Shown here: in pieces, positions 1-64,000 of the stretch
Layout of the letters: every line of letters begins with the position of its first letter
Position numbering within the stretch: the first letter of the stretch is position 1
Source: an uncultured Bacteroidota bacterium
GTDB taxonomy: Bacteria > Bacteroidota > Bacteroidia > Flavobacteriales > Flavobacteriaceae
NCBI GenBank assembly: GCA_902635965.1
Contig: CACPQA010000009.1
Location: forward strand, 1-64,000
Length of the DNA stretch: 64,000 bases
Direction: 5' to 3'
The notes under the pieces: model-generated
What the model saw: only the letters and a program-made list of their open reading frames with translations
Told to the model about the DNA's origin: nothing
Database searches by the model: none
Made by a program: the position numbers and the translations under genes

Positions 1-1382
1 ACAAGAAAAATGATTTTATAAGTTAAATCTGCGACTCTGCTTTTACCAAAAACATACATCCATGATTGTAAACCATAATATGACCAAGATATCATTGTTG
101 AAAGTGCAAAAAGGACTACAGCTACTGTCAAGAAAGGACCAGAGAAGGAAATATACTCAGAAAAAGCAGCTGATGTTATTCCTGATCCACTTAATTGTTG
201 CCCTTGTATCATAACTGCTGTTCCATCTCCTACAGTGTTACCATAAGTAAATATTGTGTTGTCTCCGTTAAAAATAATAATTACAAGTGCAGTCATTGTA
301 CAGATAACTACAGTATCAATAAATGGCTCTAATAGAGCTACAAGTCCTTCGGAGGCCGGATAACTAGTAATTACGGCTGAATGAGCGATAGATGCAGCGC
401 CGGATCCAGCTTCATTGGAAAAAGCACCTCTTCTAAAACCTTGTATGAGAACCCCGATAAAACCTCCAACCCCGGCAGTTGGTGAAAAAGCCTGAGAAAA
501 AATTAATCCAAAGGCATCATCAATGAAAGTAAAATTGGAAATAATTATATATAAGCAAGCTAAAACATAAATCCCTGCCATAAATGGGACAATTTTTTCG
601 GTTACTGATGCAATTCTTTTTATACCGCCAATTATAATGATTCCAACAACAATCATCATAATTATACCAATAATTGTTCTCGCACTTCCTCCTGACATTC
701 CAAAATAGTTCACTAACTGCATAGCTGCTTGGTTAGATTGAGCTGCATTACCACCTCCGAAAGAAGCACCAATACATAAGATTGCAAATGTAATTCCTAG
801 AATTTTTCCAAGCTTTTCAAAACCAATCTCCGTTAATCCTTTCTTAAGATAATACATTGGACCACCGTAAACTGTTCCATCAGAACCTATTTCTCGGTAC
901 TTAACACCTAATGTACACTCTACAAATTTTGACGACATTCCTAGAATACCACAGAGTATCATCCAAAATGTTGCTCCAGGACCCCCAATTGCAATAGCTA
1001 TTGCAACACCAGCAATATTTCCGTTACCAACTGTACCTGACATAGCCGTTGCTAAAGCCTGGAAGTGGCTCACCTCGCCATTATTAGACCTTTCAGTATC
1101 TAACTTATCATATTTACCCATTACTGTATTCAATGATATACCAAAACCTCTTATGTTTATAAATCCAAAATAAATTGTAAAGAAGCCTGCTCCACCAACA
1201 AGTAAAAATATTATAGTTGGTATACCTGTTCCAAAAAACTCATGAAAAACCAAACTTTCCCAAAAACTAGATATCGGTTGGAATGCTTCATTAATGATAT
1301 CATCGATTCCTTTTTCCTGAGAAAATAGAGATTTTGAAAACAAAAAAAAGGACGAAAAAATTAAAAATTTGGATTTGAACAT
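1..1382 (-). CDS. Sodium:alanine/glycine symporter (AGCS family), 3' end outside window
   Basis: Membrane carrier that imports alanine or glycine with Na+. I translated the minus strand from an ATG at 1382; the frame stays open to the window edge, giving about 460 residues with no stop, so the C-terminus is missing. It starts with a hydrophobic segment that could be a signal or first helix (MFKSKFLIFSSFF), followed by many membrane helices. The AGCS hallmark TVGNGNIAGVA lies near residue 120, after SNNGEVSHFQALATA, and RRGAFSNEAGSGAAS occurs further on; both are family signatures. A solute-specific call (alanine versus glycine) is not possible from sequence. It is the only visible gene of its transcription unit. 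Family call is secure. Confidence 0.93.
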   Translation of the reverse strand, partial: MFKSKFLIFSSFFLFSKSLFSQEKGIDDIINEAFQPISSFWESLVFHEFFGTGIPTIIFLLVGGAGFFTIYFGFINIRGFGISLNTVMGKYDKLDTERSNNGEVSHFQALATAMSGTVGNGNIAGVAIAIAIGGPGATFWMILCGILGMSSKFVECTLGVKYREIGSDGTVYGGPMYYLKKGLTEIGFEKLGKILGITFAILCIGASFGGGNAAQSNQAAMQLVNYFGMSGGSARTIIGIIMMIVVGIIIIGGIKRIASVTEKIVPFMAGIYVLACLYIIISNFTFIDDAFGLIFSQAFSPTAGVGGFIGVLIQGFRRGAFSNEAGSGAASIAHSAVITSYPASEGLVALLEPFIDTVVICTMTALVIIIFNGDNTIFTYGNTVGDGTAVMIQGQQLSGSGITSAAFSEYISFSGPFLTVAVVLFALSTMISWSYYGLQSWMYVFGKSRVADLTYKIIFL

Positions 1383-1457
1383 AATAATTGAATTAAATAA
1401 GAAGTCGCTAATATTAAAAATTATTCCCGAAATACAAATTTTAAACCCGATAGGTTT

Positions 1458-1679
1458 TTATAAATCAAAAACAGAAGTCCTTTTTCCGTATAAAAGATCT
1501 TTCATTTTTAGCCAAAAAGCTAATACTAAATAAATAACAAAACCACCGAAAACAGTTGCAAAAGAAGCATATATGAAAAACAATCGGACTGATTTTACTT
1601 TCATCCCTAGGAAATCTGCTAATCTTGAACATACAGCAAAACCATATTTTTCCAGTAAAATCCTTAAACGATTGGTCAT
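1458..1679 (-). CDS. PspC-domain small membrane protein
   Basis: 73-residue protein with the PspC-type pattern: an amphipathic N-terminus (SRLADFLGMKVKSVRLFFIY) running into one membrane helix (about residues 33-56) and a short basic tail. Stand-alone PspC-domain proteins of this size are common in Flavobacteriia; in other bacteria PspC takes part in the phage-shock envelope-stress response, but no psp partner is nearby, so the role here is unknown. Its ATG overlaps the stop of the upstream rhodanese gene by 4 bases (ATGA), which implies translational coupling and a two-gene operon. Confidence 0.8.
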   Translation of the reverse strand: MTNRLRILLEKYGFAVCSRLADFLGMKVKSVRLFFIYASFATVFGGFVIYLVLAFWLKMKDLLYGKRTSVFDL

Positions 1680-1990
1680 TTTTTATTTTCTTTTTTTTCC
1701 CATTCCAATATTCCTCCTTTTAAGTTATAAGTTTCCTTAAATCCCATTTGGTCAAGGATATTACAAGCCTGTTCACTTCTCACACCAGAGCGACAGTAAA
1801 CAAGAATTTTTAAATCTTTTTCTATTTTTTCAACTACGCCCATAAATTCACTTGGTTCAAGTATATTGGCTAATACAGCACCAGGGATAGACTTTTCCTC
1901 AAATTCCTCACAAGTCCTTACATCCAGAATTACTGGCTTTTGTTCTGAATCAATATTTTTTAGCCAATCTTCGCATTCGAGATTTTTCAT
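1676..1990 (-). CDS. Single-domain rhodanese-like sulfurtransferase
   Basis: 104 residues, one rhodanese domain, no signal peptide, so cytoplasmic. The N-terminal motif PVILDVRTCEEFEEKSIPGA and the active-site loop CRSGVR with the persulfide-forming cysteine at about residue 66 are intact. The C-terminal LKGGILEWEK is the usual rhodanese ending. Members move sulfane sulfur between a donor and an acceptor thiol; the specific partner cannot be named. It is the first gene of a pair with the PspC-domain gene (4-base overlap). It is divergent from yceI, with 76 bases between the two starts. Confidence 0.88.
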   Translation of the reverse strand: MKNLECEDWLKNIDSEQKPVILDVRTCEEFEEKSIPGAVLANILEPSEFMGVVEKIEKDLKILVYCRSGVRSEQACNILDQMGFKETYNLKGGILEWEKKENKK

Positions 1991-2026
1991 AAATCAAAAG
2001 TAACATATGTGTGAAAATTATTCTTA

Positions 2027-2034
2027 TACTTTTG
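2027..2034 (+). promoter_or_regulatory. Candidate -7 element (TACTTTTG) for yceI
   Basis: TACTTTTG matches the Bacteroidota -7 consensus TAnnTTTG. It lies 32 bases before the yceI start in the divergent intergenic space. I see no clean TTG at the -33 position, so confidence is moderate. Confidence 0.45.
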
Positions 2035-2066
2035 TGAAGTTTTTTATTTTTACAAAAAATTAAATA

Positions 2067-2639
2067 ATGAAATTAAAAAAATCAACCTCCATATTATTAA
2101 TAATAATTTTTCTTTCTAGCAATGCTTTCGCTCAGGAGTTCATACTTGACAACACAAATAGTTCAATTAAATGGACTGGTAAAGAAATAACAACAAAGAC
2201 TCACTACGGTTCATTAAAGTTTAAGGAGGGAAAAATAAATATGAAAGATGATAAGATTATAAGCGGGATGTTCATTGTTGACATGAATTCAATAAATTGT
2301 CAAGATCTTTCAGGATCATCCAAAAATTATCTCGAGTCACATTTAAAGTCGGAGGATTTTTTTGGAGTTGACATTTATCCTGAGGCCTCCTTAACAATTA
2401 AATCCTCAAAGCGCTCAAATAATGGAAATTATCTCGCAGATGGTGACATAACCATAAAAGGAATTACACAACCAGTGAGTTTCAAAATATCATTTAAAAA
2501 TAACGAAGCAGAAGCCAAACTGACCTTTGATAGAACAAAACATAACGTCACCTATAGATCAGGGAATTTTTTCCAAAATCTAGGAGATAAGTTAATATAT
2601 GATGATATTGAAATAAAAGCTCAATTAACTTTTAATTAG
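2067..2639 (+). CDS. YceI family periplasmic lipid-binding protein
   Basis: 190 residues. A cleavable signal peptide is visible (Lys-rich start, hydrophobic core, cleavage after SNAFAQ near residue 23). The mature part has the YceI lipocalin-like fold pattern: an early FILDNTNSSIKWTGKE, then the central LKSEDFFGVDIYPEASLTIK and the family motif DGDITIKGITQPVSFKI. YceI proteins bind isoprenoid or other amphiphilic molecules in a beta-barrel; substrate and physiological role are not established. It stands alone, with the trp leader promoter directly downstream. Confidence 0.9.
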   Translation: MKLKKSTSILLIIIFLSSNAFAQEFILDNTNSSIKWTGKEITTKTHYGSLKFKEGKINMKDDKIISGMFIVDMNSINCQDLSGSSKNYLESHLKSEDFFGVDIYPEASLTIKSSKRSNNGNYLADGDITIKGITQPVSFKISFKNNEAEAKLTFDRTKHNVTYRSGNFFQNLGDKLIYDDIEIKAQLTFN

Positions 2640-2665
2640 AAAGGTAATTTATTGAAATTTTAATA

Positions 2666-2673
2666 TATATTTG
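2666..2673 (+). promoter_or_regulatory. Candidate -7 element (TATATTTG) of the trp operon
   Basis: Exact TAnnTTTG match ending 4 bases before the ATG of the trp leader peptide, so the transcript would start at or next to that ATG. No good -33 TTG is visible 17-23 bases upstream, so strength is uncertain. Confidence 0.6.
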
Positions 2674-2677
2674 CGAT

Positions 2678-2725
2678 ATGAAAATTTTTGATATTAATAA
2701 TTGGTGGACTTTTATGGATTCATGA
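2678..2725 (+). CDS. trpL: trp operon leader peptide (15 aa, tandem Trp)
   Basis: A 15-codon frame, MKIFDINNWWTFMDS, with tandem TGG codons at 2702-2707, stops at 2723-2725. It lies between a -7 promoter box and an intrinsic terminator, directly upstream of trpE. That is the arrangement of a ribosome-mediated attenuator: scarce Trp-tRNA stalls the ribosome on the two Trp codons, whereas full translation to the stop lets the terminator form. A structured RNA upstream of trp genes in Bacteroidota with Trp codons has been described (Bacteroid-trp RNA, as I recall it); this is probably a member or relative. Only 4 bases separate the promoter box from the ATG, so there is no room for a ribosome-binding site. 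Confidence 0.85.
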   Translation: MKIFDINNWWTFMDS

Positions 2726-2727
2726 AC

Positions 2728-2788
2728 TCGTGTAAACAACTCCTGTTACTAATATTTGGCTTGTCATCACGACAAGCTTTTTTATTTT
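2728..2788 (+). terminator. trp attenuator: terminator hairpin with candidate antiterminator
   Basis: The terminator stem is GCTTGTC (2759-2765) with GACAAGC (2771-2777) around the loop ATCAC, followed by TTTTTTATTTT. A competing pairing can be drawn: TCGTG (2728-2732) with CACGA (2768-2772) and ACAA (2736-2739) with TTGT (2761-2764), separated by a 3x3 internal loop. It uses both arms of the terminator, so the two folds exclude each other. A ribosome at the leader stop (2723-2725) would cover the 2728 region and favour termination. The terminator is clear; the antiterminator is a hand-drawn hypothesis. Confidence 0.75.
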
Positions 2789-2796
2789 AATACGAT

Positions 2797-4200
2797 TTGG
2801 AAAAAATAAAATTTAAAACATATCATAAAAAAATACTTTCAGATAAATTGACTCCCGTTAGCATTTATTTGAAGCTCAGGGATAAGTTTGCAAATAGCTT
2901 ACTTCTTGAAAGCAGCGATTATGATGTAAATAATAAAAATTTTTCCTACATATGTTGTGATGCTATTGCATCCATCAGTGTTAAAGGTGGAGAAATTACT
3001 TATACTTATCCAGGCCAAAAAAAGATTACAACAAAAATTAAAAAAAATGAAAGCCTTCCTAATATTATTAAAAACTTTTCTGAAAAATTTGATTATAAAC
3101 ACAAAAAATACAACTTTATAACCAATGGTCTTTTTGGATATATTTCACACGAAGCTGTATCACATTTTGAAGATTTAGATTTAGACAAAAACAAAGACAA
3201 TTTAGAAATACCAGATTTATATTATGGTGTTTATAAATATATTGTTTGTATTAGTTTATTTAACCATGAGGCACACATTTTCTGCCACTCAATAAATGAA
3301 AAAAATGATATTAGTATTATTGATAAACTTTTAATGAACGATATACCTGCAAAATATTCTTTTATTAAAAAAGGTGAAAAAGTTTCAAATTTCACGGATA
3401 ATGAGTTTACTGATCTAGTAAAAAAAGGGAAAAATCATTGTTTTCGAGGAGATGTTTTCCAGATAGTTCTTTCAAGACGATTTTCTCAAGGTTTTTATGG
3501 GGACGAATTTAATGTTTATAGAGCATTACGGTCTATTAATCCATCTCCATACCTTTTTTTCTTTGATTACGGGAGCTTTAAAATTTTTGGTAGTTCTCCA
3601 GAGGCACAAATAATAATTGAAAATGGAAGAGCAGAAATACACCCTATAGCAGGAACATTCAAGAGAACAGGAAATGACACCAAAGACAGGGAATTAGCAA
3701 AAAAGTTGGAAAAAGACCCTAAGGAAAATAGTGAACACGTAATGCTTGTGGACCTGGCTAGAAATGATTTAAGTAGAAATGGAAGCGAAGTTAAAGTTGA
3801 AAAAAACAGACAAATACAGTTTTTTTCGCATGTCATTCATCTTGTATCAAAGGTGACAGGAAAACTAAATCCTTTAATCAATAATTTTCAGGTGGTTGCA
3901 GATACTTTTCCGGCAGGTACTTTGTCAGGTGCGCCGAAACATATGGCTTTAAAACTTATTGATAAATATGAAAATATTTCAAGAAATTTTTACGGAGGTG
4001 CTTTAGGATTTTTTGATTTTGAGGGAAATTTTAATCATTGTATTATTATTAGGTCTTTTTTAAGTAAAAATCAAGTTATTCATTATCAAGCAGGTGCTGG
4101 TATTGTAGCGAAGTCGGAACCGAAAAAAGAGTTAGAAGAAGTATATAATAAATTAGGAGCTTTAGAAAAGGCTCTGGAAATGGCTGAGAAAATAACATGA
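2797..4200 (+). CDS. trpE: Anthranilate synthase component I
   Basis: Converts chorismate to anthranilate using ammonia delivered by TrpG; first step of tryptophan synthesis. 467 residues, the usual length for Bacteroidota TrpE. The conserved chorismate-binding blocks are present: FGSSPEAQIII, HPIAGTFKRTG, HVMLVDLARNDLSR and the C-terminal QAGAGIVAKSEPKKE. The start is TTG at 2797: an in-frame TAA sits at 2788-2790, no ATG or GTG comes before the conserved N-terminus, and HKKILSDKLTPVSIYLKLRD aligns with family N-termini as I know them. The start is 9 bases after the attenuator T-tract. Its stop overlaps trpG by 4 bases. Confidence 0.96.
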   Translation: MEKIKFKTYHKKILSDKLTPVSIYLKLRDKFANSLLLESSDYDVNNKNFSYICCDAIASISVKGGEITYTYPGQKKITTKIKKNESLPNIIKNFSEKFDYKHKKYNFITNGLFGYISHEAVSHFEDLDLDKNKDNLEIPDLYYGVYKYIVCISLFNHEAHIFCHSINEKNDISIIDKLLMNDIPAKYSFIKKGEKVSNFTDNEFTDLVKKGKNHCFRGDVFQIVLSRRFSQGFYGDEFNVYRALRSINPSPYLFFFDYGSFKIFGSSPEAQIIIENGRAEIHPIAGTFKRTGNDTKDRELAKKLEKDPKENSEHVMLVDLARNDLSRNGSEVKVEKNRQIQFFSHVIHLVSKVTGKLNPLINNFQVVADTFPAGTLSGAPKHMALKLIDKYENISRNFYGGALGFFDFEGNFNHCIIIRSFLSKNQVIHYQAGAGIVAKSEPKKELEEVYNKLGALEKALEMAEKIT

Positions 4201-4760
4201 AAAAAATATTTGTGGTTGATAATTACGATTCTTTCACTTATAACCTAGTCCATATACTTAGGGACTTAAATTGTACTCTTGATGTTAAAAGAAATGATGA
4301 CTTTGATATAGATGAAATAGATAATTATGAATACATCCTTTTGTCACCCGGTCCAGGAATCCCAAGAGAATCAGGATTATTAAATGAGGTCATAAAAAAA
4401 TATCATAAAACTAAAAGTATTTTGGGAGTGTGTCTTGGGATGCAAGCAATAGGAGAAGTATTTAGTGGTGAAATTAAGAATTTAAAAAATGTGTATCATG
4501 GAGTTGAAACAAGCATTAAAATTATTAATCACGAAAAATTATTTCTAGATATTCCAAAAAACATAATGGTAGGAAGATATCATTCATGGGTTGTTAAGCA
4601 TCCCTTACCAATTTGTCTTGAAGCGACATCATTCGACAAGAAAGGTCACCTAATGTCCTTAAGACACAAAAATTATAAAGTATATGGAGTTCAATTTCAT
4701 CCCGAATCAATATTGACGAAATACGGAAAAAAAATTCTTCAAAATTGGATAAATGATTAG
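4197..4760 (+). CDS. trpG: Anthranilate synthase component II (glutamine amidotransferase)
   Basis: 187-residue class I glutamine amidotransferase that hydrolyses glutamine and passes ammonia to TrpE. The catalytic cysteine is in ILGVCLGMQ (Cys79), and the His-Glu pair is in VQFHPES near the C-terminus; the oxyanion motif LLSPGPGIP is intact. It overlaps trpE by ATGA. Some lineages use this subunit for both anthranilate and p-aminobenzoate synthesis; its place inside the trp operon supports the Trp role, and a pabA role is not excluded. Confidence 0.95.
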   Translation: MKKIFVVDNYDSFTYNLVHILRDLNCTLDVKRNDDFDIDEIDNYEYILLSPGPGIPRESGLLNEVIKKYHKTKSILGVCLGMQAIGEVFSGEIKNLKNVYHGVETSIKIINHEKLFLDIPKNIMVGRYHSWVVKHPLPICLEATSFDKKGHLMSLRHKNYKVYGVQFHPESILTKYGKKILQNWIND

Positions 4761-4761
4761 T

Positions 4762-5748
4762 ATGAAAAATATTTTAGAAAAATTAATCGCTAAAGAATAC
4801 TTGACTGCATCAGAGGCGGAAAAATCTCTTATTGAAATAACCGAAGGAAAACATGATGATATTCTAATATCTTCTTTTTTAACCATTTTCATGATGAGAA
4901 GTATTTCTATTGATGAATTAAATGGTTTCAGAAATGCTTTACTTAATTTATGTGTTAAGATAGATTTGTCAGATTACGATACAATTGATTTGTGCGGTAC
5001 AGGGGGAGATGAAAAAAACACTTTCAATATTTCAACTTTGTCCTCTTTTGTTACTGCTGGTTCTGGAATTAAAGTTGCAAAGCACGGAAACTATGGGGTT
5101 TCATCCAATTGCGGTTCAAGTAATGTTTTGGAATTTTTGGGAATCAATTTTTCGAATAATGAAAGTTTTTTAAAAAGTTGTATCGATAAAGCTGGAATAT
5201 GTTTTCTACACGCTCCATTATTTCACCCAGCTATGAAAAATGTAGCTTCGGTTAGAAAAAACTTAGGGATTAAAACTTTTTTTAATATTTTAGGGCCCCT
5301 TGTAAATCCAGTTAATCCTAAGAATCAACTTACTGGTGTTTATAATCTAGAAACTGCAAGACTATATGGCTATCTTTTCCAAAAAACAAATAAAAACTAT
5401 ACAATTACTTATTCGTTAGATGGGTACGATGAAATATCTCTAACTGGTCCAACAAAATTGATTCGAAATTCTGGAGAATTTATTTTCGAACCTCATCATT
5501 TTGGATATAAAAGTGTAGCAAAAGATTCAATCAACGGAGGAAATAGTGTGAAAGAATCCGCTTTTATTTTTAAATCCATATTAGAAGGAAACGGCTCAGA
5601 GGAGCAAAATAGTGTTGTTTGTGCTAACGCAGCGATGGCAATATCCACATCTAAAAAATTAAATATTGATGAATCTATAAAAATAGCTGAGGATTCATTA
5701 CATAATAAAAAAGCTCTCAAGTCTTTTGAAAAACTAGCTAAAATTTAA
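4762..5748 (+). CDS. trpD: Anthranilate phosphoribosyltransferase
   Basis: Transfers phosphoribose from PRPP to anthranilate. The PRPP-binding motif LCGTGGDEKNTFN and the anthranilate-site motif KHGNYGVSSNCGSSN are both present, as are VRKNLGIKTFFNILGPLVNP. An upstream in-frame ATG exists at 4753 inside the trpG stop region, but the ATG at 4762 (MKNILEKLIAKEYLTASEAE) matches the family N-terminus and gives 328 residues, so I use it. It follows trpG with a 1-base gap and precedes trpC by 2 bases. Confidence 0.95.
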   Translation: MKNILEKLIAKEYLTASEAEKSLIEITEGKHDDILISSFLTIFMMRSISIDELNGFRNALLNLCVKIDLSDYDTIDLCGTGGDEKNTFNISTLSSFVTAGSGIKVAKHGNYGVSSNCGSSNVLEFLGINFSNNESFLKSCIDKAGICFLHAPLFHPAMKNVASVRKNLGIKTFFNILGPLVNPVNPKNQLTGVYNLETARLYGYLFQKTNKNYTITYSLDGYDEISLTGPTKLIRNSGEFIFEPHHFGYKSVAKDSINGGNSVKESAFIFKSILEGNGSEEQNSVVCANAAMAISTSKKLNIDESIKIAEDSLHNKKALKSFEKLAKI

Positions 5749-5750
5749 AC

Positions 5751-6542
5751 ATGTCTATTTTAAAAAACATTGTAACTGACATAAAGAAAGAACTGAAACT
5801 TAAAAAAAGTATTATTCCTATATCGGAGTATGAAAAAATGTCTCTTTTTAAAAGAAATACAATTTCAATGACTAATTCAATTAAAAAGGATAGTTTTGGA
5901 ATTATAGCCGAATTCAAAAGACGTTCTCCTTCAAAAAATGAAATTAACAATAACTTATCAGTTAATGAAGTTTGTAGGAACTATCAAATTTTTGGTGCTA
6001 GCGGATTATCAGTACTAACTAATTTAAAGTATTTTGGTGGGAGTTTGGAAGATTTGGTCTTAGCTAGATCTATATCTTCTTTGCCGATATTAAGAAAGGA
6101 TTTCATAATAGATGAATATCAAATTTATGAGTCTAAAGCCTTTGGAGCTGACATTATATTGCTTATATCTTCAATACTTACAAAAGATGAAATAGTCAAT
6201 TTATCAAAAAAAGCAAAAGATTTAAAATTAGAGGTTCTTTTAGAAGTTCATAATAATGATGAACTAAAAAAAGGGTTAGTTGAAAACGTCGATATTATCG
6301 GGGTAAATAATCGAAACCTTAAATCTTTTAAAACTGATTTAAAAATAAGTGAAAAACTTTTCAATCAAATACCCAATGAATTTTTAAAAATTTCAGAAAG
6401 TGGATTAAATAACGATAATTCTATTAAAAAATTAAAGAAAATTGGTTATCAAGGATTTTTGATTGGAGAAAAATTTATGATATCGAGTGACCCAGGTAAA
6501 GAGTTAAAAAAAACATTAGAAAATTTAACTTATGAAAATTAA
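5751..6542 (+). CDS. trpC: Indole-3-glycerol phosphate synthase
   Basis: TIM-barrel enzyme that closes the indole ring from carboxyphenylamino-deoxyribulose phosphate. 263 residues, monofunctional (no trpF fusion as in Escherichia coli). Visible motifs: IIAEFKRRSPSKNEIN with the catalytic Lys and the phosphate-loop Ser, LRKDFIIDEYQIYES, GVNNRNLKSFKTDL and KISESGLNN. The gene ends 11 bases inside trpF, so translation is probably coupled. Confidence 0.95.
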   Translation: MSILKNIVTDIKKELKLKKSIIPISEYEKMSLFKRNTISMTNSIKKDSFGIIAEFKRRSPSKNEINNNLSVNEVCRNYQIFGASGLSVLTNLKYFGGSLEDLVLARSISSLPILRKDFIIDEYQIYESKAFGADIILLISSILTKDEIVNLSKKAKDLKLEVLLEVHNNDELKKGLVENVDIIGVNNRNLKSFKTDLKISEKLFNQIPNEFLKISESGLNNDNSIKKLKKIGYQGFLIGEKFMISSDPGKELKKTLENLTYEN

Positions 6543-7155
6543 AATTTGTGGATTAAAATTTAAATCAAATATTTTAGGTCTTTCTAAATTAGAACCTGAT
6601 TATATGGGTTTTATTTTTTGGGAAAAATCAAAAAGACTTGTTATAGATTCCACTCCTAACCTCTCACAAACCAAAATAAAAAAAACAGGAGTTTTTGTAA
6701 ATGCTGATTTTGATAAAATTAAGGATAAAGTGCGTGTCCATAAATTGGAAGCTATTCAGCTTCATGGGCTTGAATCTCCTGAATTTTGTGAAAAAATAAA
6801 GAATTTAGGAGTTGAAATTATTAAAGCTTTCAGCATAGATGGAAATTTTAATTTCAAAATTCTAGAAGAGTATGAATTATGTAGTGACTATTTTTTATTT
6901 GACACAAAAGGAAAATCTCCCGGGGGAAACGGTATTTCGTTTGACTGGGAAATTTTAAGAAACTATAAATACGAAAAAAAGTTTTTTCTTAGTGGTGGAA
7001 TTGGTATTGAAAGTATAAGTGCCATAAAAAAAATAAAAAATCTTTCCCTACCCTTATTCTGCGTTGATATTAACAGCAGGTTTGAATTAAATCCAGGGGA
7101 AAAAAATATAGAATTGATTAAATCTTTTAAAAATAGTTTAGAAAATGAAATATAA
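6532..7155 (+). CDS. trpF: Phosphoribosylanthranilate isomerase
   Basis: Performs the Amadori rearrangement of phosphoribosylanthranilate. 207 residues. The catalytic Cys of MKIKICGLK is at residue 6 or 7 and the general-acid Asp is in FLFDTKGKSPGGNGISFDW; SGGIG and VDINSRFELNPGEKN are the phosphate-binding loops (family usual form VDxSSGVE; here INSRFE). It overlaps trpC by 11 bases and trpB by 11 bases. Confidence 0.93.
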   Translation: MKIKICGLKFKSNILGLSKLEPDYMGFIFWEKSKRLVIDSTPNLSQTKIKKTGVFVNADFDKIKDKVRVHKLEAIQLHGLESPEFCEKIKNLGVEIIKAFSIDGNFNFKILEEYELCSDYFLFDTKGKSPGGNGISFDWEILRNYKYEKKFFLSGGIGIESISAIKKIKNLSLPLFCVDINSRFELNPGEKNIELIKSFKNSLENEI

Positions 7156-8326
7156 AGTTGACGAAAAAGGTTTTTATGGCAATTTTGGAGGGGCATACAT
7201 TCCTGAAATGTTATATCCAAACATAGATGAATTAAAAAGGAATTATCTTAAAATAATTAATTCAGAAAACTTTAGAAAAGATTTTGAAAAATTATTATCC
7301 GAATACGTAGGGAGACCTACTCCTCTATACTTTGCTGAAAGGCTTTCTAAAAAATATAATACAAAAATTTACTTAAAAAGAGAGGACCTCTGTCATACTG
7401 GAGCTCACAAAATAAATAATACTATTGGACAAATTTTATTAGCTAAAAACTTAAATAAAAAGAGGATTATTGCTGAAACAGGAGCTGGACAACATGGAGT
7501 TGCCACAGCAACAGTGTGTGCATTAATGGGAATTGATTGTGTAATATACATGGGTGAGGTTGATATTAAACGTCAAGCACCAAATGTAGCACGTATGAAA
7601 ATGCTTGGTGCACAGGTGAGGGATGCGAAGTCTGGAAGCAAAACTCTAAAAGATGCAACTAATGAAGCAATGAGAGATTGGATTAATAATCCTGTAGATA
7701 CTCATTATATTATTGGTTCAGTAGTAGGTCCACATCCTTATCCTGATATGGTTACTCGTTTACAAGCTGTAATTAGCAAGGAAGTCAAAACACAACTTTT
7801 AGAAAAGGAAGGTAGAGATTATCCAGACTATCTTATTGCATGTGTTGGTGGTGGAAGTAATGCGGCAGGTTTATATTATCATTATTTGAATAATGAAAAA
7901 GTGAAAATAATAGCAGTTGAAGCAGCTGGCAAAGGAATTAATTCTGGTGAAAGTGCAGCAACAATTAAATTGGGTAAAATTGGAATTATGCATGGTAGTA
8001 AAACATTACTTATGCAAAACGACGACGGACAAATAATTGAACCTTATTCAATTTCAGCAGGTTTAGATTATCCTGGGATAGGTCCTCTTCATTCTCATTT
8101 GTATGAGACAGAAAGAGCAAAATTTGTTTCAGTTAATGACAGTGAGGCGATGGATTGGGGTCTAGCTTTATCTCAGATAGAAGGAATTATACCTGCAATT
8201 GAAACAGCCCATGCCTTTTCTATATTGGATACAATGGCTTTCAAAAAGGATGACATACTTGTTTTTAATTGTTCTGGAAGAGGTGACAAGGATTTAGAAA
8301 CTTATATTAAATATTTTAAACTTTAA
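7145..8326 (+). CDS. trpB: Tryptophan synthase beta chain
   Basis: PLP enzyme joining indole and serine. 393 residues, the standard length of TrpB1. The PLP lysine is in LCHTGAHKINNT (about residue 88), the substrate-binding ETGAGQHGVATA follows, and the phosphate-binding loop CVGGGSNAAG is present. The conserved HGSKT and the C-terminal FNCSGRGDKD are intact. It overlaps trpA by a single base (the A of TAA/ATG), as expected for an equimolar alpha2beta2 complex. Confidence 0.97.
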   Translation: MKYKVDEKGFYGNFGGAYIPEMLYPNIDELKRNYLKIINSENFRKDFEKLLSEYVGRPTPLYFAERLSKKYNTKIYLKREDLCHTGAHKINNTIGQILLAKNLNKKRIIAETGAGQHGVATATVCALMGIDCVIYMGEVDIKRQAPNVARMKMLGAQVRDAKSGSKTLKDATNEAMRDWINNPVDTHYIIGSVVGPHPYPDMVTRLQAVISKEVKTQLLEKEGRDYPDYLIACVGGGSNAAGLYYHYLNNEKVKIIAVEAAGKGINSGESAATIKLGKIGIMHGSKTLLMQNDDGQIIEPYSISAGLDYPGIGPLHSHLYETERAKFVSVNDSEAMDWGLALSQIEGIIPAIETAHAFSILDTMAFKKDDILVFNCSGRGDKDLETYIKYFKL

Positions 8327-9087
8327 TGAATCGAATACAGAAAAAACTAAAAGAGGATAAAAAAATACTTTCTGTTTATTTTACTGCTGGCTTTCCCAAA
8401 TTGGATGACACAAAGAAAATTATATCTAGACTAGAAAAACATAATGTAGATTTAATTGAAGTAGGAATTCCATTCTCAGACCCCTTAGCTGACGGTGAAA
8501 CTATTCAAAAAAGCTCAAAAAAAGCAATAGAAAATGGTATGACAATCCGTACACTTTTTTCACAATTAAAAGATTTAAGGAAAAAAGTGAAAATTCCAGT
8601 CATACTTATGGGTTATTTAAATCCTATTATTCAATTTGGTATTGAAAAATTCTGTGTCAAATCTAAAGAAATCGGTATAGATGGATTAATTATCCCTGAC
8701 CTACCTGTTGAGATATATATTGAAGAGTACAAGAGTCTCTTTAACAAAAATAATCTATTAAATATTTTTTTAATTACCCCTCAAACATCTGAAGAAAGAA
8801 TTAAACTAATAGATAAAAATTCAAAAGGGTTCATTTATATGGTCAGCAGTTCGTCAATAACAGGATCAAAGAAGAATTTAGAAGATAACAGTTTTAAATA
8901 TTTTGATAAAATTTCAAATATGAATTTAAATAATCCATCGATTGTTGGATTTGGTATAAGTAATCGTGAAACCTATCAAAAAGTCATAGAAAAGAGCAAA
9001 GGTGCAATTGTAGGATCAGCCTTTATAAATTTTATTGAACAAAATGGTATAGAGTGTATAGGGAAATTTATCAAAAAATTTAGATGA
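8326..9087 (+). CDS. trpA: Tryptophan synthase alpha chain
   Basis: Cleaves indole-3-glycerol phosphate to indole, which is channelled to TrpB. 253 residues. Catalytic Glu and Asp are in the motif LIEVGIPFSDPLADGE; GFIYMVSSSSITGSKK and IVGFGISN are the phosphate-binding loops; the mobile loop usually reads GVTG(A/T), here SITGSK, an acceptable variant. It is the last gene of the trp operon and its stop codon abuts the stop codon of the convergent yaaA gene with no intervening base. Confidence 0.95.
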   Translation: MNRIQKKLKEDKKILSVYFTAGFPKLDDTKKIISRLEKHNVDLIEVGIPFSDPLADGETIQKSSKKAIENGMTIRTLFSQLKDLRKKVKIPVILMGYLNPIIQFGIEKFCVKSKEIGIDGLIIPDLPVEIYIEEYKSLFNKNNLLNIFLITPQTSEERIKLIDKNSKGFIYMVSSSSITGSKKNLEDNSFKYFDKISNMNLNNPSIVGFGISNRETYQKVIEKSKGAIVGSAFINFIEQNGIECIGKFIKKFR

Positions 9088-9858
9088 TTACCTTATGAAA
9101 ACCGGCTCACTATAATTCTTAGTTTCATTTTCACTGAAAGTATATCCAGCTGAATTAAATCCAAGAATATGTTCTAAATTTTTCGAATTATTATCGATTA
9201 TATATCTAGCCATAAGTCCCCTAGCTTTCTTAGCATAAAAAGAAATTATTTTTAGTTTTCCATTTCTATAATCCTTAAATATTGGACTTATTATTTGAGC
9301 TTCTATTTTATTTGAATCCACAGCATTAAAATATTCTTTACTAGCAAGATTTAGCAAAACATCATCCCCCGATAATTCGGAATTTAGGTGATCGGTGACT
9401 AGATCAATCCAAAATTCATTAAGGCTATTTTTCTTTCCTAATTTCATTTTTGTTCCCATTTCGAGTCGATAAGGTTGAATCAAATCAAGAGGCTTTAAAA
9501 TCCCATATAATCCAGAAAGTATTCTTAAATTATTTTGCATGGTTTTTATATTTGAAGCTGAAATAGAATACGCATCAAAACCGGAATATACATCACCATC
9601 AAATGTGTAAATACATGGTCTAAAACTAGAGTCAGATTTTAGATTATGTAAAAGTTTGAAATTTTGGTTTCTATTCCAATTTAGCTGAGCTAATTTTTCT
9701 GAAACACCAAGTAAACTTCCTAAAGAACTTACTGACATCTCTTTAAGTTTAGAAATAATTTCACTAGTTTGTTTTGAAAAAATTGGATTTGTGAATCCAT
9801 CAAAAGGTATTTCAGATCTTAGGTTTAAAGATTTTGCAGGTGAAATTAGAATTTTCAT
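9088..9858 (-). CDS. yaaA: Peroxide stress protein YaaA (UPF0246/DUF328)
   Basis: 256 residues. The N-terminus MKILISPAKSLNLRSEIPFD is the family start, so the second of two adjacent ATG codons is preferred (the first is at 9861). Further family blocks are NRNQNFKLLHN, PCIYTFDGDVYSGFDA, LSGLYGILKPLDLIQPYRLEM and KKARGLMARYIIDN. In E. coli YaaA limits DNA damage under hydrogen peroxide by lowering free iron; it also binds DNA. The same role here is inferred. Stand-alone gene with its own candidate promoter at 9875-9882. Confidence 0.92.
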   Translation of the reverse strand: MKILISPAKSLNLRSEIPFDGFTNPIFSKQTSEIISKLKEMSVSSLGSLLGVSEKLAQLNWNRNQNFKLLHNLKSDSSFRPCIYTFDGDVYSGFDAYSISASNIKTMQNNLRILSGLYGILKPLDLIQPYRLEMGTKMKLGKKNSLNEFWIDLVTDHLNSELSGDDVLLNLASKEYFNAVDSNKIEAQIISPIFKDYRNGKLKIISFYAKKARGLMARYIIDNNSKNLEHILGFNSAGYTFSENETKNYSEPVFIR

Positions 9859-9874
9859 CATTTAATTTTAATTT

Positions 9875-9882
9875 CAAATTTA
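9875..9882 (-). promoter_or_regulatory. Candidate -7 element (TAAATTTG) for yaaA
   Basis: Reads TAAATTTG on the minus strand, an exact TAnnTTTG match, 16 bases before the preferred yaaA ATG. The surroundings are very A+T-rich, so a chance match is possible. Confidence 0.4.
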
Positions 9883-9922
9883 ATAGCTTTTTTTTAAAAA
9901 TCAGGCTTCAAAATTTGATTCT

Positions 9923-10948
9923 TTAAAGAAAATCTTTATGCTTAGAGTATGTCCTCCATTTTTTTAAAACTTGTGAAATATCTTTTGGTAAATCAGAGGT
10001 AAATACCATTTTTTTTTGATTCAACGGGTGTTTAAAACCAATAGTTTTAGCGTGTAGTGCCTGCCTAGGCAGAATTTTAAAACAGTTGTCAATAAATTGT
10101 TTGTATTTAGAGAACTTTGTTCCTTTTAAAATAGTATTTCCGCCGTACCGCTCATCATTAAATATTGTGTGCCCAATATGTTTCATGTGAACACGGATTT
10201 GGTGAGTTCTTCCAGTTTCCAAATTACACTCTATCAATGTCACATATCCAAATCTTTCGATAACTTTGTAATGAGTGATTGCTTTTTTACCTATTTCATT
10301 GTCAGCATAAACAAACATTCTTAATCTATTTTTTAAGTCTCTTGCTATATTTGCGTTTATGGTTCCATTATCTTTTTGTACATTCCCCCAAACCAAAGCT
10401 TGATAAGTTCTATTAATAGTTTTATTATAAAATTGATCCGCTAGACTTTTCATTGCTAGATTACTTTTAGCAACTAAGATTAAACCACTTGTTTCCTTGT
10501 CAAGGCGATGAACTAGGCCAGGCCTTTTGTTTGAATTTAGAGGTAAGTTTTTAAAGTGATATAATAATGCATTTACTAATGTTCCTGAGTAATTTCCATG
10601 TCCTGGATGAACAACCAATCCTGCTTCTTTATTTATAACTATGAGATGATCATCTTCAAACACTACGTTTAAAGGTATTTTTTCAGATTTTAATAGATTT
10701 TCGAAAGGGGGGTGAGGTAATGTTACTTTAACTACATCTTTTGGTTTAATTTTAAAGTTGGGTTTTACAGAAGTTTCATTAACGAAAATAAAACCAGATT
10801 TTGCTGCCATTTGAATTTTATTTCTTGACAAGTTTTCAATCCTGTTTATAAGAAACTTATCTACCCTTAGAGGATTCTGCCCAGCATCCGCCTCAAAAGT
10901 GAAGTGTTCATAAAGATTCTCTTCTTCGATAATTCTATTTTTTCCCAT
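9923..10948 (-). CDS. rluD: RluA-family 23S rRNA pseudouridine synthase (RluD-like)
   Basis: Isomerises specific uridines in 23S rRNA to pseudouridine. 341 residues: an N-terminal S4 RNA-binding domain (LRVDKFLINRIENLSRNKIQ to about residue 90), then the RluA catalytic domain with the nucleophilic Asp in RPGLVHRLDKETSGLIL and the usual NLETGRTHQIRVHMKHIGH. The first 14 bases overlap the end of the upstream PASTA gene, so the two form one operon. RluD modifies helix 69 in E. coli; exact target sites here are inferred from family only. Confidence 0.93.
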   Translation of the reverse strand: MGKNRIIEEENLYEHFTFEADAGQNPLRVDKFLINRIENLSRNKIQMAAKSGFIFVNETSVKPNFKIKPKDVVKVTLPHPPFENLLKSEKIPLNVVFEDDHLIVINKEAGLVVHPGHGNYSGTLVNALLYHFKNLPLNSNKRPGLVHRLDKETSGLILVAKSNLAMKSLADQFYNKTINRTYQALVWGNVQKDNGTINANIARDLKNRLRMFVYADNEIGKKAITHYKVIERFGYVTLIECNLETGRTHQIRVHMKHIGHTIFNDERYGGNTILKGTKFSKYKQFIDNCFKILPRQALHAKTIGFKHPLNQKKMVFTSDLPKDISQVLKKWRTYSKHKDFL

Positions 10949-11495
10949 TACCTAAAACCAAGTCAATTTTCTTTCTTTGCTGGAGTGCAAAACCTGGTTG
11001 AATTTTTTTCCCTTCGTGACGCATTTCAAGAACCATGTCTTTACCAATATTATCTCTGTAAATTAATTCCCCAACTTCAAATCCAACAGCATTTAATAAA
11101 GTTTCAGCATTTCTAAATGTGATTTGAATAACATTTGGAATTTTGATTTTTTTAAAGCCCACAGGATTAAGGGTTACATAAATTTTTCTTCCCTTTTTAA
11201 CCTCCTTGTTAGCTTTCGGGAATTGTTCCATAATTGTCAATGGAGGATAATCAGGATTAAATTTGGCAGAGTCTAACACTTTAATTTTAAGTGAACTAGC
11301 CTCAGACAATTGAATAAATCGATTTGCTTTTGAAATTTCAAAACCAACTAAATTAGGTACCTCTACATAGTAATTATGCTGTGTGATTAATTTGAGTATG
11401 AAAAAAGAAAAAAAAACAGACATTACTGTTATTAATGATATGTAAAAAATATTTTTTAAGAAGGATTTACTTAAAAAGAACTTTAATATTTTCAT
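10935..11495 (-). CDS. Membrane-anchored PASTA-domain protein without kinase
   Basis: 186 residues: a short cytoplasmic start, one membrane helix (about residues 17-38), then two PASTA repeats (about 42-110 starting VEVPNLVGFEISKANRFI, and about 113-180 starting IKIPNVIQITFRNAETLL) outside the membrane. PASTA domains bind peptidoglycan or muropeptides in Ser/Thr kinases and penicillin-binding proteins; here there is no kinase or transpeptidase domain. It is co-transcribed with rluD (14-base overlap) and faces ddl, which makes the D-Ala-D-Ala of peptidoglycan, so a wall-related role is likely but unproven. Confidence 0.9.
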   Translation of the reverse strand: MKILKFFLSKSFLKNIFYISLITVMSVFFSFFILKLITQHNYYVEVPNLVGFEISKANRFIQLSEASSLKIKVLDSAKFNPDYPPLTIMEQFPKANKEVKKGRKIYVTLNPVGFKKIKIPNVIQITFRNAETLLNAVGFEVGELIYRDNIGKDMVLEMRHEGKKIQPGFALQQRKKIDLVLGNGKK

Positions 11496-11499
11496 TTAT

Positions 11500-11507
11500 C
11501 AAAACTA
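11500..11507 (-). promoter_or_regulatory. -7 element (TAGTTTTG) for the PASTA-rluD operon
   Basis: TAGTTTTG on the minus strand, with TTTG 22 bases further upstream as a possible -33 element. Only 4 bases separate the box from the PASTA ATG at 11495, which predicts a leaderless or nearly leaderless mRNA. Confidence 0.6.
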
Positions 11508-11571
11508 TGATAATTTTAACTAAAGTGAACAAATTCATCAATTCAATTATTACCTTTAACATTATTTATAG

Positions 11572-12543
11572 ATGAAGATAATAGGAGTAGCTTGTGGTGG
11601 ATACACTTCTGAAAGAGAAATTTCTCTTAAAAGTGGAAATTTTATATTCAATCTGATTAGAGATTCAAATTTTGAGTGTTATAAGATTGAAATAAATAAA
11701 AGTAATTATTTAGTTGTTGATAAATCAGGCAACAAATTTTCTTTAAACAAAAAAAACTTTCAATTTTCAAAAAATGATATTAATTTTTCATTCGATTATG
11801 TTATTAATTTAGTCCATGGAAGTCCAGGAGAGAACGGAGAGATTACAAAAAAGTTTGAGGATTTAGGTATCTCTCACTCAACTTGTGATTCATCTATTGC
11901 AAAACTAACCTTTAACAAAAAAAAGTGTTTAGAATTAGCAAAAAAAAATGGAATAAAAACTGCAAGAAGTAAACTAATAAGAAAAGAACAAGACATCAAT
12001 GAGAAAGCAATTGAAGATGAAATTGGATTTCCATGTTTTGTAAAACCAAATCAATCCGGTAGTAGTTTTGGAATCAGTAAGGTTTATTTTCGGAAAGAAC
12101 TAAAACCAGCTGTTGAAAAAGCTTTAAAAGAAGGCAATGAAGTTCTCATAGAATCATTTTTAAATGGAAGAGAGGTTAATGTGGGGGTGTTTAAATTAAA
12201 TGGGAAAATTGAAGTACTCCCTATAACAGAAGTTTTTAGTGAAAATGAATTTTTTGATTACAAAGCAAAATATGAGGGTGAATCTGATGAAATTACGCCT
12301 GCAATACTGCCAATAGAACTTGAAAAAAAAGTTAAAAAAGATGCTTTGAATTTATATACTAAGTTAAGTCTTAGAGGGATTACAAGGAGTGAATTCATTT
12401 TTAAAAATAATACTCCTTACTTTTTGGAGATAAATACAATTCCAGGAATGACAAAACAAAGCATTATCCCACAACAATTTGATGCAGCAAACAAAAGCTT
12501 AAAAAAAATTATTTTAGCCATGATAAATGAGGGATTAAAATGA
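11572..12543 (+). CDS. ddl: D-alanine--D-alanine ligase
   Basis: ATP-grasp enzyme that makes the D-Ala-D-Ala dipeptide for peptidoglycan. 323 residues. N-terminal GGYTSEREISLKSG holds the first D-Ala-binding Glu; VHGSPGENGEITK, the ATP-binding KPNQSGSSFGISKV and the metal-binding FLEINTIPGMTKQSI are all present. Its stop overlaps coaD by 4 bases (ATGA), so ddl-coaD form one unit. Divergent from the PASTA-rluD operon with 76 bases between starts. Confidence 0.96.
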   Translation: MKIIGVACGGYTSEREISLKSGNFIFNLIRDSNFECYKIEINKSNYLVVDKSGNKFSLNKKNFQFSKNDINFSFDYVINLVHGSPGENGEITKKFEDLGISHSTCDSSIAKLTFNKKKCLELAKKNGIKTARSKLIRKEQDINEKAIEDEIGFPCFVKPNQSGSSFGISKVYFRKELKPAVEKALKEGNEVLIESFLNGREVNVGVFKLNGKIEVLPITEVFSENEFFDYKAKYEGESDEITPAILPIELEKKVKKDALNLYTKLSLRGITRSEFIFKNNTPYFLEINTIPGMTKQSIIPQQFDAANKSLKKIILAMINEGLK

Positions 12544-12992
12544 AAAAAGCAGTATTTCCTGGATCTTTTGATCCTTTTACAATTGGACATAAAGATATCC
12601 TTGATCAAGCATTAAATATATTTGATCATATAATTATTGCCGTTGGAGAAAACTCAAATAAGTCATGCATGTTTAGTTTAAATGACAGGATAAATTTTAT
12701 CAAAAAATCAACTAAAAATAATTTTAAAATTGAGATTGTATCGTATTCTAATTTAACCACAAAATTTTGTGAATCAATAGATGTAAAATTTTTAATTCGA
12801 GGTTTAAGAAATACTAGTGATTTTATATTTGAAAAAGACATCAAACATATGCAAGATTCATTTTCAATTGTGAAATCTGTATATTTTATATCTGGTCAAA
12901 ATTTTTCACATATAAGCAGCAGTTTAGTAAGGGATATTATCAAATATGGTGGGACATATGATCATTTATTACCCTTTGACTTAAATAAATAG
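12540..12992 (+). CDS. coaD: Phosphopantetheine adenylyltransferase
   Basis: Transfers AMP from ATP to 4'-phosphopantetheine, the penultimate step to coenzyme A. 150 residues. The nucleotidyl-transferase signature is clear: VFPGSFDPFTIGHKDIL with the (T/H)xGH motif near residue 15, RGLRNTSDFIFEKDI for substrate binding, and the C-terminal ISSSLVRDIIKYGG that binds ATP. Translationally coupled to ddl. Ends 2 bases from the stop of the convergent Nudix gene. Confidence 0.96.
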   Translation: MKKAVFPGSFDPFTIGHKDILDQALNIFDHIIIAVGENSNKSCMFSLNDRINFIKKSTKNNFKIEIVSYSNLTTKFCESIDVKFLIRGLRNTSDFIFEKDIKHMQDSFSIVKSVYFISGQNFSHISSSLVRDIIKYGGTYDHLLPFDLNK

Positions 12993-12994
12993 TT

Positions 12995-13606
12995 TTATTT
13001 GTTCGAATCTAAATGGTCTGAAATTACTAGATTTATATTTTGATACATTGTGCTTTTTAAAGTTACAATTGCATTTTTTTCAATCCAAACTGCCTTATCA
13101 ATACCCTCTTTCTTTTCGGGGGTAAGTTTATTAGAGTAATCGGTGTGCATTAAATACCAAAAGGTTTTCTTTAATCGATACTTTCTATTCTTTTTGAATA
13201 TGTGATAGGTAGTATTTAATGGTTTTATGATTGACAAATTTTGAACGCCTGTTTCCTCCTCTACTTCTCTAATTGCTGCAGTTTTTACCTCTTCATTTTT
13301 ATTTATCCTTCCTTTAGGCAAATCCCATTTTTTATTTCTAAATATAAATAAGAAATGATTTGTTTTAATATTTTTCACCAACCCTCCAGAAGCTTCAATT
13401 AGTTTAAACATGTCAAGGAAATAATACCATAATTTTTCCTCTTTTGAATGGTATAAATAAAGCATTTTTATTTTTTTTGATTTTAGTACTCGTACAATAA
13501 ATTTTTTATGTGTGAATTTTACATAAAAAAAGGGAGAATCTTTACTTGGTAGTATTAAGCTAGTTGTTAAAACTATAGGTTTTTGATTAAAAAATACTTT
13601 ATACAT
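12995..13606 (-). CDS. Nudix hydrolase
   Basis: 203 residues from the ATG at 13606 (MYKVFFNQKPIVLTTSLILP), which fits the start of Flavobacteriia homologues better than the longer frame from 13642. The full Nudix box GX5EX7REUXEEXGU is present as GRINKNEEVK followed by TAAIREVEEETGV (about residues 112-134). The N-terminal 90 residues are a separate conserved region with no motif I recognise. Substrate (nucleoside diphosphate derivative) is unknown. The start codon lies within the predicted -7 box of the divergent pyrE gene; a divergent pair with pyrE is typical of this group. Confidence 0.88.
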   Translation of the reverse strand: MYKVFFNQKPIVLTTSLILPSKDSPFFYVKFTHKKFIVRVLKSKKIKMLYLYHSKEEKLWYYFLDMFKLIEASGGLVKNIKTNHFLFIFRNKKWDLPKGRINKNEEVKTAAIREVEEETGVQNLSIIKPLNTTYHIFKKNRKYRLKKTFWYLMHTDYSNKLTPEKKEGIDKAVWIEKNAIVTLKSTMYQNINLVISDHLDSNK

Positions 13607-13609
13607 TTG
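13602..13609 (+). promoter_or_regulatory. -7 element (TACATTTG) for pyrE
   Basis: Exact TAnnTTTG match, 3 bases before the preferred pyrE ATG (13613), with TTTTG 16 bases upstream. It overlaps the complement of the Nudix start codon (13604-13606), so the pyrE promoter lies inside the 5' end of the Nudix coding region. Confidence 0.6.
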
Positions 13610-13612
13610 TGT

Positions 13613-14254
13613 ATGCTTATCAATGATAAATTGGCAATCCAAACCGCTGAATTACTCTTACAAGTTAATGCAATAAAATTAAATATTGAAAATCCCTTTA
13701 CTTGGTCAAGCGGGATAAAATCTCCTATCTATTGTGATAACAGGTTGATTCTCTCATATCCAGAAATTAGGAAATTTATATCAAATGAAATTTCAAAATT
13801 CATAAAATCCAAATTTCAAAAGGATTTCTATGTAGCTGGTGTCGCAACAGGATCAATCGCAATAGGGATGCTTATTGCAGAAAAGTTAAAAAAACCTTTT
13901 ATATATGTCCGTCCAGAACCAAAGGCACACGGTGCTGGCAAACAAATTGAGGGTAAAGTCTTGGAAAAATTACCAGTCATTGTTGTTGAAGATCTTATAA
14001 GTACTGGAAAAAGTTCTTTAAATGCCGTAAAAGCTCTCGAAAAAAAGGGTATCGATGTATTGGATGTTTTTTCAATTTTCTCCTATGACTTAAAGATTGC
14101 TAAAATTAATTTTGAAAAAGCGAACAAAAAATTTTATTCACTTAGTGATTTTTCAAAACTTGTTGAATGTTTAAACAAAAATATGGACTTTTCAAAAAGC
14201 GATCTTGATAAAGTAAATAACTGGAAAAAAGATCCAATCAATTGGTTAGTTTAG
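13613..14254 (+). CDS. pyrE: Orotate phosphoribosyltransferase
   Basis: Joins orotate and PRPP to give OMP in pyrimidine synthesis. 213 residues from ATG 13613 (MLINDKLAIQTAELLLQ); a longer in-frame start at 13583 exists, but the promoter box at 13602-13609 and the family N-terminus favour 13613. Conserved PRPP loop VVEDLISTGKSSLNAV (about residues 122-137), FTWSSGIKSPIYCDNR and VRPEPKAHGAGKQIEG identify the family. The last 4 bases overlap the convergent birA stop. Confidence 0.94.
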   Translation: MLINDKLAIQTAELLLQVNAIKLNIENPFTWSSGIKSPIYCDNRLILSYPEIRKFISNEISKFIKSKFQKDFYVAGVATGSIAIGMLIAEKLKKPFIYVRPEPKAHGAGKQIEGKVLEKLPVIVVEDLISTGKSSLNAVKALEKKGIDVLDVFSIFSYDLKIAKINFEKANKKFYSLSDFSKLVECLNKNMDFSKSDLDKVNNWKKDPINWLV

Positions 14255-14982
14255 TAAATAATTTTAACGTCTGTAACTTTTGGAGTCTCTTTTATCCCGT
14301 TTAAGTTTAAAATTTGAAATCTTTCTTGATCAATAAGGCCCATAATTCTTCCTTTTTTAGTTTCACCATTTATTTCATATTTAATAAATTGATTTTTTTT
14401 AAATAAGCTTTTATTGAAGTCTTTTTTTAGAAGATTAAAATTCCTATATAGAAATAAATTTTTACTGAAAATTTTTAGAAAACTATTTAGTATTTTTTTT
14501 AAACTGTATGTACTCTTAGAAATAATTTTCATTGAAATAGCACCAAGATCTTTTGGAAAGTCTACCTGATTAACATTAATTCCAATACCAATAATTGAAC
14601 CAATTAATTTTTCTCCCTTATATAAATTCTCTATTAATATGCCAGATATTTTTTTATTGGCTGACAAAATGTCGTTTGGCCATTTTATTGATAGTTCATT
14701 AATTCCATGACAAAGTAAAACTTCTTTTACGGATAGTGAAGTAATTAAATTTAATGAAAAATGTGACGAAAAAGAAAGGCTACTAAAACTTAAAAAAATT
14801 GAGAATGTAAGGTTTTTATTTGCTTGAGAAAGCCATTTTTTACCGCCCTGCCCCCTACCATCAGTTTGATTTTTAGCCCACACTACTAATCCATTTGTTT
14901 CTAATTTATTATGATATAATCTTTTTATTTCATTATTTGAAGAGTCAATGGCATTAATTTTGATAATTTTGAATGGAATCAC
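14251..14982 (-). CDS. birA: Biotin--[acetyl-CoA-carboxylase] ligase, no DNA-binding domain
   Basis: Attaches biotin to the biotin carboxyl carrier protein. 243 residues. The biotinyl-AMP site is seen in QTDGRGQGGKKWLSQ (usual GRGRxGRxW; here GRGQGGKKW), with SIKWPNDILSANKKISGIL and IGSIIGIGINVNQ following. There is no N-terminal helix-turn-helix, so it is a pure ligase and not a repressor like E. coli BirA. The start is GTG at 14982; no ATG lies in the right place. The GTG is part of a 12-bp palindrome (14980-14991). Confidence 0.93.
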   Translation of the reverse strand: MIPFKIIKINAIDSSNNEIKRLYHNKLETNGLVVWAKNQTDGRGQGGKKWLSQANKNLTFSIFLSFSSLSFSSHFSLNLITSLSVKEVLLCHGINELSIKWPNDILSANKKISGILIENLYKGEKLIGSIIGIGINVNQVDFPKDLGAISMKIISKSTYSLKKILNSFLKIFSKNLFLYRNFNLLKKDFNKSLFKKNQFIKYEINGETKKGRIMGLIDQERFQILNLNGIKETPKVTDVKIIY

Positions 14983-15011
14983 AAATTTGTGTTATATATT
15001 AACTAATATAG

Positions 15012-15019
15012 TATTTTTG
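15012..15019 (+). promoter_or_regulatory. Candidate -7 element (TATTTTTG) for rsfS-ftsH
   Basis: Exact TAnnTTTG match, 8 bases before the rsfS ATG at 15028, with TTTG at 14986-14989 (22-base spacer) as a possible -33 element. Confidence 0.5.
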
Positions 15020-15027
15020 TACAATTG

Positions 15028-15402
15028 ATGGCACATTCTTTTATAGGTACTAAAAACTTGATAGAAAATATTGTGATTGGAATTTCGGATGTTAAAGGTC
15101 AGAATATTGAAATGATTGATTTAAGAAAAGTTGAAAATAGAATTTGTGATTTTTATATTATTTGCTCAGGGAGTTCAAATACGCATGTCTCAGCAATATT
15201 AGAATCCGTTAAAAAAAAAGTAAGTAAGTTTTTGAAAGAAAAACCGTCCCACACAGAAGGTGAACAAAATGCAGAGTGGATTCTTTTAGATTATATTAAT
15301 GTTGTAGTCCATATTTTTCAAAATCATGTTAGAGATTTCTACAGAATTGAAGAATTATGGGGTGACTGTAGAACCAATATGAATACTCTAAAAAATAATT
15401 AA
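15028..15402 (+). CDS. rsfS: Ribosomal silencing factor RsfS
   Basis: 124-residue protein of the Iojap/RsfS family. It binds L14 of the large ribosomal subunit and blocks joining of subunits in starved cells. Family motifs: ICDFYIICSGSSNTHVSAI, EGEQNAEWILLDYINVVVHIF and FYRIEELWGD. A TTG just before (15025) could also initiate, but the ATG at 15028 is preferred. It is followed by ftsH after 1 base, so the two are co-transcribed; this order is common in Flavobacteriia. Confidence 0.94.
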   Translation: MAHSFIGTKNLIENIVIGISDVKGQNIEMIDLRKVENRICDFYIICSGSSNTHVSAILESVKKKVSKFLKEKPSHTEGEQNAEWILLDYINVVVHIFQNHVRDFYRIEELWGDCRTNMNTLKNN

Positions 15403-15403
15403 T

Positions 15404-17341
15404 ATGTCAAAAAAAATTGATAAAAAACCAAAAATGAATCCATATTGGATATATGGTATAATTATATTTATTCTTTTAAGCATTAGTTTTTTTGGGGAAG
15501 GTAGTATTCAAACCTCGAATAAAACGAATACTTCTGATTTTGAAAAATTTCTTTTAAATGGTGATATAGAAAAAGTTCTAATTCAGAACGAAAAAATCGC
15601 AAAAATTTTTCTTAAAAAAGAGGCTTTAGAAAGAAACGAACACAAGGTTGCGTCTAAAAAGAATTTTTTGGGACAAATTAATAAGGTTGGTCCTCATTAC
15701 TCTTTTGAATTTGGTGATTTAAAACTTTTCCAAGAGAAGCTTGAAAATGCAAGATCAAGGAATTTAGATTTCCAATATGAGTTTGTAACCGTAGAAAATA
15801 AATTTTTTGATATAATTTTAAGCTTCCTTCCAATAATAGTGATAATTGCAGTTTGGATTTTTATTATGAGAAGAATGTCTGGCAATGCCGGAGGAGGAGC
15901 TGGAGGACAAATTTTCAATATAGGAAAATCAAAAGCCAAATTATTCGACGAAAAGAAAGACATCAAGACTACGTTTAAAGATGTTGCTGGTCTCGAAGGT
16001 GCTAAAGAAGAGGTACAAGAAATAGTTGACTTTCTTAAAAATCCAAAAAAATATACGGTACTGGGAGGTAAAATTCCTAAAGGGGCTCTTTTAGTTGGGC
16101 AACCAGGTACTGGAAAAACTCTTTTAGCTAAAGCTGTAGCTGGAGAAGCAAAGGTCCCGTTTTTCTCCCTTTCAGGTTCAGATTTTGTTGAGATGTTCGT
16201 TGGTGTTGGTGCTTCAAGAGTTAGAGATTTGTTTAAACAGGCAAAAGATAAGTCCCCATCAATAATATTCATCGATGAAATTGATGCAATTGGAAGGGCA
16301 AGAGGGAAAAATAACTTTACGGGTTCAAATGATGAAAGAGAAAATACTCTTAATCAGCTTTTAACTGAAATGGACGGTTTCGGGACAAATACCAACGTAA
16401 TAGTTTTAGCAGCGACCAACAGAGCTGATGTTTTAGATAAAGCATTAATGAGAGCTGGGAGATTCGATAGACAAATTTATGTCGATTTACCAGATTTAAG
16501 AGAGAGAAAAGAAATTTTTAAGGTACACCTTATGCCACTCAGAAAAAATAAAACTTTAGATATTGATTTTCTAGCTAAACAAACACCCGGTTTTTCGGGA
16601 GCAGATATTGCAAATGTGTGTAATGAAGCTGCTCTTATTGCTGCTCGAAAGAACAGAAAAAATGTTGGGAAACAGGATTTTTTGGATGCTGTTGACAGAA
16701 TTGTAGGTGGACTTGAAAAAAAGAATAAAATTATTTCGCAAGAAGAGAAAAAAACAATAGCATTCCACGAGGCCGGCCATGCATTAGTAAGTTGGTTATT
16801 GGAGTTTGCTGCACCGTTAGTTAAAGTAACTATTGTACCAAGAGGGAGATCATTGGGTGCTGCTTGGTATTTGCCAGAGGAAAGAATGATAGTTAGAACT
16901 GAACAAATGCTAGACGAAATGTGTGCAACTTTAGGTGGTAGGGCAGCAGAAAAAATAATTTTCAATAAAATTTCTACTGGAGCTTTAAGTGATCTTGAAA
17001 AAGTTACACAACAAGCTAAGGCAATGGTAACGGTTTATGGCTTGAATGATGAAATTGGAAACATAACTTATTACGATTCCAGTGGACAAAGTGATTATAG
17101 TTTTTCAAAACCCTATTCAGAAGAAACAGCTCAAACTATAGATAAAGAAATATCAAAAATTGTTGAAAAACAATTCCTCAGAGCGTGTAAAATTATTAAA
17201 TCCCATAAGGATAAACTAAATACTTTAGCAGCTAGATTGTTAGAAAAAGAGGTGATATTCAAAGATGACCTTGTTAAAATTTTAGGAACTAGACCCTTTG
17301 CAAAAGAAGAAGAACCTGTGGTTACACCCAAAAAAAAATGA
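15404..17341 (+). CDS. ftsH: ATP-dependent zinc metalloprotease FtsH
   Basis: Membrane-anchored AAA+ protease that degrades misfolded membrane proteins and regulatory proteins. 645 residues: N-terminal helix (about 14-30), periplasmic region, second helix (about 138-156), AAA+ module with Walker A GQPGTGKT (about 230-237), Walker [12 protein letters not shown], second-region-of-homology RAGRFDRQI, and the zinc site HEAGH near residue 455. The basic C-terminal tail is short. It lies between rsfS (1-base gap) and the LUD gene (7-base gap to its ATG). A second, longer LUD frame would overlap the ftsH end; I do not use it. Confidence 0.97.
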
Positions 17342-17348
17342 ATTTAAA

Positions 17349-17918
17349 ATGAATTTTTGGGGTAATTTTTTTTGGAAAAATAAACCTAAAAAAAGTAAGT
17401 ACCTACCCAAGAAAAAGGAAACTCTTGAATTATCATTTGTAAAAAAATTTACCTCAAATGGGGGGAAATTTCTTTATTGTGAAAATGAGGAAGAATTAAA
17501 TCTGGGTTTTCAAAATATACTATTTGAAAACCAGATAACATCTTCAGATCTTTTTTCAAATGAGAAGTCAATTTCTGAACATTTCGAAATTAAAAATGAA
17601 AATTTCAATTCAATAGGTATAGTAATGAATTGTGAATTTTTAATATCCAACCAAGGTTGTATAATGGTATCTAATCGACAAATTTTGAATAAAAAACTAA
17701 ACCAGCTACCTGAAATTTTGATTGTAATTGCAAAGACTTCTGACTTTAGGAATGATGTTAGTGAGGCGATGAGTTCGATTAGAAATAAATATGGTAAATC
17801 CATACCTTTGAATATTACAAATATTTATCCTACAAGTTCTGAGAAGAAATTAAATTTTGTCTCCTATAAAAGAATATCAAAAGAGTTATATTTACTCTTA
17901 AGGGATTTCAATAAATGA
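17349..17918 (+). CDS. LUD-domain (LutC/YkgG-like) protein of unknown function
   Basis: 189 residues from ATG 17349 (MNFWGNFFWKNK). A Lys/Phe-rich start of about 25 residues leads into a LUD domain: NGGKFLYCENEEEL, then the conserved NCEFLISNQGCIMVSNRQIL and LPEILIVIAKTSDF. The LUD fold occurs in lactate-utilisation proteins LutB/LutC, but no lutA or lutB partner is present. It sits between ftsH and cdsA (4-base overlap with cdsA), which suggests a role tied to membrane homeostasis; that is inference. The start at 17298 would overlap ftsH and is not supported by family N-termini I recall. Confidence 0.82.
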   Translation: MNFWGNFFWKNKPKKSKYLPKKKETLELSFVKKFTSNGGKFLYCENEEELNLGFQNILFENQITSSDLFSNEKSISEHFEIKNENFNSIGIVMNCEFLISNQGCIMVSNRQILNKKLNQLPEILIVIAKTSDFRNDVSEAMSSIRNKYGKSIPLNITNIYPTSSEKKLNFVSYKRISKELYLLLRDFNK

Positions 17919-18700
17919 AAAATTTTTGGACTCGTTTTTTGTCTGGGCTATTATATGCATTATTAATTTCAGCTTCCGTTTTCTTTTCTAAATTTTCTTT
18001 TAAAGTAGTAATCTCTCTTTTTTCAATTATAGCGCTTAAAGAGTTTTTTAATCTACTAAATTTCAAAAATTATTTTTTTTTATTGTTGGTTTTATTTTTA
18101 ATTTGGATTCCTGAAAACTTAGTTATTTATGATTCTCTAACAATAACTGCCTGCATTGTTTCATTAATTTGCAGCATTTATTGTACGATTTTACTTTTTT
18201 TCAAGAGGAATTTTAAATATTCAAAATTGAATTTTACCATTTCATCATTATACTTAACTACATCTTTCTTTTTTATGATTCAAATTCATGAACACGGAAC
18301 CATTTTTAACCCTTTATATTTATTCGTATTTTTTTCTTCAATATGGATAAATAATATTTTTGCTTATTTAATAGGTTCTAAATTTGGTAAAAACAAAATC
18401 CTAGAGGAGATTTCCCCAAATAAAACTTGGGAGGGATTTTTTGGAGGATTTTTTGCATCATTGATTATTGTTTATCTAATAGAGTATTGTTTTAATCTAT
18501 TTAATAATTATTGGATAGTATTAGGGACAATAATACCAATTTTATCGTTAATTGGTGATCTTCTACAATCATTATATAAAAGAAGAGCAAAATTAAAGGA
18601 TAGTGGAAACATAATACCTGGTCATGGAGGAGTTTATGATAGAATGGATAGTGTCATTTATTCAGCACTTTATTACTATCTTTTCCTGAAATTATTATAG
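17915..18700 (+). CDS. cdsA: Phosphatidate cytidylyltransferase
   Basis: Integral membrane enzyme making CDP-diacylglycerol from phosphatidate and CTP. 261 residues with several hydrophobic helices. The family signature is complete: ISPNKTWEGFFGG, GDLLQSLYKRRAKLKDS and the C-terminal IPGHGGVYDRMDSVIYSAL, which carries the metal-binding acidic residues. Coupled to the LUD gene (overlap) and followed after 2 bases by psd, so two phospholipid steps are co-transcribed. Confidence 0.95.
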   Translation: MKNFWTRFLSGLLYALLISASVFFSKFSFKVVISLFSIIALKEFFNLLNFKNYFFLLLVLFLIWIPENLVIYDSLTITACIVSLICSIYCTILLFFKRNFKYSKLNFTISSLYLTTSFFFMIQIHEHGTIFNPLYLFVFFSSIWINNIFAYLIGSKFGKNKILEEISPNKTWEGFFGGFFASLIIVYLIEYCFNLFNNYWIVLGTIIPILSLIGDLLQSLYKRRAKLKDSGNIIPGHGGVYDRMDSVIYSALYYYLFLKLL

Positions 18701-18702
18701 AA

Positions 18703-19347
18703 ATGTTCCACAAAGAAGGCTATCAAATAATCATTATTTCGTTATTGTTGACATCGGGCTTCATCATCTCTTTAGAGCATATGATAGATAATAATGAACT
18801 GAGATTTTTTCTTAAATTATTGTGCTTCACTTTATTTGTCCTAATCCTTCAATTTTTTCGTAATCCAAAACGAAAAGTTGAGTCTGACGATAACTCGGTA
18901 CTCGCTCCTGCAGACGGAAAAATAGTGATAATTAAAGAAGTTTATGAAAAAGAATTTTACAAGGAAAAACGATTACAGGTTTCAATCTTCATGTCACCAT
19001 TTAATGTACATGTTACAAGATATCCCGTCGGTGGTGAAATTATTTTTAGCAAATACCATCCAGGTAAATATTTGTTTGCCTGGCACCCAAAATCATCTGA
19101 ATTAAATGAGAGAACCACCGTTGTTATTAAAAATAAGGTTTTTGGGGATATTCTTTACAGGCAAATAGCCGGTGCGTTAGCTAGAAGAATAGTAAATTAT
19201 GCATCAGAAGGAAAGGAAATTGTGCAAGGTAGTGAGTCTGGATTTATCAAATTTGGATCAAGGTTAGATATTTTTTTACCTCTAAATACTGAAGTGAATG
19301 TTAGTATGAATCAAATGGTTAAAGGAGGAATTAGTAAAATAGTCTAA
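18703..19347 (+). CDS. psd: Phosphatidylserine decarboxylase proenzyme
   Basis: Makes phosphatidylethanolamine. 214 residues, the short (PSD-A type) form common in Bacteroidota. N-terminal membrane helices are followed by VLAPADGKIVIIKE, the catalytic FMSPFNVHVTRYPV and the self-cleavage site in ESGFIKFGSRLDIF, where the Ser after Gly becomes the pyruvoyl group. No pssA is visible in the window. Its stop is 1 base from the convergent valS stop. Confidence 0.94.
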   Translation: MFHKEGYQIIIISLLLTSGFIISLEHMIDNNELRFFLKLLCFTLFVLILQFFRNPKRKVESDDNSVLAPADGKIVIIKEVYEKEFYKEKRLQVSIFMSPFNVHVTRYPVGGEIIFSKYHPGKYLFAWHPKSSELNERTTVVIKNKVFGDILYRQIAGALARRIVNYASEGKEIVQGSESGFIKFGSRLDIFLPLNTEVNVSMNQMVKGGISKIV

Positions 19348-19348
19348 A

Positions 19349-21976
19349 TTATCTTGTTGAAAGATTCTTTTTTAAGATCTCAATTTTTTTTATCGCATCA
19401 GATTCTTTTTTTAATTCATTTTCAACTACATTTTTGGGAGCTTTACTTGTAAATTTTTTATTATTTAATTTTTTTCTTATTGATTTTAAAAATCCTTCGG
19501 TGTAAGACAATTCATTGTTCAGTTTTTCTAGTTCTAACTTCGAATCTAAATCAAAATCTACCGGGATTGCAAATTCCATATCTTCAACTATAAAAGTATA
19601 ATCTGTAGCATCTTCTTTTGAATTCAATGATTTTATACTTTCCAAATTTCCTAATTTTTTTAAAACTTCAGTATGTGGTAAGTTTTCTTCACTACCAATA
19701 AATTTTAATTTTAGCATTTTGGTTTTTTTAATAAGTTTTTCTTTTCTGAATTTTCTTATTTCCGAAATGATTTTTTTTGCTCTATCAAAATCTTTTAAAA
19801 TTTTAGGGTCAAACTTTTTTTCAATTGGCCAACTTGTTGTCATTATAGATTCTTCCTTTTGGTCTTTTAATTTTTGCCATAATTCTTCAGTAATAAAAGG
19901 CATAAAAGGGTGTAGTAACTCAAGATTTATCAAAAACAATTTTTTAACTTTATCCAAAAGTTGACTACTAACAGGCTTACCATACTCGGGTTTAATCGTC
20001 TCTAAAAACCATGAACAAAAATCGTCCCAAATTAACTTATAAATGAGCATTAATGATTCTGATATTCTGAAATTATCAAAGTTTTTATTTACCTGATTTA
20101 TTGTGTAGGAAAGATTATTTTCATACCAATTCATAATCTTTAAATCTTTTTCAATATTTTGTTTTTTGCTGTCTACATCCCATGAAGAAATTAACCTATA
20201 AGAATTCCAAATTTTATTTGCAAAGTTTTTACCTTGCTTGCAAAGTGATTCATCAAATAATAAATCGTTACCCGCCGAAGAGCTGAGCATAAGTCCGACT
20301 CTTACTGCGTCTGCACCATAATTGTTTATTAATTCTAAAGGGTCAGGTGAATTACCCAGTTGTTTTGACATTTTTTGTCGTTTTTTATCCCTTACCAATC
20401 CAGTAAAATATATATTTTTAAATGGTTCCTTACCTGTAAATTCATAACCTGAAATTATCATTCTAATAACCCAAAAGAATATTATATCAGGACCCGTCAC
20501 AAGATCCTGGGTCGGATAATAATATTTAAACTCAGGATTTTCGGGTTCACAAATTCCATTAAAAACAGATATTGGCCATAACCAGGAGGAGAACCAAGTG
20601 TCTAGCACATCTGCATCTTGTTCAACTTCATTAGGTTTTATATTTTCTAAACCAATTATTTTTTTGATTTTTACCAGAGCTTTATCCATATTTTCTGCAA
20701 CAACAAAATCATCTTCTCCTGTTCCATAATAGAAAACAGGAATCCTATGACCCCACCATAACTGTCTAGAAATATTCCAATCTCTCATATTGTTAAGCCA
20801 ATGTTTATATGTATTTTGGAATTTTTTAGGATGTAGTTTTACTTTTTTCGTTTTAAAAACAGAATCTAATGCGGGTTTTGAAAAATTATTCATCTTTAAA
20901 AACCACTGCTTAGAAATTCTTGGTTCAATTACGACCTTTGTTCTTTCTGATACACCAACATTATGATTATAATTTTCAACTTTTACTAAATAACCCTTTT
21001 CTTTTAATTCCTTACGAATTTTTTTTCTAACATCAAATCTATCCATCCCTTCATAATGTAATCCATTTTCATTTAGAGTTCCATTAGAATTGAAAATGTT
21101 GATACTTTTTAGTTTGTGTTTTTTACCAATAATGTTATCATTTAGGTCATGGGCAGGAGTTATTTTTAAGGCCCCAGTACCAAATTTTGGGTCGACGTAT
21201 TCGTCTTCAATAATAGGTATCAACCTGTTTGAAATTGGGGCAACAACATTTTTTCCAATAAGATTTTTAAATCTTTTATCAATGGGATTAACACAAATTG
21301 CAGTGTCCCCAAAAATTGTCTCTGGCCTAGTTGTAGCAATTGATATTTGATCGCTACTGTCTTCAATTTGATATAAAATGTAGAACAACAAACCTTGTTT
21401 TTCTTCATAAATCACTTCTTCATCTGACAAAGTTGTCTCAGCTTTGGGGTCCCAATTGACCATTTTATTTTCTCTATAAATTAATTTCTTTTCATAAAGT
21501 TGGACAAAAACTTTGATTACAGATTTGTATAAATCTTCATCTAATGTGAATTTGGTTCTATCCCAATCGCATGAACAACCTATTTTTTTTAATTGCTCTA
21601 AAATTATTCCTCCATATTTATTAGTCCAATCCCATGCATGTTTTAAAAATTCATCCCGTGAAAGAGATTTCTTTTCTATACCCTTTTTCTTTAAATAAGA
21701 AACTACTTTTGCTTCAGTTGCTATAGATGCATGATCTGTTCCAGGCACCCAACATGTATTCTTACCAATCATCCTAGCTCTACGTATCAATATATCTTGA
21801 ATAGTATTGTTAAGCATATGACCCATATGTAAAACCCCTGTTACATTTGGAGGAGGAATAACAATAGTGTATGGTTTACTTGAATTAGGTTTTGACTGAA
21901 AAAGTTTTTTTTCTAGCCAATAATTATACCATTTTTCTTCAATTTCAGATGGATCAAAATTTGTTGATAAAGGCAT
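19349..21976 (-). CDS. valS: Valyl-tRNA synthetase
   Basis: Class I aminoacyl-tRNA synthetase charging tRNA-Val and editing threonine. 875 residues, the normal length. HIGH motif appears as GVLHMGHMLNN (about residue 46), KMSKS as KRQKMSKQLGNSPDPLE (Ser replaced by Gln after KMSK, which is a frequent ValS variant), and the editing domain holds TTRPETIFGDTA. The C-terminal 70 residues form the expected coiled-coil arm rich in Lys and Glu. Stand-alone gene with a candidate promoter at 22006-22013. Confidence 0.97.
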   Translation of the reverse strand: MPLSTNFDPSEIEEKWYNYWLEKKLFQSKPNSSKPYTIVIPPPNVTGVLHMGHMLNNTIQDILIRRARMIGKNTCWVPGTDHASIATEAKVVSYLKKKGIEKKSLSRDEFLKHAWDWTNKYGGIILEQLKKIGCSCDWDRTKFTLDEDLYKSVIKVFVQLYEKKLIYRENKMVNWDPKAETTLSDEEVIYEEKQGLLFYILYQIEDSSDQISIATTRPETIFGDTAICVNPIDKRFKNLIGKNVVAPISNRLIPIIEDEYVDPKFGTGALKITPAHDLNDNIIGKKHKLKSINIFNSNGTLNENGLHYEGMDRFDVRKKIRKELKEKGYLVKVENYNHNVGVSERTKVVIEPRISKQWFLKMNNFSKPALDSVFKTKKVKLHPKKFQNTYKHWLNNMRDWNISRQLWWGHRIPVFYYGTGEDDFVVAENMDKALVKIKKIIGLENIKPNEVEQDADVLDTWFSSWLWPISVFNGICEPENPEFKYYYPTQDLVTGPDIIFFWVIRMIISGYEFTGKEPFKNIYFTGLVRDKKRQKMSKQLGNSPDPLELINNYGADAVRVGLMLSSSAGNDLLFDESLCKQGKNFANKIWNSYRLISSWDVDSKKQNIEKDLKIMNWYENNLSYTINQVNKNFDNFRISESLMLIYKLIWDDFCSWFLETIKPEYGKPVSSQLLDKVKKLFLINLELLHPFMPFITEELWQKLKDQKEESIMTTSWPIEKKFDPKILKDFDRAKKIISEIRKFRKEKLIKKTKMLKLKFIGSEENLPHTEVLKKLGNLESIKSLNSKEDATDYTFIVEDMEFAIPVDFDLDSKLELEKLNNELSYTEGFLKSIRKKLNNKKFTSKAPKNVVENELKKESDAIKKIEILKKNLSTR

Positions 21977-22005
21977 GAAATTATAATTCTGTGAATAATC
22001 TTTTA

Positions 22006-22013
22006 CAAAAGTA
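22006..22013 (-). promoter_or_regulatory. Candidate -7 element (TACTTTTG) for valS
   Basis: Minus-strand TACTTTTG, part of a near-palindrome (CAAAAGTACTTTTAG) that also presents TACTTTTA to the plus strand, where the DUF1573 gene starts. It is 29 bases before the valS ATG. No clear -33 element. Confidence 0.4.
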
Positions 22014-22102
22014 CTTTTAGTTTAATTAAAAAAAAAATTACACTCAAATCTACCTTTAGATAAAATATCAAAATTCGTATATTGTTAATATAAACTAAGT
22101 TT

Positions 22103-22474
22103 ATGAAAAAAATATTATTTGTTCTTTTTGCTTTAAATACTGGCTTTATTTTTTCTCAAGAAAAGGGGCCAAAAATAGAATTTGAATCTCTTGAAATTAA
22201 TTACGGTCAAATATCAAAAGGGGATAATGGTGTAAGGATTTTTAAATTTACAAATATAGGTTCAATGCCATTAGTTATCAATAAAGTATATTCTTCTTGT
22301 GGATGTACCATCCCAAAAAAACCTTCCTCACCAATTGGGCCTGGTCAAATTGACGAAATACAAGTAAAATATGATACTAACAGAATAGGTCCAATAAGGA
22401 AAACAATAACTGTTTTATCCAATGCTATCAACTCTCCAACAATATCCCTCAAGATAACGGGAAATGTTGAATAG
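22103..22474 (+). CDS. Secreted DUF1573 protein
   Basis: 123 residues. Signal peptide at the start (MKKILFVLFALNTGFIFSQ, cleavage near residue 19). The rest is one DUF1573 domain: INYGQISKGDNGVRIFKFTN, then the Cys-x-Cys motif SSCGCTIPKKP and an Ig-like strand pattern. DUF1573 proteins are abundant in Bacteroidota, exported, of unknown biochemical role, often next to envelope genes. It overlaps murB by 11 bases, which fits an envelope context. Confidence 0.88.
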   Translation: MKKILFVLFALNTGFIFSQEKGPKIEFESLEINYGQISKGDNGVRIFKFTNIGSMPLVINKVYSSCGCTIPKKPSSPIGPGQIDEIQVKYDTNRIGPIRKTITVLSNAINSPTISLKITGNVE

Positions 22475-23489
22475 AAATTTTGATTTGGAAATTAAAAGCA
22501 ATCATTCTCTTGAAAAATTAAATACTTTCGGATTAGATGTTGCTTCTGAATCATTTTTTATTGTAAAAGATTTAAAGGATTTAAGAAATATTTTATTAAA
22601 AAATAAAAATAAAAAAATAACTGTACTTGGGGGAGGGAGCAATATTTTATTCACAAAATTTTTAGATGGACTTTGTTTAAAAATTGATTTAAAAGGAATA
22701 GATATCGTAGAAGAAAACGAAAAAAACGTTATTGTAAATGTAATGGCCGGTGAAAACTGGAATGATTTTGTAGAATGGTCAGTAAATAACGGTTTTGGAG
22801 GTATTGAAAATTTGTCGCTAATCCCAGGTTTAGTGGGTGCTGCTCCAATACAGAATATTGGAGCCTATGGTGTTGAATTGAAAGATGTTTTTGTAAGTTG
22901 CAATACAATAAATATTAACGACCAAACAGAAAAAGAATTTGATGAAAAAAGTTGTTTATTTGGGTATAGGACGTCACGTTTTAAAACAACCGATAAAAAT
23001 ATATACATTATCACATCAGTTAAAGTGAGGCTAACAAAGGAAAAACACAAATACAATATCTCATATGGAACTGTAAAAGAGGAAATTGGTAATAGAGAAA
23101 TAAACTTAAAATCAATTTCTAAAGCGGTAATTAAAATTAGAAAAAGTAAATTACCAAATACAGATCTTATAGGGAATTGTGGTAGCTTTTTTAAAAACCC
23201 AGTGATTAATGAATTAAAATATCTTCAACTTAAAAAAAAATTTCCCTCTATTTCTGTGTTCAAAGTAAAAAAAAATGAATACAAAGTGTCAGCTGCTTGG
23301 CTAATTGAGTTTCTAAAATATAAAGGAAAGTCGTTTGGCAATGTTGGTGTTTACAAAAATCAAGCCTTGGTCTTGGTAAATTTAGGGGGAGCCACTGGAA
23401 AAGAGGTATTATCTCTAGCTAATAAAATAATTTCTGAGGTTTATTCTACTTTTAAATTAAGCTTACAACCTGAAGTAGAAATATTATAA
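22464..23489 (+). CDS. murB: UDP-N-acetylenolpyruvoylglucosamine reductase
   Basis: FAD- and NADPH-dependent enzyme that makes UDP-N-acetylmuramate for peptidoglycan. 341 residues, type I MurB as in E. coli. The FAD-binding motif ITVLGGGSNILFT, NLSLIPGLVGAAPIQNIGAYG, GYRTSRFK with the catalytic Tyr/Arg region and GNCGSFFKNPV with the proton-donor Ser are all readable. Overlaps the DUF1573 gene by 11 bases; its stop directly abuts that of dtd. Confidence 0.96.
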   Translation: MLNRNFDLEIKSNHSLEKLNTFGLDVASESFFIVKDLKDLRNILLKNKNKKITVLGGGSNILFTKFLDGLCLKIDLKGIDIVEENEKNVIVNVMAGENWNDFVEWSVNNGFGGIENLSLIPGLVGAAPIQNIGAYGVELKDVFVSCNTININDQTEKEFDEKSCLFGYRTSRFKTTDKNIYIITSVKVRLTKEKHKYNISYGTVKEEIGNREINLKSISKAVIKIRKSKLPNTDLIGNCGSFFKNPVINELKYLQLKKKFPSISVFKVKKNEYKVSAAWLIEFLKYKGKSFGNVGVYKNQALVLVNLGGATGKEVLSLANKIISEVYSTFKLSLQPEVEIL

Positions 23490-23942
23490 TTAATCCTTAT
23501 TTTTAGAATCTATAAAAATTGTAACTGGACCCTGATTGACAATGTTTATAGTCATATCTGCTCCAAAAACACCCTTTATAACTTTCTTACATAATATAGA
23601 TTCTATCTCATCGCAAAAAGTATTATAATAGTCAATAGCTTTTGGAGACTTAGCTGCGTTCATATAGGATGGCCTATTCCCTTTTTTAGTTTTAGCAAAT
23701 AATGTAAACTGGCTAATTACCATTAAATCACCGCCCATATTAATTAAAGAATTATTCATTAAATTTTTTTCATCATCAAAAATTCTCAAATTAATTATTT
23801 TGTTAACTAACCATGAAATATCAGCTTCATTATCACTTATATCAACTCCCAAAAGGACAACCAAACCATCACATATTTCTCCAATTTTTTTATCTTCTAC
23901 AGTGACAGATCCATGTGAAACTCTTTGTATTACTGCCCTCAT
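23490..23942 (-). CDS. dtd: D-aminoacyl-tRNA deacylase
   Basis: Removes D-amino acids (and glycine mis-attached to Ala-tRNA) from tRNA. 150 residues. MRAVIQRVSHGSVTV is the family N-terminus; the active-site motifs SQFTLFA and NQGPVT (cis-Gly-Pro) are both intact. It follows rsgA by 11 bases on the same strand, so the two are probably co-transcribed. Confidence 0.95.
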   Translation of the reverse strand: MRAVIQRVSHGSVTVEDKKIGEICDGLVVLLGVDISDNEADISWLVNKIINLRIFDDEKNLMNNSLINMGGDLMVISQFTLFAKTKKGNRPSYMNAAKSPKAIDYYNTFCDEIESILCKKVIKGVFGADMTINIVNQGPVTIFIDSKNKD

Positions 23943-23953
23943 TTGTTATCTAA

Positions 23954-24868
23954 TTATTTTTTGTCGTGAATTAAGTTAAAGTAGCTTTCATACCTATAAC
24001 TTGAAATTTCACCAGATACTAATCTTTTTTTTACCTCACATTCAGGTTCATCAATATGAATGCAATTTTTAAATCTACAATTTTTACTAGCTTCAAGCAA
24101 TTCTGGAAAATATCGATAAATTTCATTTTTTTTTATATCAACTAATCCAAATCCTTTAATACCAGGAGAATCAATTACACGAGTATTTTTATCTATATCA
24201 TACATTTGAGCAAATGTTGTGGTATGTCGTCCTTTATTGGTTATTTTAGAAACGGATTGTGTCTTCAGATTTAGTTTTGCATTTAAACAATTAATTATAG
24301 TTGATTTTCCAACCCCACTGTTACCTGAGAAAAGTGTGGTCTTGTTTTTAATTAAGTCTGATATTTTTGAAATATCCTTTTTTTTGTAACAAGAAATCAA
24401 AAGACATTTAATACCCAAATTAGTGTAAATTTTTCTTATAGTCTCAATTTCTAGGAGTTCCTCCTCAAGATATGTATCGGATTTACTAAAGACCATTAAC
24501 GTCGGTATTTGATATGCATTAGATGTAATTAAAAAACGATCAATAAACTCAAAGTAGGTCTTAGGTCTTTTCAAAGTAATTACTAAAATTGCTTGATCTA
24601 TGTTACTTGCCAGAACGTGTGTTTCTTTCGAAAGGTTTACCGACCTTCTTATTATATAATTTTTTCGAGGAAAGATTTTAGTAATATCTCCTTTATATTC
24701 TTCATTGGATTTTATAAATTTTACATAATCACCAACAGAAATTGGATTTGTATGCCTTATATTCAGTAATCGTAATTTTCCTTTCGCTATGCATCCATAA
24801 ATTTTATTATCCTCTAGACTTTTTACGAGGTAGCTATTACCAGTTGACTTGTATACAATTCCTTTAAT
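23954..24868 (-). CDS. rsgA: Small ribosomal subunit biogenesis GTPase RsgA, non-standard start
   Basis: Circularly permuted GTPase that helps mature the 30S subunit. The frame is open well upstream of the first usable TTG (24574): an OB-fold (IVYKSTGNSYLVKS, RHTNPISVGDYVKF), then KNYIIRRSVNLSKETHVLAS and NIDQAILVITLKRPKTY. G-motifs GNSGVGKST and DSPGIKGFG and the zinc knuckle (CRFKNCIHIDEPEC) follow. No ATG, GTG or TTG lies between the in-frame TAA (24884-24886) and the conserved OB-fold. I place the start at ATT (24868; I-K-G-I-V-Y-K), which aligns with the usual MxGxVYKSTG start and gives 304 residues. Alternative: an ATG at 24884-24882 would come into frame if base 24881 were absent. Confidence 0.85.
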   Translation of the reverse strand: MKGIVYKSTGNSYLVKSLEDNKIYGCIAKGKLRLLNIRHTNPISVGDYVKFIKSNEEYKGDITKIFPRKNYIIRRSVNLSKETHVLASNIDQAILVITLKRPKTYFEFIDRFLITSNAYQIPTLMVFSKSDTYLEEELLEIETIRKIYTNLGIKCLLISCYKKKDISKISDLIKNKTTLFSGNSGVGKSTIINCLNAKLNLKTQSVSKITNKGRHTTTFAQMYDIDKNTRVIDSPGIKGFGLVDIKKNEIYRYFPELLEASKNCRFKNCIHIDEPECEVKKRLVSGEISSYRYESYFNLIHDKK

Positions 24869-24884
24869 TTCCTGTCTTTTACAT

Positions 24885-24892
24885 TAAATATA
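24885..24892 (-). promoter_or_regulatory. Candidate -7 element (TATATTTA) for rsgA
   Basis: Minus-strand TATATTTA, one mismatch to TAnnTTTG, with TTTG 16 bases upstream. It lies 16 bases before the ATT proposed as the rsgA start and directly adjoins the out-of-frame ATG. Confidence 0.4.
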
Positions 24893-24931
24893 GTCTAGTT
24901 ATTCAAAACAAACAATTAAACCTTGAATTGC

Positions 24932-24939
24932 TATATTTG
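24932..24939 (+). promoter_or_regulatory. -7 element (TATATTTG) for gpmI
   Basis: Exact TAnnTTTG match 16 bases before the preferred TTG start of gpmI (24956). Its position shows that the longer in-frame TTG at 24923 lies upstream of the promoter and is not the start. Confidence 0.55.
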
Positions 24940-24955
24940 CTTAAAAGTAAAAATA

Positions 24956-26470
24956 TTGCCTGCAAAAAAAGTAATTCTATTGATTTTGGATGGTTGGGGT
25001 AAATCCCCTAATAAAAATGAATCGGCAATAGCAAATGCGAGAACTCCATTTATAGATAAACTTTTAGATAAATATTCAAGTGCAGAATTAATCACTTATG
25101 GGAATCGTGTTGGTCTTCCTCGTAATCAAATGGGAAATAGCGAGGTTGGACACTTAAATATATCAGCAGGAAGAATAGTATATCAAGATCTATTGAAAAT
25201 AGATAATTCTATTTCTGATAAAACATTTAGAAAAAATAACCTTATCCTTAACGCTATTAATTACTCCAAGAAAAAAAATAAATCAATTCATTTGATAGGT
25301 TTATTGTCAGATGGTGGTGTTCACTCACATATTAATCACTTAGAAGAACTATTATCGATTCTCAGTGAAAATTTTTGTACGAAAGTTTATTTACACTTAT
25401 TTACGGATGGAAGAGATGTTGATCCGAAGTCAGGGATCAAATATTTAAAAAAACTAGAATTTTTTTTAAAAAAGACAACAGGAAAAATAGTTTCAATCAT
25501 TGGTCGTTACTATTCAATGGACAGAGATCTAAATTTTGAGAGGACAAGAAAAGCATATAAATTGCTTGTTGAGGGTATAGGAAAAAAAACCAACGACTTC
25601 AAAAAAGAAATTGAACTATCATATAAGAAAAATCAAACAGATGAGTTTTTAGAACCCTTGTCATTAGGAGGAAAAAGTTGTTTAATTAAAGAAGGAGACG
25701 TTGTTATATCGTTCAACTTTAGATCTGACAGAATGAGGCAAATTACAAAAATGTTGTCACAGAAAAATTTTTCGTACGATGGATCGAAGCCACTAAATCT
25801 TTATTATTTAACTATGACTAAGTATGACGACACCTTTAAGGGTATTAAAATACTGTTTGAAAAAGATAATCTCGTAAATACGCTTGGGGAAGTGATTTCA
25901 AAAAATGGTAGCAAACAACTTAGAGTAGCTGAAACAGAAAAATACCCACATGTTACCTATTTTTTTAATGGAGGAAGAGAAAGTCCTTTTAAAAATGAAA
26001 AACGAATATTGTGCCAATCGCCTTCAGTCGCTACATATGACTTAAAACCTGAGATGAGTGCTTTAAATGTAAGGGATGAAGTTGTTAATTCAATTTTAAA
26101 AAATGTATTTGACTTTATTTGTGTAAACTTTGCAAATCCTGATATGGTTGGACATACAGGTAATTTCAAAGCCGCGATTAAAGCTTGTGAAACTGTTGAC
26201 CGTTGCACGAGTAAAATTGTTACAGAAGGTATGAAGAAAAAGTATTCAATAGTTATTATTGCTGATCACGGAAATTGTGAAAAAATGAAAAATTCAGATG
26301 GAACACCTAATACAGCTCACACAATTAATCCCGTTCCAATAATTTTAGTAGAAAAGGAAAAAAGAAAGATAATTAGTGGTATCCTAGCGAACGTTGCACC
26401 TACGATCTTGGAAATCATGGGAATTGAAAGGCCACATGAAATGAATCAAAAATCATTATTATCAAATTGA
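24956..26470 (+). CDS. gpmI: 2,3-bisphosphoglycerate-independent phosphoglycerate mutase
   Basis: Interconverts 3- and 2-phosphoglycerate in glycolysis/gluconeogenesis using two Mn2+. Starting at TTG 24956 it has 504 residues. Family N-terminus PAKKVILLILDGWGKSP with a metal-binding Asp, the phosphorylated Ser in QMGNSEVGHLNISAGR, HLFTDGRDVDPKSG, and the C-terminal metal sites NPDMVGHTG and IADHGNCEKM are all present. The first conserved codons follow the TTG directly and no ATG is available. Single gene, followed 20 bases later by the thioredoxin-like gene. Confidence 0.95.
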   Translation: MPAKKVILLILDGWGKSPNKNESAIANARTPFIDKLLDKYSSAELITYGNRVGLPRNQMGNSEVGHLNISAGRIVYQDLLKIDNSISDKTFRKNNLILNAINYSKKKNKSIHLIGLLSDGGVHSHINHLEELLSILSENFCTKVYLHLFTDGRDVDPKSGIKYLKKLEFFLKKTTGKIVSIIGRYYSMDRDLNFERTRKAYKLLVEGIGKKTNDFKKEIELSYKKNQTDEFLEPLSLGGKSCLIKEGDVVISFNFRSDRMRQITKMLSQKNFSYDGSKPLNLYYLTMTKYDDTFKGIKILFEKDNLVNTLGEVISKNGSKQLRVAETEKYPHVTYFFNGGRESPFKNEKRILCQSPSVATYDLKPEMSALNVRDEVVNSILKNVFDFICVNFANPDMVGHTGNFKAAIKACETVDRCTSKIVTEGMKKKYSIVIIADHGNCEKMKNSDGTPNTAHTINPVPIILVEKEKRKIISGILANVAPTILEIMGIERPHEMNQKSLLSN

Positions 26471-26490
26471 TTTTTATTAATTTTTAAAAT

Positions 26491-27054
26491 ATGAAAACCA
26501 AGTTATTTTTAGTAGTTTTTTTATCACTCGCACAAATAAATTGTAATTCAAATCTTTCCCAGAAAAAGAAAGTCAACAACAAAAAAATCGTGATCCCCGA
26601 AAGTTTAAAGGGAAGGGATTTAGAAGGAAATGAAATTCTTTTAGGCGAGGTAAATATTGACCAACTTAAAGAGTACACTAAAGATTGGTCGAGCAACTAT
26701 AATGCCGATTCTGATGTACTTGAAAAAATAAAACCCTTAATTAAAAAAAGGGGTATAGTTTTAATTATGGGGACTTGGTGCGAGGACAGTGAGAGGGAAA
26801 TACCAGCATTCATAAATATATTAGAATCAATTAATTACGATATTACAAAGATGAGAATCATTGCAGTGGACGAGGATAAAAAAACACCAAATTTTATTGA
26901 AAAAGATTATGAATTAATTAATATTCCAACTATAATTTTTTATGATAATAAAAATGAAATTAATAGAATTGTTGAGTTTCCAATTAAAAGTATTGAAGAA
27001 GATATGTTAGATATTCTTTCTGGAAAATCATACAAACATGCATATTATAAATGA
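26491..27054 (+). CDS. Thioredoxin-like protein with WCEDS active site
   Basis: 187 residues with an N-terminal export signal ending in AQINC (an imperfect lipobox; either a lipoprotein or a secreted protein). The thioredoxin fold runs from about residue 85: IVLIMGTWCEDSEREIPAF, a cis-Pro in LINIPTIIFYDN. The second active-site Cys of CxxC is replaced by Ser (CEDS), a monothiol form. Flavobacteriia have a family with WCxDS(K/E)RE at this point, so it is likely a true family trait. Function unknown; possibly a monothiol exchange or peroxide role in the periplasm. Overlaps map by 4 bases. Confidence 0.82.
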   Translation: MKTKLFLVVFLSLAQINCNSNLSQKKKVNNKKIVIPESLKGRDLEGNEILLGEVNIDQLKEYTKDWSSNYNADSDVLEKIKPLIKKRGIVLIMGTWCEDSEREIPAFINILESINYDITKMRIIAVDEDKKTPNFIEKDYELINIPTIIFYDNKNEINRIVEFPIKSIEEDMLDILSGKSYKHAYYK

Positions 27055-27878
27055 GTGAAATAATATTAAAATCTAGAAATGAAATTGAATTGATTAGAGA
27101 AAGCTCTCTTCTTGTTTCGAAAACACTTGGTATGTTAGCTAAAGAAATCAAGCCCGGAGTTACTTCGCTTGAATTGGATAAAAGAGCAGAAGAATATATT
27201 AGAGATAACAATGCAGAACCAGGATTTTTAGGTTTATATGATTTTCCAAACACCTTGTGTGCAAGTCCTAACTCTCAGGTCGTTCATGGGATACCCAATA
27301 AAAATATACTCAAGGAAGGAGACATTATATCGATTGATTGCGGTGTATACAAAAATGGATTTTACGGTGACCATGCTTATACTTTTCCGGTCGGAGAGAT
27401 TAGTAATGATGTAGAAGCTCTTTTAAAAACAACCAAAGAATCTTTATATATTGGTATTGAATGCTTTAAAGAAGGAAACAGAGTGGGTGACCTTGGGTAT
27501 TCAATTCAAAATCATTGCGAAAAAAACGGATTTAGTGTAGTTAGGGAACTGGTGGGTCATGGCATTGGGAAAAATATGCATGAGGGACCTGAAATTCCAA
27601 ACTATGGAGTAAGAGGAACAGGAAAAAAATTTGTTGACGGTATGGTTATAGCTATTGAACCTATGATTAATCTTGGAAACAGAAAACTAAAACAGTTAAA
27701 TGATGGCTGGACAGTAACTACAAATGACAATAAAGTTTCTGCACACTTTGAACATAATGTGGCATTAATTGATGGTAAACCTGAGCTACTTTCAACTTTC
27801 AGTTTTATATACGAGGCTTTGGGCATTTTAAGCAATGAAGAAAAACCCTTTAGACAAAATCATGAAATTAATTCTTAA
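27051..27878 (+). CDS. map: Type I methionine aminopeptidase
   Basis: Removes the initiator Met from nascent proteins. 275 residues. Metal ligands can be placed in SIDCGVYKNGFYGDHAYT (two Asp), VGHGIGKNMHEGPEIPNYG (His), AIEPM (Glu) and SAHFEHNVAL (Glu). It is coupled to the upstream thioredoxin-like gene (ATGA) and overlaps the methyltransferase gene by 17 bases or more, so three genes read as one unit. map is commonly the first of the translation genes in other phyla; here it is apart from ribosomal protein genes. Confidence 0.95.
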   Translation: MSEIILKSRNEIELIRESSLLVSKTLGMLAKEIKPGVTSLELDKRAEEYIRDNNAEPGFLGLYDFPNTLCASPNSQVVHGIPNKNILKEGDIISIDCGVYKNGFYGDHAYTFPVGEISNDVEALLKTTKESLYIGIECFKEGNRVGDLGYSIQNHCEKNGFSVVRELVGHGIGKNMHEGPEIPNYGVRGTGKKFVDGMVIAIEPMINLGNRKLKQLNDGWTVTTNDNKVSAHFEHNVALIDGKPELLSTFSFIYEALGILSNEEKPFRQNHEINS

Positions 27879-28620
27879 TTTTTTTTCAAGACAATTTTTA
27901 ATTAAGGTAAGTCTGATTTTAAGGCCGTTATTAAGAATTTTATATAAAGGTAAAAAATATACGGATCCAATAGACGGAAGTTCCTATAGAAGTTTTTTAC
28001 CCTACGGATATAATAAACTAAGAGAAAATGCATTGTGTCCAGGAACACTTTCGCTTGAAAGACACAGATTACTTTGGTTGTATCTTAAAAAAAAAACAAA
28101 GCTTTTAGAAAAAAATATTTCTGTTTTACATGTTGCACCTGAGATAATTTTCATTGAAAAATTTAGAAGAATCACTAATTGGAATTACGTGTCAATTGAT
28201 CTTAATTCACCGCTGGCTGACATAAAGGGAAACATATACAGTTTACCGTTTAAAGAAAATTACTTTGACCTTATCTTATGCAATCATGTATTGGAACACA
28301 TCGAAGACGATTACAAAGCTTTAAATGAACTTCACAGGGTAATTAAAAATAAAGGAATCTTAATTGCACAGATCCCTATTGATAAAAATCTTAAAAAAAC
28401 TTTTGAAAATAAAGAAATCATAAACCGAAGAGACAGAAACAAATATTTTGGACAGTATGACCACGTAAGAATCTATGGTTCGGACTTTTACAAAAGACTA
28501 TCTAACTCAGGTTTCAAACCAAAAAAAATTGATATTTTAAAAAAATTATCAACGGAGGATAAAATAAAATATTGTTTACCAAAAGATGAAGAGATACCTG
28601 TTGGGATTGCGATAAAATAA
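27862..28620 (+). CDS. Class I SAM-dependent methyltransferase
   Basis: 252 residues from ATG 27862; an earlier ATG at 27835 adds 9 residues and is possible. N-terminal basic/hydrophobic stretch (about 1-30), then a Methyltransf_11-type core: ISVLHVAPEIIF (motif I, here HVAPE in place of the usual GxGxG), VSIDLNSP, LPFKENYFDLILCNHVLEHI and the following LHRVIKNKGILIAQIP. Similar proteins are widespread in Flavobacteriia directly after map. The motif I form suggests an altered SAM loop, but the family is established. Substrate unknown. Confidence 0.85.
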   Translation: MKLILNFFSRQFLIKVSLILRPLLRILYKGKKYTDPIDGSSYRSFLPYGYNKLRENALCPGTLSLERHRLLWLYLKKKTKLLEKNISVLHVAPEIIFIEKFRRITNWNYVSIDLNSPLADIKGNIYSLPFKENYFDLILCNHVLEHIEDDYKALNELHRVIKNKGILIAQIPIDKNLKKTFENKEIINRRDRNKYFGQYDHVRIYGSDFYKRLSNSGFKPKKIDILKKLSTEDKIKYCLPKDEEIPVGIAIK

Positions 28621-28621
28621 A

Positions 28622-29614
28622 TTACCAATTTTTTGAAGAATAAGTGACAAATTTTTGGCTTTTAGAAAGGATCCACAATGCGTCCACATCAGATGTCTCA
28701 TCAACCATTTTTTTTCCCATATTCAACGGCATTACCATTAATGCAGTGGCAAATGCATCAGCAGTCATACAATCTAAAGCTTTGACTGAAACACTTAAAA
28801 TATTTGATTTCGCAGGTCTACCATTCAGAGGATTTATTGAGTGAACATACTTTTGTTTTGTTTCTTTATCAATCCTATACTTTCTGTAATTCCCTGATGT
28901 TGCTAGAGCTTGATTATTTAACTCTATGGTATCATATATTTTTCTGGTTATATTTGATTCGTCAGGGTTCTCAATACCAACACTCCAATAGTTATTAGTA
29001 ATAAAATTCTTACCTCTAGATACCAGCTCACCTCCTATATCAATTAAGTGGTTTTTACTTCCAACTTTTTCCAAATATAGATTTATTTGGTCAACTGTGT
29101 ATCCCTTAGCTAGTGCATTGAAATCAATGAAAATATTTTTATCATCTTTTATTATTTTTTTTTCATTTGTTAGTCTAATTCTTGCCCAGCCAGTTATTTT
29201 CATGAGACTATCTCTTTCTTTTGATCCAATTTTTTTAAGTTCTTTTTTTGGTCCAAATCCGTATGCATTCACCCATGCACCTATTGTGGGGTCAAAGTAA
29301 CCCTGAGATTTATACCACATTAAATTTGCTTTTTGAAAAACTTTTTCGAAATGTTCATCAACAACTATAGTACTATCCCCACTATTTATCTTAGATATGT
29401 CAGAGTTTGGAATGTATGTAGACATAGAGTTATTGATTAAATTGAAAATTGAATCAATCCCCTTTTGAAGATTTTTTCTAGGGTACCCTATATCAAGATA
29501 TTTAACCCTATAATAAGTGCCTAGAGCTTGTCCTTCAATAGTAAATATTTCATACTTTGAGCAAGCTGTAAAAAGAATAAAAAGAAGTAAAATTTTTCTC
29601 AAAAGTGATAACAA
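28622..29614 (-). CDS. apbE: FAD:protein FMN transferase (ApbE), lipoprotein
   Basis: Attaches FMN covalently to threonine in the NqrB and NqrC subunits. 330 residues. The start MLSLLRKILLLFILFTAC is a lipoprotein signal with lipobox FTAC (Cys18), placing it on the periplasmic side. Family blocks: EGQALGTYYRVKY, GAWVNAYGFGPKK, IDFNALAKGYTVDQI, LIDIGGELVSRGKN and the Mg/FAD-site region KALDCMTADAFATALMVM. It follows nqrF by 6 bases, so it is the last gene of the nqr operon whose subunits are its substrates. Confidence 0.95.
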   Translation of the reverse strand: MLSLLRKILLLFILFTACSKYEIFTIEGQALGTYYRVKYLDIGYPRKNLQKGIDSIFNLINNSMSTYIPNSDISKINSGDSTIVVDEHFEKVFQKANLMWYKSQGYFDPTIGAWVNAYGFGPKKELKKIGSKERDSLMKITGWARIRLTNEKKIIKDDKNIFIDFNALAKGYTVDQINLYLEKVGSKNHLIDIGGELVSRGKNFITNNYWSVGIENPDESNITRKIYDTIELNNQALATSGNYRKYRIDKETKQKYVHSINPLNGRPAKSNILSVSVKALDCMTADAFATALMVMPLNMGKKMVDETSDVDALWILSKSQKFVTYSSKNW

Positions 29615-29620
29615 CAGAAT

Positions 29621-30916
29621 TTAACCTCCAAAGTCATCAAATCGAATATTTTCTGGAGGTATACCAAAATCATCAGCCATCTTTTCAACCGCTTGATTCA
29701 TCATAGGTGGTCCACAGAAGTATACTTCAATATCTTCTGGAGAATCATGTTTGGAGAGATAAAAATCTATCACACACTGATGAATAAAACCCAAAAATCC
29801 ATCTCCTTCAGAGTTCAAGTCTTTCTTAACTTTCCAGTTATCTTCATCTAGAGGTTCAGATAGAGCCACATAAAATTTAAAATTCGGAAAGTCTTTTTCA
29901 AGAGCACGGAAATGTTCTAGGTAAAATAACTCTCTTTTTGATCTTCCTCCATACCAAAAAGTAACCTTACGACCAGTTTTTAAAGTTCTAAAAAGTTGAT
30001 ATAAATGAGAACGCATTGGAGCCATACCAGCACCTCCGCCAACATAAAGCATTTCTGAGTCAGAATGATTGATAAAGAACTCACCAAACGGGCCTGATAT
30101 GGTAACTTTATCACCTGGTTTTTTGCTGAAAATATAAGAAGATGCTACACCAGGATTTACATCCATCCAATCGTTTTTATTTTTATCCCAAGGTGGTGTT
30201 GCAATCCTAACATTTAACATTACTTCTTTTCCCTCGGCTGGGTATGACGCCATTGAATAGGCTCTTTCAGAAATTTCTTCATTTTTCATTTTCAAATTCC
30301 AAAGATTAAACTTATCCCACTCAAGTTTAAACTTATTTAGATCCTCTGGATGCTCTTCGGGATGGGCTGAAATATCGATATCCTTATAGTTAACTTCACA
30401 TTCAGGAATTTCAATTTGAATGTATCCGCCTGCCTTATAATCCATTTCCTCAGGTAACTTAATTACAAATTCCTTTATGAAGGATGCGACGTTCCAATTT
30501 CTAACTACAGTTGCTTCCCACTTTTTTATTCCAAAAACTTCTTCCGGAACTTTGATTGTCATGTTTTCCTTAACCTTAACTTGGCATCCTAACCTCCATC
30601 CATCAGCTATTTCTTTTCTTGAAAAATGGGGTTTTTCAGTAGGAAGGATTTCACCCCCACCTGCCAAAACCTGACATCTACATTGTATACAAGTTCCTCC
30701 TCCTCCACATGCAGATGGTAAAAAGATTTTATTATTTCCAAGTGTACTAAGTAGAGTATCTCCTGAGGAAACTTCAACTTCATTTTCACCATTTATCTTT
30801 AAAGATACTGGTCCAGACGGAAGTAGTTTAGATTTAGCAACTAACAGTAAGGTTACTAATAAAAAAATAACGCTAGTTAATACCAAAACACTCGATATGA
30901 TTATTGTAATATCCAT
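29621..30916 (-). CDS. nqrF: Na+-translocating NADH:quinone reductase subunit F
   Basis: Entry point for NADH electrons. 431 residues: one N-terminal membrane helix (about 6-28), a [2Fe-2S] domain with PSACGGGGTCIQCRCQV and a later LGCQV Cys, then a ferredoxin-reductase FAD domain (SERAYSMASYPAEG) and an NADH-binding domain (YVGGGAGMAPMRSHL, VYFCGPPMM). C-terminal IRFDDFGG is typical. Sixth in the operon order A-B-C-D-E-F. Confidence 0.96.
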   Translation of the reverse strand: MDITIIISSVLVLTSVIFLLVTLLLVAKSKLLPSGPVSLKINGENEVEVSSGDTLLSTLGNNKIFLPSACGGGGTCIQCRCQVLAGGGEILPTEKPHFSRKEIADGWRLGCQVKVKENMTIKVPEEVFGIKKWEATVVRNWNVASFIKEFVIKLPEEMDYKAGGYIQIEIPECEVNYKDIDISAHPEEHPEDLNKFKLEWDKFNLWNLKMKNEEISERAYSMASYPAEGKEVMLNVRIATPPWDKNKNDWMDVNPGVASSYIFSKKPGDKVTISGPFGEFFINHSDSEMLYVGGGAGMAPMRSHLYQLFRTLKTGRKVTFWYGGRSKRELFYLEHFRALEKDFPNFKFYVALSEPLDEDNWKVKKDLNSEGDGFLGFIHQCVIDFYLSKHDSPEDIEVYFCGPPMMNQAVEKMADDFGIPPENIRFDDFGG

Positions 30917-30923
30917 TTTAAAA

Positions 30924-31559
30924 TTATAATTTGATTCCCATAAAACTCATAAAACCAATAGCCATTAACCCTGTAATTATAAAGGTTATCCCTAAACCTT
31001 TCAAAGGTGCAGGAATATTAGAATAACTAATCTTCTCCCTTATAGCTGCAATTGCAATGATGGCTAAATACCAACCAACGCCTGAACCAAAACCATAAAC
31101 AGCTGATTCAGTAATTCCTGAAAAGCTTTTTTGCTGCATAAACAATGACCCGCCCAGAATTGCACAGTTTACTGCAATTAGGGGGAGAAAAATTCCAAGC
31201 TCTCCATATAGTGCAGGAGATAGTTTTTCAACAATCATTTCAACCAACTGAACCATTGAGGCAATTACAGCTATAAACATAATTAATCTTAAAAAACTCA
31301 AATCAATGGTTAAGTATTCACTCCCAACCCAAGAAAGAGCACCCGGTTTTAATAAATAATTATCTAACAAAAAATTGATTGGAACAGTAATAGACAAAAC
31401 AAAAATTACAGCCAAACCTAGACCATTAGCGGTCTTAACAGTTTTTGACACAGCGAGATAAGAGCACATTCCTAGGAAATACGCGAAAATCATGTTTTCA
31501 ACAAAAATACTTTTGACGAAAAGGTTTAAATAATATTCCATGGTTTTAGTTTTCTTCAA
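30924..31559 (-). CDS. nqrE: Na+-translocating NADH:quinone reductase subunit E
   Basis: Integral membrane subunit, 211 residues, six predicted helices. The conserved [21 protein letters not shown] near the N-terminus holds one of the cysteines that with NqrD forms the intramembrane iron site; [11 protein letters not shown] has the second. 4-7 bases apart from nqrF and overlapping nqrD by 14 bases. Confidence 0.95.
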
Positions 31560-32226
31560 TTAATTTTCTATTTCTTGAACGTTGAATCCAAATCATTACA
31601 CCTACAGTTATTAGCGCCATTGGCGATAGAAGCATGAGGCCGTTATTTTCATAACCCATCCCATATATAAACTCTGGAACAATCTGGAAACCCAAAAGCT
31701 TCCCAGATCCCAGTAATTCTCTGAAAAAAGCAACAATAATTAGAATTATACCGTACCCTGCAGCATTTCCAATACCGTCAAGAAAAGATTTCCATACTCC
31801 ATTACCAAGTGCGAATGCCTCTAGTCTACCCATAACAATACAATTTGTGATAATTAGCCCTATAAATATTGATAACTCTTTGTAAACGTCATATGAATAG
31901 GCTTTTAAGACTTGTTCTACTAGGGCAACAAGAGAGGCTATAACTACAAGTTGAACAATAATTCTAATTCTATTTGGAATTAAATTTCTTAAAATAGAAA
32001 TTATGACGTTCGATGCACCCATCACAAATACAACTGACAAGGTCATTACCAATGCTGGTTTTAATTGTACTGTTATGGCCAAAGCTGAACAGATGCCTAG
32101 AACCTGAACTGTTATTGGATTGTTATCATCGAGAGGGTCACTTAACAGGGCTCTATTTTTCTTTGAAAGCAATGGCTCACTTTTTTTGTTTATGAAAAAT
32201 AGATTTGGTTTACTTTTATTATCCAT
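31546..32226 (-). CDS. nqrD: Na+-translocating NADH:quinone reductase subunit D
   Basis: Integral membrane subunit, 226 residues, homologous to NqrE. Conserved [24 protein letters not shown] with the first Cys, and [21 protein letters not shown] with the second Cys of the shared iron centre. The first 30 residues are a hydrophilic extension. Overlaps nqrC by 8 bases and nqrE by 14 bases. Confidence 0.95.
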
Positions 32227-32986
32227 TTATTGTATTGTCAATTAAATAGTTCTTCATTGCTATGATATTACTATCAGATTTATATTTATTGAAATAAGAA
32301 ATATAATGATTTAATCTTTCAATTATCATGTTAGAAACACCGTCTCCAGTAATAGTTGCACCTGATATTGCGTCAACTTCATGATCATCTTTATCTAGGT
32401 TTTTTGGATCATTATTTGATTTTGAGACATTTATTCCAACAAGTTTGGAGCTTGAATTAAAAATCTTTTCACCCACAAACCTGTCTTGAAACCATTGCTG
32501 GGTAATTTCTGCTCCCAATCCAGCAGTCTCTCCTTTATGATCAAAAACAATTCCTTTTATTGTTGACAGGTCTTCTTCTAATGCAACATATCCCCATATT
32601 GCATCCCACAGGCCTGAGCCCCGAAGAGGAATAATAAAATATTTTTTTTCGTTCATCTCTGCAACAAAAAGTGGATATCTCTGCTGATTAACATCCTTTT
32701 TTATTTCTGTTGAAAGATCAATTAAAAAGGCATTTTTATTTTCATCAATAGAGCCATCTTTTAAAAGAGATAGTTCACTTTTAATGTATTTTTTGTAAAG
32801 ATCTTGGGCCTCGTCTCTGCTCGCCCTTATCCCAATAGTTGAAATGATATTCTGCATCTTTTCTTTGACAACATTTTCATTTTGTTTTTCTTTCAAAGAT
32901 TCTGAAGTTAAGGCTAAAGAAGAAGCAACAACTAAAACCATTAGAAGTGAAAACAAAAAAGTATAAAAATTACTATCCTTATTCAT
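32219..32986 (-). CDS. nqrC: Na+-translocating NADH:quinone reductase subunit C
   Basis: Periplasmic flavoprotein subunit anchored by one N-terminal helix (about residues 8-28). 255 residues. The covalent-FMN motif DAISGATITGDGVSNMI is intact, so the Thr of SGAT is the expected ApbE target. GLGAEITQQWFQDRF is also a family block. Lies between nqrB (2 bases) and nqrD (overlap). Confidence 0.95.
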   Translation of the reverse strand: MNKDSNFYTFLFSLLMVLVVASSLALTSESLKEKQNENVVKEKMQNIISTIGIRASRDEAQDLYKKYIKSELSLLKDGSIDENKNAFLIDLSTEIKKDVNQQRYPLFVAEMNEKKYFIIPLRGSGLWDAIWGYVALEEDLSTIKGIVFDHKGETAGLGAEITQQWFQDRFVGEKIFNSSSKLVGINVSKSNNDPKNLDKDDHEVDAISGATITGDGVSNMIIERLNHYISYFNKYKSDSNIIAMKNYLIDNTING

Positions 32987-32988
32987 TG

Positions 32989-34146
32989 TTAAGTTAAATT
33001 AATTTTTGATGATTCCCACCTTAATCGTCTTTTCTTAATATTTCTCTCAATCACATAATGATCTATAGTTGGAGCAAATACGTTCATTAGTAAAATTGCA
33101 AGCATTACCCCTTCAGGATAAGCTGGATTAAAAACTCTTATTAAGATACAAAACACACCAACTAAAAATCCATATATCCACTTCCCAGTTTGAGTTTGAG
33201 ATGCGGAAACAGGATCTGTAGCCATAAAAACTATTCCAAAAGCAAAGCCTCCTACAACCAAATGATTTATCCAGTTAAATTGCATTAGAGGGTTGATTCC
33301 CCAAAGGTTAAATAAAATACCCACCAAAGATGCACCTAAAATACCCCCAACAATAATTCTCCAACTAGCAACACCTGTAAAAACTAAAATTATGGCTCCC
33401 ACAATAATCCATAATGTAGAGGTTTCTGCGATCGAACCGGGGATAGAACCGTTAAACATTTCAGTAAATGTGTAGTCAATATTACTTCCTGCGGCCAAGT
33501 ATCCTAGAATTGTTTCTCCAGAAATACCGTCTATACCAGACGCCTCCGAGACCCACACTTTGTTTCCGGACATGTAAGTAGGGTATGCAAAAAATGCAAA
33601 AGCCCTTGCAGTTAGGGCTGGATTTAAAATATTCATTCCAGTTCCTCCAAAGGCTTCTTTAGCAATTAAAACTGCAAAAGCTACAGATACAGCAACCATC
33701 CATAAAGGTATGTCAACAGGCATAATCATTGGTATGAGTAGACCTGTTACTAGATATCCTTCATTGACTTCATGTCCACGATATATAGCAAATATAAACT
33801 CAATTAAAAGCCCCACAGCGTATGATACAGCTATCATAGGTAATATTTTTTTTGAACCATGAAGAATTGCATCAAAAAAGGTAAAGTCGATGTCAGTTTG
33901 AACAAAATACTGATAACCCGTATTATAAATACCATAAAATAAAGCAGGTAGCAAAGCAATAATAACTGTTACCATCGTCCTTTTTAAATCAACTGCATCA
34001 CGAATATGTGAACCAGTTTTAGTTGTGTGATTCGGGACAAAAAGAAAAGTATCAAAAGCGTTAATTGCAGGAGCAAATCTTTCGAACTTCTCTCCCTTGT
34101 TAAAAGGTTTTCTAATAATATCTATTTTTTTTCTAATAAATTCCAT
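32989..34146 (-). CDS. nqrB: Na+-translocating NADH:quinone reductase subunit B
   Basis: Largest membrane subunit with about ten helices; it carries covalent FMN and riboflavin and forms the Na+ path. 385 residues. Family blocks: FVPNHTTKTGSHIRDAVDLK, KEAFGGTGMNILNPALTARA, IPGSIAETSTLWI and FMATDPVSASQT. The segment expected to hold the flavinylated Thr reads GIDGISGETILG, with SGET in place of the usual SGAT; see findings. Adjacent to nqrA (6 bases) and nqrC. Confidence 0.95.
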   Translation of the reverse strand: MEFIRKKIDIIRKPFNKGEKFERFAPAINAFDTFLFVPNHTTKTGSHIRDAVDLKRTMVTVIIALLPALFYGIYNTGYQYFVQTDIDFTFFDAILHGSKKILPMIAVSYAVGLLIEFIFAIYRGHEVNEGYLVTGLLIPMIMPVDIPLWMVAVSVAFAVLIAKEAFGGTGMNILNPALTARAFAFFAYPTYMSGNKVWVSEASGIDGISGETILGYLAAGSNIDYTFTEMFNGSIPGSIAETSTLWIIVGAIILVFTGVASWRIIVGGILGASLVGILFNLWGINPLMQFNWINHLVVGGFAFGIVFMATDPVSASQTQTGKWIYGFLVGVFCILIRVFNPAYPEGVMLAILLMNVFAPTIDHYVIERNIKKRRLRWESSKINLT

Positions 34147-34152
34147 AAAACG

Positions 34153-35511
34153 TTAACTTTCTTCATTAATTATCAATTCGATTCCTTTTTTAATTATTTC
34201 TTGAGCTTCGATTTTTGAAGAACTACTAAAATCTATTAATCCGAAATCTTCAGGAACAACTTCGTATATACCTAGTTCCTCCATTCTTTCAATGTCATTG
34301 TTTAAACAAGCCTTGACTAACTGCATTGGAAAAATATCCATTGGAAAAACTTTCTCCATCTCTCCGGTAACAACCATTGCTCTTTCTTCTCCATTTAAAT
34401 TTGTACTTATTTCTAATTTTTTTTTATTTAAAAATCTTGAAAATGATGTTTTAGATATACTTGGGATAAAATTATCTTTAAATGGTAACCAACCAAACAT
34501 TCTATATTTTTTCCCTTCAGGAATAATGGTTAACAAATTATCACTGTATGACAAATAACCGTCAATACTAGTAGTTTTACCTGAATAAACATCACCATTT
34601 ATTAATCTACATTCTTTTGATTCATCAATTTTTATTTTTTTCAATATACTAGAAATTGATGCACCTATTGTAGATGTAAAGTATTGTGGATTCTTAACGC
34701 TTGGACCAACAACAGCAACTGTTCGTTCGGAACAAAATTCTCCGTTTTTAAATAAAGATCCAATGTTTGAAACATCTTCAGGTTTTACAGTCCATACTTT
34801 TTCACCAGGTGAGATTGGCTTGTGATTGTGAATTTGAACTCCAACGTTACCAGCCGGGTGAGGTCCTTTGACCTTCAATACTGTAGCATCTTTTATATTT
34901 TTATAAAAACTTGGAAAATTTGAATCCACTGTTAAATAAAGGTTGTCTGTTAACCTAGAAAGAATGCTTAAACCCAATTGAAATCTATCTTTTTTATTTT
35001 TTAAAATGAAATCGAAATCAACACCTAACGGTGAAGTTGAGTAAGTTGAGATGTAAATTGCCTTAGGCTTATCTTCGGGTTGGGCTATAATCCCGTAAGG
35101 CCTCTGTAAAATAAAAGGCCAGGTTCCAGATTTAAGAAGAAGATCTTTGATTTCTTCTTCAGAAAATTTTTCAAAATTAGTTGTTTTAAATTTTATTGCA
35201 GAGTCATTAATATTGTTTTGAGTGGATACAACTAATTCGAGAATTTTTCTCTTTTCTCCTCTAGATATTGCCAAAACTTCTCCAGCTACTGGGGATACAA
35301 AATGTATTCTTGGATTATTTTTGGAAAAAAACAGAGGGGTACCTTTCTTAACCTTATCGCCCTCTTTGACTAGAAGCTTAGGATTCAGATAAAAAAAATC
35401 ATCTGGCCTTAAAGCATATGTTCTTGATCGCTCGGACTCCGATAGAATTTTATTTGCCTCACCATTTAGGTTTATATTAAACCCTTTCCTTATTTTTATG
35501 TCTACAGACAT
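34153..35511 (-). CDS. nqrA: Na+-translocating NADH:quinone reductase subunit A
   Basis: Peripheral cytoplasmic subunit near the quinone site, 452 residues, first gene of the operon nqrABCDEF-apbE. The N-terminus VDIKIRKGFNINLNGEA, the barrel-sandwich region KVKKGTPLFFSKNNPRIHFV and KGPHPAGNVGVQIHN are characteristic. Divergent from the T9SS Plug gene with 159 bases between starts; I could not assign a convincing TAnnTTTG promoter for this operon. Confidence 0.95.
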   Translation of the reverse strand: MSVDIKIRKGFNINLNGEANKILSESERSRTYALRPDDFFYLNPKLLVKEGDKVKKGTPLFFSKNNPRIHFVSPVAGEVLAISRGEKRKILELVVSTQNNINDSAIKFKTTNFEKFSEEEIKDLLLKSGTWPFILQRPYGIIAQPEDKPKAIYISTYSTSPLGVDFDFILKNKKDRFQLGLSILSRLTDNLYLTVDSNFPSFYKNIKDATVLKVKGPHPAGNVGVQIHNHKPISPGEKVWTVKPEDVSNIGSLFKNGEFCSERTVAVVGPSVKNPQYFTSTIGASISSILKKIKIDESKECRLINGDVYSGKTTSIDGYLSYSDNLLTIIPEGKKYRMFGWLPFKDNFIPSISKTSFSRFLNKKKLEISTNLNGEERAMVVTGEMEKVFPMDIFPMQLVKACLNNDIERMEELGIYEVVPEDFGLIDFSSSSKIEAQEIIKKGIELIINEES

Positions 35512-35670
35512 ATTTTACTTTTAATTCAAATCGAATGTAAATTTAATAATTTAATGCATCTATTAAAAGATATTCTTAAACTAAATTATATAATTTTCTT
35601 ATAGTCAATAATACTTTTAAGTTAAACCATTAATTAAAATATTTTAATGTTGATTTTATATATTAGTCAA

Positions 35671-36915
35671 ATGAAAAATAGACTATTTATTATAATATTT
35701 TTTTGTTTTAACATGTTTGTGTTTTCTAAACCAAAAAAAGATTTAGCAGAAAACCCATTAATTAAAACAGTGGTCTTTTTTGGTGGAACTTTTGATTCCC
35801 AGTTTCCGATAATTAAGATGAATCAGACACTTTTTCTATCTTTTGATGACATTAGTGGTGAAGAAAATTTTTATTATTATAAAATAATTCATTGCAATTT
35901 TGATTGGAGTGAAAGTAAACTTTTAAAATCTGAATACCTAGACGGCAATGACAATAATTTGATTGATAATATTGAGAGCTCTTATGGAACACTTCAAAGA
36001 TACACTAACTATAAATTATCACTCCCAAATAATGATGTAGGTTTTAAAGTTTCGGGAAACTATTTATTAGAAATTTTGGACTCAGATGATAATGTAATCT
36101 TAAAAAGAAAATTTTTAATATTAGATGAAAAGGTGAGTGTTGATTTAAATGTTTATCCTTCTCAAAAAAGTGACAGATTTTACACACATCAAAATGTTCA
36201 GTTTGTCATCAATACCAGTAGATATAAAATTAGAAATCCAAATAATGACATAAAAGTAATTGTTCTTCAAAATGATCAGTGGGATAATTCCAAAACAATT
36301 TTAAAGCCTCAATTTATAGAAAAAAACAGGCTTCTTTATCGATACAATGAAGAATCAGAATTTGAGGGAGGAAATGAGTATCTCTTTTTTGACACCAAAG
36401 ATTTAAGGTCAACTAATCAAAATATCAGTTTTGTGAGAAAAGAGAGTATTTACCAACACTTTTTATTTACCGATAATCCAAGAAACAATTTAAATTATTT
36501 AAGTTTTCCCGACATAAATGGAAATTTTATTCCTAACTCAACTCTTGGTGAAAATCCCAACAACGAATCTGATTACAGCATAGTTTACTTTAGTCTAGCT
36601 AAACAATTTGAAATTGATAACTCAAAAATTTATATATACGGAAAGTTTAATAACTATGAGTTGACTGATGATAACGAAATGATTTATAACCCAAGTTTGG
36701 AGACCTTTGAAGGTATTTTAATATTAAAACAAGGTTTTTATAATTACAAATATGTAATTGTAAAAAATAATATGATTTTAAAAAATCAAATTTCAGGTTC
36801 ATTTTTTCAAACTGAAAATAGTTACACAGTTTTAGTGTATAAAAAGGGATTTGAAGATTTATATGACAATTTAATTGGAGTTGGTCGAACTAATTCATTT
36901 GAACTGAAATATTAA
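35671..36915 (+). CDS. Type IX secretion system Plug protein (DUF5103)
   Basis: 414 residues from ATG 35671, where a clean signal peptide begins (MKNRLFIIIFFCFNMFVFSK); an earlier ATG at 35647 adds 8 residues. The body matches DUF5103/T9SS_plug: FGGTFDSQFPIIKMNQTLFL, DFDWSESKLLKSEYL-like block, KVSGNYLLEILD, EGGNEYLFFDTKDLR and IYIYGKFNNYELTD followed by LKQGFYNYKYVIV. In Flavobacterium the Plug closes the periplasmic side of the SprA translocon when it carries no substrate. Next to apaG and pruA, as in many Flavobacteriia. Confidence 0.88.
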   Translation: MKNRLFIIIFFCFNMFVFSKPKKDLAENPLIKTVVFFGGTFDSQFPIIKMNQTLFLSFDDISGEENFYYYKIIHCNFDWSESKLLKSEYLDGNDNNLIDNIESSYGTLQRYTNYKLSLPNNDVGFKVSGNYLLEILDSDDNVILKRKFLILDEKVSVDLNVYPSQKSDRFYTHQNVQFVINTSRYKIRNPNNDIKVIVLQNDQWDNSKTILKPQFIEKNRLLYRYNEESEFEGGNEYLFFDTKDLRSTNQNISFVRKESIYQHFLFTDNPRNNLNYLSFPDINGNFIPNSTLGENPNNESDYSIVYFSLAKQFEIDNSKIYIYGKFNNYELTDDNEMIYNPSLETFEGILILKQGFYNYKYVIVKNNMILKNQISGSFFQTENSYTVLVYKKGFEDLYDNLIGVGRTNSFELKY

Positions 36916-36981
36916 TGTATAATTTATTACCTGCTTTTTTGAAAAGTTTTTTTTAACTAACTTGTTGTAAGTTTATATATC

Positions 36982-37368
36982 ATGTTTCAACAAATAACAA
37001 AAGGCATAAGAATTTCGGTATTTACCAAATACGAGGGTGAGTTTTTAAATGACGGTTTAATTAATTTCGCCTTCACATATACAATTAAAATTGAGAATCA
37101 AAGTAATGATGTTGTTCAGTTAATTAATAGAAATTGGAAAATATTGCAAACTAACAGACGTCCTTACTTTGTGGAAGGTGATGGTGTAATTGGGCAGAAA
37201 CCTATTTTGAAATCTGGAGTTTCTCATACATATAGCTCCAACTGCTTGTTAACATCACCAATTGGGTCTATGGGTGGATTCTATACTATGATTAATTTTT
37301 CCACTGCTAAAGAATTTGAGGTTGAAATTCCCGTTTTTGATTTAGCAGCGACATATACGCTAAATTAA
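36982..37368 (+). CDS. apaG: ApaG (DUF525) protein
   Basis: 128 residues of ApaG beta-sandwich fold: GIRISVFTKYEGEF, FAFTYTIKIENQSNDVVQLI, VEGDGVIGQKPILKSG and GSMGGFYTMI. E. coli ApaG mutants show altered Co2+ resistance and Mg2+ efflux, but a molecular function is not established. 10 bases before pruA and probably co-transcribed with it. Confidence 0.93.
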   Translation: MFQQITKGIRISVFTKYEGEFLNDGLINFAFTYTIKIENQSNDVVQLINRNWKILQTNRRPYFVEGDGVIGQKPILKSGVSHTYSSNCLLTSPIGSMGGFYTMINFSTAKEFEVEIPVFDLAATYTLN

Positions 37369-37378
37369 ATTTCCAATA

Positions 37379-39004
37379 ATGAAAAATAGTTACATTAAAA
37401 CTCCTAAAGTAAAAAATGAAAAGGTACTTCTATATGAACCTGGAAGTAAAGAAAAAGATGAGGTATTGAAAGCATATGATTATCTTTACAATAAGACACT
37501 TAATATAAAACTTAAAATTAATGGTAAAGAAATTGATACTAAGGAAAAAATTAATATGTATCCCCCTCATGACCACAACCACAACTTGGGCACCTACTCA
37601 GTAGCGAATGAAGATCATGTTGATTTAGCCATTAAAAGTGCACTAAATGCTAAAGAAAAATGGAATGATCTTGGATTTTCAGAAAGAGCAAGTATTTTTT
37701 TAAAAGCAGCCGAACTTATTTGTGGACCTTATAGAAAAATTATAAATGCATCCACTATGATTGCCCAATCAAAAACAATCCATCAGGCAGAAATAGATGC
37801 AGCTTGCGAGTTTGCAGATTTTTTAAGATTTAATGTGAAATTTGCTGAAGAGATATACAATGAACAACCTGTTTCATCTAATGGAACATGGAACAAACTA
37901 TCTTATCGTCCATTGGAGGGGTTCGTTTACGCAATTAGTCCATTTAATTTTACCGCAATAGGAGGAAACTTATGTGCAGCTCCAGCCCTAATGGGCAACA
38001 CTATTTTATGGAAACCAAGTGATTATCAAATTTTTTCTGCTAAAGTGACTATGGATATATTTGAAGAAGCTGGTCTTCCAGACGGAGTTATAAATATGAT
38101 TTTTGGTGATCCAGAAATGATTACAAATCAGGTTTTATCCTCAAATCAATTTGCTGGTATCCATTTTACTGGATCTACTTCAGTGTTTAAAAACATATGG
38201 AAAATAATAGGGAATAATATCGACCATTACAAAAATTACCCAAGAGTAGTTGGAGAAACTGGAGGAAAGGACTTCATAATGGTACATCCAACAGCAAATA
38301 TTGAAGAAGTTTCAACAGCTATAATTCGGGGTGCATTTGAATTTCAAGGCCAGAAGTGTTCCGCAGCGTCAAGAGTTTATCTTCCAAAATCAATTGGAAG
38401 AGAGGTTTTGGATATGATTGGAAATAAATTAAATGAGATTAAAATAGGACCTCCAAATGATTTTCAAAATTTTATAACGGCTGTGATTCATAAGAATGCT
38501 TTTGAAAGACTCAAAAGCACAATTCAAGACGCGAAAGACTCAAAAGAGGTTAAGGTTTTGTACGGGGGAAATTGTGACGATTCGGTTGGTTATTTTGTAG
38601 AACCAACGGTTTTGGTTACCACAGATCCAAAATATATTACAATGGAAAAAGAGTTGTTTGGACCTATAGTAACAGTCTATGTTTATGAGGACAAAGATTA
38701 TAGCAATATTTTAAATCTTGTTGACACTACTTCACAGTATGCATTAACGGGTGCTATTTTCGCCAAAGACAGATATGCCATAAAAGAAGCTTTAAATAAA
38801 TTGGAAAATTCAGCTGGAAATTTCTACATAAATGATAAGCCTAGTGGAGCCGTTGTTGGTCAGCAACCATTTGGAGGAGCAAGAGCATCAGGAACAAATG
38901 ATAAAGCTGGCTCTAAATTAAATTTACTAAGATGGGTTTCCCCTAGACTTATAAAGGAACCTTTATTAACACCTAAAGACTACAAATATCCTTTCTTAAA
39001 ATAA
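37379..39004 (+). CDS. pruA: Delta-1-pyrroline-5-carboxylate dehydrogenase
   Basis: Oxidises P5C (glutamate semialdehyde) to glutamate in proline catabolism. 541 residues, the stand-alone (eukaryote-like, not PutA-fused) form. Aldehyde-dehydrogenase motifs: FNFTAIGGNLCAAPALMGN, GIHFTGSTSVF, VGETGGKDF with the general-base Glu, and FQGQKCSAASRVYLP with the catalytic Cys. C-terminal PFGGARASGTNDKAGS is typical. No putA-like proline dehydrogenase is in the window. Confidence 0.95.
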   Translation: MKNSYIKTPKVKNEKVLLYEPGSKEKDEVLKAYDYLYNKTLNIKLKINGKEIDTKEKINMYPPHDHNHNLGTYSVANEDHVDLAIKSALNAKEKWNDLGFSERASIFLKAAELICGPYRKIINASTMIAQSKTIHQAEIDAACEFADFLRFNVKFAEEIYNEQPVSSNGTWNKLSYRPLEGFVYAISPFNFTAIGGNLCAAPALMGNTILWKPSDYQIFSAKVTMDIFEEAGLPDGVINMIFGDPEMITNQVLSSNQFAGIHFTGSTSVFKNIWKIIGNNIDHYKNYPRVVGETGGKDFIMVHPTANIEEVSTAIIRGAFEFQGQKCSAASRVYLPKSIGREVLDMIGNKLNEIKIGPPNDFQNFITAVIHKNAFERLKSTIQDAKDSKEVKVLYGGNCDDSVGYFVEPTVLVTTDPKYITMEKELFGPIVTVYVYEDKDYSNILNLVDTTSQYALTGAIFAKDRYAIKEALNKLENSAGNFYINDKPSGAVVGQQPFGGARASGTNDKAGSKLNLLRWVSPRLIKEPLLTPKDYKYPFLK

Positions 39005-39007
39005 AAG

Positions 39008-39667
39008 TTAAAAATCAATTTGTGATATGTATATAACTTTTTTGGTGTCAAAAAAATCTGATTTGAAATTATTTTTTAGTTTATAGATTTTGATATTTGG
39101 GAATCTTTCCATTTCGTATGCAAGTTCTCCACCTTTCAAATAAATTATTCCAGATTCATTTTTTTGCGTCAAAATGTTTTTTTTGACAAGTGGAACAAAT
39201 TTTTCCATTTTTGTAACAGCACGACCTATTACGAAATCAAATTTTGATTTTAGATTTTTAACGTCTCCAACTATAGTCTTTACATTTTTGATTTTTAAAT
39301 CTTCTTTAATCAAGTCTATAATTTTTATTTTTTTTTCAGTTCTGTCAATTAATGTGAAATCAACATTAGGAAAAAATATAGCAAGAGGGATACCTGGGAA
39401 ACCCCCGCCGGTTCCAACATCCAATATTTTTGTTTTAGGTTTAAATTTGAAATGAAGGGTAATTGCTAAAGAATAACAAATATGCCTTTCAAATAAAAAA
39501 TCTACATCCCTTCTCGAAATTAAATTTACTCTATTATTCCATTTTTTAAATAATTTTTCAAACAGCACAAACTTGTCAATTTGTGATTTAGACAAGACAG
39601 GAAATTTTTTTTTAAGTTCCACAAATTTTGAAACAATTAATTTATTTTTGCATCTAAAATTAGACAA
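39008..39667 (-). CDS. rsmG: 16S rRNA (guanine-527 N7)-methyltransferase
   Basis: 219 residues. SAM-binding glycine loop in ILDVGTGGGFPGIPLAI and VDFTLIDRTEKKIKII, then DFVIGRAVTKMEKFVP, all family signatures. It methylates G527 of 16S rRNA in the decoding site; loss gives low-level streptomycin resistance in other bacteria. The N-terminal KKFPVLSKSQIDKFVLFEKL precedes the Rossmann core. Ends 3 bases from the convergent pruA stop; start is 11 bases from divergent aspC. Confidence 0.95.
   Translation of the reverse strand: MSNFRCKNKLIVSKFVELKKKFPVLSKSQIDKFVLFEKLFKKWNNRVNLISRRDVDFLFERHICYSLAITLHFKFKPKTKILDVGTGGGFPGIPLAIFFPNVDFTLIDRTEKKIKIIDLIKEDLKIKNVKTIVGDVKNLKSKFDFVIGRAVTKMEKFVPLVKKNILTQKNESGIIYLKGGELAYEMERFPNIKIYKLKNNFKSDFFDTKKVIYISQIDF
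39643..39650 (+). promoter_or_regulatory. Candidate -7 element (TATTTTTG) for aspC
   Basis: Exact TAnnTTTG match lying inside the 5' end of the divergent rsmG gene, 28 bases before the aspC ATG. No -33 TTG at normal spacing. Confidence 0.4.
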
Positions 39668-39678
39668 ACATAACCATA

Positions 39679-40869
39679 ATGAATAATCTTTCAGAACGAA
39701 TTGAAAATTTACCAGCCTCAGCTACCCTTGCTATGGCAGCCAAGGCTAGAGAATTGAAAAGTAGTGGAGCAGATGTAATAAGTTTAAGTCTAGGTGAACC
39801 TGACTTTAATACACCTGATTTTATTAAAGAAGCTGCAATAAGAGCTATTGAAGAAAATTATCATTCATATCCCCCTGTAGATGGATACGCAGAATTAAAA
39901 AAGGTGATCTGTGATAAATTTAAAAGAGACAACGACTTGAATTATGAACCATCGCAAATTGTCGTATCGACTGGAGCAAAGCAATCCATAGCAAACGTTT
40001 GTATGGCTATTTTAAACAAAGGTGATGAAGTATTACTTCCCGCTCCGTATTGGGTAAGCTATTCTGCAATTGTCACTTTGTCTGAGGCAAAATTCAAAAT
40101 TATTCCAACCTCAATTGAAAGTGGTTTTAAAATTACCCCAACTCAGTTGAGATCAGAATTGACATCTAGAACAAAACTAATAATGTTTAATTCACCAAAT
40201 AATCCTAGTGGTATAGTTTACTCTGAAAAAGAATTAGGTGAATTTGCCAAAATCCTTGAAGACTATCCCTCCACTTATGTTTTATCAGATGAAATATATG
40301 AACACATTATTTATGGAGAAAAACATTTTAGTTTTGCAAATCTTCCGAACATGTACGATAGAACTATAACGGTAAACGGACTTGCCAAAGCATTTTCTAT
40401 GACAGGGTGGAGGATTGGATATATAGGGGCACCAGAATTTATTGCTAAAGCTTGTAACAAATTTCAAGGTCAAATCACCAGTGCTGCAAATTGTATAGCT
40501 CAAAGATCAGCAATTACAGCCCTTAATGCTCCTGTGTCTAAAATAAAGTATATGATTGATGAATTTAATTCTAGAAAAGAATTAATTTTTGATTTAATTT
40601 CAAAAATTCCTGGATTTAAACTTTTAAAACCATCAGGGGCTTTTTACCTATTCCCAGATATTTCGTTTTATTTTGGAAAAAAAATAAAAGGTAAAATAAT
40701 TAACGACGCTAATGATTTTGCAATGACAATTCTTGAAGAAGCGAGTGTAGCCACAGTTGCTGGGGACTCATTTGGAAACAAAAACTGCTTACGGATTTCG
40801 TATGCAGCTTCGAAAGATGAAATAATAGAAGCGGTTTATAGGATTAAAAATCTTTTATCAAATAATTAA
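39679..40869 (+). CDS. aspC: Class I/II aminotransferase, aspartate aminotransferase type
   Basis: 396-residue PLP enzyme of aminotransferase subgroup Ib (Bacillus/Thermus AspC type): SLSLGEPDFNTPDFIKEAA, YWVSYSAIVTL, NSPNNPSGIVYS, and the PLP lysine in VNGLAKAFSMTGWRIGYIG. Expected to make aspartate from oxaloacetate; some members also act on aromatic acids or prephenate (arogenate route). It stands between divergent rsmG and the convergent aromatic operon, with its stop 1 base from that of the DAHP synthase gene. Confidence 0.92.
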   Translation: MNNLSERIENLPASATLAMAAKARELKSSGADVISLSLGEPDFNTPDFIKEAAIRAIEENYHSYPPVDGYAELKKVICDKFKRDNDLNYEPSQIVVSTGAKQSIANVCMAILNKGDEVLLPAPYWVSYSAIVTLSEAKFKIIPTSIESGFKITPTQLRSELTSRTKLIMFNSPNNPSGIVYSEKELGEFAKILEDYPSTYVLSDEIYEHIIYGEKHFSFANLPNMYDRTITVNGLAKAFSMTGWRIGYIGAPEFIAKACNKFQGQITSAANCIAQRSAITALNAPVSKIKYMIDEFNSRKELIFDLISKIPGFKLLKPSGAFYLFPDISFYFGKKIKGKIINDANDFAMTILEEASVATVAGDSFGNKNCLRISYAASKDEIIEAVYRIKNLLSNN

Positions 40870-40870
40870 A

Positions 40871-41953
40871 TTATTTAACAATTACTTTTTCTTGATGGTT
40901 AATTGATTCTTGGTGTATTGCTTTAAACAATTTAAGCACAAATTCTTCAGATAATCCGTGATTTTCACCATCAAGTACCATTTTACCAAGTATTTCATTC
41001 CATCTCTTGTTCTGAAGAACAGCAACATTATTTTTCTTTTTCAATTTTCCAATAGAATCAGATATTTTCATCCTTTCTCCAAGAATTTGAAGCAGATTTT
41101 GGTCAACAATATCAATTTGTGTTCTTAAATTATCTAATTCATCAACATAGTCCTTCTTCTCGATAGTTGTATTTCGCATTTTCAAATCTTTCATTATTTG
41201 TATCAATCGGTTTGGAGTTACCTGTTGTGCAGCGTCACTCCATGCATTATCTGGATCTATATGACTTTCAATCATCAAACCATCAAAGTTAAGGTCCAAT
41301 GCCATTTGACTAAGATCAAATATCAAGTCTCTTCGTCCTGAAATATGAGACGGATCGCAAATAATAGGAATATCTGGAAACTTATTTTTTGCATCAATAG
41401 CAATTTGCCATTCAGGGTTATTTCTGTATTTCGATCTTCCTTGGGATGAAAAACCTCTGTGGATAAGCCCCAACCTGTTTATGTTTGCGGACTGAAGTCT
41501 TTCAATAGCACCAATCCAAAGTGATAGGTCTGGATTGACTGGATTTTTTACGAGAACTATTTTGTCTGTACTATTCAACGAATCAGCAATTTCTTGAACT
41601 ATAAAAGGACTAACTGTTGATCTGGCTCCAATCCACAACACATCTATATCATGTTCTAATGCTAATTTCACATGATGTTTATTAGCTACCTCAGTAGCTG
41701 TTAAAAGTCCGGTTTCTTTTTTAACTCTCTGAAGCCATTTTAAACCTATGGAACCAACACCTTCAAAATTACCTGGTCTAGTTCTAGGTTTCCAAATTCC
41801 GGCTCTGTAAGCAGTAACATCTGTTTCCTTTAATTGGTGAGCTATTTTTAAAACCTGTTGTTCAGTTTCAGCACTACAAGGGCCCGCAATAACAAGTGGA
41901 TGGGATAAGTTAAATTTTTCTAACCAGTCGTTTGTTTTTATTTTTCTTTCCAT
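40871..41953 (-). CDS. DAHP synthase fused to chorismate mutase
   Basis: 360 residues, two domains. N-terminal (about 1-260) type I-beta DAHP synthase: LVIAGPCSAETEQQVL, YRAGIWKPRTRPGNFEGVGS, KNPVNPDLSLWIGAIER, ICDPSHISGRRDL. C-terminal (about 270-355) AroQ-type chorismate mutase: DELDNLRTQIDIVDQNLLQ, ERMKISDSIGKLKKKN and KRWNEIL. The fusion puts the first shikimate step and the Phe/Tyr branch enzyme on one chain and is known in Bacteroidota. Last gene of the operon led by pheA; thus synthesis of all aromatic amino acids is tied to the Tyr/Phe attenuator. Confidence 0.94.
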   Translation of the reverse strand: MERKIKTNDWLEKFNLSHPLVIAGPCSAETEQQVLKIAHQLKETDVTAYRAGIWKPRTRPGNFEGVGSIGLKWLQRVKKETGLLTATEVANKHHVKLALEHDIDVLWIGARSTVSPFIVQEIADSLNSTDKIVLVKNPVNPDLSLWIGAIERLQSANINRLGLIHRGFSSQGRSKYRNNPEWQIAIDAKNKFPDIPIICDPSHISGRRDLIFDLSQMALDLNFDGLMIESHIDPDNAWSDAAQQVTPNRLIQIMKDLKMRNTTIEKKDYVDELDNLRTQIDIVDQNLLQILGERMKISDSIGKLKKKNNVAVLQNKRWNEILGKMVLDGENHGLSEEFVLKLFKAIHQESINHQEKVIVK

Positions 41954-41959
41954 TTTGAC

Positions 41960-42817
41960 TTAATTTTTGGGTTTAATTGTATCAAGTATTTTCTTTAATT
42001 TATTTGTTTTAATCATTTGATTTTTTAAATCGATATAATCTTCATTTTCAATTTTCAACTGAAATTGTTTTAAATTATCAATATATGTATTTAAAATTTC
42101 AACTATATTTTCCCTATTATCTTTGAAAATAGAAGACCACATTTCCGGGGAACTTTTTGCCAATCTTACTGTAGACTCAAATCCACTTCCTGCAAAATCT
42201 AATATATTTTGATTATTTTTTTCGGACTCCATGACCGTCTTTCCAAGCATAAAAGAACTTATATGAGACAAATGTGAAACTATTGCCATTTTTTTATCAT
42301 GCTCTTCTGGCTTCATATATCTAATTTTCATCCCCATCAAATTAAAAATTGATTCAGCCCATTGTAGTAAATCAGGTCTTGTCTTATTGGTCTGACAAAG
42401 AATCTGAATTTTTCCATTGAAGAGATTTTCTATACTTGCATCAGGACCAGACAGTTCATTGCCTGCTATTGGATGTGTAGCTAGGAATTGATCTCTTTTA
42501 GAATGTTTTTCAACTGAATTACACAAACTAAACTTTGTTGAACCAACATCCCATACTAGAGCATCTTTATTCAAATTGTCAAGTATAAAAGGTAAAATTT
42601 TCAAACTTTCACTTACAGGAACCGATAAAATAACCCTATCAGCTATATTTAAATTTTCAAAACTATCAATAATATCAATCAACCCAATATTCTTTGCACG
42701 CCTCACACTTAATTCGTTTTTATCAATTCCATGTATTTGAATATTACCTAAAAGATTCCTTAAATCTTTCGACATAGAACCTCCTATTAAACCGGTTCCA
42801 ATTAAAAATAATTTCAT
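41960..42817 (-). CDS. tyrA: Prephenate dehydrogenase
   Basis: 285 residues. NAD-binding LIGTGLIGGSMSKDLR at the N-terminus, VWDVGSTKFSLC, the substrate-binding FLATHPIAGNELSGPDAS with the catalytic His, and VSHLSHISSFMLG. It oxidatively decarboxylates prephenate to 4-hydroxyphenylpyruvate, the Tyr precursor. Monofunctional: no mutase domain (this is on the neighbouring DAHP synthase) and no ACT domain. Overlaps the upstream aminotransferase by 4 bases. Confidence 0.93.
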   Translation of the reverse strand: MKLFLIGTGLIGGSMSKDLRNLLGNIQIHGIDKNELSVRRAKNIGLIDIIDSFENLNIADRVILSVPVSESLKILPFILDNLNKDALVWDVGSTKFSLCNSVEKHSKRDQFLATHPIAGNELSGPDASIENLFNGKIQILCQTNKTRPDLLQWAESIFNLMGMKIRYMKPEEHDKKMAIVSHLSHISSFMLGKTVMESEKNNQNILDFAGSGFESTVRLAKSSPEMWSSIFKDNRENIVEILNTYIDNLKQFQLKIENEDYIDLKNQMIKTNKLKKILDTIKPKN

Positions 42818-43962
42818 GATTTCAATCTTTTCAAAACTTCATTCATTTTTTTTGTATCTGTACATAAAGAAATCCTAACATATCCCTCACCTTGAGATCC
42901 AAATATTGATCCAGGGCACACAAAAAAGTTATATTTATCCAACAAATGGTCAACAAAATCCTCAGATTTTAGAGATTCATCTAACATTTTACACCATATA
43001 AACATACCAACACCACTTTTAGAATAAGAAAGATTTAGTTGACTTGCAATTTCTTCTGCTAATTTTCTTCGTTTATAATACTCTTTATTAAGAGTTTCAA
43101 ACCATTTATAACTACTAGCTAAGGCTCTTATTGCTCCATACTGAACACAATAAAACATACCTGAATCAAAATTTGATTTGACTTTTAACACAGCATCTAT
43201 GAATTTTGACTCACCTACCATCATACCAACTCTCCATCCCGCCATATTAAACGATTTACTAAGGGAATTTAATTCTATAGTAACTCCTTTTGAATTTTTT
43301 AATGATAAAATACTCCTAGGTTTTTTATTTAAAATAAAACTATATGGGTTATCATTTATTAAAATGATGTCATTTTTGTATGCCCAAGAAATTAGCTCAT
43401 TTAATTTTTTTTCTGAAAAATCTGCGCCTGTTGGCATATGGGGATAATTTATCCACATAAGTTTGATGTTTTTTGTGTCTAAAGTATTTAAATCATCCAT
43501 TTTTGGGTACCAATTATTTTCCTTTGACAAACCGTAATAAAATATCTCTGCTCCTAATAATTTTGAAACTGCGCCATATGTTGGATATCCAGGATTCGGA
43601 ATTAACACACCATCGCTCTTATTAAGAAAAGCCATAGAAATATGCATAATACCCTCCTTTGATCCCATCAGAGGTAAAATTTCATTGTTTGGATTTATTT
43701 CAACACCATATTGTTTATCATAAAAATTTGAAATAGCCTCCCTAAGTTCTGGTAGGCCAATATAGCTTTGGTACATACTCGATCTTTGATGATTAATGCT
43801 TTCAGACAAAGCTTGCTTTACTTCTAAACTAGGTGATAAATCTGGGCTTCCAATGGCCATATTGATTATGGGCCTTCCAGAAGAAATATAACTATTTACT
43901 TCTCTCATTTTTTTTGAGAAATAATATTCATCTACATATTTTAATCTTTCGGCTGTAAACAT
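42814..43962 (-). CDS. Class I/II aminotransferase of the Phe/Tyr operon
   Basis: 382-residue PLP aminotransferase: NMAIGSPDLSPSLEVKQAL, YQSYIGLPELREAI, NPGYPTYGAVSKLLG, MWINYPHMPTGADF and the PLP lysine in LNSLSKSFNMAGWRVGMM. The usual NP of NYPNNPTG is replaced by HM, as in LL-diaminopimelate/aspartate-like members. Position between pheA and tyrA strongly suggests it makes Phe and Tyr from their keto acids; this is inference. It overlaps pheA by 1 base and tyrA by 4 bases. Confidence 0.88.
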   Translation of the reverse strand: MFTAERLKYVDEYYFSKKMREVNSYISSGRPIINMAIGSPDLSPSLEVKQALSESINHQRSSMYQSYIGLPELREAISNFYDKQYGVEINPNNEILPLMGSKEGIMHISMAFLNKSDGVLIPNPGYPTYGAVSKLLGAEIFYYGLSKENNWYPKMDDLNTLDTKNIKLMWINYPHMPTGADFSEKKLNELISWAYKNDIILINDNPYSFILNKKPRSILSLKNSKGVTIELNSLSKSFNMAGWRVGMMVGESKFIDAVLKVKSNFDSGMFYCVQYGAIRALASSYKWFETLNKEYYKRRKLAEEIASQLNLSYSKSGVGMFIWCKMLDESLKSEDFVDHLLDKYNFFVCPGSIFGSQGEGYVRISLCTDTKKMNEVLKRLKS

Positions 43963-44792
43963 TAATTTTTGTGTTCTAAATATTGTCCAATTATTTTAAA
44001 TTCTAAGGCCATAATTTTAAGGATTGAGACTGCTTTTTGAAAAAAATCTGTTTTTTTAAATTTTACATCTACAAAAAAAGCATACTTACCTGGTGTTTTT
44101 ATAACCGGTAAGGATTGTATCTTGGTTAGATTTAAGAGACAATCACTTAAAACATTTAGAACTGCGGCCAAACTTCCTCTTTGGTGGTCCAATATAAACT
44201 TAAGGGATGCTTTGTTATAAGATTTTTTTCCAAATGGCTCAAGATTATTCTTTAAAATAACGAATCTGGTCACATTATTATTTATTGTCTGAATAGACTC
44301 TGATAAAACATTGAGATTATAGGTTTTAGCTGCTTCTTTTGATCCTATAGCTGCAATTCCTTTTAATTTTTCTTTTGAAATTAGTTGAGCAACCTTTGCT
44401 GTATCAGTTGCTTCAACCAAACTAATACGGTCATAATCATTAAAAAATTCTTTACACTGTAAAAGTGCCATGGGATGAGAGTGTACTTCTTTAATATCTT
44501 CTAATGTCTGATTTTCATAACACATCAAATTATGATCAATAGAAAAATTAAATTCTCCTATCACATGCATATCATAGTCGTCAATCAAAGCATAATTTGG
44601 TAAAATTGATCCTGCAATTGAATTTTCAAGAGCCATTACTCCCCTCTCAACTTCCTTTTGATTTAACTTATCAATAATTTCTTGAAAAGTAATACATTCA
44701 ATCACGTCAACTGTTGGTCCAAAATAATTTAGAGCAACTAAGTGATGAAAAGAACCTTTGATGCCTTGAATAGCTATTTTCATTTCATTCAT
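43962..44792 (-). CDS. pheA: Prephenate dehydratase
   Basis: 276 residues; converts prephenate to phenylpyruvate. IAIQGIKGSFHHLVALNYFG is the substrate-domain start, then MALENSIAGSILPNYALI and NNNVTRFVIL carrying the catalytic Thr-Arg-Phe. The C-terminal about 85 residues form an ACT domain (LKFILDHQRGSLAAVLNVL), which in this family gives Phe feedback. An inner ATG at 44783 (MKIAIQGIKG) is a possible start; both lie just after the attenuator T-tract. It is the first gene of pheA-aminotransferase-tyrA-DAHPS/CM. Confidence 0.93.
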   Translation of the reverse strand: MNEMKIAIQGIKGSFHHLVALNYFGPTVDVIECITFQEIIDKLNQKEVERGVMALENSIAGSILPNYALIDDYDMHVIGEFNFSIDHNLMCYENQTLEDIKEVHSHPMALLQCKEFFNDYDRISLVEATDTAKVAQLISKEKLKGIAAIGSKEAAKTYNLNVLSESIQTINNNVTRFVILKNNLEPFGKKSYNKASLKFILDHQRGSLAAVLNVLSDCLLNLTKIQSLPVIKTPGKYAFFVDVKFKKTDFFQKAVSILKIMALEFKIIGQYLEHKN

Positions 44793-44794
44793 TT

Positions 44795-44855
44795 AAAAAA
44801 AAAGTCCTGAAAATTCAGGACTATTATTTGCTTTACAACTGTGTACTATAGCCCT
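44795..44855 (-). terminator. Attenuator of the pheA operon: terminator and competing antiterminator
   Basis: On the minus strand, the terminator stem AGTCCTGA (44822-44815) pairs with TCAGGACT (44810-44803) around ATTT and is followed by eight Ts. Competing stem: AGGGCTAT (44855-44848) pairs with ATAGTCCT (44824-44817), eight pairs including one G-U, and takes the 5' arm of the terminator. AGGGCTAT begins inside the leader stop codon, so a ribosome finishing the leader covers it and favours termination, while one stalled on Tyr/Phe codons leaves it free. This is the logic of classical phe and trp attenuators. Confidence 0.88.
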
Positions 44856-44913
44856 ACATTCTATTAAAATAAAAGTAGGAATAGTACAAATTAATTGTAG
44901 AAATTGTTTTCAT
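44854..44913 (-). CDS. Leader peptide rich in Tyr and Phe, regulating the pheA operon
   Basis: 19 codons: MKTISTINLYYSYFYFNRM, then TAG at 44856-44854. Seven consecutive codons (YYSYFYF, 44886-44866) hold four Tyr and two Phe, far beyond chance. The frame begins 8 bases after a -7 box and ends within the antiterminator arm, 32 bases before the terminator hairpin. The genes downstream make Phe and Tyr. So this is a ribosome-stalling sensor of charged tRNA-Tyr and tRNA-Phe. No homologous named leader is known to me in Bacteroidota. Confidence 0.88.
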   Translation of the reverse strand: MKTISTINLYYSYFYFNRM

Positions 44914-44921
44914 TTAAGCAG

Positions 44922-44952
44922 CAAATCTAATATCCTATGAGATAAAAACAAA
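44922..44952 (-). promoter_or_regulatory. Promoter of the pheA operon (TTTG-N19-TAGATTTG)
   Basis: Minus strand: TTTG at 44952-44949, a 19-base spacer, and TAGATTTG at 44929-44922. Both elements and the spacing fit the Bacteroidota consensus. The leader ATG follows 8 bases later, so the 5' leader before it is only a few bases. Confidence 0.75.
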
Positions 44953-45013
44953 ATATTTAATATGTTAATTAAATAACAATTACTAATTTAAATCTTAAAA
45001 TTATAATATAATC

Positions 45014-46621
45014 ATGTCCAATTTAAAACTAAAAATAACTTTAATATTATCTTTTTTTGTACTTAATAGCTGTCAAAAAAAAACCGAAACTGAAGATTTA
45101 AATGACTTTATCTATTTAGAATCGACAATCGAAAGTCTAATTAATGGATATAAAAGTGGGGATATAAAAGCTGTAGAGGTTATTAAAGAATATATAGACA
45201 GGATTAAAAAAATTGATATGGCTGGTCCCAATCTTAGGTCTATCATACAAATCAATCCCGATGCCGTTAAAATTGCAACTGAACTTGATAATCAAATAGC
45301 TAAAGGTGATTTGAAGGGTCCTTTACACGGGATACCGGTAATTTTGAAAGATAATATTGATAGTGGTGACAAAATGAACACGACTGCAGGTTCAAGGGCA
45401 TTGGTTAATTCAAAAGCAAATGAGGACGCATTTATAGTAAAAAAGCTGAGAGAGTCAGGTGCGATTATATTAGGAAAAGCAAATTTAAGCGAGTGGGCAA
45501 ATTTTCGAGGTCAAAATTCAACAAGTGGCTGGAGCGGTATCAACGGTCAAACCAAAAATCCTTACGTATTAACTAGAAACCCCTGTGGTTCAAGCTCTGG
45601 GTCCGGGGTTGCTGTTTCAGCTAATTTAACTGTTTTAGCTATTGGTACCGAAACCAATGGTTCAATCGTATGTCCATCAAATGCCAATGGGATAGTAGGA
45701 ATAAAACCTACAGTTGGGCTTATTAGTAGAACAGGAATTATTCCTATTTCATTTACTCAAGATACATCTGGTCCAATGGCAAGAACACTAACTGATGCAG
45801 TTATAGCACTCAATGCAATGAAAGGTGAAGACCCCTTGGATTCCAAAACATTGTCCATCCCTAATAAAAATTTGGACTACACTAAATTTTTGAGACAAGG
45901 AGGAATTAAAAATAAAAGAATTGGAGTATATAGTTTGCCATTAGGAAATAAATCCAGAAGGAAAGGATATAATGCCGATGTTGACACTTTGTTTAAAAAA
46001 TCAATTAAATTAATTCGTTCACTGGGTGCAGAAATTATCGAGATAGATACAATAAATCACAGAGATAATGGTATCCATTCATACAATGTAATGCTTCACG
46101 AATATAAAGATGGATTAAACAAATATTTTAAAAGTTTAAAAAATGGTTCTCAGATTAAGAATTTAGAAGACTTAATTGAGTTCAATGAAAAAGATTCAAT
46201 TGAACTTAAATATTTTAATCAGGCATATTTAAAACTAGCAAATGAAACAGGTGGAATGAAAAGTGATAAATATAAAAATTCACTACTATTACTAAATAAA
46301 TATAGTAAAGAGGAGGGTATTGACAGAGTTATGAATAAATACAATCTAGATGCAATTATATCTCCAACTGGCAGTCCTGCGTGGAGTTCGGATCTTTTAA
46401 ACGGTGATAATTATCATATTGGAAGTTCATCCCCTGCAGCTCGAGCTGGTTACCCGAATATCACGATCCCTATGGGAAATGTTCATGGACTTCCAGTTGG
46501 AATTTCATTTTTCGGCAGAGCTTGGAGTGAGGGTAAACTAATTGAAATTGCATTTGATTTCGAACAAGTTTCAAAAGAAAGAATCATTCCGAATTTCATA
46601 TTAAACGATGAAGATCTTTAA
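45014..46621 (+). CDS. Amidase-family lipoprotein
   Basis: 535 residues. Export signal with lipobox LNSC (Cys20), so it is a lipoprotein in the periplasm or outer membrane. Amidase-signature fold: VILKDNIDSGD holds the catalytic Lys, NPCGSSSGSGVAVSANL and IGTETNGSIVCPSN hold the Ser-cis-Ser pair, and C-terminal GLPVGISFFGRAWSEGKL is typical. Substrate unknown; peptide amidases and amide-degrading members share these motifs. Being exported rather than cytoplasmic excludes GatA. Its stop lies 48 bases from the convergent metF stop. Confidence 0.92.
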   Translation: MSNLKLKITLILSFFVLNSCQKKTETEDLNDFIYLESTIESLINGYKSGDIKAVEVIKEYIDRIKKIDMAGPNLRSIIQINPDAVKIATELDNQIAKGDLKGPLHGIPVILKDNIDSGDKMNTTAGSRALVNSKANEDAFIVKKLRESGAIILGKANLSEWANFRGQNSTSGWSGINGQTKNPYVLTRNPCGSSSGSGVAVSANLTVLAIGTETNGSIVCPSNANGIVGIKPTVGLISRTGIIPISFTQDTSGPMARTLTDAVIALNAMKGEDPLDSKTLSIPNKNLDYTKFLRQGGIKNKRIGVYSLPLGNKSRRKGYNADVDTLFKKSIKLIRSLGAEIIEIDTINHRDNGIHSYNVMLHEYKDGLNKYFKSLKNGSQIKNLEDLIEFNEKDSIELKYFNQAYLKLANETGGMKSDKYKNSLLLLNKYSKEEGIDRVMNKYNLDAIISPTGSPAWSSDLLNGDNYHIGSSSPAARAGYPNITIPMGNVHGLPVGISFFGRAWSEGKLIEIAFDFEQVSKERIIPNFILNDEDL

Positions 46622-46669
46622 TTTATGTGATCAATTTTTACCTTAAGAATAAATAAAATTTCTAAAAAT

Positions 46670-47626
46670 TTAAAAAACAGATTCTGCGATACATTTAATA
46701 TTATCCGAACGTCCCATAGTGTAATAATGAAGAAAAGGGACTCCAGCTTTTTTTAGTTCCTTACTTTGTTCAATACACCATTCAATTCCAACTTGTCTAA
46801 TCTGATCGTTGTTTTTACATTTTATAACTGATTTTATTAAATCATCTGGTAGATCAACATAAAATCTTTGGGGAAGGACGTTTAGTTGTTTTTTTGTTGA
46901 AATTGGTTTTAACCCAGGAATTATTGGAACTTTGATTTTATTTTCTAAACATTTTTTTTGAAAGTCAAAAAACTTTTGGTTATCAAAAAACATCTGAGTG
47001 ACGATATAATGAGCGCCTGCATTAATCTTTTTCTTCAAAAAATGTATATCACTGTCAAAACTTGGAGCCTCAATGTGCTTTTCTGGATAACCTGAAACTC
47101 CAATACAAAAGTTTGTTTTTGCGTTATTTTGAATTTCTTCGTCTAAATATTTTCCTTTATTTAGGTCATCAATTTGTTTCACAAGATCACTTGCGAAAGA
47201 GTTTCCATCAACACTTGGTTTGAAATACACCTCAGATTTTAAAGAGTCCCCTCTAAGAGCAACAACATTTTCAATTCCTAAGAAGTCTAAATCTATGAGC
47301 AAATTTTCCGTTTCTTCTTTTGAGAAACCGCCACAAAGTACGTGTGGGACAGCATCTATATTATATTTATTTTGAAGGGCGGCACATATTCCTACTGTTC
47401 CTGGTCTTTTTCTTATGACATGTTTTTGCAATAAACCATTATCTAATTCTTTGTAGACATACTCTTCTCTATGATACGTGACATCAATAAAGGGCGGTTT
47501 AAACTCCATAAGTGGATCAATTGCATCAAAAATTGATTCAAGATTTTGTCCTTTTAAAGGCGGCAAAATCTCGAAAGTAAATTGGGATGTATTCTTATTA
47601 TCATTAATATGGTCTATAATTTTCAT
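46670..47626 (-). CDS. metF: Methylenetetrahydrofolate reductase
   Basis: 318 residues; reduces 5,10-methylene-THF to 5-methyl-THF with FAD, supplying methyl groups to MetH. Family motifs: FTFEILPPLKGQNLESIF with the catalytic Glu, FIDVTYHREE, GIENVVALRGDS and HYIVTQMFFDNQKFFDF. C-terminal GVPFLHYYTMGRSDNI is characteristic. Three bases after metH and last in the metK-led operon. Confidence 0.94.
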   Translation of the reverse strand: MKIIDHINDNKNTSQFTFEILPPLKGQNLESIFDAIDPLMEFKPPFIDVTYHREEYVYKELDNGLLQKHVIRKRPGTVGICAALQNKYNIDAVPHVLCGGFSKEETENLLIDLDFLGIENVVALRGDSLKSEVYFKPSVDGNSFASDLVKQIDDLNKGKYLDEEIQNNAKTNFCIGVSGYPEKHIEAPSFDSDIHFLKKKINAGAHYIVTQMFFDNQKFFDFQKKCLENKIKVPIIPGLKPISTKKQLNVLPQRFYVDLPDDLIKSVIKCKNNDQIRQVGIEWCIEQSKELKKAGVPFLHYYTMGRSDNIKCIAESVF

Positions 47627-47629
47627 AGT

Positions 47630-50344
47630 TTAAAAGTTTAAGTTTGGTTTTAACCACTTAATGGCATTTTCAAGAGTTATTTTTTTTCTATTTGCATAAT
47701 CCTCTACCTGATCCTCAGAAATTTTTCCCAGTCCAAAATATTTTGCATTAGGATTTGCAAAATAATATCCTGAAACAGAGGCCGCAGGCCACATCGCCAG
47801 ACTTTCTGTCAATGAAACACCAATATTTTTTTCAACATTGAGAATATTCCAAATTGTTTTTTTCTCTAAATGATCTGGACATGCAGGATATCCTGGTGCA
47901 GGTCTAATGCCAGAATACTTTTCCTTAATTAAATCATCATTGCTAAATTTCTCCTCTGGAGCGTACCCCCAATATTTCGTTCTTACCTTTTTATGTAAAT
48001 ATTCTGCATAAGCTTCAGCTAATCTATCGGCTAAAGCTTTTACCATTATTGAATTATAATCATCATTTTTATTTTCATAGTATTTGGATAGTTTATCTGC
48101 TCCAATACCTGTAGTAACGCAAAAAATACCTAAATAATCGCAACTCCCAGTATTTTTAGGGGCAATGTAATCAGATAGAGCCAAGTTCGGTTTGTCATTT
48201 CTTTTCATTAGCTGTTGCCTTAATGTATAAAAAGTTCCTAAAAGCTTTTTTTTATCATTTATAGAATATACCTCAATATCGTCACCTACACTATTTGCAG
48301 GAAATAACCCAAAAATAGATTTTGCTTGAAGAGATTTATTTTTTAAAATTTTTTGAAGCAATTTAGTAGCGTCAGAAAATAATTCTTTGGCTTGTTTACC
48401 AACAATTTTATCATTCAATATTTCTGGATACCGACCATGTAAGTCCCAAGATCTAAAAAAGGGACTCCAATCAATATATCCAATTAGTTCCTCTAAATTT
48501 TGATTTTTTGTGATTGTGATCCCACACTTCTTAGGAATGCAAGGTTCAAACTCTTCCCAATTTAATTTAATTTTATTTTTCCTAGCTGATTTTATACTTA
48601 TAAGTTCTTTTTTTACCTGCCTTTGTAAAAATTTGTTTCGAAAATCTTCATATTCTTTCCTAATTGTTTGTTTATAAACAACAGATGTTTTTTTATTTAA
48701 TAAACTCCCTGCCACGGTAACTGCTCTAGATGCGTCATTTACATGTACTACTGGAGTGTTTAGTTCTGGGGCTATTTTCACGGCCGTGTGAGCTTTGGAA
48801 GTTGTAGCTCCTCCTATTAATAAGGGAATGTTTATTTTCTGTCTTTTCAACTCCTGAGCTATAAAAATCATTTCATCCAAGGATGGTGTAATTAATCCTG
48901 ATAATCCGATGAGATCAACATTTTCATCTTTTGCAGTTTTTAAAATTTTTTCGGGTGGTACCATAACTCCCAAATCTATTATTTCAAAGTTATTACAGCC
49001 TAGAACAACACTAACAATATTTTTTCCAATATCATGTACATCCCCTTTAACCGTTGCCATCAGAATTTTACCCGCAACTTTTTGTTTTCCACTTTCTTTT
49101 CCCGACTCAATATAAGGTAACAGGTATGAAACTGCGTTTTTCATAACTCTTGCGGATTTAACAACTTGTGGTAAAAACATTTTACCAGACCCAAACAAAT
49201 CTCCAACCACATTCATACCATTCATCAAAAAAACTTCGATAACCTCAATTGGTTTATCAACTATTTTTCTGGCTTCTTCAACATCATAATGAATAAATTC
49301 ATCTACACCTTTAACTAAAGAATGTGTGATTCTACCCTGTAAATCTAAATTTCTCCAAGACTTTTCTTTGTGTTTGATTGTTTTCTTTTCATCAGAAAGA
49401 TCTTCAGCAAATTCTAACAACCTTTGGGTTGCATCATCCCTTCGATTTAATAAAACGTCCTCAACATGTATAAGCAAATCCTTAGATATTTCATCATAAA
49501 CTTCTAGCATTTCTGGATTTACAATACCCATGTTCATCCCATTTTTAATTCCATGATATAAAAATGCAGAGTGCATTGCTTCTCTTACTAAGTTATTACC
49601 TCGAAAAGAAAAAGAAACATTGCTTACACCTCCACTGACACTTGCGTAGGGTAAATTTTTTCTTATCCATTTCGCTGACTTAAAAAAATCTACAGCATTT
49701 GTCTTATGCTCATCCATCCCTGTTGCAACTGGAAAAATATTTGGGTCAAAAATGATGTCCTCAGGAGGGAAAAGAACTTTTTTTGTTAAAATTTTGTATG
49801 CTCTTTCACATATTTGAATTCTCCTCAAATAATTATCTGCTTGCCCATTTTCATCAAATGCCATAATAACTACCGCAGCACCATACCTTCTAATCTTTAT
49901 AGCTTTTTCAATAAATTTCTTTTCACCCTCTTTTAAACTTATAGAGTTCACTACGCACTTACCTTGAACCAGTTTTAATCCAGCCTCTACAACCTCCCAC
50001 TTAGATGAATCAATCATTATTGGAATTCTAGAAATATCTGGTTCTGAAACAATTAAATTTAAAAATTTTGTCATTGCCTCAACTCCATCAATCATGCCTT
50101 CATCCATGTTGACATCCAAAATCTGCGCTCCTCCTTCAACTTGATCTCTTGCGACTTCAACTGCAGATTTAAAATCATCTTCTTTAATATATTTTAAAAA
50201 TTTTCTAGATCCAGTGACATTTGTCCTTTCTCCTATATTTACAAAATTTGATTCTGGAGTTATAATCAGTGGTTCTAGACCAGATAAATTTAGATACTTA
50301 TCCATGGTGAATTCAAATTTTTCTTGGTTTGTAATTTCTAGCAA
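47630..50344 (-). CDS. metH: Cobalamin-dependent methionine synthase, folate/B12/activation part
   Basis: 904 residues with three MetH modules in order: pterin-binding domain (about 15-300; [16 protein letters not shown]), B12-binding cap and Rossmann domain (about 330-560; GDVHDIGKN with the cobalt-binding His near residue 437, then [14 protein letters not shown]), and the SAM-binding activation domain (about 600-904; [12 protein letters not shown]). The homocysteine domain is on the separate upstream gene; the two overlap by 32 bases. Together they make a full synthase. A split MetH is usual in Bacteroidota. Needs vitamin B12; no B12 synthesis genes are in the window. Confidence 0.95.
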
Positions 50345-51296
50345 CTTCAGATATTAATCTTATGTGTTCAGGCTTTGTTCCACAACAACCTCCAACTATA
50401 TTAATTATATTTTCTTTTAAATAATTTTCAATAAGCTCTGACATTTCAGTTGCTGTTTGGTCATACACACCAAAGGCATTTGGGAGACCTGCATTTGGAT
50501 GTACAGAAGTGTAGGTGTCGGTGATTTTAGATAATCTCTTTACGTAAGGTAGGAGTTGGTCAGCTCCCAATGCACAATTAAATCCTATACTTAAAAGTGG
50601 GATATGTGAAATTGAAATTACAAATGCTTCAACAGTTTGACCCGACAAGGTTCTTCCACTTGCATCTGTAATTGTACCACTAACCATTACTGGAATATCT
50701 AATTTTTTTTTACTTTTTATTTTATCAATTGCAAATAGTGCTGCTTTAGCATTTAAAGTGTCAAAAATAGTTTCTACAAATAAAATGTCAACACCACCAT
50801 CAATCAAGCCATGAACCTGCTCTGAATAAGAGTCTACTAAATTGTCAAATGATACAGCCCTGTATCCAGGATCATTAACATCTGGAGATAAACTTGCTGT
50901 TCTATTGGTTGGTCCAATTGAACCGGCAACAAATATCTCAGACTTTTTTGTATTATTACAAAACTCATCTTTTACCTCTTTAGCAATATTTGCACCGGCA
51001 TGATTAAAATCATAAGCATATTTTTCCATTCCGTAGTCTGCGAGACTTATAGATGTAGAATTAAAAGTATTTGTCTCTATTATATCAGCTCCCGCCTCTA
51101 AATAATCCCTATGTATGGATTTAATTAAATCTGGCTTAGTTATGTTGAGTAAGTCATTATTACCTTTCAATGGATCCTTATGATCAACAAACCTTTTTCC
51201 TCTAAAGTCATTTTCGTCAAGAGAGTGTTCTTGAATCATAGTACCCATTGGTCCGTCTAATATCATTATTCTTTCATTAAGGATTTTTTCTATCAT
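50313..51296 (-). CDS. metH: Cobalamin-dependent methionine synthase, homocysteine-binding part
   Basis: 327 residues, the stand-alone Hcy-binding TIM barrel of Met[41 protein letters not shown], and the three Zn-binding cysteines in [13 protein letters not shown] and [12 protein letters not shown]. It activates the homocysteine thiol for methyl transfer from the cobalamin on the partner gene product. Overlaps the partner by 32 bases, which may keep expression equimolar. Separated from osmC by 57 bases in which I see no convincing terminator. Confidence 0.94.
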
Positions 51297-51353
51297 CTTT
51301 GTTATATTTAATTACAAATGATTAAAAAAACAGGTTTTTGTTTTTTTTAATTT

Positions 51354-51794
51354 CTATATCCTTTTACCGTTTAGAATAATTTTAAAATTTATAGTTGCAA
51401 CACTATCTATCATTTTAGAAACTGAGCAGTACTTTTTGTAAGATAATTCTGCAGCTCTTTTGGCCTTTTCACTAGAGACGTTTTCTCCATCTAAGAAAAT
51501 TTCAATATCAATTGAATCAAATGTTGAAGGAACTTTATCTTTATTTCTGTTACCTAAAACTTTCATTTTTAATGATGTTGGGTTGACTTTTTGTTTATTC
51601 AAAATGTCAATTATATCAATACTACTGCACCCAGCCAGACCCATAAGTAAAACTTCCATTGGACTAACCCCTCTTACAACTCCAGATTTTTTTGATCTAT
51701 TGTCTAAAAAAACTCTATGTCCTTGAGTGTTTTTTGCTTCAAATAGATAGTCGCTGTTTACTCTTTCTAGTGTTATTTCCATTTTTAGATTCAA
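51354..51794 (-). CDS. OsmC/Ohr-family protein
   Basis: 146 residues, OsmC fold. Conserved SPMEVLLMGLAGCSSIDIIDIL with the first active-site Cys, and LSYKKYCSVSKMIDSVATI with the second Cys and the Lys/Tyr around it. Family members reduce organic hydroperoxides or act in sulfur metabolism (YhfA subtype). Start could be ATG 51794 or 51782 (MEITLERV). It overlaps metX by up to 56 bases, an unusually long overlap within the met operon, and therefore is surely co-regulated with methionine genes. Confidence 0.88.
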   Translation of the reverse strand: MNLKMEITLERVNSDYLFEAKNTQGHRVFLDNRSKKSGVVRGVSPMEVLLMGLAGCSSIDIIDILNKQKVNPTSLKMKVLGNRNKDKVPSTFDSIDIEIFLDGENVSSEKAKRAAELSYKKYCSVSKMIDSVATINFKIILNGKRI

Positions 51795-52749
51795 TTAATA
51801 TTTTACTTAAAATTTTCGACATTTTTTTATTTTCTATTAAAAAACCATCATGCCCATGAACAGATTGTATAATATAATGATAAGTATTTTTTTTAACTGA
51901 CTTGATCAGGTTGTAGGTATAAATATCTCTCTCAAGAGTAAAATAATAATCACTATCAATACTTACAATATGTATATTAGATTTAATTTTAGATAGTACT
52001 TCCCGCGGGTCTTTATCCTCTACTGTAATATCTACGGTTGACAATAAGTGATTCATCGTTACATAAGCCTCAAGGTTAAATCTTTTTGAAAGACTATCAC
52101 CATGAAATGAAAGCCATTCTTCAACCAAATAGCTGCCCTTTTCGTTTTTTTTATTGGAAAATCTATTGTTTAAGGAAATAGGAGTTCTATAACTTAACAT
52201 GGCGTGTATTCTGGCATCTTCGATTGGGTTTTGGGAATTTTTTAAAATTCTTTTTTGTAAATAGGTGTTAGCTAAAATCCAATCCGATGTTTGCCAATCG
52301 CAAGCTATAGGGATAATGTTTTCAGCGAATTTATTTTTTAACGAAGCCATTTCCCATGTTATACCTCCTCCAATAGACCCACCAACAATTGCAAATAAAC
52401 TAGAAACGCCAATTTTTTCAAGCCCTAAATAAAATATTTTGGCTATATCCTTACAGCTCAATTCCATATAATTTTCAATTGTTGGATGATAATATCCGTT
52501 GCCAGGTATGTCGAAGGCAATGACAGTGAAATAATTCAGATCAATAGCTTTATCGATACCCACAATTTCTGACCACCACCCTTTGTCTCCAGTTAAACTT
52601 GAATTTCCTGTTAAAGAATGATTCACAAGTATAATCGGGAAATCGCCAATATCTTTCCCATATAGTTGATAGGATAGAGAAATATTATCAAACACATAAC
52701 CTGTATTTGATTGAAAGTCTTTTATATCGATGCTATCCAATTTTGGCAT
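51739..52749 (-). CDS. metX: Homoserine O-acetyltransferase-like alpha/beta hydrolase
   Basis: 336 residues of the MetX alpha/beta-hydrolase family: ILVNHSLTGNSSLTGDKGWW (usual HALTG), DIPGNGYYHPTIENY, the nucleophile in IVGGSIGGGITWEMA, and the catalytic Asp and His in IVSIDSDYYFT and VHGHDGFLIE. It activates homoserine as the O-acetyl ester that MetY then sulfhydrylates. The last 18 residues (from ESKNGNN) are encoded within the osmC coding region in another frame. 8 bases separate it from metY. Confidence 0.9.
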   Translation of the reverse strand: MPKLDSIDIKDFQSNTGYVFDNISLSYQLYGKDIGDFPIILVNHSLTGNSSLTGDKGWWSEIVGIDKAIDLNYFTVIAFDIPGNGYYHPTIENYMELSCKDIAKIFYLGLEKIGVSSLFAIVGGSIGGGITWEMASLKNKFAENIIPIACDWQTSDWILANTYLQKRILKNSQNPIEDARIHAMLSYRTPISLNNRFSNKKNEKGSYLVEEWLSFHGDSLSKRFNLEAYVTMNHLLSTVDITVEDKDPREVLSKIKSNIHIVSIDSDYYFTLERDIYTYNLIKSVKKNTYHYIIQSVHGHDGFLIENKKMSKILSKILIESKNGNNTRKSKQRLSI

Positions 52750-52757
52750 ATTTGAAA

Positions 52758-54029
52758 TTATATTTTTGCAAATGATTGTTTTAAATCTTCTTTCAAATCT
52801 CCTAAGTTTTCAATTCCAACTGATATTCTTACTAGGTCAGGTGTAACACCAGTACTTTTTTGTTCATCGATATTTAATTGTGAATGTGTAGTACTTGAAG
52901 GATGGATTATTAAGGATTTTGTGTCCCCAATATTAGCTAGTAGGGCAAATATTTTTGTGCTTTCAGCAACTTTTTTTGCACCTTCATAACCTTTTTTTAG
53001 ACCAAATGTTACAATACCACTCGAGCCCTTTTTAAGATATTTTTTAGCTAATTGATTATATTTTGAAGAATTAAGTCCAGGATAATTTACCCAACTTACT
53101 TCACTTTGCTCCTCCAACCATTTTGCAATATTTAACGCATTTTCAGAATGCTTTTGCATTCTAACTTCTAAAGTTTCTAAACCTTGAATTACCTGAAAAC
53201 TATTCAAAGGGCTTGGTGCACTTCCTAAATCTCTTAGACCTTCAACTCGAGTTTTTGCAATAAAAGCTAGAGGTCCTAGTGCTTCATGATATTTCAGACC
53301 GTGATAGGAAGGTGATGGTTCGGTAAATTCTGGAAATCTTCCACTGGAATAATCAAAGGTTCCAGCGTCAATAATTATTCCTCCCAAGGTTGTTCCGTTT
53401 CCTGTTATATATTTTGTAAGAGAGTGAATGACTATGTTAGCTCCATGTTCAATAGGATTTAAAAGTGCGGGAGAAGCTATTGTATTGTCAACTATAAAAA
53501 GGACTTTTGCATCTCTTGCATGATTAGTAATGCCTTCCAAATCAATAACATCTAGCTTAGGATTTCCAAGAGACTCAGCGAAAAAAACTTTTGTGTTTAC
53601 CCTAAGAGCATCTTTGAAATTATCAACATTATCTGGATCAACAAAGGTTGTAGTTATACCAAACCTTGGTAGAGTATTTTTGAGCATATTGTATGTCCCA
53701 CCGTATAGACTATTTGATGCTACAATATGGTCACCTGATTTCAACAAAGTCATAAATGTAGTTGCAATAGCAGAAGTTCCAGAAGCAGTTGCTACTGCAG
53801 CGACACCTCCCTCTACAGATGCTAACCTTTGTTCTAAAACATCATTTGTTGGATTATTAAGTCTAGTATATATATAACCTGACTCAGATAGCGAAAATAA
53901 ATTTGCTGCATGATCAGAGTCATTAAACACATATGATGTTGATTGATAAATTGGCACTGCTCTAGTGCCCTGTGTTTGTTTCACGTCATGTCCAGCATGA
54001 AGTGCTTTAGTTGCTAATTTTAAACTCAT
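52758..54029 (-). CDS. metY: O-acetylhomoserine sulfhydrylase (PLP)
   Basis: 423 residues, Cys/Met metabolism PLP family, MetY size. TKALHAGHDVKQTQGTRAVP at the start, YIYTRLNNPTNDVLEQRLA, ASNSLYGGTYNML and the PLP lysine in VIHSLTKYITGNGTTLGG are clear; C-terminal VRISVGIENLGDLKEDL is typical. Produces homocysteine from O-acetylhomoserine and sulfide. Adjacent metX supports the acetyl route and direct sulfhydrylation, bypassing cystathionine. Downstream of metK by 15 bases. Confidence 0.94.
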   Translation of the reverse strand: MSLKLATKALHAGHDVKQTQGTRAVPIYQSTSYVFNDSDHAANLFSLSESGYIYTRLNNPTNDVLEQRLASVEGGVAAVATASGTSAIATTFMTLLKSGDHIVASNSLYGGTYNMLKNTLPRFGITTTFVDPDNVDNFKDALRVNTKVFFAESLGNPKLDVIDLEGITNHARDAKVLFIVDNTIASPALLNPIEHGANIVIHSLTKYITGNGTTLGGIIIDAGTFDYSSGRFPEFTEPSPSYHGLKYHEALGPLAFIAKTRVEGLRDLGSAPSPLNSFQVIQGLETLEVRMQKHSENALNIAKWLEEQSEVSWVNYPGLNSSKYNQLAKKYLKKGSSGIVTFGLKKGYEGAKKVAESTKIFALLANIGDTKSLIIHPSSTTHSQLNIDEQKSTGVTPDLVRISVGIENLGDLKEDLKQSFAKI

Positions 54030-54044
54030 TTTTCAAATATTTAT

Positions 54045-55298
54045 TTATTTTAAGTAATTATTGATTTTTTGAACGTAATTCAAATTTTCCCAAGTAAATA
54101 AATCCACTTTGTGATTTACCTCCTTATTATTTTTGTTTATAAAAGTTTTATTAATTTCTTTATTATCTCTCCCCATGTGTCCATAAGAGGAAGTTTCAAA
54201 GTAGATAGGATTTCTTAGAGCCAGATTTTTTTCAATAGAGTAAGGTCTCAAATCGAAAATCTTATATATCATTTCAGTAATTTCTGAATTTGTAAGTTTA
54301 ACCTTAGAAGTACCAAAAGTGTTTACATTAATTGATGTAGGTTCTGCAATTCCAATAGCATAACTCAATTGAACTAGTATTTTGCTTGCAACCCCTGAAG
54401 CAACTAAATTCTTGGCTATATGCCTTGAGGCATAGGCTGCACTTCTATCAACTTTACTGGGATCTTTACCGCTAAACGCTCCTCCTCCATGTGCTCCCCA
54501 TCCTCCATATGTATCAACGATTATTTTCCGTCCCGTAAGACCTGTATCTCCATGAGGTCCACCTATAACAAATTTACCTGTTGGATTCACAATTATTTTT
54601 GTATTGTCGTTATAGAGAGATCTTATATTTCGGTGCTCTTTGTCAAATACACGAGGTAATAAAATTTCGACAACATCCTGTTTAATTTTATCAACCATTT
54701 TCTTTTCGTCTTTTTCGAAAGGATCGTGTTGGGTTGAAATTAAAATTGTATCAATTGAGACTGGAATTCCGTTTTTATCATATTCGACCGTTACTTGAGA
54801 TTTAGAATCTGGACGTAAATATCCAATTTTACTTCCTTGCCTTCTTAAAACAGATAATTCCTTTAGAATTTTATGTGATAAATCTAAAGTTAAAGGAACT
54901 AGGTTTTCTGTTTCGTCAGTTGCATAACCAAACATTATTCCTTGATCACCAGCCCCTTGGTTTTCCTTCACACTTTTTTCTACACCTCTGTTAATGTCTT
55001 CAGACTGTGAATGAATTAAAGAAGTTACTTCACATTCATTTGCGCTAAAATTAATCTTTGAATCAGTGTATCCAATTTTCTCAATTGTTTCTCTTACGAT
55101 TTTCTCAATATTTATTTGAGCAGATGATTTCACCTCACCCGCAACAATAACGTTATTTGTTGTTACCAACGTCTCACAAGCCACTTTACTGTTGGGGTCA
55201 AATGCTAAATAATTATCTAGGATTGCGTCACTAATTTGGTCAGATACCTTATCAGGATGGCCCTCACTTACAGACTCAGAAGTAAAATATGTATTCAT
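54045..55298 (-). CDS. metK: S-adenosylmethionine synthetase
   Basis: 417 residues, makes SAM from ATP and methionine. FTSESVSEGHPDKVSDQISD at the N-terminus with the catalytic His, GAGDQGIMFGYATDE, and the P-loop-like GGGAFSGKDPSKVDRSAAY are all intact. First gene of the minus-strand operon metK-metY-metX-osmC-metH(2 parts)-metF. The ATG is 3 bases after a 9-bp pairing arm of the SAM-II riboswitch expression platform, so its translation should fall when SAM is abundant. Confidence 0.97.
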   Translation of the reverse strand: MNTYFTSESVSEGHPDKVSDQISDAILDNYLAFDPNSKVACETLVTTNNVIVAGEVKSSAQINIEKIVRETIEKIGYTDSKINFSANECEVTSLIHSQSEDINRGVEKSVKENQGAGDQGIMFGYATDETENLVPLTLDLSHKILKELSVLRRQGSKIGYLRPDSKSQVTVEYDKNGIPVSIDTILISTQHDPFEKDEKKMVDKIKQDVVEILLPRVFDKEHRNIRSLYNDNTKIIVNPTGKFVIGGPHGDTGLTGRKIIVDTYGGWGAHGGGAFSGKDPSKVDRSAAYASRHIAKNLVASGVASKILVQLSYAIGIAEPTSINVNTFGTSKVKLTNSEITEMIYKIFDLRPYSIEKNLALRNPIYFETSSYGHMGRDNKEINKTFINKNNKEVNHKVDLFTWENLNYVQKINNYLK

Positions 55299-55301
55299 TT
55301 T

Positions 55302-55395
55302 ATTGCTTTCAGGAAGGATTTGAAGATTACTTTTGAAAGCAATTCTGCTTTAGCATTTTTTTTTCGAGGTTTGCAATCAGACAAATCCTTCCTCG
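55302..55395 (-). ncRNA. SAM-II-type riboswitch with expression platform, upstream of metK
   Basis: Aptamer on the minus strand (55395-55344): P1 CGAGG (55395-55391) with CCTCG (55369-55365); loop with GATTTG and GATTGCAA; A-rich linker; TGCTAAAG; pseudoknot TCTG (55381-55378) with CAGA (55347-55344). These match the SAM-II (SAM-alpha) consensus I recall. Expression platform: (a) AGGAAGGATTTG (55393-55382) is fully complementary to CAAATCCTTCCT (55322-55311), 12 bp, and uses P1 and loop; (b) ATTGCTTTC (55343-55335) is fully complementary to GAAAGCAAT (55310-55302), 9 bp, next to the metK ATG at 55298. (a) and (b) are incompatible. Predicted: SAM favours the aptamer and (b), which hides the start; without SAM, (a) frees it. 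Confidence 0.88.
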
Positions 55396-55516
55396 TTATC
55401 AGGCTATAAATATAATAAATTTTATTAATAGATAGTCTAAAAAAAACCTGCTTTATTTTTTTATGTATTAAAATTGGTATTATTTTAGTGAGAAACTAAA
55501 ACATTTTATTTTATTC

Positions 55517-56131
55517 ATGCATATAGCAATTGCTGGTAATATAGGAGCTGGAAAAACTACACTTACAAAATTACTTTCTAAACACTACAGGTGGCAGGCT
55601 CATTATGAGGAAGTTTTAGAGAACCCGTATTTAGATGATTTTTATCATGAGATGGAAAGATGGTCATTTAATCTACAAATCTATTTTTTATACAATAGAT
55701 TTAGTCAAATTCTTGACATACAGAAGAGTGGGAAAAAAATTATTCAAGACAGATCAATATATGAAGATGCATATATATTTGCTCCAAATTTACATTCAAT
55801 GGGCCTGCTTACAAAAAGGGATTTTGAGAATTACAAAAACATGTTTTCACTAATGGAAAAATTAGTTAAAGGCCCGGATGTTATGATTTATTTGAGGAGC
55901 AGTATTTCAAAACTTGTTGAAAATATACATCGCCGAGGAAGGGAATTCGAAAACTCAATAAGCATTGATTACTTAAGTAGATTAAATGAACGTTACGAGG
56001 CGTGGGTTCAAAATTATGATAAAGGAAAAATCATCTCAATTGACGTAGACAAAGTTAATTTTGTAGATGAACCAAAAGATTTCGGTAATGTGATCAACCT
56101 TATTGACAAGGAAATTAACGGTTTGTTCTAA
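55517..56131 (+). CDS. Deoxynucleoside kinase
   Basis: 204 residues of the dNK/dGK/dCK family. P-loop GNIGAGKTTL (about residues 7-16), catalytic EEVLENPYLDDFY near residue 33, IIQDRSIYEDAYIF (DRS motif, catalytic Arg/Asp region), and the lid Arg-rich NIHRRGREFE. It phosphorylates deoxyadenosine/deoxyguanosine or deoxycytidine in nucleotide salvage; exact substrate not decidable. Divergent from metK; 71 bases to hppA. Confidence 0.92.
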   Translation: MHIAIAGNIGAGKTTLTKLLSKHYRWQAHYEEVLENPYLDDFYHEMERWSFNLQIYFLYNRFSQILDIQKSGKKIIQDRSIYEDAYIFAPNLHSMGLLTKRDFENYKNMFSLMEKLVKGPDVMIYLRSSISKLVENIHRRGREFENSISIDYLSRLNERYEAWVQNYDKGKIISIDVDKVNFVDEPKDFGNVINLIDKEINGLF

Positions 56132-56179
56132 TCCAACTAATTAGTCCAAGTAAAGTAATCTTCTAAAAATATTTAATAT

Positions 56180-56187
56180 TATATTTG
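56180..56187 (+). promoter_or_regulatory. -7 element (TATATTTG) for hppA
   Basis: Exact TAnnTTTG match. Its last three bases form the TTG of a possible longer hppA frame, which is therefore not the start. The preferred ATG at 56203 is 15 bases downstream. Confidence 0.5.
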
Positions 56188-56202
56188 CCAAAAAATTACA
56201 GT

Positions 56203-58323
56203 ATGAAAGCAATTTACTTTATTCCTATTTCTGGTATTATAGCTCTAGTTTTTGTCTACATCAAAAATAAATGGGTAACATCAAATGATGTTGGATCTGA
56301 AAAGATGGAAAGAATTGCAAAAAACATTTCGGACGGTGCGATGGCTTTTCTTAAAGCAGAATATAAAATTTTAGCTGTTTTCGTTTTCTTTACTTCTCTC
56401 TTACTAGCTCTTAAAGGAGAAAACGAGGGGACAAGTTGGTTAGTTTCAGTGTCCTTTTTACTTGGAGCAGTTTGTTCTGCTTTAGCAGGTCTAATTGGAA
56501 TGAAGGTGGCTACTAAAGCAAATGTTAGAACTACTGAAGCAGCTAGGCATTCTCTTGGAAAGGCTCTAGAAATTGCTTTCTCAGGAGGAGCAGTTATGGG
56601 TTTAGGTGTTGTCGGACTGGGGGTTCTCGGAATTGGCTCACTTTTTATAATATTTTCGGAATTTTTTGAAAGTACCGACACTGTTATTAAATTAATTTCA
56701 GGTTTTTCACTTGGGGCATCTTCCATAGCCTTATTTGCTAGAGTTGGTGGGGGTATTTATACAAAAGCTGCAGACGTTGGAGCAGATTTAGTTGGTAAAG
56801 TTGAAGCTGGTATTCCAGAAGATCATCCCTTAAATCCAGCAACTATTGCTGATAATGTTGGTGATAATGTTGGTGATGTTGCAGGAATGGGAGCAGATTT
56901 GTTTGAATCTTTTGTTGGTTCAATAATTGGAACAATGGTTTTAGGAGCTGCGTTTATGAATGTTAGTGAATTCCAAGGAATCGAAACTAACGCAGTAGTT
57001 TTACCTCTTTTTATAGCCGCTACAGGAATAATTATGTCAATTATTGGAACTTTTTTTGTGAGAGTTAAGGAAGGTGGAAGCCCACACAAAGCCCTTAATA
57101 CGGGGGAGTTTTTATCTGCTTTTTTTGTTTTGATTGCCACTTATTTTTTAATTGACTTTTTCTTGCCAAACATGTGGGTTTTAGACGGTAAAGAATACAC
57201 ATCAAATGGAGTTTTTATGGCTACAATTTCAGGCTTAATTGTTGGTCTTTGTGTTGGAAAAATTACTGAATACTATACTGCAACTGGGAAATCTCCTGTT
57301 CTTTCAATTGTTAGACAATCGGAAACAGGACCTGCAACTACTATTATTGCAGGTCTTGGAGTAGGGATGATATCAACTGCTATTCCAATATTATTAATTT
57401 CAATAGCAATTCTCTCATCATACTATTTTGCAGGATTATATGGTATTGCCATATCTGCTGTAGGTATGCTTGCAAATACAGGAATTCAATTAGCTGTAGA
57501 TGCCTACGGCCCAATATCTGACAATGCTGGCGGAATTGCAGAAATGGCTGAATTACCGTCTGAGGTTAGAGAAAGAACCGATAAATTAGATGCGGTTGGA
57601 AATACAACAGCTGCAATTGGAAAGGGTTTTGCAATTGCGTCAGCAGCCCTGACTGCTCTAGCTCTATTTGCAGCATTTATGCAAACTGCAAAAATTAAAA
57701 GTATAGATATTTCAAACCCAACAGTTATGGTTGGTCTTTTAATCGGTGCTATGTTACCATTTGTTTTTTCAGCTCTTTCTATGAATGCAGTTGGGAAAGC
57801 AGCTATGAGCATGATTGAGGAGGTAAGACGTCAATTTAAAGAACTTCCAAAGCTTAAAGCAGCATTAGAAATAATGAGAAAATACAATTCTGATTTATCA
57901 AAAGCTAGCAAGGCAGATATGAAAATTTTTGAAGAAGCTGATGGTATTGCAGAGTATAGTAAATGCGTTGAAATTTCTACAAATGCAGCTTTAAGGGAAA
58001 TGATAATTCCTGGACTTATGGCAATACTGGTCCCAGTAATTATTGGTTTCGGTGGAGGTGCCGAGATGCTTGGGGGACTTTTAGCGGGAGTTACTTCATC
58101 CGGTGTTTTGATGGCAATCTTTCAATCCAATTCTGGAGGTGCATGGGACAACGCTAAAAAAATGATAGAAGAAGATGGTAGAAAAGGAAGTGAAGCTCAC
58201 AAAGCTGCTGTTGTCGGCGATACCGTTGGTGATCCTTTCAAGGATACTTCGGGACCTTCTTTAAACATATTGTTAAAATTAATTTCTGTGGTTGCTTTGG
58301 TAATTGCTCCTCTGCTAATTTAA
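56203..58323 (+). CDS. hppA: Membrane-bound ion-pumping pyrophosphatase, K+-dependent type
   Basis: Hydrolyses pyrophosphate and pumps Na+ and/or H+. 706 residues from ATG 56203 ([15 protein letters not shown]), about 16 membrane helices. Pyrophosphate/Mg site: [40 protein letters not shown], and C-terminal [18 protein letters not shown]. The cation-specificity motif reads [20 protein letters not shown]: Ala at the position where K+-independent enzymes have Lys, so K+-dependent. This exact motif type occurs in Na+-pumping enzymes, so Na+ transport is likely but not proven. Convergent with pdhB, overlapping by 4 bases. Confidence 0.95.
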
Positions 58324-59303
58324 TTTTTGTAATACAATACTTTTTTTACAGCTTTTATTACACTATCAAAATTCGGCAACCATTCCTCTAGCAATTTTGG
58401 AGAGAAGGGTGCTGGAGTATCAGCTGTATTAATTTTTTCAATTGGAGCGTCTAAGTAATCAAAAATCTGATTCTGAACCTGATAACAAATTTCAGTAGAT
58501 ACATTACCAAAAGGCCATGCTTCTTCTAATATTACCAATCGATTGGTTTTTTTTACAGATTCCATAATAGTTTTATGATCCATAGGGCGAATTGTCCTTA
58601 GATCAATAATCTCGCAACTTATACCTTCACTTTCTAATTTTTCAGATGCCTTCAATGCTTCTTTAATTATTTTACCAAAAGACACTATGGTTACTTGTTT
58701 GCCTGATTTCACGACATCTGCTACACCAATAGGAAGAGTATATTCATTTTCTGGAATTTGTCCTTTATCCCCATACATTTGCTCAGATTCCATAAAAATT
58801 ACTGGATCATTATCTCTTATTGCTGATTTGAGTAATCCCTTAGCATCGTATGGATTAGAAGGTACAACTACCTTTAGACCAGGACAATTAGCATACCAGC
58901 TTTCAAAAGCCTGTGAATGAGTTGCGGCCAATTGTCCTGCGGAACCTGTAGGGCCTCTGAATACTATAGGGCATGGAAACTGACCTCCTGACATTTGTCT
59001 TATTTTAGAAGCATTGTTAATTATTTGATCAATTCCAACAAGTGCAAAATTAAAAGTCATAAATTCTATAATTGGTCTATTCCCGGTCATTGTAGAACCA
59101 ACTCCTATCCCAGCAAATCCTAACTCTGAAATAGGGGTATCAATAACTCTTTTAGGACCAAATTCATCTAGCATCCCTTTGGAAGCTTTATACGCACCAT
59201 TATATTCGGCTACTTCCTCACCCATCAGATAAATACTTTCATCTCTTCTCATTTCTTCTGACATTGCCTCCGCAATGGCTTCTCTAAACTGAACTTCTCT
59301 CAT
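58320..59303 (-). CDS. pdhB: Pyruvate dehydrogenase E1 component, beta subunit
   Basis: 327 residues, transketolase-like beta chain of the 2-oxoacid dehydrogenase family: [56 protein letters not shown], and [20 protein letters not shown]. The match to bacterial/mitochondrial PdhB is stronger than to branched-chain E1-beta. E1-alpha, E2 and E3 are not in the window; in many Flavobacteriia pdhB is separate from pdhA-pdhC. Candidate promoter at 59322-59329. Confidence 0.93.
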
Positions 59304-59321
59304 TCCTTAAAAAATTGAATT

Positions 59322-59329
59322 CAAATTTA
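59322..59329 (-). promoter_or_regulatory. Candidate -7 element (TAAATTTG) for pdhB
   Basis: Minus-strand TAAATTTG, 18 bases before the pdhB ATG. No good -33 element at the expected spacing. Confidence 0.4.
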
Positions 59330-59419
59330 CAATATTTAAAATTTAAAAATAAAAATTGTTTGATTTTGCTTTCTGTTTGACTTTGTTGAAAATTATTTAA
59401 TTTATACATTAGTTGCAAT

Positions 59420-60034
59420 ATGGTACTTGTTGAGATGATAATTAAAGGTATTTCATACAGCCAAGGGCAAAGTGGCGCATATGCCTTAATTCTTTTAGAG
59501 GCCAACGGTGATAGAAATCTCCCTATTATTATAGGAGCATTTGAAGCTCAATCAATAGCAATTGGACTTGAAAAAGAAATAAATCCTCCAAGACCAATTA
59601 CGCATGATTTAATGCATAGTTGCTTTGTTAGGTATGGAATAACGGTAAAGCAAATTATCATACATAAATTAGTGGATGGAGTATTTTACTCTAGTCTGAT
59701 ATGTGTCAGAGATAAAATAGAGGAAATCATTGATGCTAGAACGTCCGACGCAGTTGCCTTATCAGTTAGGTATAATGCTCCAATTTTCACTTATGAAAAT
59801 ATTTTAAAAAAAGCAGGGTTTACAAGTGAAAAAAGCAATCAAGGCAATGGAAATAAAGATGATCAGTGGATAAAAAACTTCATTAAAGAACAAACCTCAG
59901 GAGATAAAGAAAGAGATTTTAGCAAAATTTCTATAAAAGATTTAAAAGCATTATTGAAGAAGTTTGTGAAAGACGAAGATTATGAATCGGCTGCCAAAGT
60001 AAGAGATGAGTTATCCAAAAGAAAAGAGGGCTAG
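59420..60034 (+). CDS. Bifunctional nuclease-domain protein with UVR motif
   Basis: 204 residues: an N-terminal BFN/DUF151 domain (about 1-130; LILLEANGDRNLPIIIGAFE, PRPITHDLMHSC, DARTSDAVALSVRYNAPIFT) and a C-terminal UVR motif (about 170-200; LKALLKKFVKDEDYESAAKV), as in UvrB/UvrC and ClpC-type proteins. Bacteroidota commonly carry this fusion. Nuclease activity was reported for plant and bacterial relatives; its task here is unknown. Upstream TTTG-N19-TACATTAG resembles a promoter with one mismatch. Confidence 0.9.
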   Translation: MVLVEMIIKGISYSQGQSGAYALILLEANGDRNLPIIIGAFEAQSIAIGLEKEINPPRPITHDLMHSCFVRYGITVKQIIIHKLVDGVFYSSLICVRDKIEEIIDARTSDAVALSVRYNAPIFTYENILKKAGFTSEKSNQGNGNKDDQWIKNFIKEQTSGDKERDFSKISIKDLKALLKKFVKDEDYESAAKVRDELSKRKEG

Positions 60035-60101
60035 ATTACTTATCAACTTATTCTCTTAATAAAAAATAAAGCTGATGTTAACATAAATCAGATTACGAAT
60101 A

Positions 60102-60109
60102 TATCTTTG
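60102..60109 (+). promoter_or_regulatory. -7 element (TATCTTTG) for thyA-folA-fabD
   Basis: Exact TAnnTTTG match, only 4 bases before the thyA ATG, so the transcript is expected to be leaderless or nearly so. Confidence 0.6.
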
Positions 60110-60113
60110 TGAA

Positions 60114-60938
60114 ATGCAACAATACTTAGATTTATTAAAGAAAATTAAAACTTCAGGTGATTTTAAAAAAGATAGAACTGGAACTGGAACTATAAGTATT
60201 TTTGGACATCAAATGCGTTTTGACTTGTCAAAAGGATTCCCTATGGTGACAACCAAAAAACTCCACCTGAGATCAATAATTTATGAATTACTTTGGTTTC
60301 TAAAAGGGGATACTAACATCTCTTATTTAAATGAAAATGGCGTCAAAATTTGGAACGAGTGGGCAAATGATAAAGGTGATTTGGGACCCATTTACGGATT
60401 CCAGTGGAGAAACTGGAATAACGAAGGGATTGACCAAATTAAAAGCGTTATAAATTCCTTAAAAACAAATCCTAACAGTAGAAGACTCCTTGTAACGGCT
60501 TGGAATCCAAGCGTGCTTCCTGACAACAGCAGTAGTTTTTCGGAAAATATTGAGAATGGAAAGGCAGCATTGCCTCCCTGTCATGCATTTTTTCAATTTT
60601 ATGTTTCAAATTCAAAGCTTTCCTGCCAACTATATCAAAGGAGTGCAGATGTTTTCCTAGGAGTTCCGTTTAACATTGCTTCTTACTCGCTTTTAACTAT
60701 GATGATTGCTCAAGTTTGTGATTTAAAAATTGGAGAATTCATACACACATTCGGAGATGTCCATATTTATTCTAATCACTTTGACCAAGTAAACATTCAA
60801 CTTAAGAGGAGGCCAAAATCATTGCCAAAAATTAAAATCAATAGCTCAATTAAAAATATTTTTGAATTTACTTTCGATGATTTTGAACTTTTTGACTATA
60901 ATCCTCACCCAGCAATCAAAGCAGAAGTTTCTATATAA
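60114..60938 (+). CDS. thyA: Thymidylate synthase
   Basis: 274 residues, makes dTMP from dUMP with methylene-THF. Conserved [20 protein letters not shown], the active-site Cys in [33 protein letters not shown] and [15 protein letters not shown] are all present. There is a roughly 10-residue insertion ([16 protein letters not shown]) before the active-site Cys compared with E. coli ThyA, which is common in Flavobacteriia. Followed 39 bases later by folA, which recycles the dihydrofolate it makes. Confidence 0.97.
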
Positions 60939-60977
60939 AATTAATTATATCCATTTAAAGTAAACTTATTAATAAAG

Positions 60978-61481
60978 ATGAACAATTTAAATCAAGAAAT
61001 CACAATGATTGCAGCTGTTGAAAAAGAAAACGGTTTAGGTTTGGACAATAAACTTGTTTGGCATATTCCTAGGGATCTAAAACATTTTAAAGACTTAACC
61101 CTAGGTCATTGCATAATTATGGGAAGAAAGACTTTTGAATCTCTCCCAAAAGCACTCCCTAACAGAAAAAATATAGTATTATCAAGAAGAAAAAATATTG
61201 CATACAATGACGCAGTTGTTGTTGACAGTATTGAAAAAGCAATTGAGGAAACAAAAAATGACTCCAAACCATATATAGTGGGTGGGGGTGAGATCTATAA
61301 ATTATTTATGAATTATTCAACCTATATTGAACTTACTATAATTCATCATAAATTTAAAAGTGACACTTTTTTCCCAAAGATTAATTTAAAAAAATGGGAG
61401 GTTATCAAAAGACTTGACATAAAAAAATCCAAAAAAGAAAAATATAATTATTCATTTTTAACATACAAGAAAAAGTCATGA
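60978..61481 (+). CDS. folA: Dihydrofolate reductase
   Basis: 167 residues; reduces dihydrofolate to THF. MIAAVEKENGLGLDNKLVWH, IPRDLKHFKDLTLGH with the catalytic acidic residue, IIMGRKTFESLPKALPNRKN for NADPH, and IVGGGEIYKLFM are canonical. Its last 4 bases overlap fabD (ATGA). thyA-folA pairing is functionally natural. Confidence 0.96.
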   Translation: MNNLNQEITMIAAVEKENGLGLDNKLVWHIPRDLKHFKDLTLGHCIIMGRKTFESLPKALPNRKNIVLSRRKNIAYNDAVVVDSIEKAIEETKNDSKPYIVGGGEIYKLFMNYSTYIELTIIHHKFKSDTFFPKINLKKWEVIKRLDIKKSKKEKYNYSFLTYKKKS

Positions 61482-62353
61482 AATACGCTCAAGTTTTCCC
61501 AGGGCAAGGGTCACAATTTACAGGAATGGGAAAAGATTTATTTGATAAATTCGAAGAAGCAAAAAAATATTTTTTGGAAGCAAATAAGGTTCTTGATTTT
61601 AAAATTACAGAAATTATGTTTGAAGGAAATCAAAAAGATTTGACAGAAACAAATATTGCTCAGCCAGCTATATTCATTCATTCAATTATTGAATCCAAAT
61701 TTAATAAAAAAAAAGGGGGAATTGCAGCTGTAGCTGGCCATTCACTTGGTGAGTTTTCTGCCTTGGTAGCTTCGAATTCAATTTCATTTCAAGATGGATT
61801 AAAACTTGTGAAAGTTAGAGCTAATGAAATGAAAAAGGCGTGTGAGATAAATCCTGGAACAATGGCTGCCGTAATAGGTCTTGACGATGAAACTGTAAAA
61901 AATTGTTGTCTGAAAATTAAAGAGGTTGTAGTTCCAGCAAATTATAATTGTCCAGGACAAGTTGTTGTTTCAGGAGAAAAAAGGGCAATTATCAATTTAA
62001 CAAAAATTTTAAATGAAAGAGGTGCAAGAAGAGTTATTCCATTAAATGTTGGTGGGGCTTTTCACTCACCTTTAATGCTTCCAGCTAAAAAAGAATTAGA
62101 AAAATATATTCAGAAAATTGAATTTAAAAAACCCTTGTATCCAATTTACCAAAATTCTGTTGGAAAGGGTGTTTTAAGCGTTGAAGAAATTAAAAAAAAC
62201 TTAGTTGATCAACTGATTTCTCCTGTGCTCTGGACACAATCCATAAATCAAATGATCACAGATGGTATAAATAATTATATTGAAATTGGACCTGGAAAGG
62301 TGTTAAGAGGTCTGATTAAGAAAGTAAATCCTGATGTATATTTTGAACTATAA
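61478..62353 (+). CDS. fabD: Malonyl-CoA:ACP transacylase
   Basis: 291 residues; loads malonyl groups on ACP for fatty acid synthesis. FPGQGSQFTGMGKDLF, active Ser in AVAGHSLGEFSALVAS, catalytic Arg in LVKVRANEMKKAC and His in NVGGAFHSPLM are intact. C-terminal YIEIGPGKVLRGLI is typical. Coupled to folA by 4 bases; ends 6 bases from the convergent DegT gene. Confidence 0.96.
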   Translation: MKYAQVFPGQGSQFTGMGKDLFDKFEEAKKYFLEANKVLDFKITEIMFEGNQKDLTETNIAQPAIFIHSIIESKFNKKKGGIAAVAGHSLGEFSALVASNSISFQDGLKLVKVRANEMKKACEINPGTMAAVIGLDDETVKNCCLKIKEVVVPANYNCPGQVVVSGEKRAIINLTKILNERGARRVIPLNVGGAFHSPLMLPAKKELEKYIQKIEFKKPLYPIYQNSVGKGVLSVEEIKKNLVDQLISPVLWTQSINQMITDGINNYIEIGPGKVLRGLIKKVNPDVYFEL

Positions 62354-62359
62354 TATTTT

Positions 62360-63490
62360 TTAATTTAAAAATTCAATTATTTTTTCTGAGATAAAATCAA
62401 TCTGTTCTATTGAAAGCTCTGTATGCATGGGTAGTGATATGACTTCTTTGACGGCCTTATTTGTAACAGGAAAAAAATTATTATCCACCTCAGGACTATA
62501 ATATGCTTTTTGTTTATGTAGAGGCACAGGATAGTATATTCCAAAAGGAATAGAATTTTTGGTTAAATATTCAGCTAACGAATCTCTTTTAGAGTCTAAA
62601 ATTCTCAAAGTATATTGATGGAAAACATGGCTTTGGGAGTCAGAGGGTATATTTGGAGTTATAATGTTATTAATACCTTTAAGATTATTTGAATACCTTA
62701 AAGCTGAATTTCTTCTTCTTTCATTATAATTATCCAAGTATTTGAGTTTTACATCTAAAATTGCCGCTTGCACAGAATCCAATCTGGAATTCACTCCAAC
62801 TAAATCATGATAATATCTTTTATCCATTCCGTGATTAGCAAGTATTCTAGTATTTTTTGCCAAAGAATCGTTATTTGTAAAAATTGCGCCACCATCGCCA
62901 TAAGCTCCTAGATTTTTTGAGGGGAAAAAAGACGTAGTCCCGATATCCCCAATTGTCCCAGTTTTTTTCATCTCCCCATTTTTAAGAGTATATGTTGCAC
63001 CTAGAGCTTGTGCGTTGTCTTCAATAATTTGAAGTTTATGTTGTTTTGCTATTTTAGTTATTTTTCCCATCTCGGCAGATTGACCAAATAAATGAACTGG
63101 AATTATAGCTTTTGTCTTTGATGTAATTGCATTTTCTATAGATGAAGGGTCAATATTAAATGTTTCCTCATTAATATCTACCAATTTGAGCTTTAACCCC
63201 ATCAAAAGAACTACTTCTGCGGTAGAAGCGAATGTGAAGTTTGAAGTAATAATTTCATCACCAGGACTCAAATTTAAACTCATTAACGCTAACTGAAGAG
63301 CATCTGTTCCGTTTGCACATGGGATTACATGTTTAACATTTAAATATTCTTGAAGATTATTTTGAAATTCTTTTACAGCTGGACCATTTATAAAACTAGT
63401 CGTATTTAGTACAGAATCTAATGCAGAATCAACCTCACCTTTAATTGCTTCATACTGACCATTTAGGTCAACCATCTTTATAGATTTCAT
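62360..63490 (-). CDS. DegT/DnrJ/EryC1/StrS sugar aminotransferase
   Basis: 376-residue PLP enzyme: KMVDLNGQYEAIKGEVDSAL, IPCANGTDALQLALMSLNL, IEDNAQALGATY, and the PLP lysine in TTSFFPSKNLGAYGDGGAI. Family members aminate keto-sugar nucleotides for LPS or glycan synthesis. Closest by pattern to WecE/PglE/WbpE-like members, but the exact sugar cannot be read. Next to divergent kdtA (LPS core), so an envelope-glycan role is plausible. Confidence 0.92.
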   Translation of the reverse strand: MKSIKMVDLNGQYEAIKGEVDSALDSVLNTTSFINGPAVKEFQNNLQEYLNVKHVIPCANGTDALQLALMSLNLSPGDEIITSNFTFASTAEVVLLMGLKLKLVDINEETFNIDPSSIENAITSKTKAIIPVHLFGQSAEMGKITKIAKQHKLQIIEDNAQALGATYTLKNGEMKKTGTIGDIGTTSFFPSKNLGAYGDGGAIFTNNDSLAKNTRILANHGMDKRYYHDLVGVNSRLDSVQAAILDVKLKYLDNYNERRRNSALRYSNNLKGINNIITPNIPSDSQSHVFHQYTLRILDSKRDSLAEYLTKNSIPFGIYYPVPLHKQKAYYSPEVDNNFFPVTNKAVKEVISLPMHTELSIEQIDFISEKIIEFLN

Positions 63491-63524
63491 GAAAAAATTT
63501 TAGCAAAGGTAAAAAACCATTTAA

Positions 63525-63553
63525 TTTGAAGTACTACAAATAAACTATTTTTG
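63525..63553 (+). promoter_or_regulatory. Promoter of kdtA (TTTG-N17-TATTTTTG)
   Basis: TTTG at 63525-63528, 17-base spacer, TATTTTTG at 63546-63553: a textbook Bacteroidota promoter. The kdtA ATG begins 5 bases after the box, predicting a leaderless mRNA. Confidence 0.75.
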
Positions 63554-63558
63554 TGTTT

Positions 63559-64000
63559 ATGGTCTACTCTTTTGTTTACGAATTTTGTTTAATTATAGTT
63601 AAGATTTTGGGTCGTTTTGTCCCAAAGATCAAGGAGTTTTTAAATAGTCGTGACAGAATTTCAAAAGATATTAGACATTTTAATTATTCTAAAAATAATT
63701 TTGTTATATGGGTTCATTGCTCATCTATGGGTGAGTTTGAACAAATAAAACCACTTTTGAAAAAAATTAAAAAAACTAAACCAATTACTGAATTTGTAAT
63801 TACTTTTTTTTCTAAGTCAGGATTTAGTTCTGCTAAAAAATTTCCAGACGCTAAAATAATTACTTATTTACCCTTTGACAGAAAAAAAGATTTAAATCAC
63901 TTCATAATTAAAATTAAACCTAAAGCATTACTACTAGTAAAAAATGAGTTTTGGCCAAACCTTATTAATTGTGTGCACAATGCAGATATAAAAATTTTCT
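63559..64000 (+). CDS. kdtA: 3-deoxy-D-manno-octulosonic acid transferase, 3' end outside window
   Basis: About 147 residues translated from ATG 63559 to the window edge with no stop. Glycosyltransferase N-terminal (GT30) features: short hydrophobic start (VYEFCLIIVKILGRF), VIWVHCSSMGEFEQIKPLLK with the family Gly-Glu, EFVITFFSKSGFSSAK, ITYLPFDRKKDLNHFI and LLVKNEFWPNLI. It attaches Kdo to lipid A at the inner membrane. The promoter box 5 bases upstream supports the start. C-terminal half is missing. Confidence 0.93.
   Translation, partial: MVYSFVYEFCLIIVKILGRFVPKIKEFLNSRDRISKDIRHFNYSKNNFVIWVHCSSMGEFEQIKPLLKKIKKTKPITEFVITFFSKSGFSSAKKFPDAKIITYLPFDRKKDLNHFIIKIKPKALLLVKNEFWPNLINCVHNADIKIF

Follow-up and report, generated by a model that had tools for sequence, protein, structure and literature searches.

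A short reading frame crowded with tyrosine and phenylalanine codons, followed by three competing RNA helices, lies ahead of the phenylalanine/tyrosine operon in the 64,000-nucleotide stretch of DNA analysed here (hereafter, the window), and we consider it, with a probability of about 0.93, to be a transcription attenuator that works through the ribosome, as those of trp and pheA do, and responds to both Tyr and Phe. The reading frame, the three helices, their mutual exclusion, the coevolution of their arms and the fixed spacing between the presumed stall site and the antiterminator are borne out by sequence and comparison, and from these we infer termination, stalling and an amino-acid response in the cell. 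In other words, the locus contains the elements by which a leader-peptide attenuator of this class is recognized: an open reading frame rich in codons for the products of the operon, a terminator before the first gene, a coevolving antiterminator, and a 1:2 hairpin that holds the regulatory codons. The features, all on the minus strand, are these:

44922-44952, minus strand: Bacteroidota sigma-A-type promoter, TTTG (44952-44949)-N19-TAGATTTG (44929-44922), read directly
44854-44913, minus strand: leader peptide reading frame, MKTISTINLYYSYFYFNRM, with ATG at 44913-44911, 19 codons and stop TAG at 44856-44854
44834-44899, minus strand: predicted 1:2 hairpin (protector/pause), aromatic codon run with the end of the reading frame and the antiterminator 5′ arm, from the fold of 44825-44915
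44848-44856, minus strand: segment 2, antiterminator 5′ arm, beginning in the stop codon, 9-10 nt past the last Phe codon
44816-44824, minus strand: segment 3, antiterminator 3′ arm, overlapping the terminator 5′ arm and mutually exclusive with it
44795-44822, minus strand: intrinsic terminator, AGTCCTGA (44822-44815) with TCAGGACT (44810-44803), loop of 4, tract of eight Ts at 44802-44795
43962-44792, minus strand: pheA, prephenate dehydratase, first gene of the operon
42814-43962, minus strand: class I aminotransferase, presumed aromatic
41960-42817, minus strand: tyrA, prephenate dehydrogenase
40871-41953, minus strand: DAHP synthase-chorismate mutase fusion (DAHPS-CM), the only DAHP synthase found in the 85%-complete genome

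The promoter, leader frame, antiterminator and terminator had been placed by the initial annotation, and direct reading of the minus strand confirms the coordinates of all of them; the downstream order pheA, aminotransferase, tyrA and DAHPS/CM also holds. Tyr occupies codons 10, 11, 13 and 15 of the leader and Phe codons 14 and 16, that is, four Tyr and two Phe within codons 10-16. The ATG at 44913 is only 8 nt downstream of the promoter element, and as transcription is expected to start a few bases past the promoter, the leader mRNA of the window would be nearly leaderless. In the antiterminator, AGGGCTAT (44855-44848) pairs with ATAGTCCT (44824-44817) through eight pairs, one of them G-U. 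The terminator is the sole strong hairpin with a T run on the minus strand between 38 and 50 kb, and, given that the gene on the other side of the leader is divergent, it has no upstream gene to end.

The initial expectation was of a three-segment design without a 1:2 hairpin, which the folding test contradicts. In the fold of 44825-44915 (z -3.52, 0/200 shuffles) the stretch with the aromatic codons (44888-44869) folds back on the last part of the reading frame and the region beyond it (44864-44842), through the helices 44888-44881/44849-44842, 44880-44875/44857-44852 and 44874-44869/44864-44859, and the whole is closed by 44899-44893/44840-44834. The fold of the entire leader, terminator included, reaches a z of -5.41 (0/200 shuffles), while the antiterminator of the window folded alone is of modest stability (z -1.2). 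Since the 1:2 hairpin occupies nearly all of the antiterminator 5′ arm (44855-44848), the full four-segment logic is present, with 1:2 and 3:4 as the off state and 2:3 as the on state, the competition among the three arms being a prediction of thermodynamic folding and not of kinetics. Thus the enterobacterial pheA/trp logic that had been proposed for this leader is supported, with its layout corrected to four segments by the addition of the 1:2 hairpin that had been missed.

The sequence of events would then be as follows. RNA polymerase would start just upstream of the leader AUG, and if no translation followed, the 1:2 hairpin would form, leaving segment 3 free to pair with segment 4, and transcription would stop. 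When Tyr- or Phe-tRNA is scarce, the ribosome would stall in the aromatic run and cover segment 1, leaving segment 2 just past its front edge, so that 2:3 could pair and the polymerase could read through into pheA, the aminotransferase, tyrA and DAHPS-CM. When both Tyr and Phe are plentiful, the ribosome would reach the stop codon and mask segment 2, 3:4 would form, and transcription would end at about 44795.

The comparison with relatives strongly supports this proposal. A pheA relative was present in 130 of the 149 genomes of a Flavobacteriaceae sample, and a detector that looks for a short frame with at least four Phe, Tyr or Trp in seven codons, followed by a terminator, was positive at 124 of these 130 loci and in none of 650 dinucleotide shuffles of the upstream regions. 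The six apparent absences were mostly artefacts of the detector, as four of them carry the leader: in L042 it is cut by the contig edge, and in L091, L062 and L120 it lies about 350-900 nt upstream of pheA. The Phe- and Tyr-rich leader with its terminator is therefore found at 128 of the 130 family loci, with L044 and L101 the only family genomes that have pheA without it. The initial annotation had proposed as a refutation that relatives with the same gene order might show no Tyr/Phe-rich short frame or no conserved alternative stems; this was examined, and the relatives with the same genes have both. In all the relatives of the same genus (L002 and L220-L224, the latter being single-cell genomes and MAGs of close marine relatives) the frame of 19 codons is exact, with Tyr and Phe codons interchanged. 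The promoter matches at 12 of 12 positions in 74 of the 124 family leaders, versus 0.2% of shuffles, with a spacer mode of 18.

Beyond the family, the leader was found in 23 of the 26 genomes fetched from other orders of the class Bacteroidia (L154, L155 and L157 have pheA without a leader), in 10 of 20 of the same order outside the family, and in 4 of 12 from other classes of the phylum. The absences within the order are the 600-kb Blattabacterium-like genomes, the family f2, in which pheA has diverged, and L204; the Blattabacterium-like genomes L205-L208 have kept the pheA-aminotransferase-tyrA-DAHPS operon, with no leader or terminator seen. The four from other classes (L161, L167, L171 and L178) are those with a Bacteroidia-like pheA, which suggests that operon and attenuator were transferred together. 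Some of these cases had at first seemed to lack the leader: L160, L163, L165, L168, L173 and L177, from other orders, and L161, from another class, were missed by the strict detector and recovered by covariance model and reading by eye, the leader of L165 requiring a GTG start and that of L173 depending on the reading, as its model E is only 0.27. On whole genomes the covariance model R1 gives one low-E site per genome, at pheA. Its matches with E of 0.0007-0.008, at a second site in G390 and in G391, turned out to be ordinary gene-end terminators, for which reason an E above about 0.0005 is not to be trusted where a leader is lacking. In L217 (G409), which belongs to a different family of the order, pheA is preceded by three Phe-rich leader-terminator units in tandem (789-1183).

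The distance between terminator and gene bears on whether the hairpin, being close to the start of pheA, might occlude it and so control translation rather than transcription. In the window this would be conceivable, as the terminator stem ends 11 nt upstream of the pheA ATG; among relatives, however, the hairpin is followed by a long T tract and the gap extends from about 8 nt to the 350-900 nt of L091, L062 and L120, which excludes occlusion as a general mechanism and makes it very unlikely here. A terminator that may stand anywhere between about 8 and 900 nt from the gene argues for control of transcription, as an attenuator would exert it.

If the leader acts through its alternative stems, their arms should have changed together, and this is what is observed. 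The terminator 5′ arm exists in 38 types (GTCTCG, GTCCCG, GTCCTG, TCCCGC, GACCGC, etc.), which the upstream segment follows, and in 173 of 174 leaders it has a pairing partner where the leader frame ends or close by. In an alignment-free test of own versus foreign arms with permutations, taking one leader per type, the mean pairing was -9.6 kcal/mol with the own arm and -6.0 with foreign ones (0/10,000 permutations). In the MAFFT alignment A1 the GAGAC and GGGAC types are wrongly offset from each other by one base at the antiterminator arm, and its column counts there (75% paired) therefore understate the pairing. For the 1:2 hairpin, the relatives give -12.3 kcal/mol for own arms versus -7.9 for foreign arms (0/2000 permutations), and the outer stem shows 90% pairing and 8 double changes in alignment A2. 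The terminator, in 51 relatives, has 97% of cells paired and five pairs with double changes (0/500 shuffles). Compensatory changes, expected in both stems, are thus seen in the terminator and, between clades, in the antiterminator; within the closest clade antiterminator covariation is weak because the arm hardly varies there, and it is from the comparison between clades that its support comes.

A second regularity is one of distance. The first paired base of the antiterminator lies 10.0 nt (sd 2.2, quartiles 9 and 11) past the end of the final aromatic codon, versus -12.6 (sd 7.6) when the distance to the same arm is taken from the stop codon, which suggests that the position of the stop codon matters less than the spacing from the aromatic codons; segment 2 falls within the reading frame in most relatives and starts in the stop codon in the window. 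When the final aromatic codon occupies the A site, the ribosome extends approximately as far as the first base of the antiterminator. The fixed spacing of about 10 nt thus looks like a ruler for the stalled ribosome, by which a stall anywhere in the run would leave segment 2 free and an advance of a few codons would cover it. This constancy is in part due to shared descent, yet it holds across orders with unrelated arm sequences.

These observations weigh against two further explanations. According to the first, the hairpin would be a constitutive terminator, or the end of a terminated small RNA, with a fortuitous short frame and no sensing of amino acids. No supporting point was found for it, even if in RNA-seq the terminated leader would look like a small RNA about 120 nt long, and the failure of any of the 650 shuffles to yield leader plus terminator, the class-wide conservation of the aromatic run, the coevolution of the antiterminator and the 10-nt spacing make it extremely improbable. 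According to the second, the leader peptide would act also, or mainly, in trans, for which there is a precedent in the peTrpL of Sinorhizobium (PMC7298713) and nothing more; its C-terminal residues vary with the RNA arm (KRNETLYV, KRGTGLL, EDCAMVI), as is expected if it is the RNA pairing and not the peptide sequence that is selected, and we hold a role in trans to be scarcely credible.

The composition of the leaders is likewise in favour of the attenuator reading. Phe and Tyr are both present in all 124 family leaders, where together they make up 37% of the residues versus 6.7% in the proteins of the operon itself (22% F and 15% Y versus 3.9% and 2.8%). Trp, at 2.9% of leader residues versus 1.3% in the operon's proteins, has a codon in 84 of the 124, mostly beside or inside the aromatic run; the Phe/Tyr leader in the species and genus of the window has none. 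As the operon contains a DAHP synthase, it is plausible that all three aromatic amino acids are sensed, and it is possible, at somewhat less than even odds, that most of the family uses one leader to read Phe, Tyr and Trp, adjusting the common-pathway DAHP synthase to the combined supply of the three, and that this was an ancestral regulator of the Bacteroidia.

The order pheA-aminotransferase-tyrA-DAHPS-CM is kept in 84 of the 96 family loci whose sequence extends far enough. No second DAHP synthase was found in the 85%-complete genome of the window: its remaining PF00793 protein is KdsA and a class II enzyme is absent, so that the first shikimate step appears in this genome to be under the Phe/Tyr leader alone, in support of the control of that step already proposed. 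The idea that Tyr codons are lost when tyrA leaves the operon did not hold, for although L217 is Phe-only and lacks tyrA, L153, L156 and L166 keep Tyr with no recognised tyrA.

With respect to known systems, the enterobacterial pheA attenuator (Rfam Phe_leader, RF01859) shares with this leader the Phe-rich peptide, the 1:2, 2:3 and 3:4 stems, the terminator and the site upstream of prephenate dehydratase. Four relatives match its model at 27-34 bits (best 34.3), below the gathering cut-off of 55, which is a likeness and not membership, and the window gives no match. In contrast to RF01859, conservation of Tyr here equals that of Phe, Trp occurs frequently, and DAHP synthase and tyrA belong to the operon; the pheA leader of E. 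coli is Phe-only. Mixed-residue attenuators, in which one leader reads more than one amino acid, include those of enterobacterial thr (Thr and Ile) and ilv (Ile/Leu/Val), the pheST leader and the Leu/phe leader of Lactococcus (RF01743), and we know of none that combines Tyr and Phe, or Tyr, Phe and Trp, before an operon containing DAHP synthase. RF01743 is tabulated in PMC2864571.

The Rfam search gave no match at the leader of the window, and a Phe/Tyr leader family is absent from Rfam. That the leader is instead a T-box or a riboswitch binding a metabolite, its frame being a coincidence, is of negligible likelihood; no supporting point was found, given that no riboswitch or T-box of Rfam matches at the leader and that the conserved core consists of the codon run and the alternative stems, with no further conserved aptamer. 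Bacteroid-trp RNA (RF01692), a trp leader-peptide attenuator, matches neither the window nor 13 loci, and differs from the Phe/Tyr leader in its amino acid, operon and sequence. It is tabulated as a candidate cis-regulatory RNA of Bacteroidetes (PMC2864571). In 2021 a structured 5′ element before pheA was reported in Flavobacterium psychrophilum and other genera of Flavobacteriaceae, with no Rfam hits, together with strong indications that amino-acid operons of F. psychrophilum are attenuated through leader peptides (PMC9723704). That element, a conserved pheA 5′ element without an Rfam hit, as here, is almost certainly the same as the Phe/Tyr leader, the two being compared by description and not by sequence. 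The main text of PMC9723704 gives no leader sequence, no Phe/Tyr assignment and no mechanism for pheA, and its range is that of Flavobacteriaceae only. The initial annotation held that this was not a described RNA family, which stands as regards Rfam and needs trimming as regards the element of 2021. On Tyr and Phe leaders or attenuation in Bacteroidota, PMC9723704 and PMC2864571 were the only literature found. Thus the mechanism was already known and the element had been noticed (PMC9723704); the present analysis adds the reading of Phe and Tyr (and Trp), the anatomy in four segments, the coevolution of the arms, the rule of spacing and the range across the class.

Other regulatory elements and genes were observed in the same material. 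The leader-type attenuators of the 64-kb window are the Phe/Tyr leader and one trp leader only. The latter (2678-2790, plus strand) consists of a frame, MKIFDINNWWTFMDS and its stop codon, that has two Trp codons side by side, and of a terminator after it; trpE and the other trp genes come next, and the promoter element of the leader, TATATTTG, is only 4 nt upstream of the ATG. A his leader in the same genome (L226, about 1230-1340; G000:C12), MKKLHHLHIYKAVSNEM with a stop codon and a strong terminator before hisG, has its promoter element 6 nt before the ATG. With promoters so close to the ATG in the his and trp leaders, all three operons, trp, his and Phe/Tyr, would have near-leaderless leader-peptide attenuators in this genome. 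A Met/Cys-rich leader, MIQIQKNMCCMCMCRNYTEAYYAL with its stop codon, and a terminator precede genes resembling cysH, cysD and cysN in L217 (4203-4316; G409), a putative Cys attenuator for the sulfate assimilation of Bacteroidota. On the minus strand of the window, a SAM-II riboswitch (RF01726, 73 bits, 55340-55400) lies directly upstream of a gene that reads as metK, and at 46670-50344 metF adjoins a 904-aa metH whose match to the methionine synthase models begins only at position 322-339, so that the N-terminal homocysteine-binding part is missing.

Ribosome-mediated attenuation has been described mainly in Proteobacteria and Actinobacteria, and the present results indicate it, in its classical form, for the synthesis of aromatic amino acids across the class Bacteroidia. 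Bacteroidota do not rely on Shine-Dalgarno sequences. As the leader family is large and divergent, its conserved spacing of about 10 nt would provide a natural measure of the footprint of the stalled ribosome in Bacteroidota, and also a gauge of how tightly transcription and translation are coupled in them. Finally, the leader offers annotation a ready RNA family and would serve as a native sensor of Phe and Tyr in Bacteroidota.
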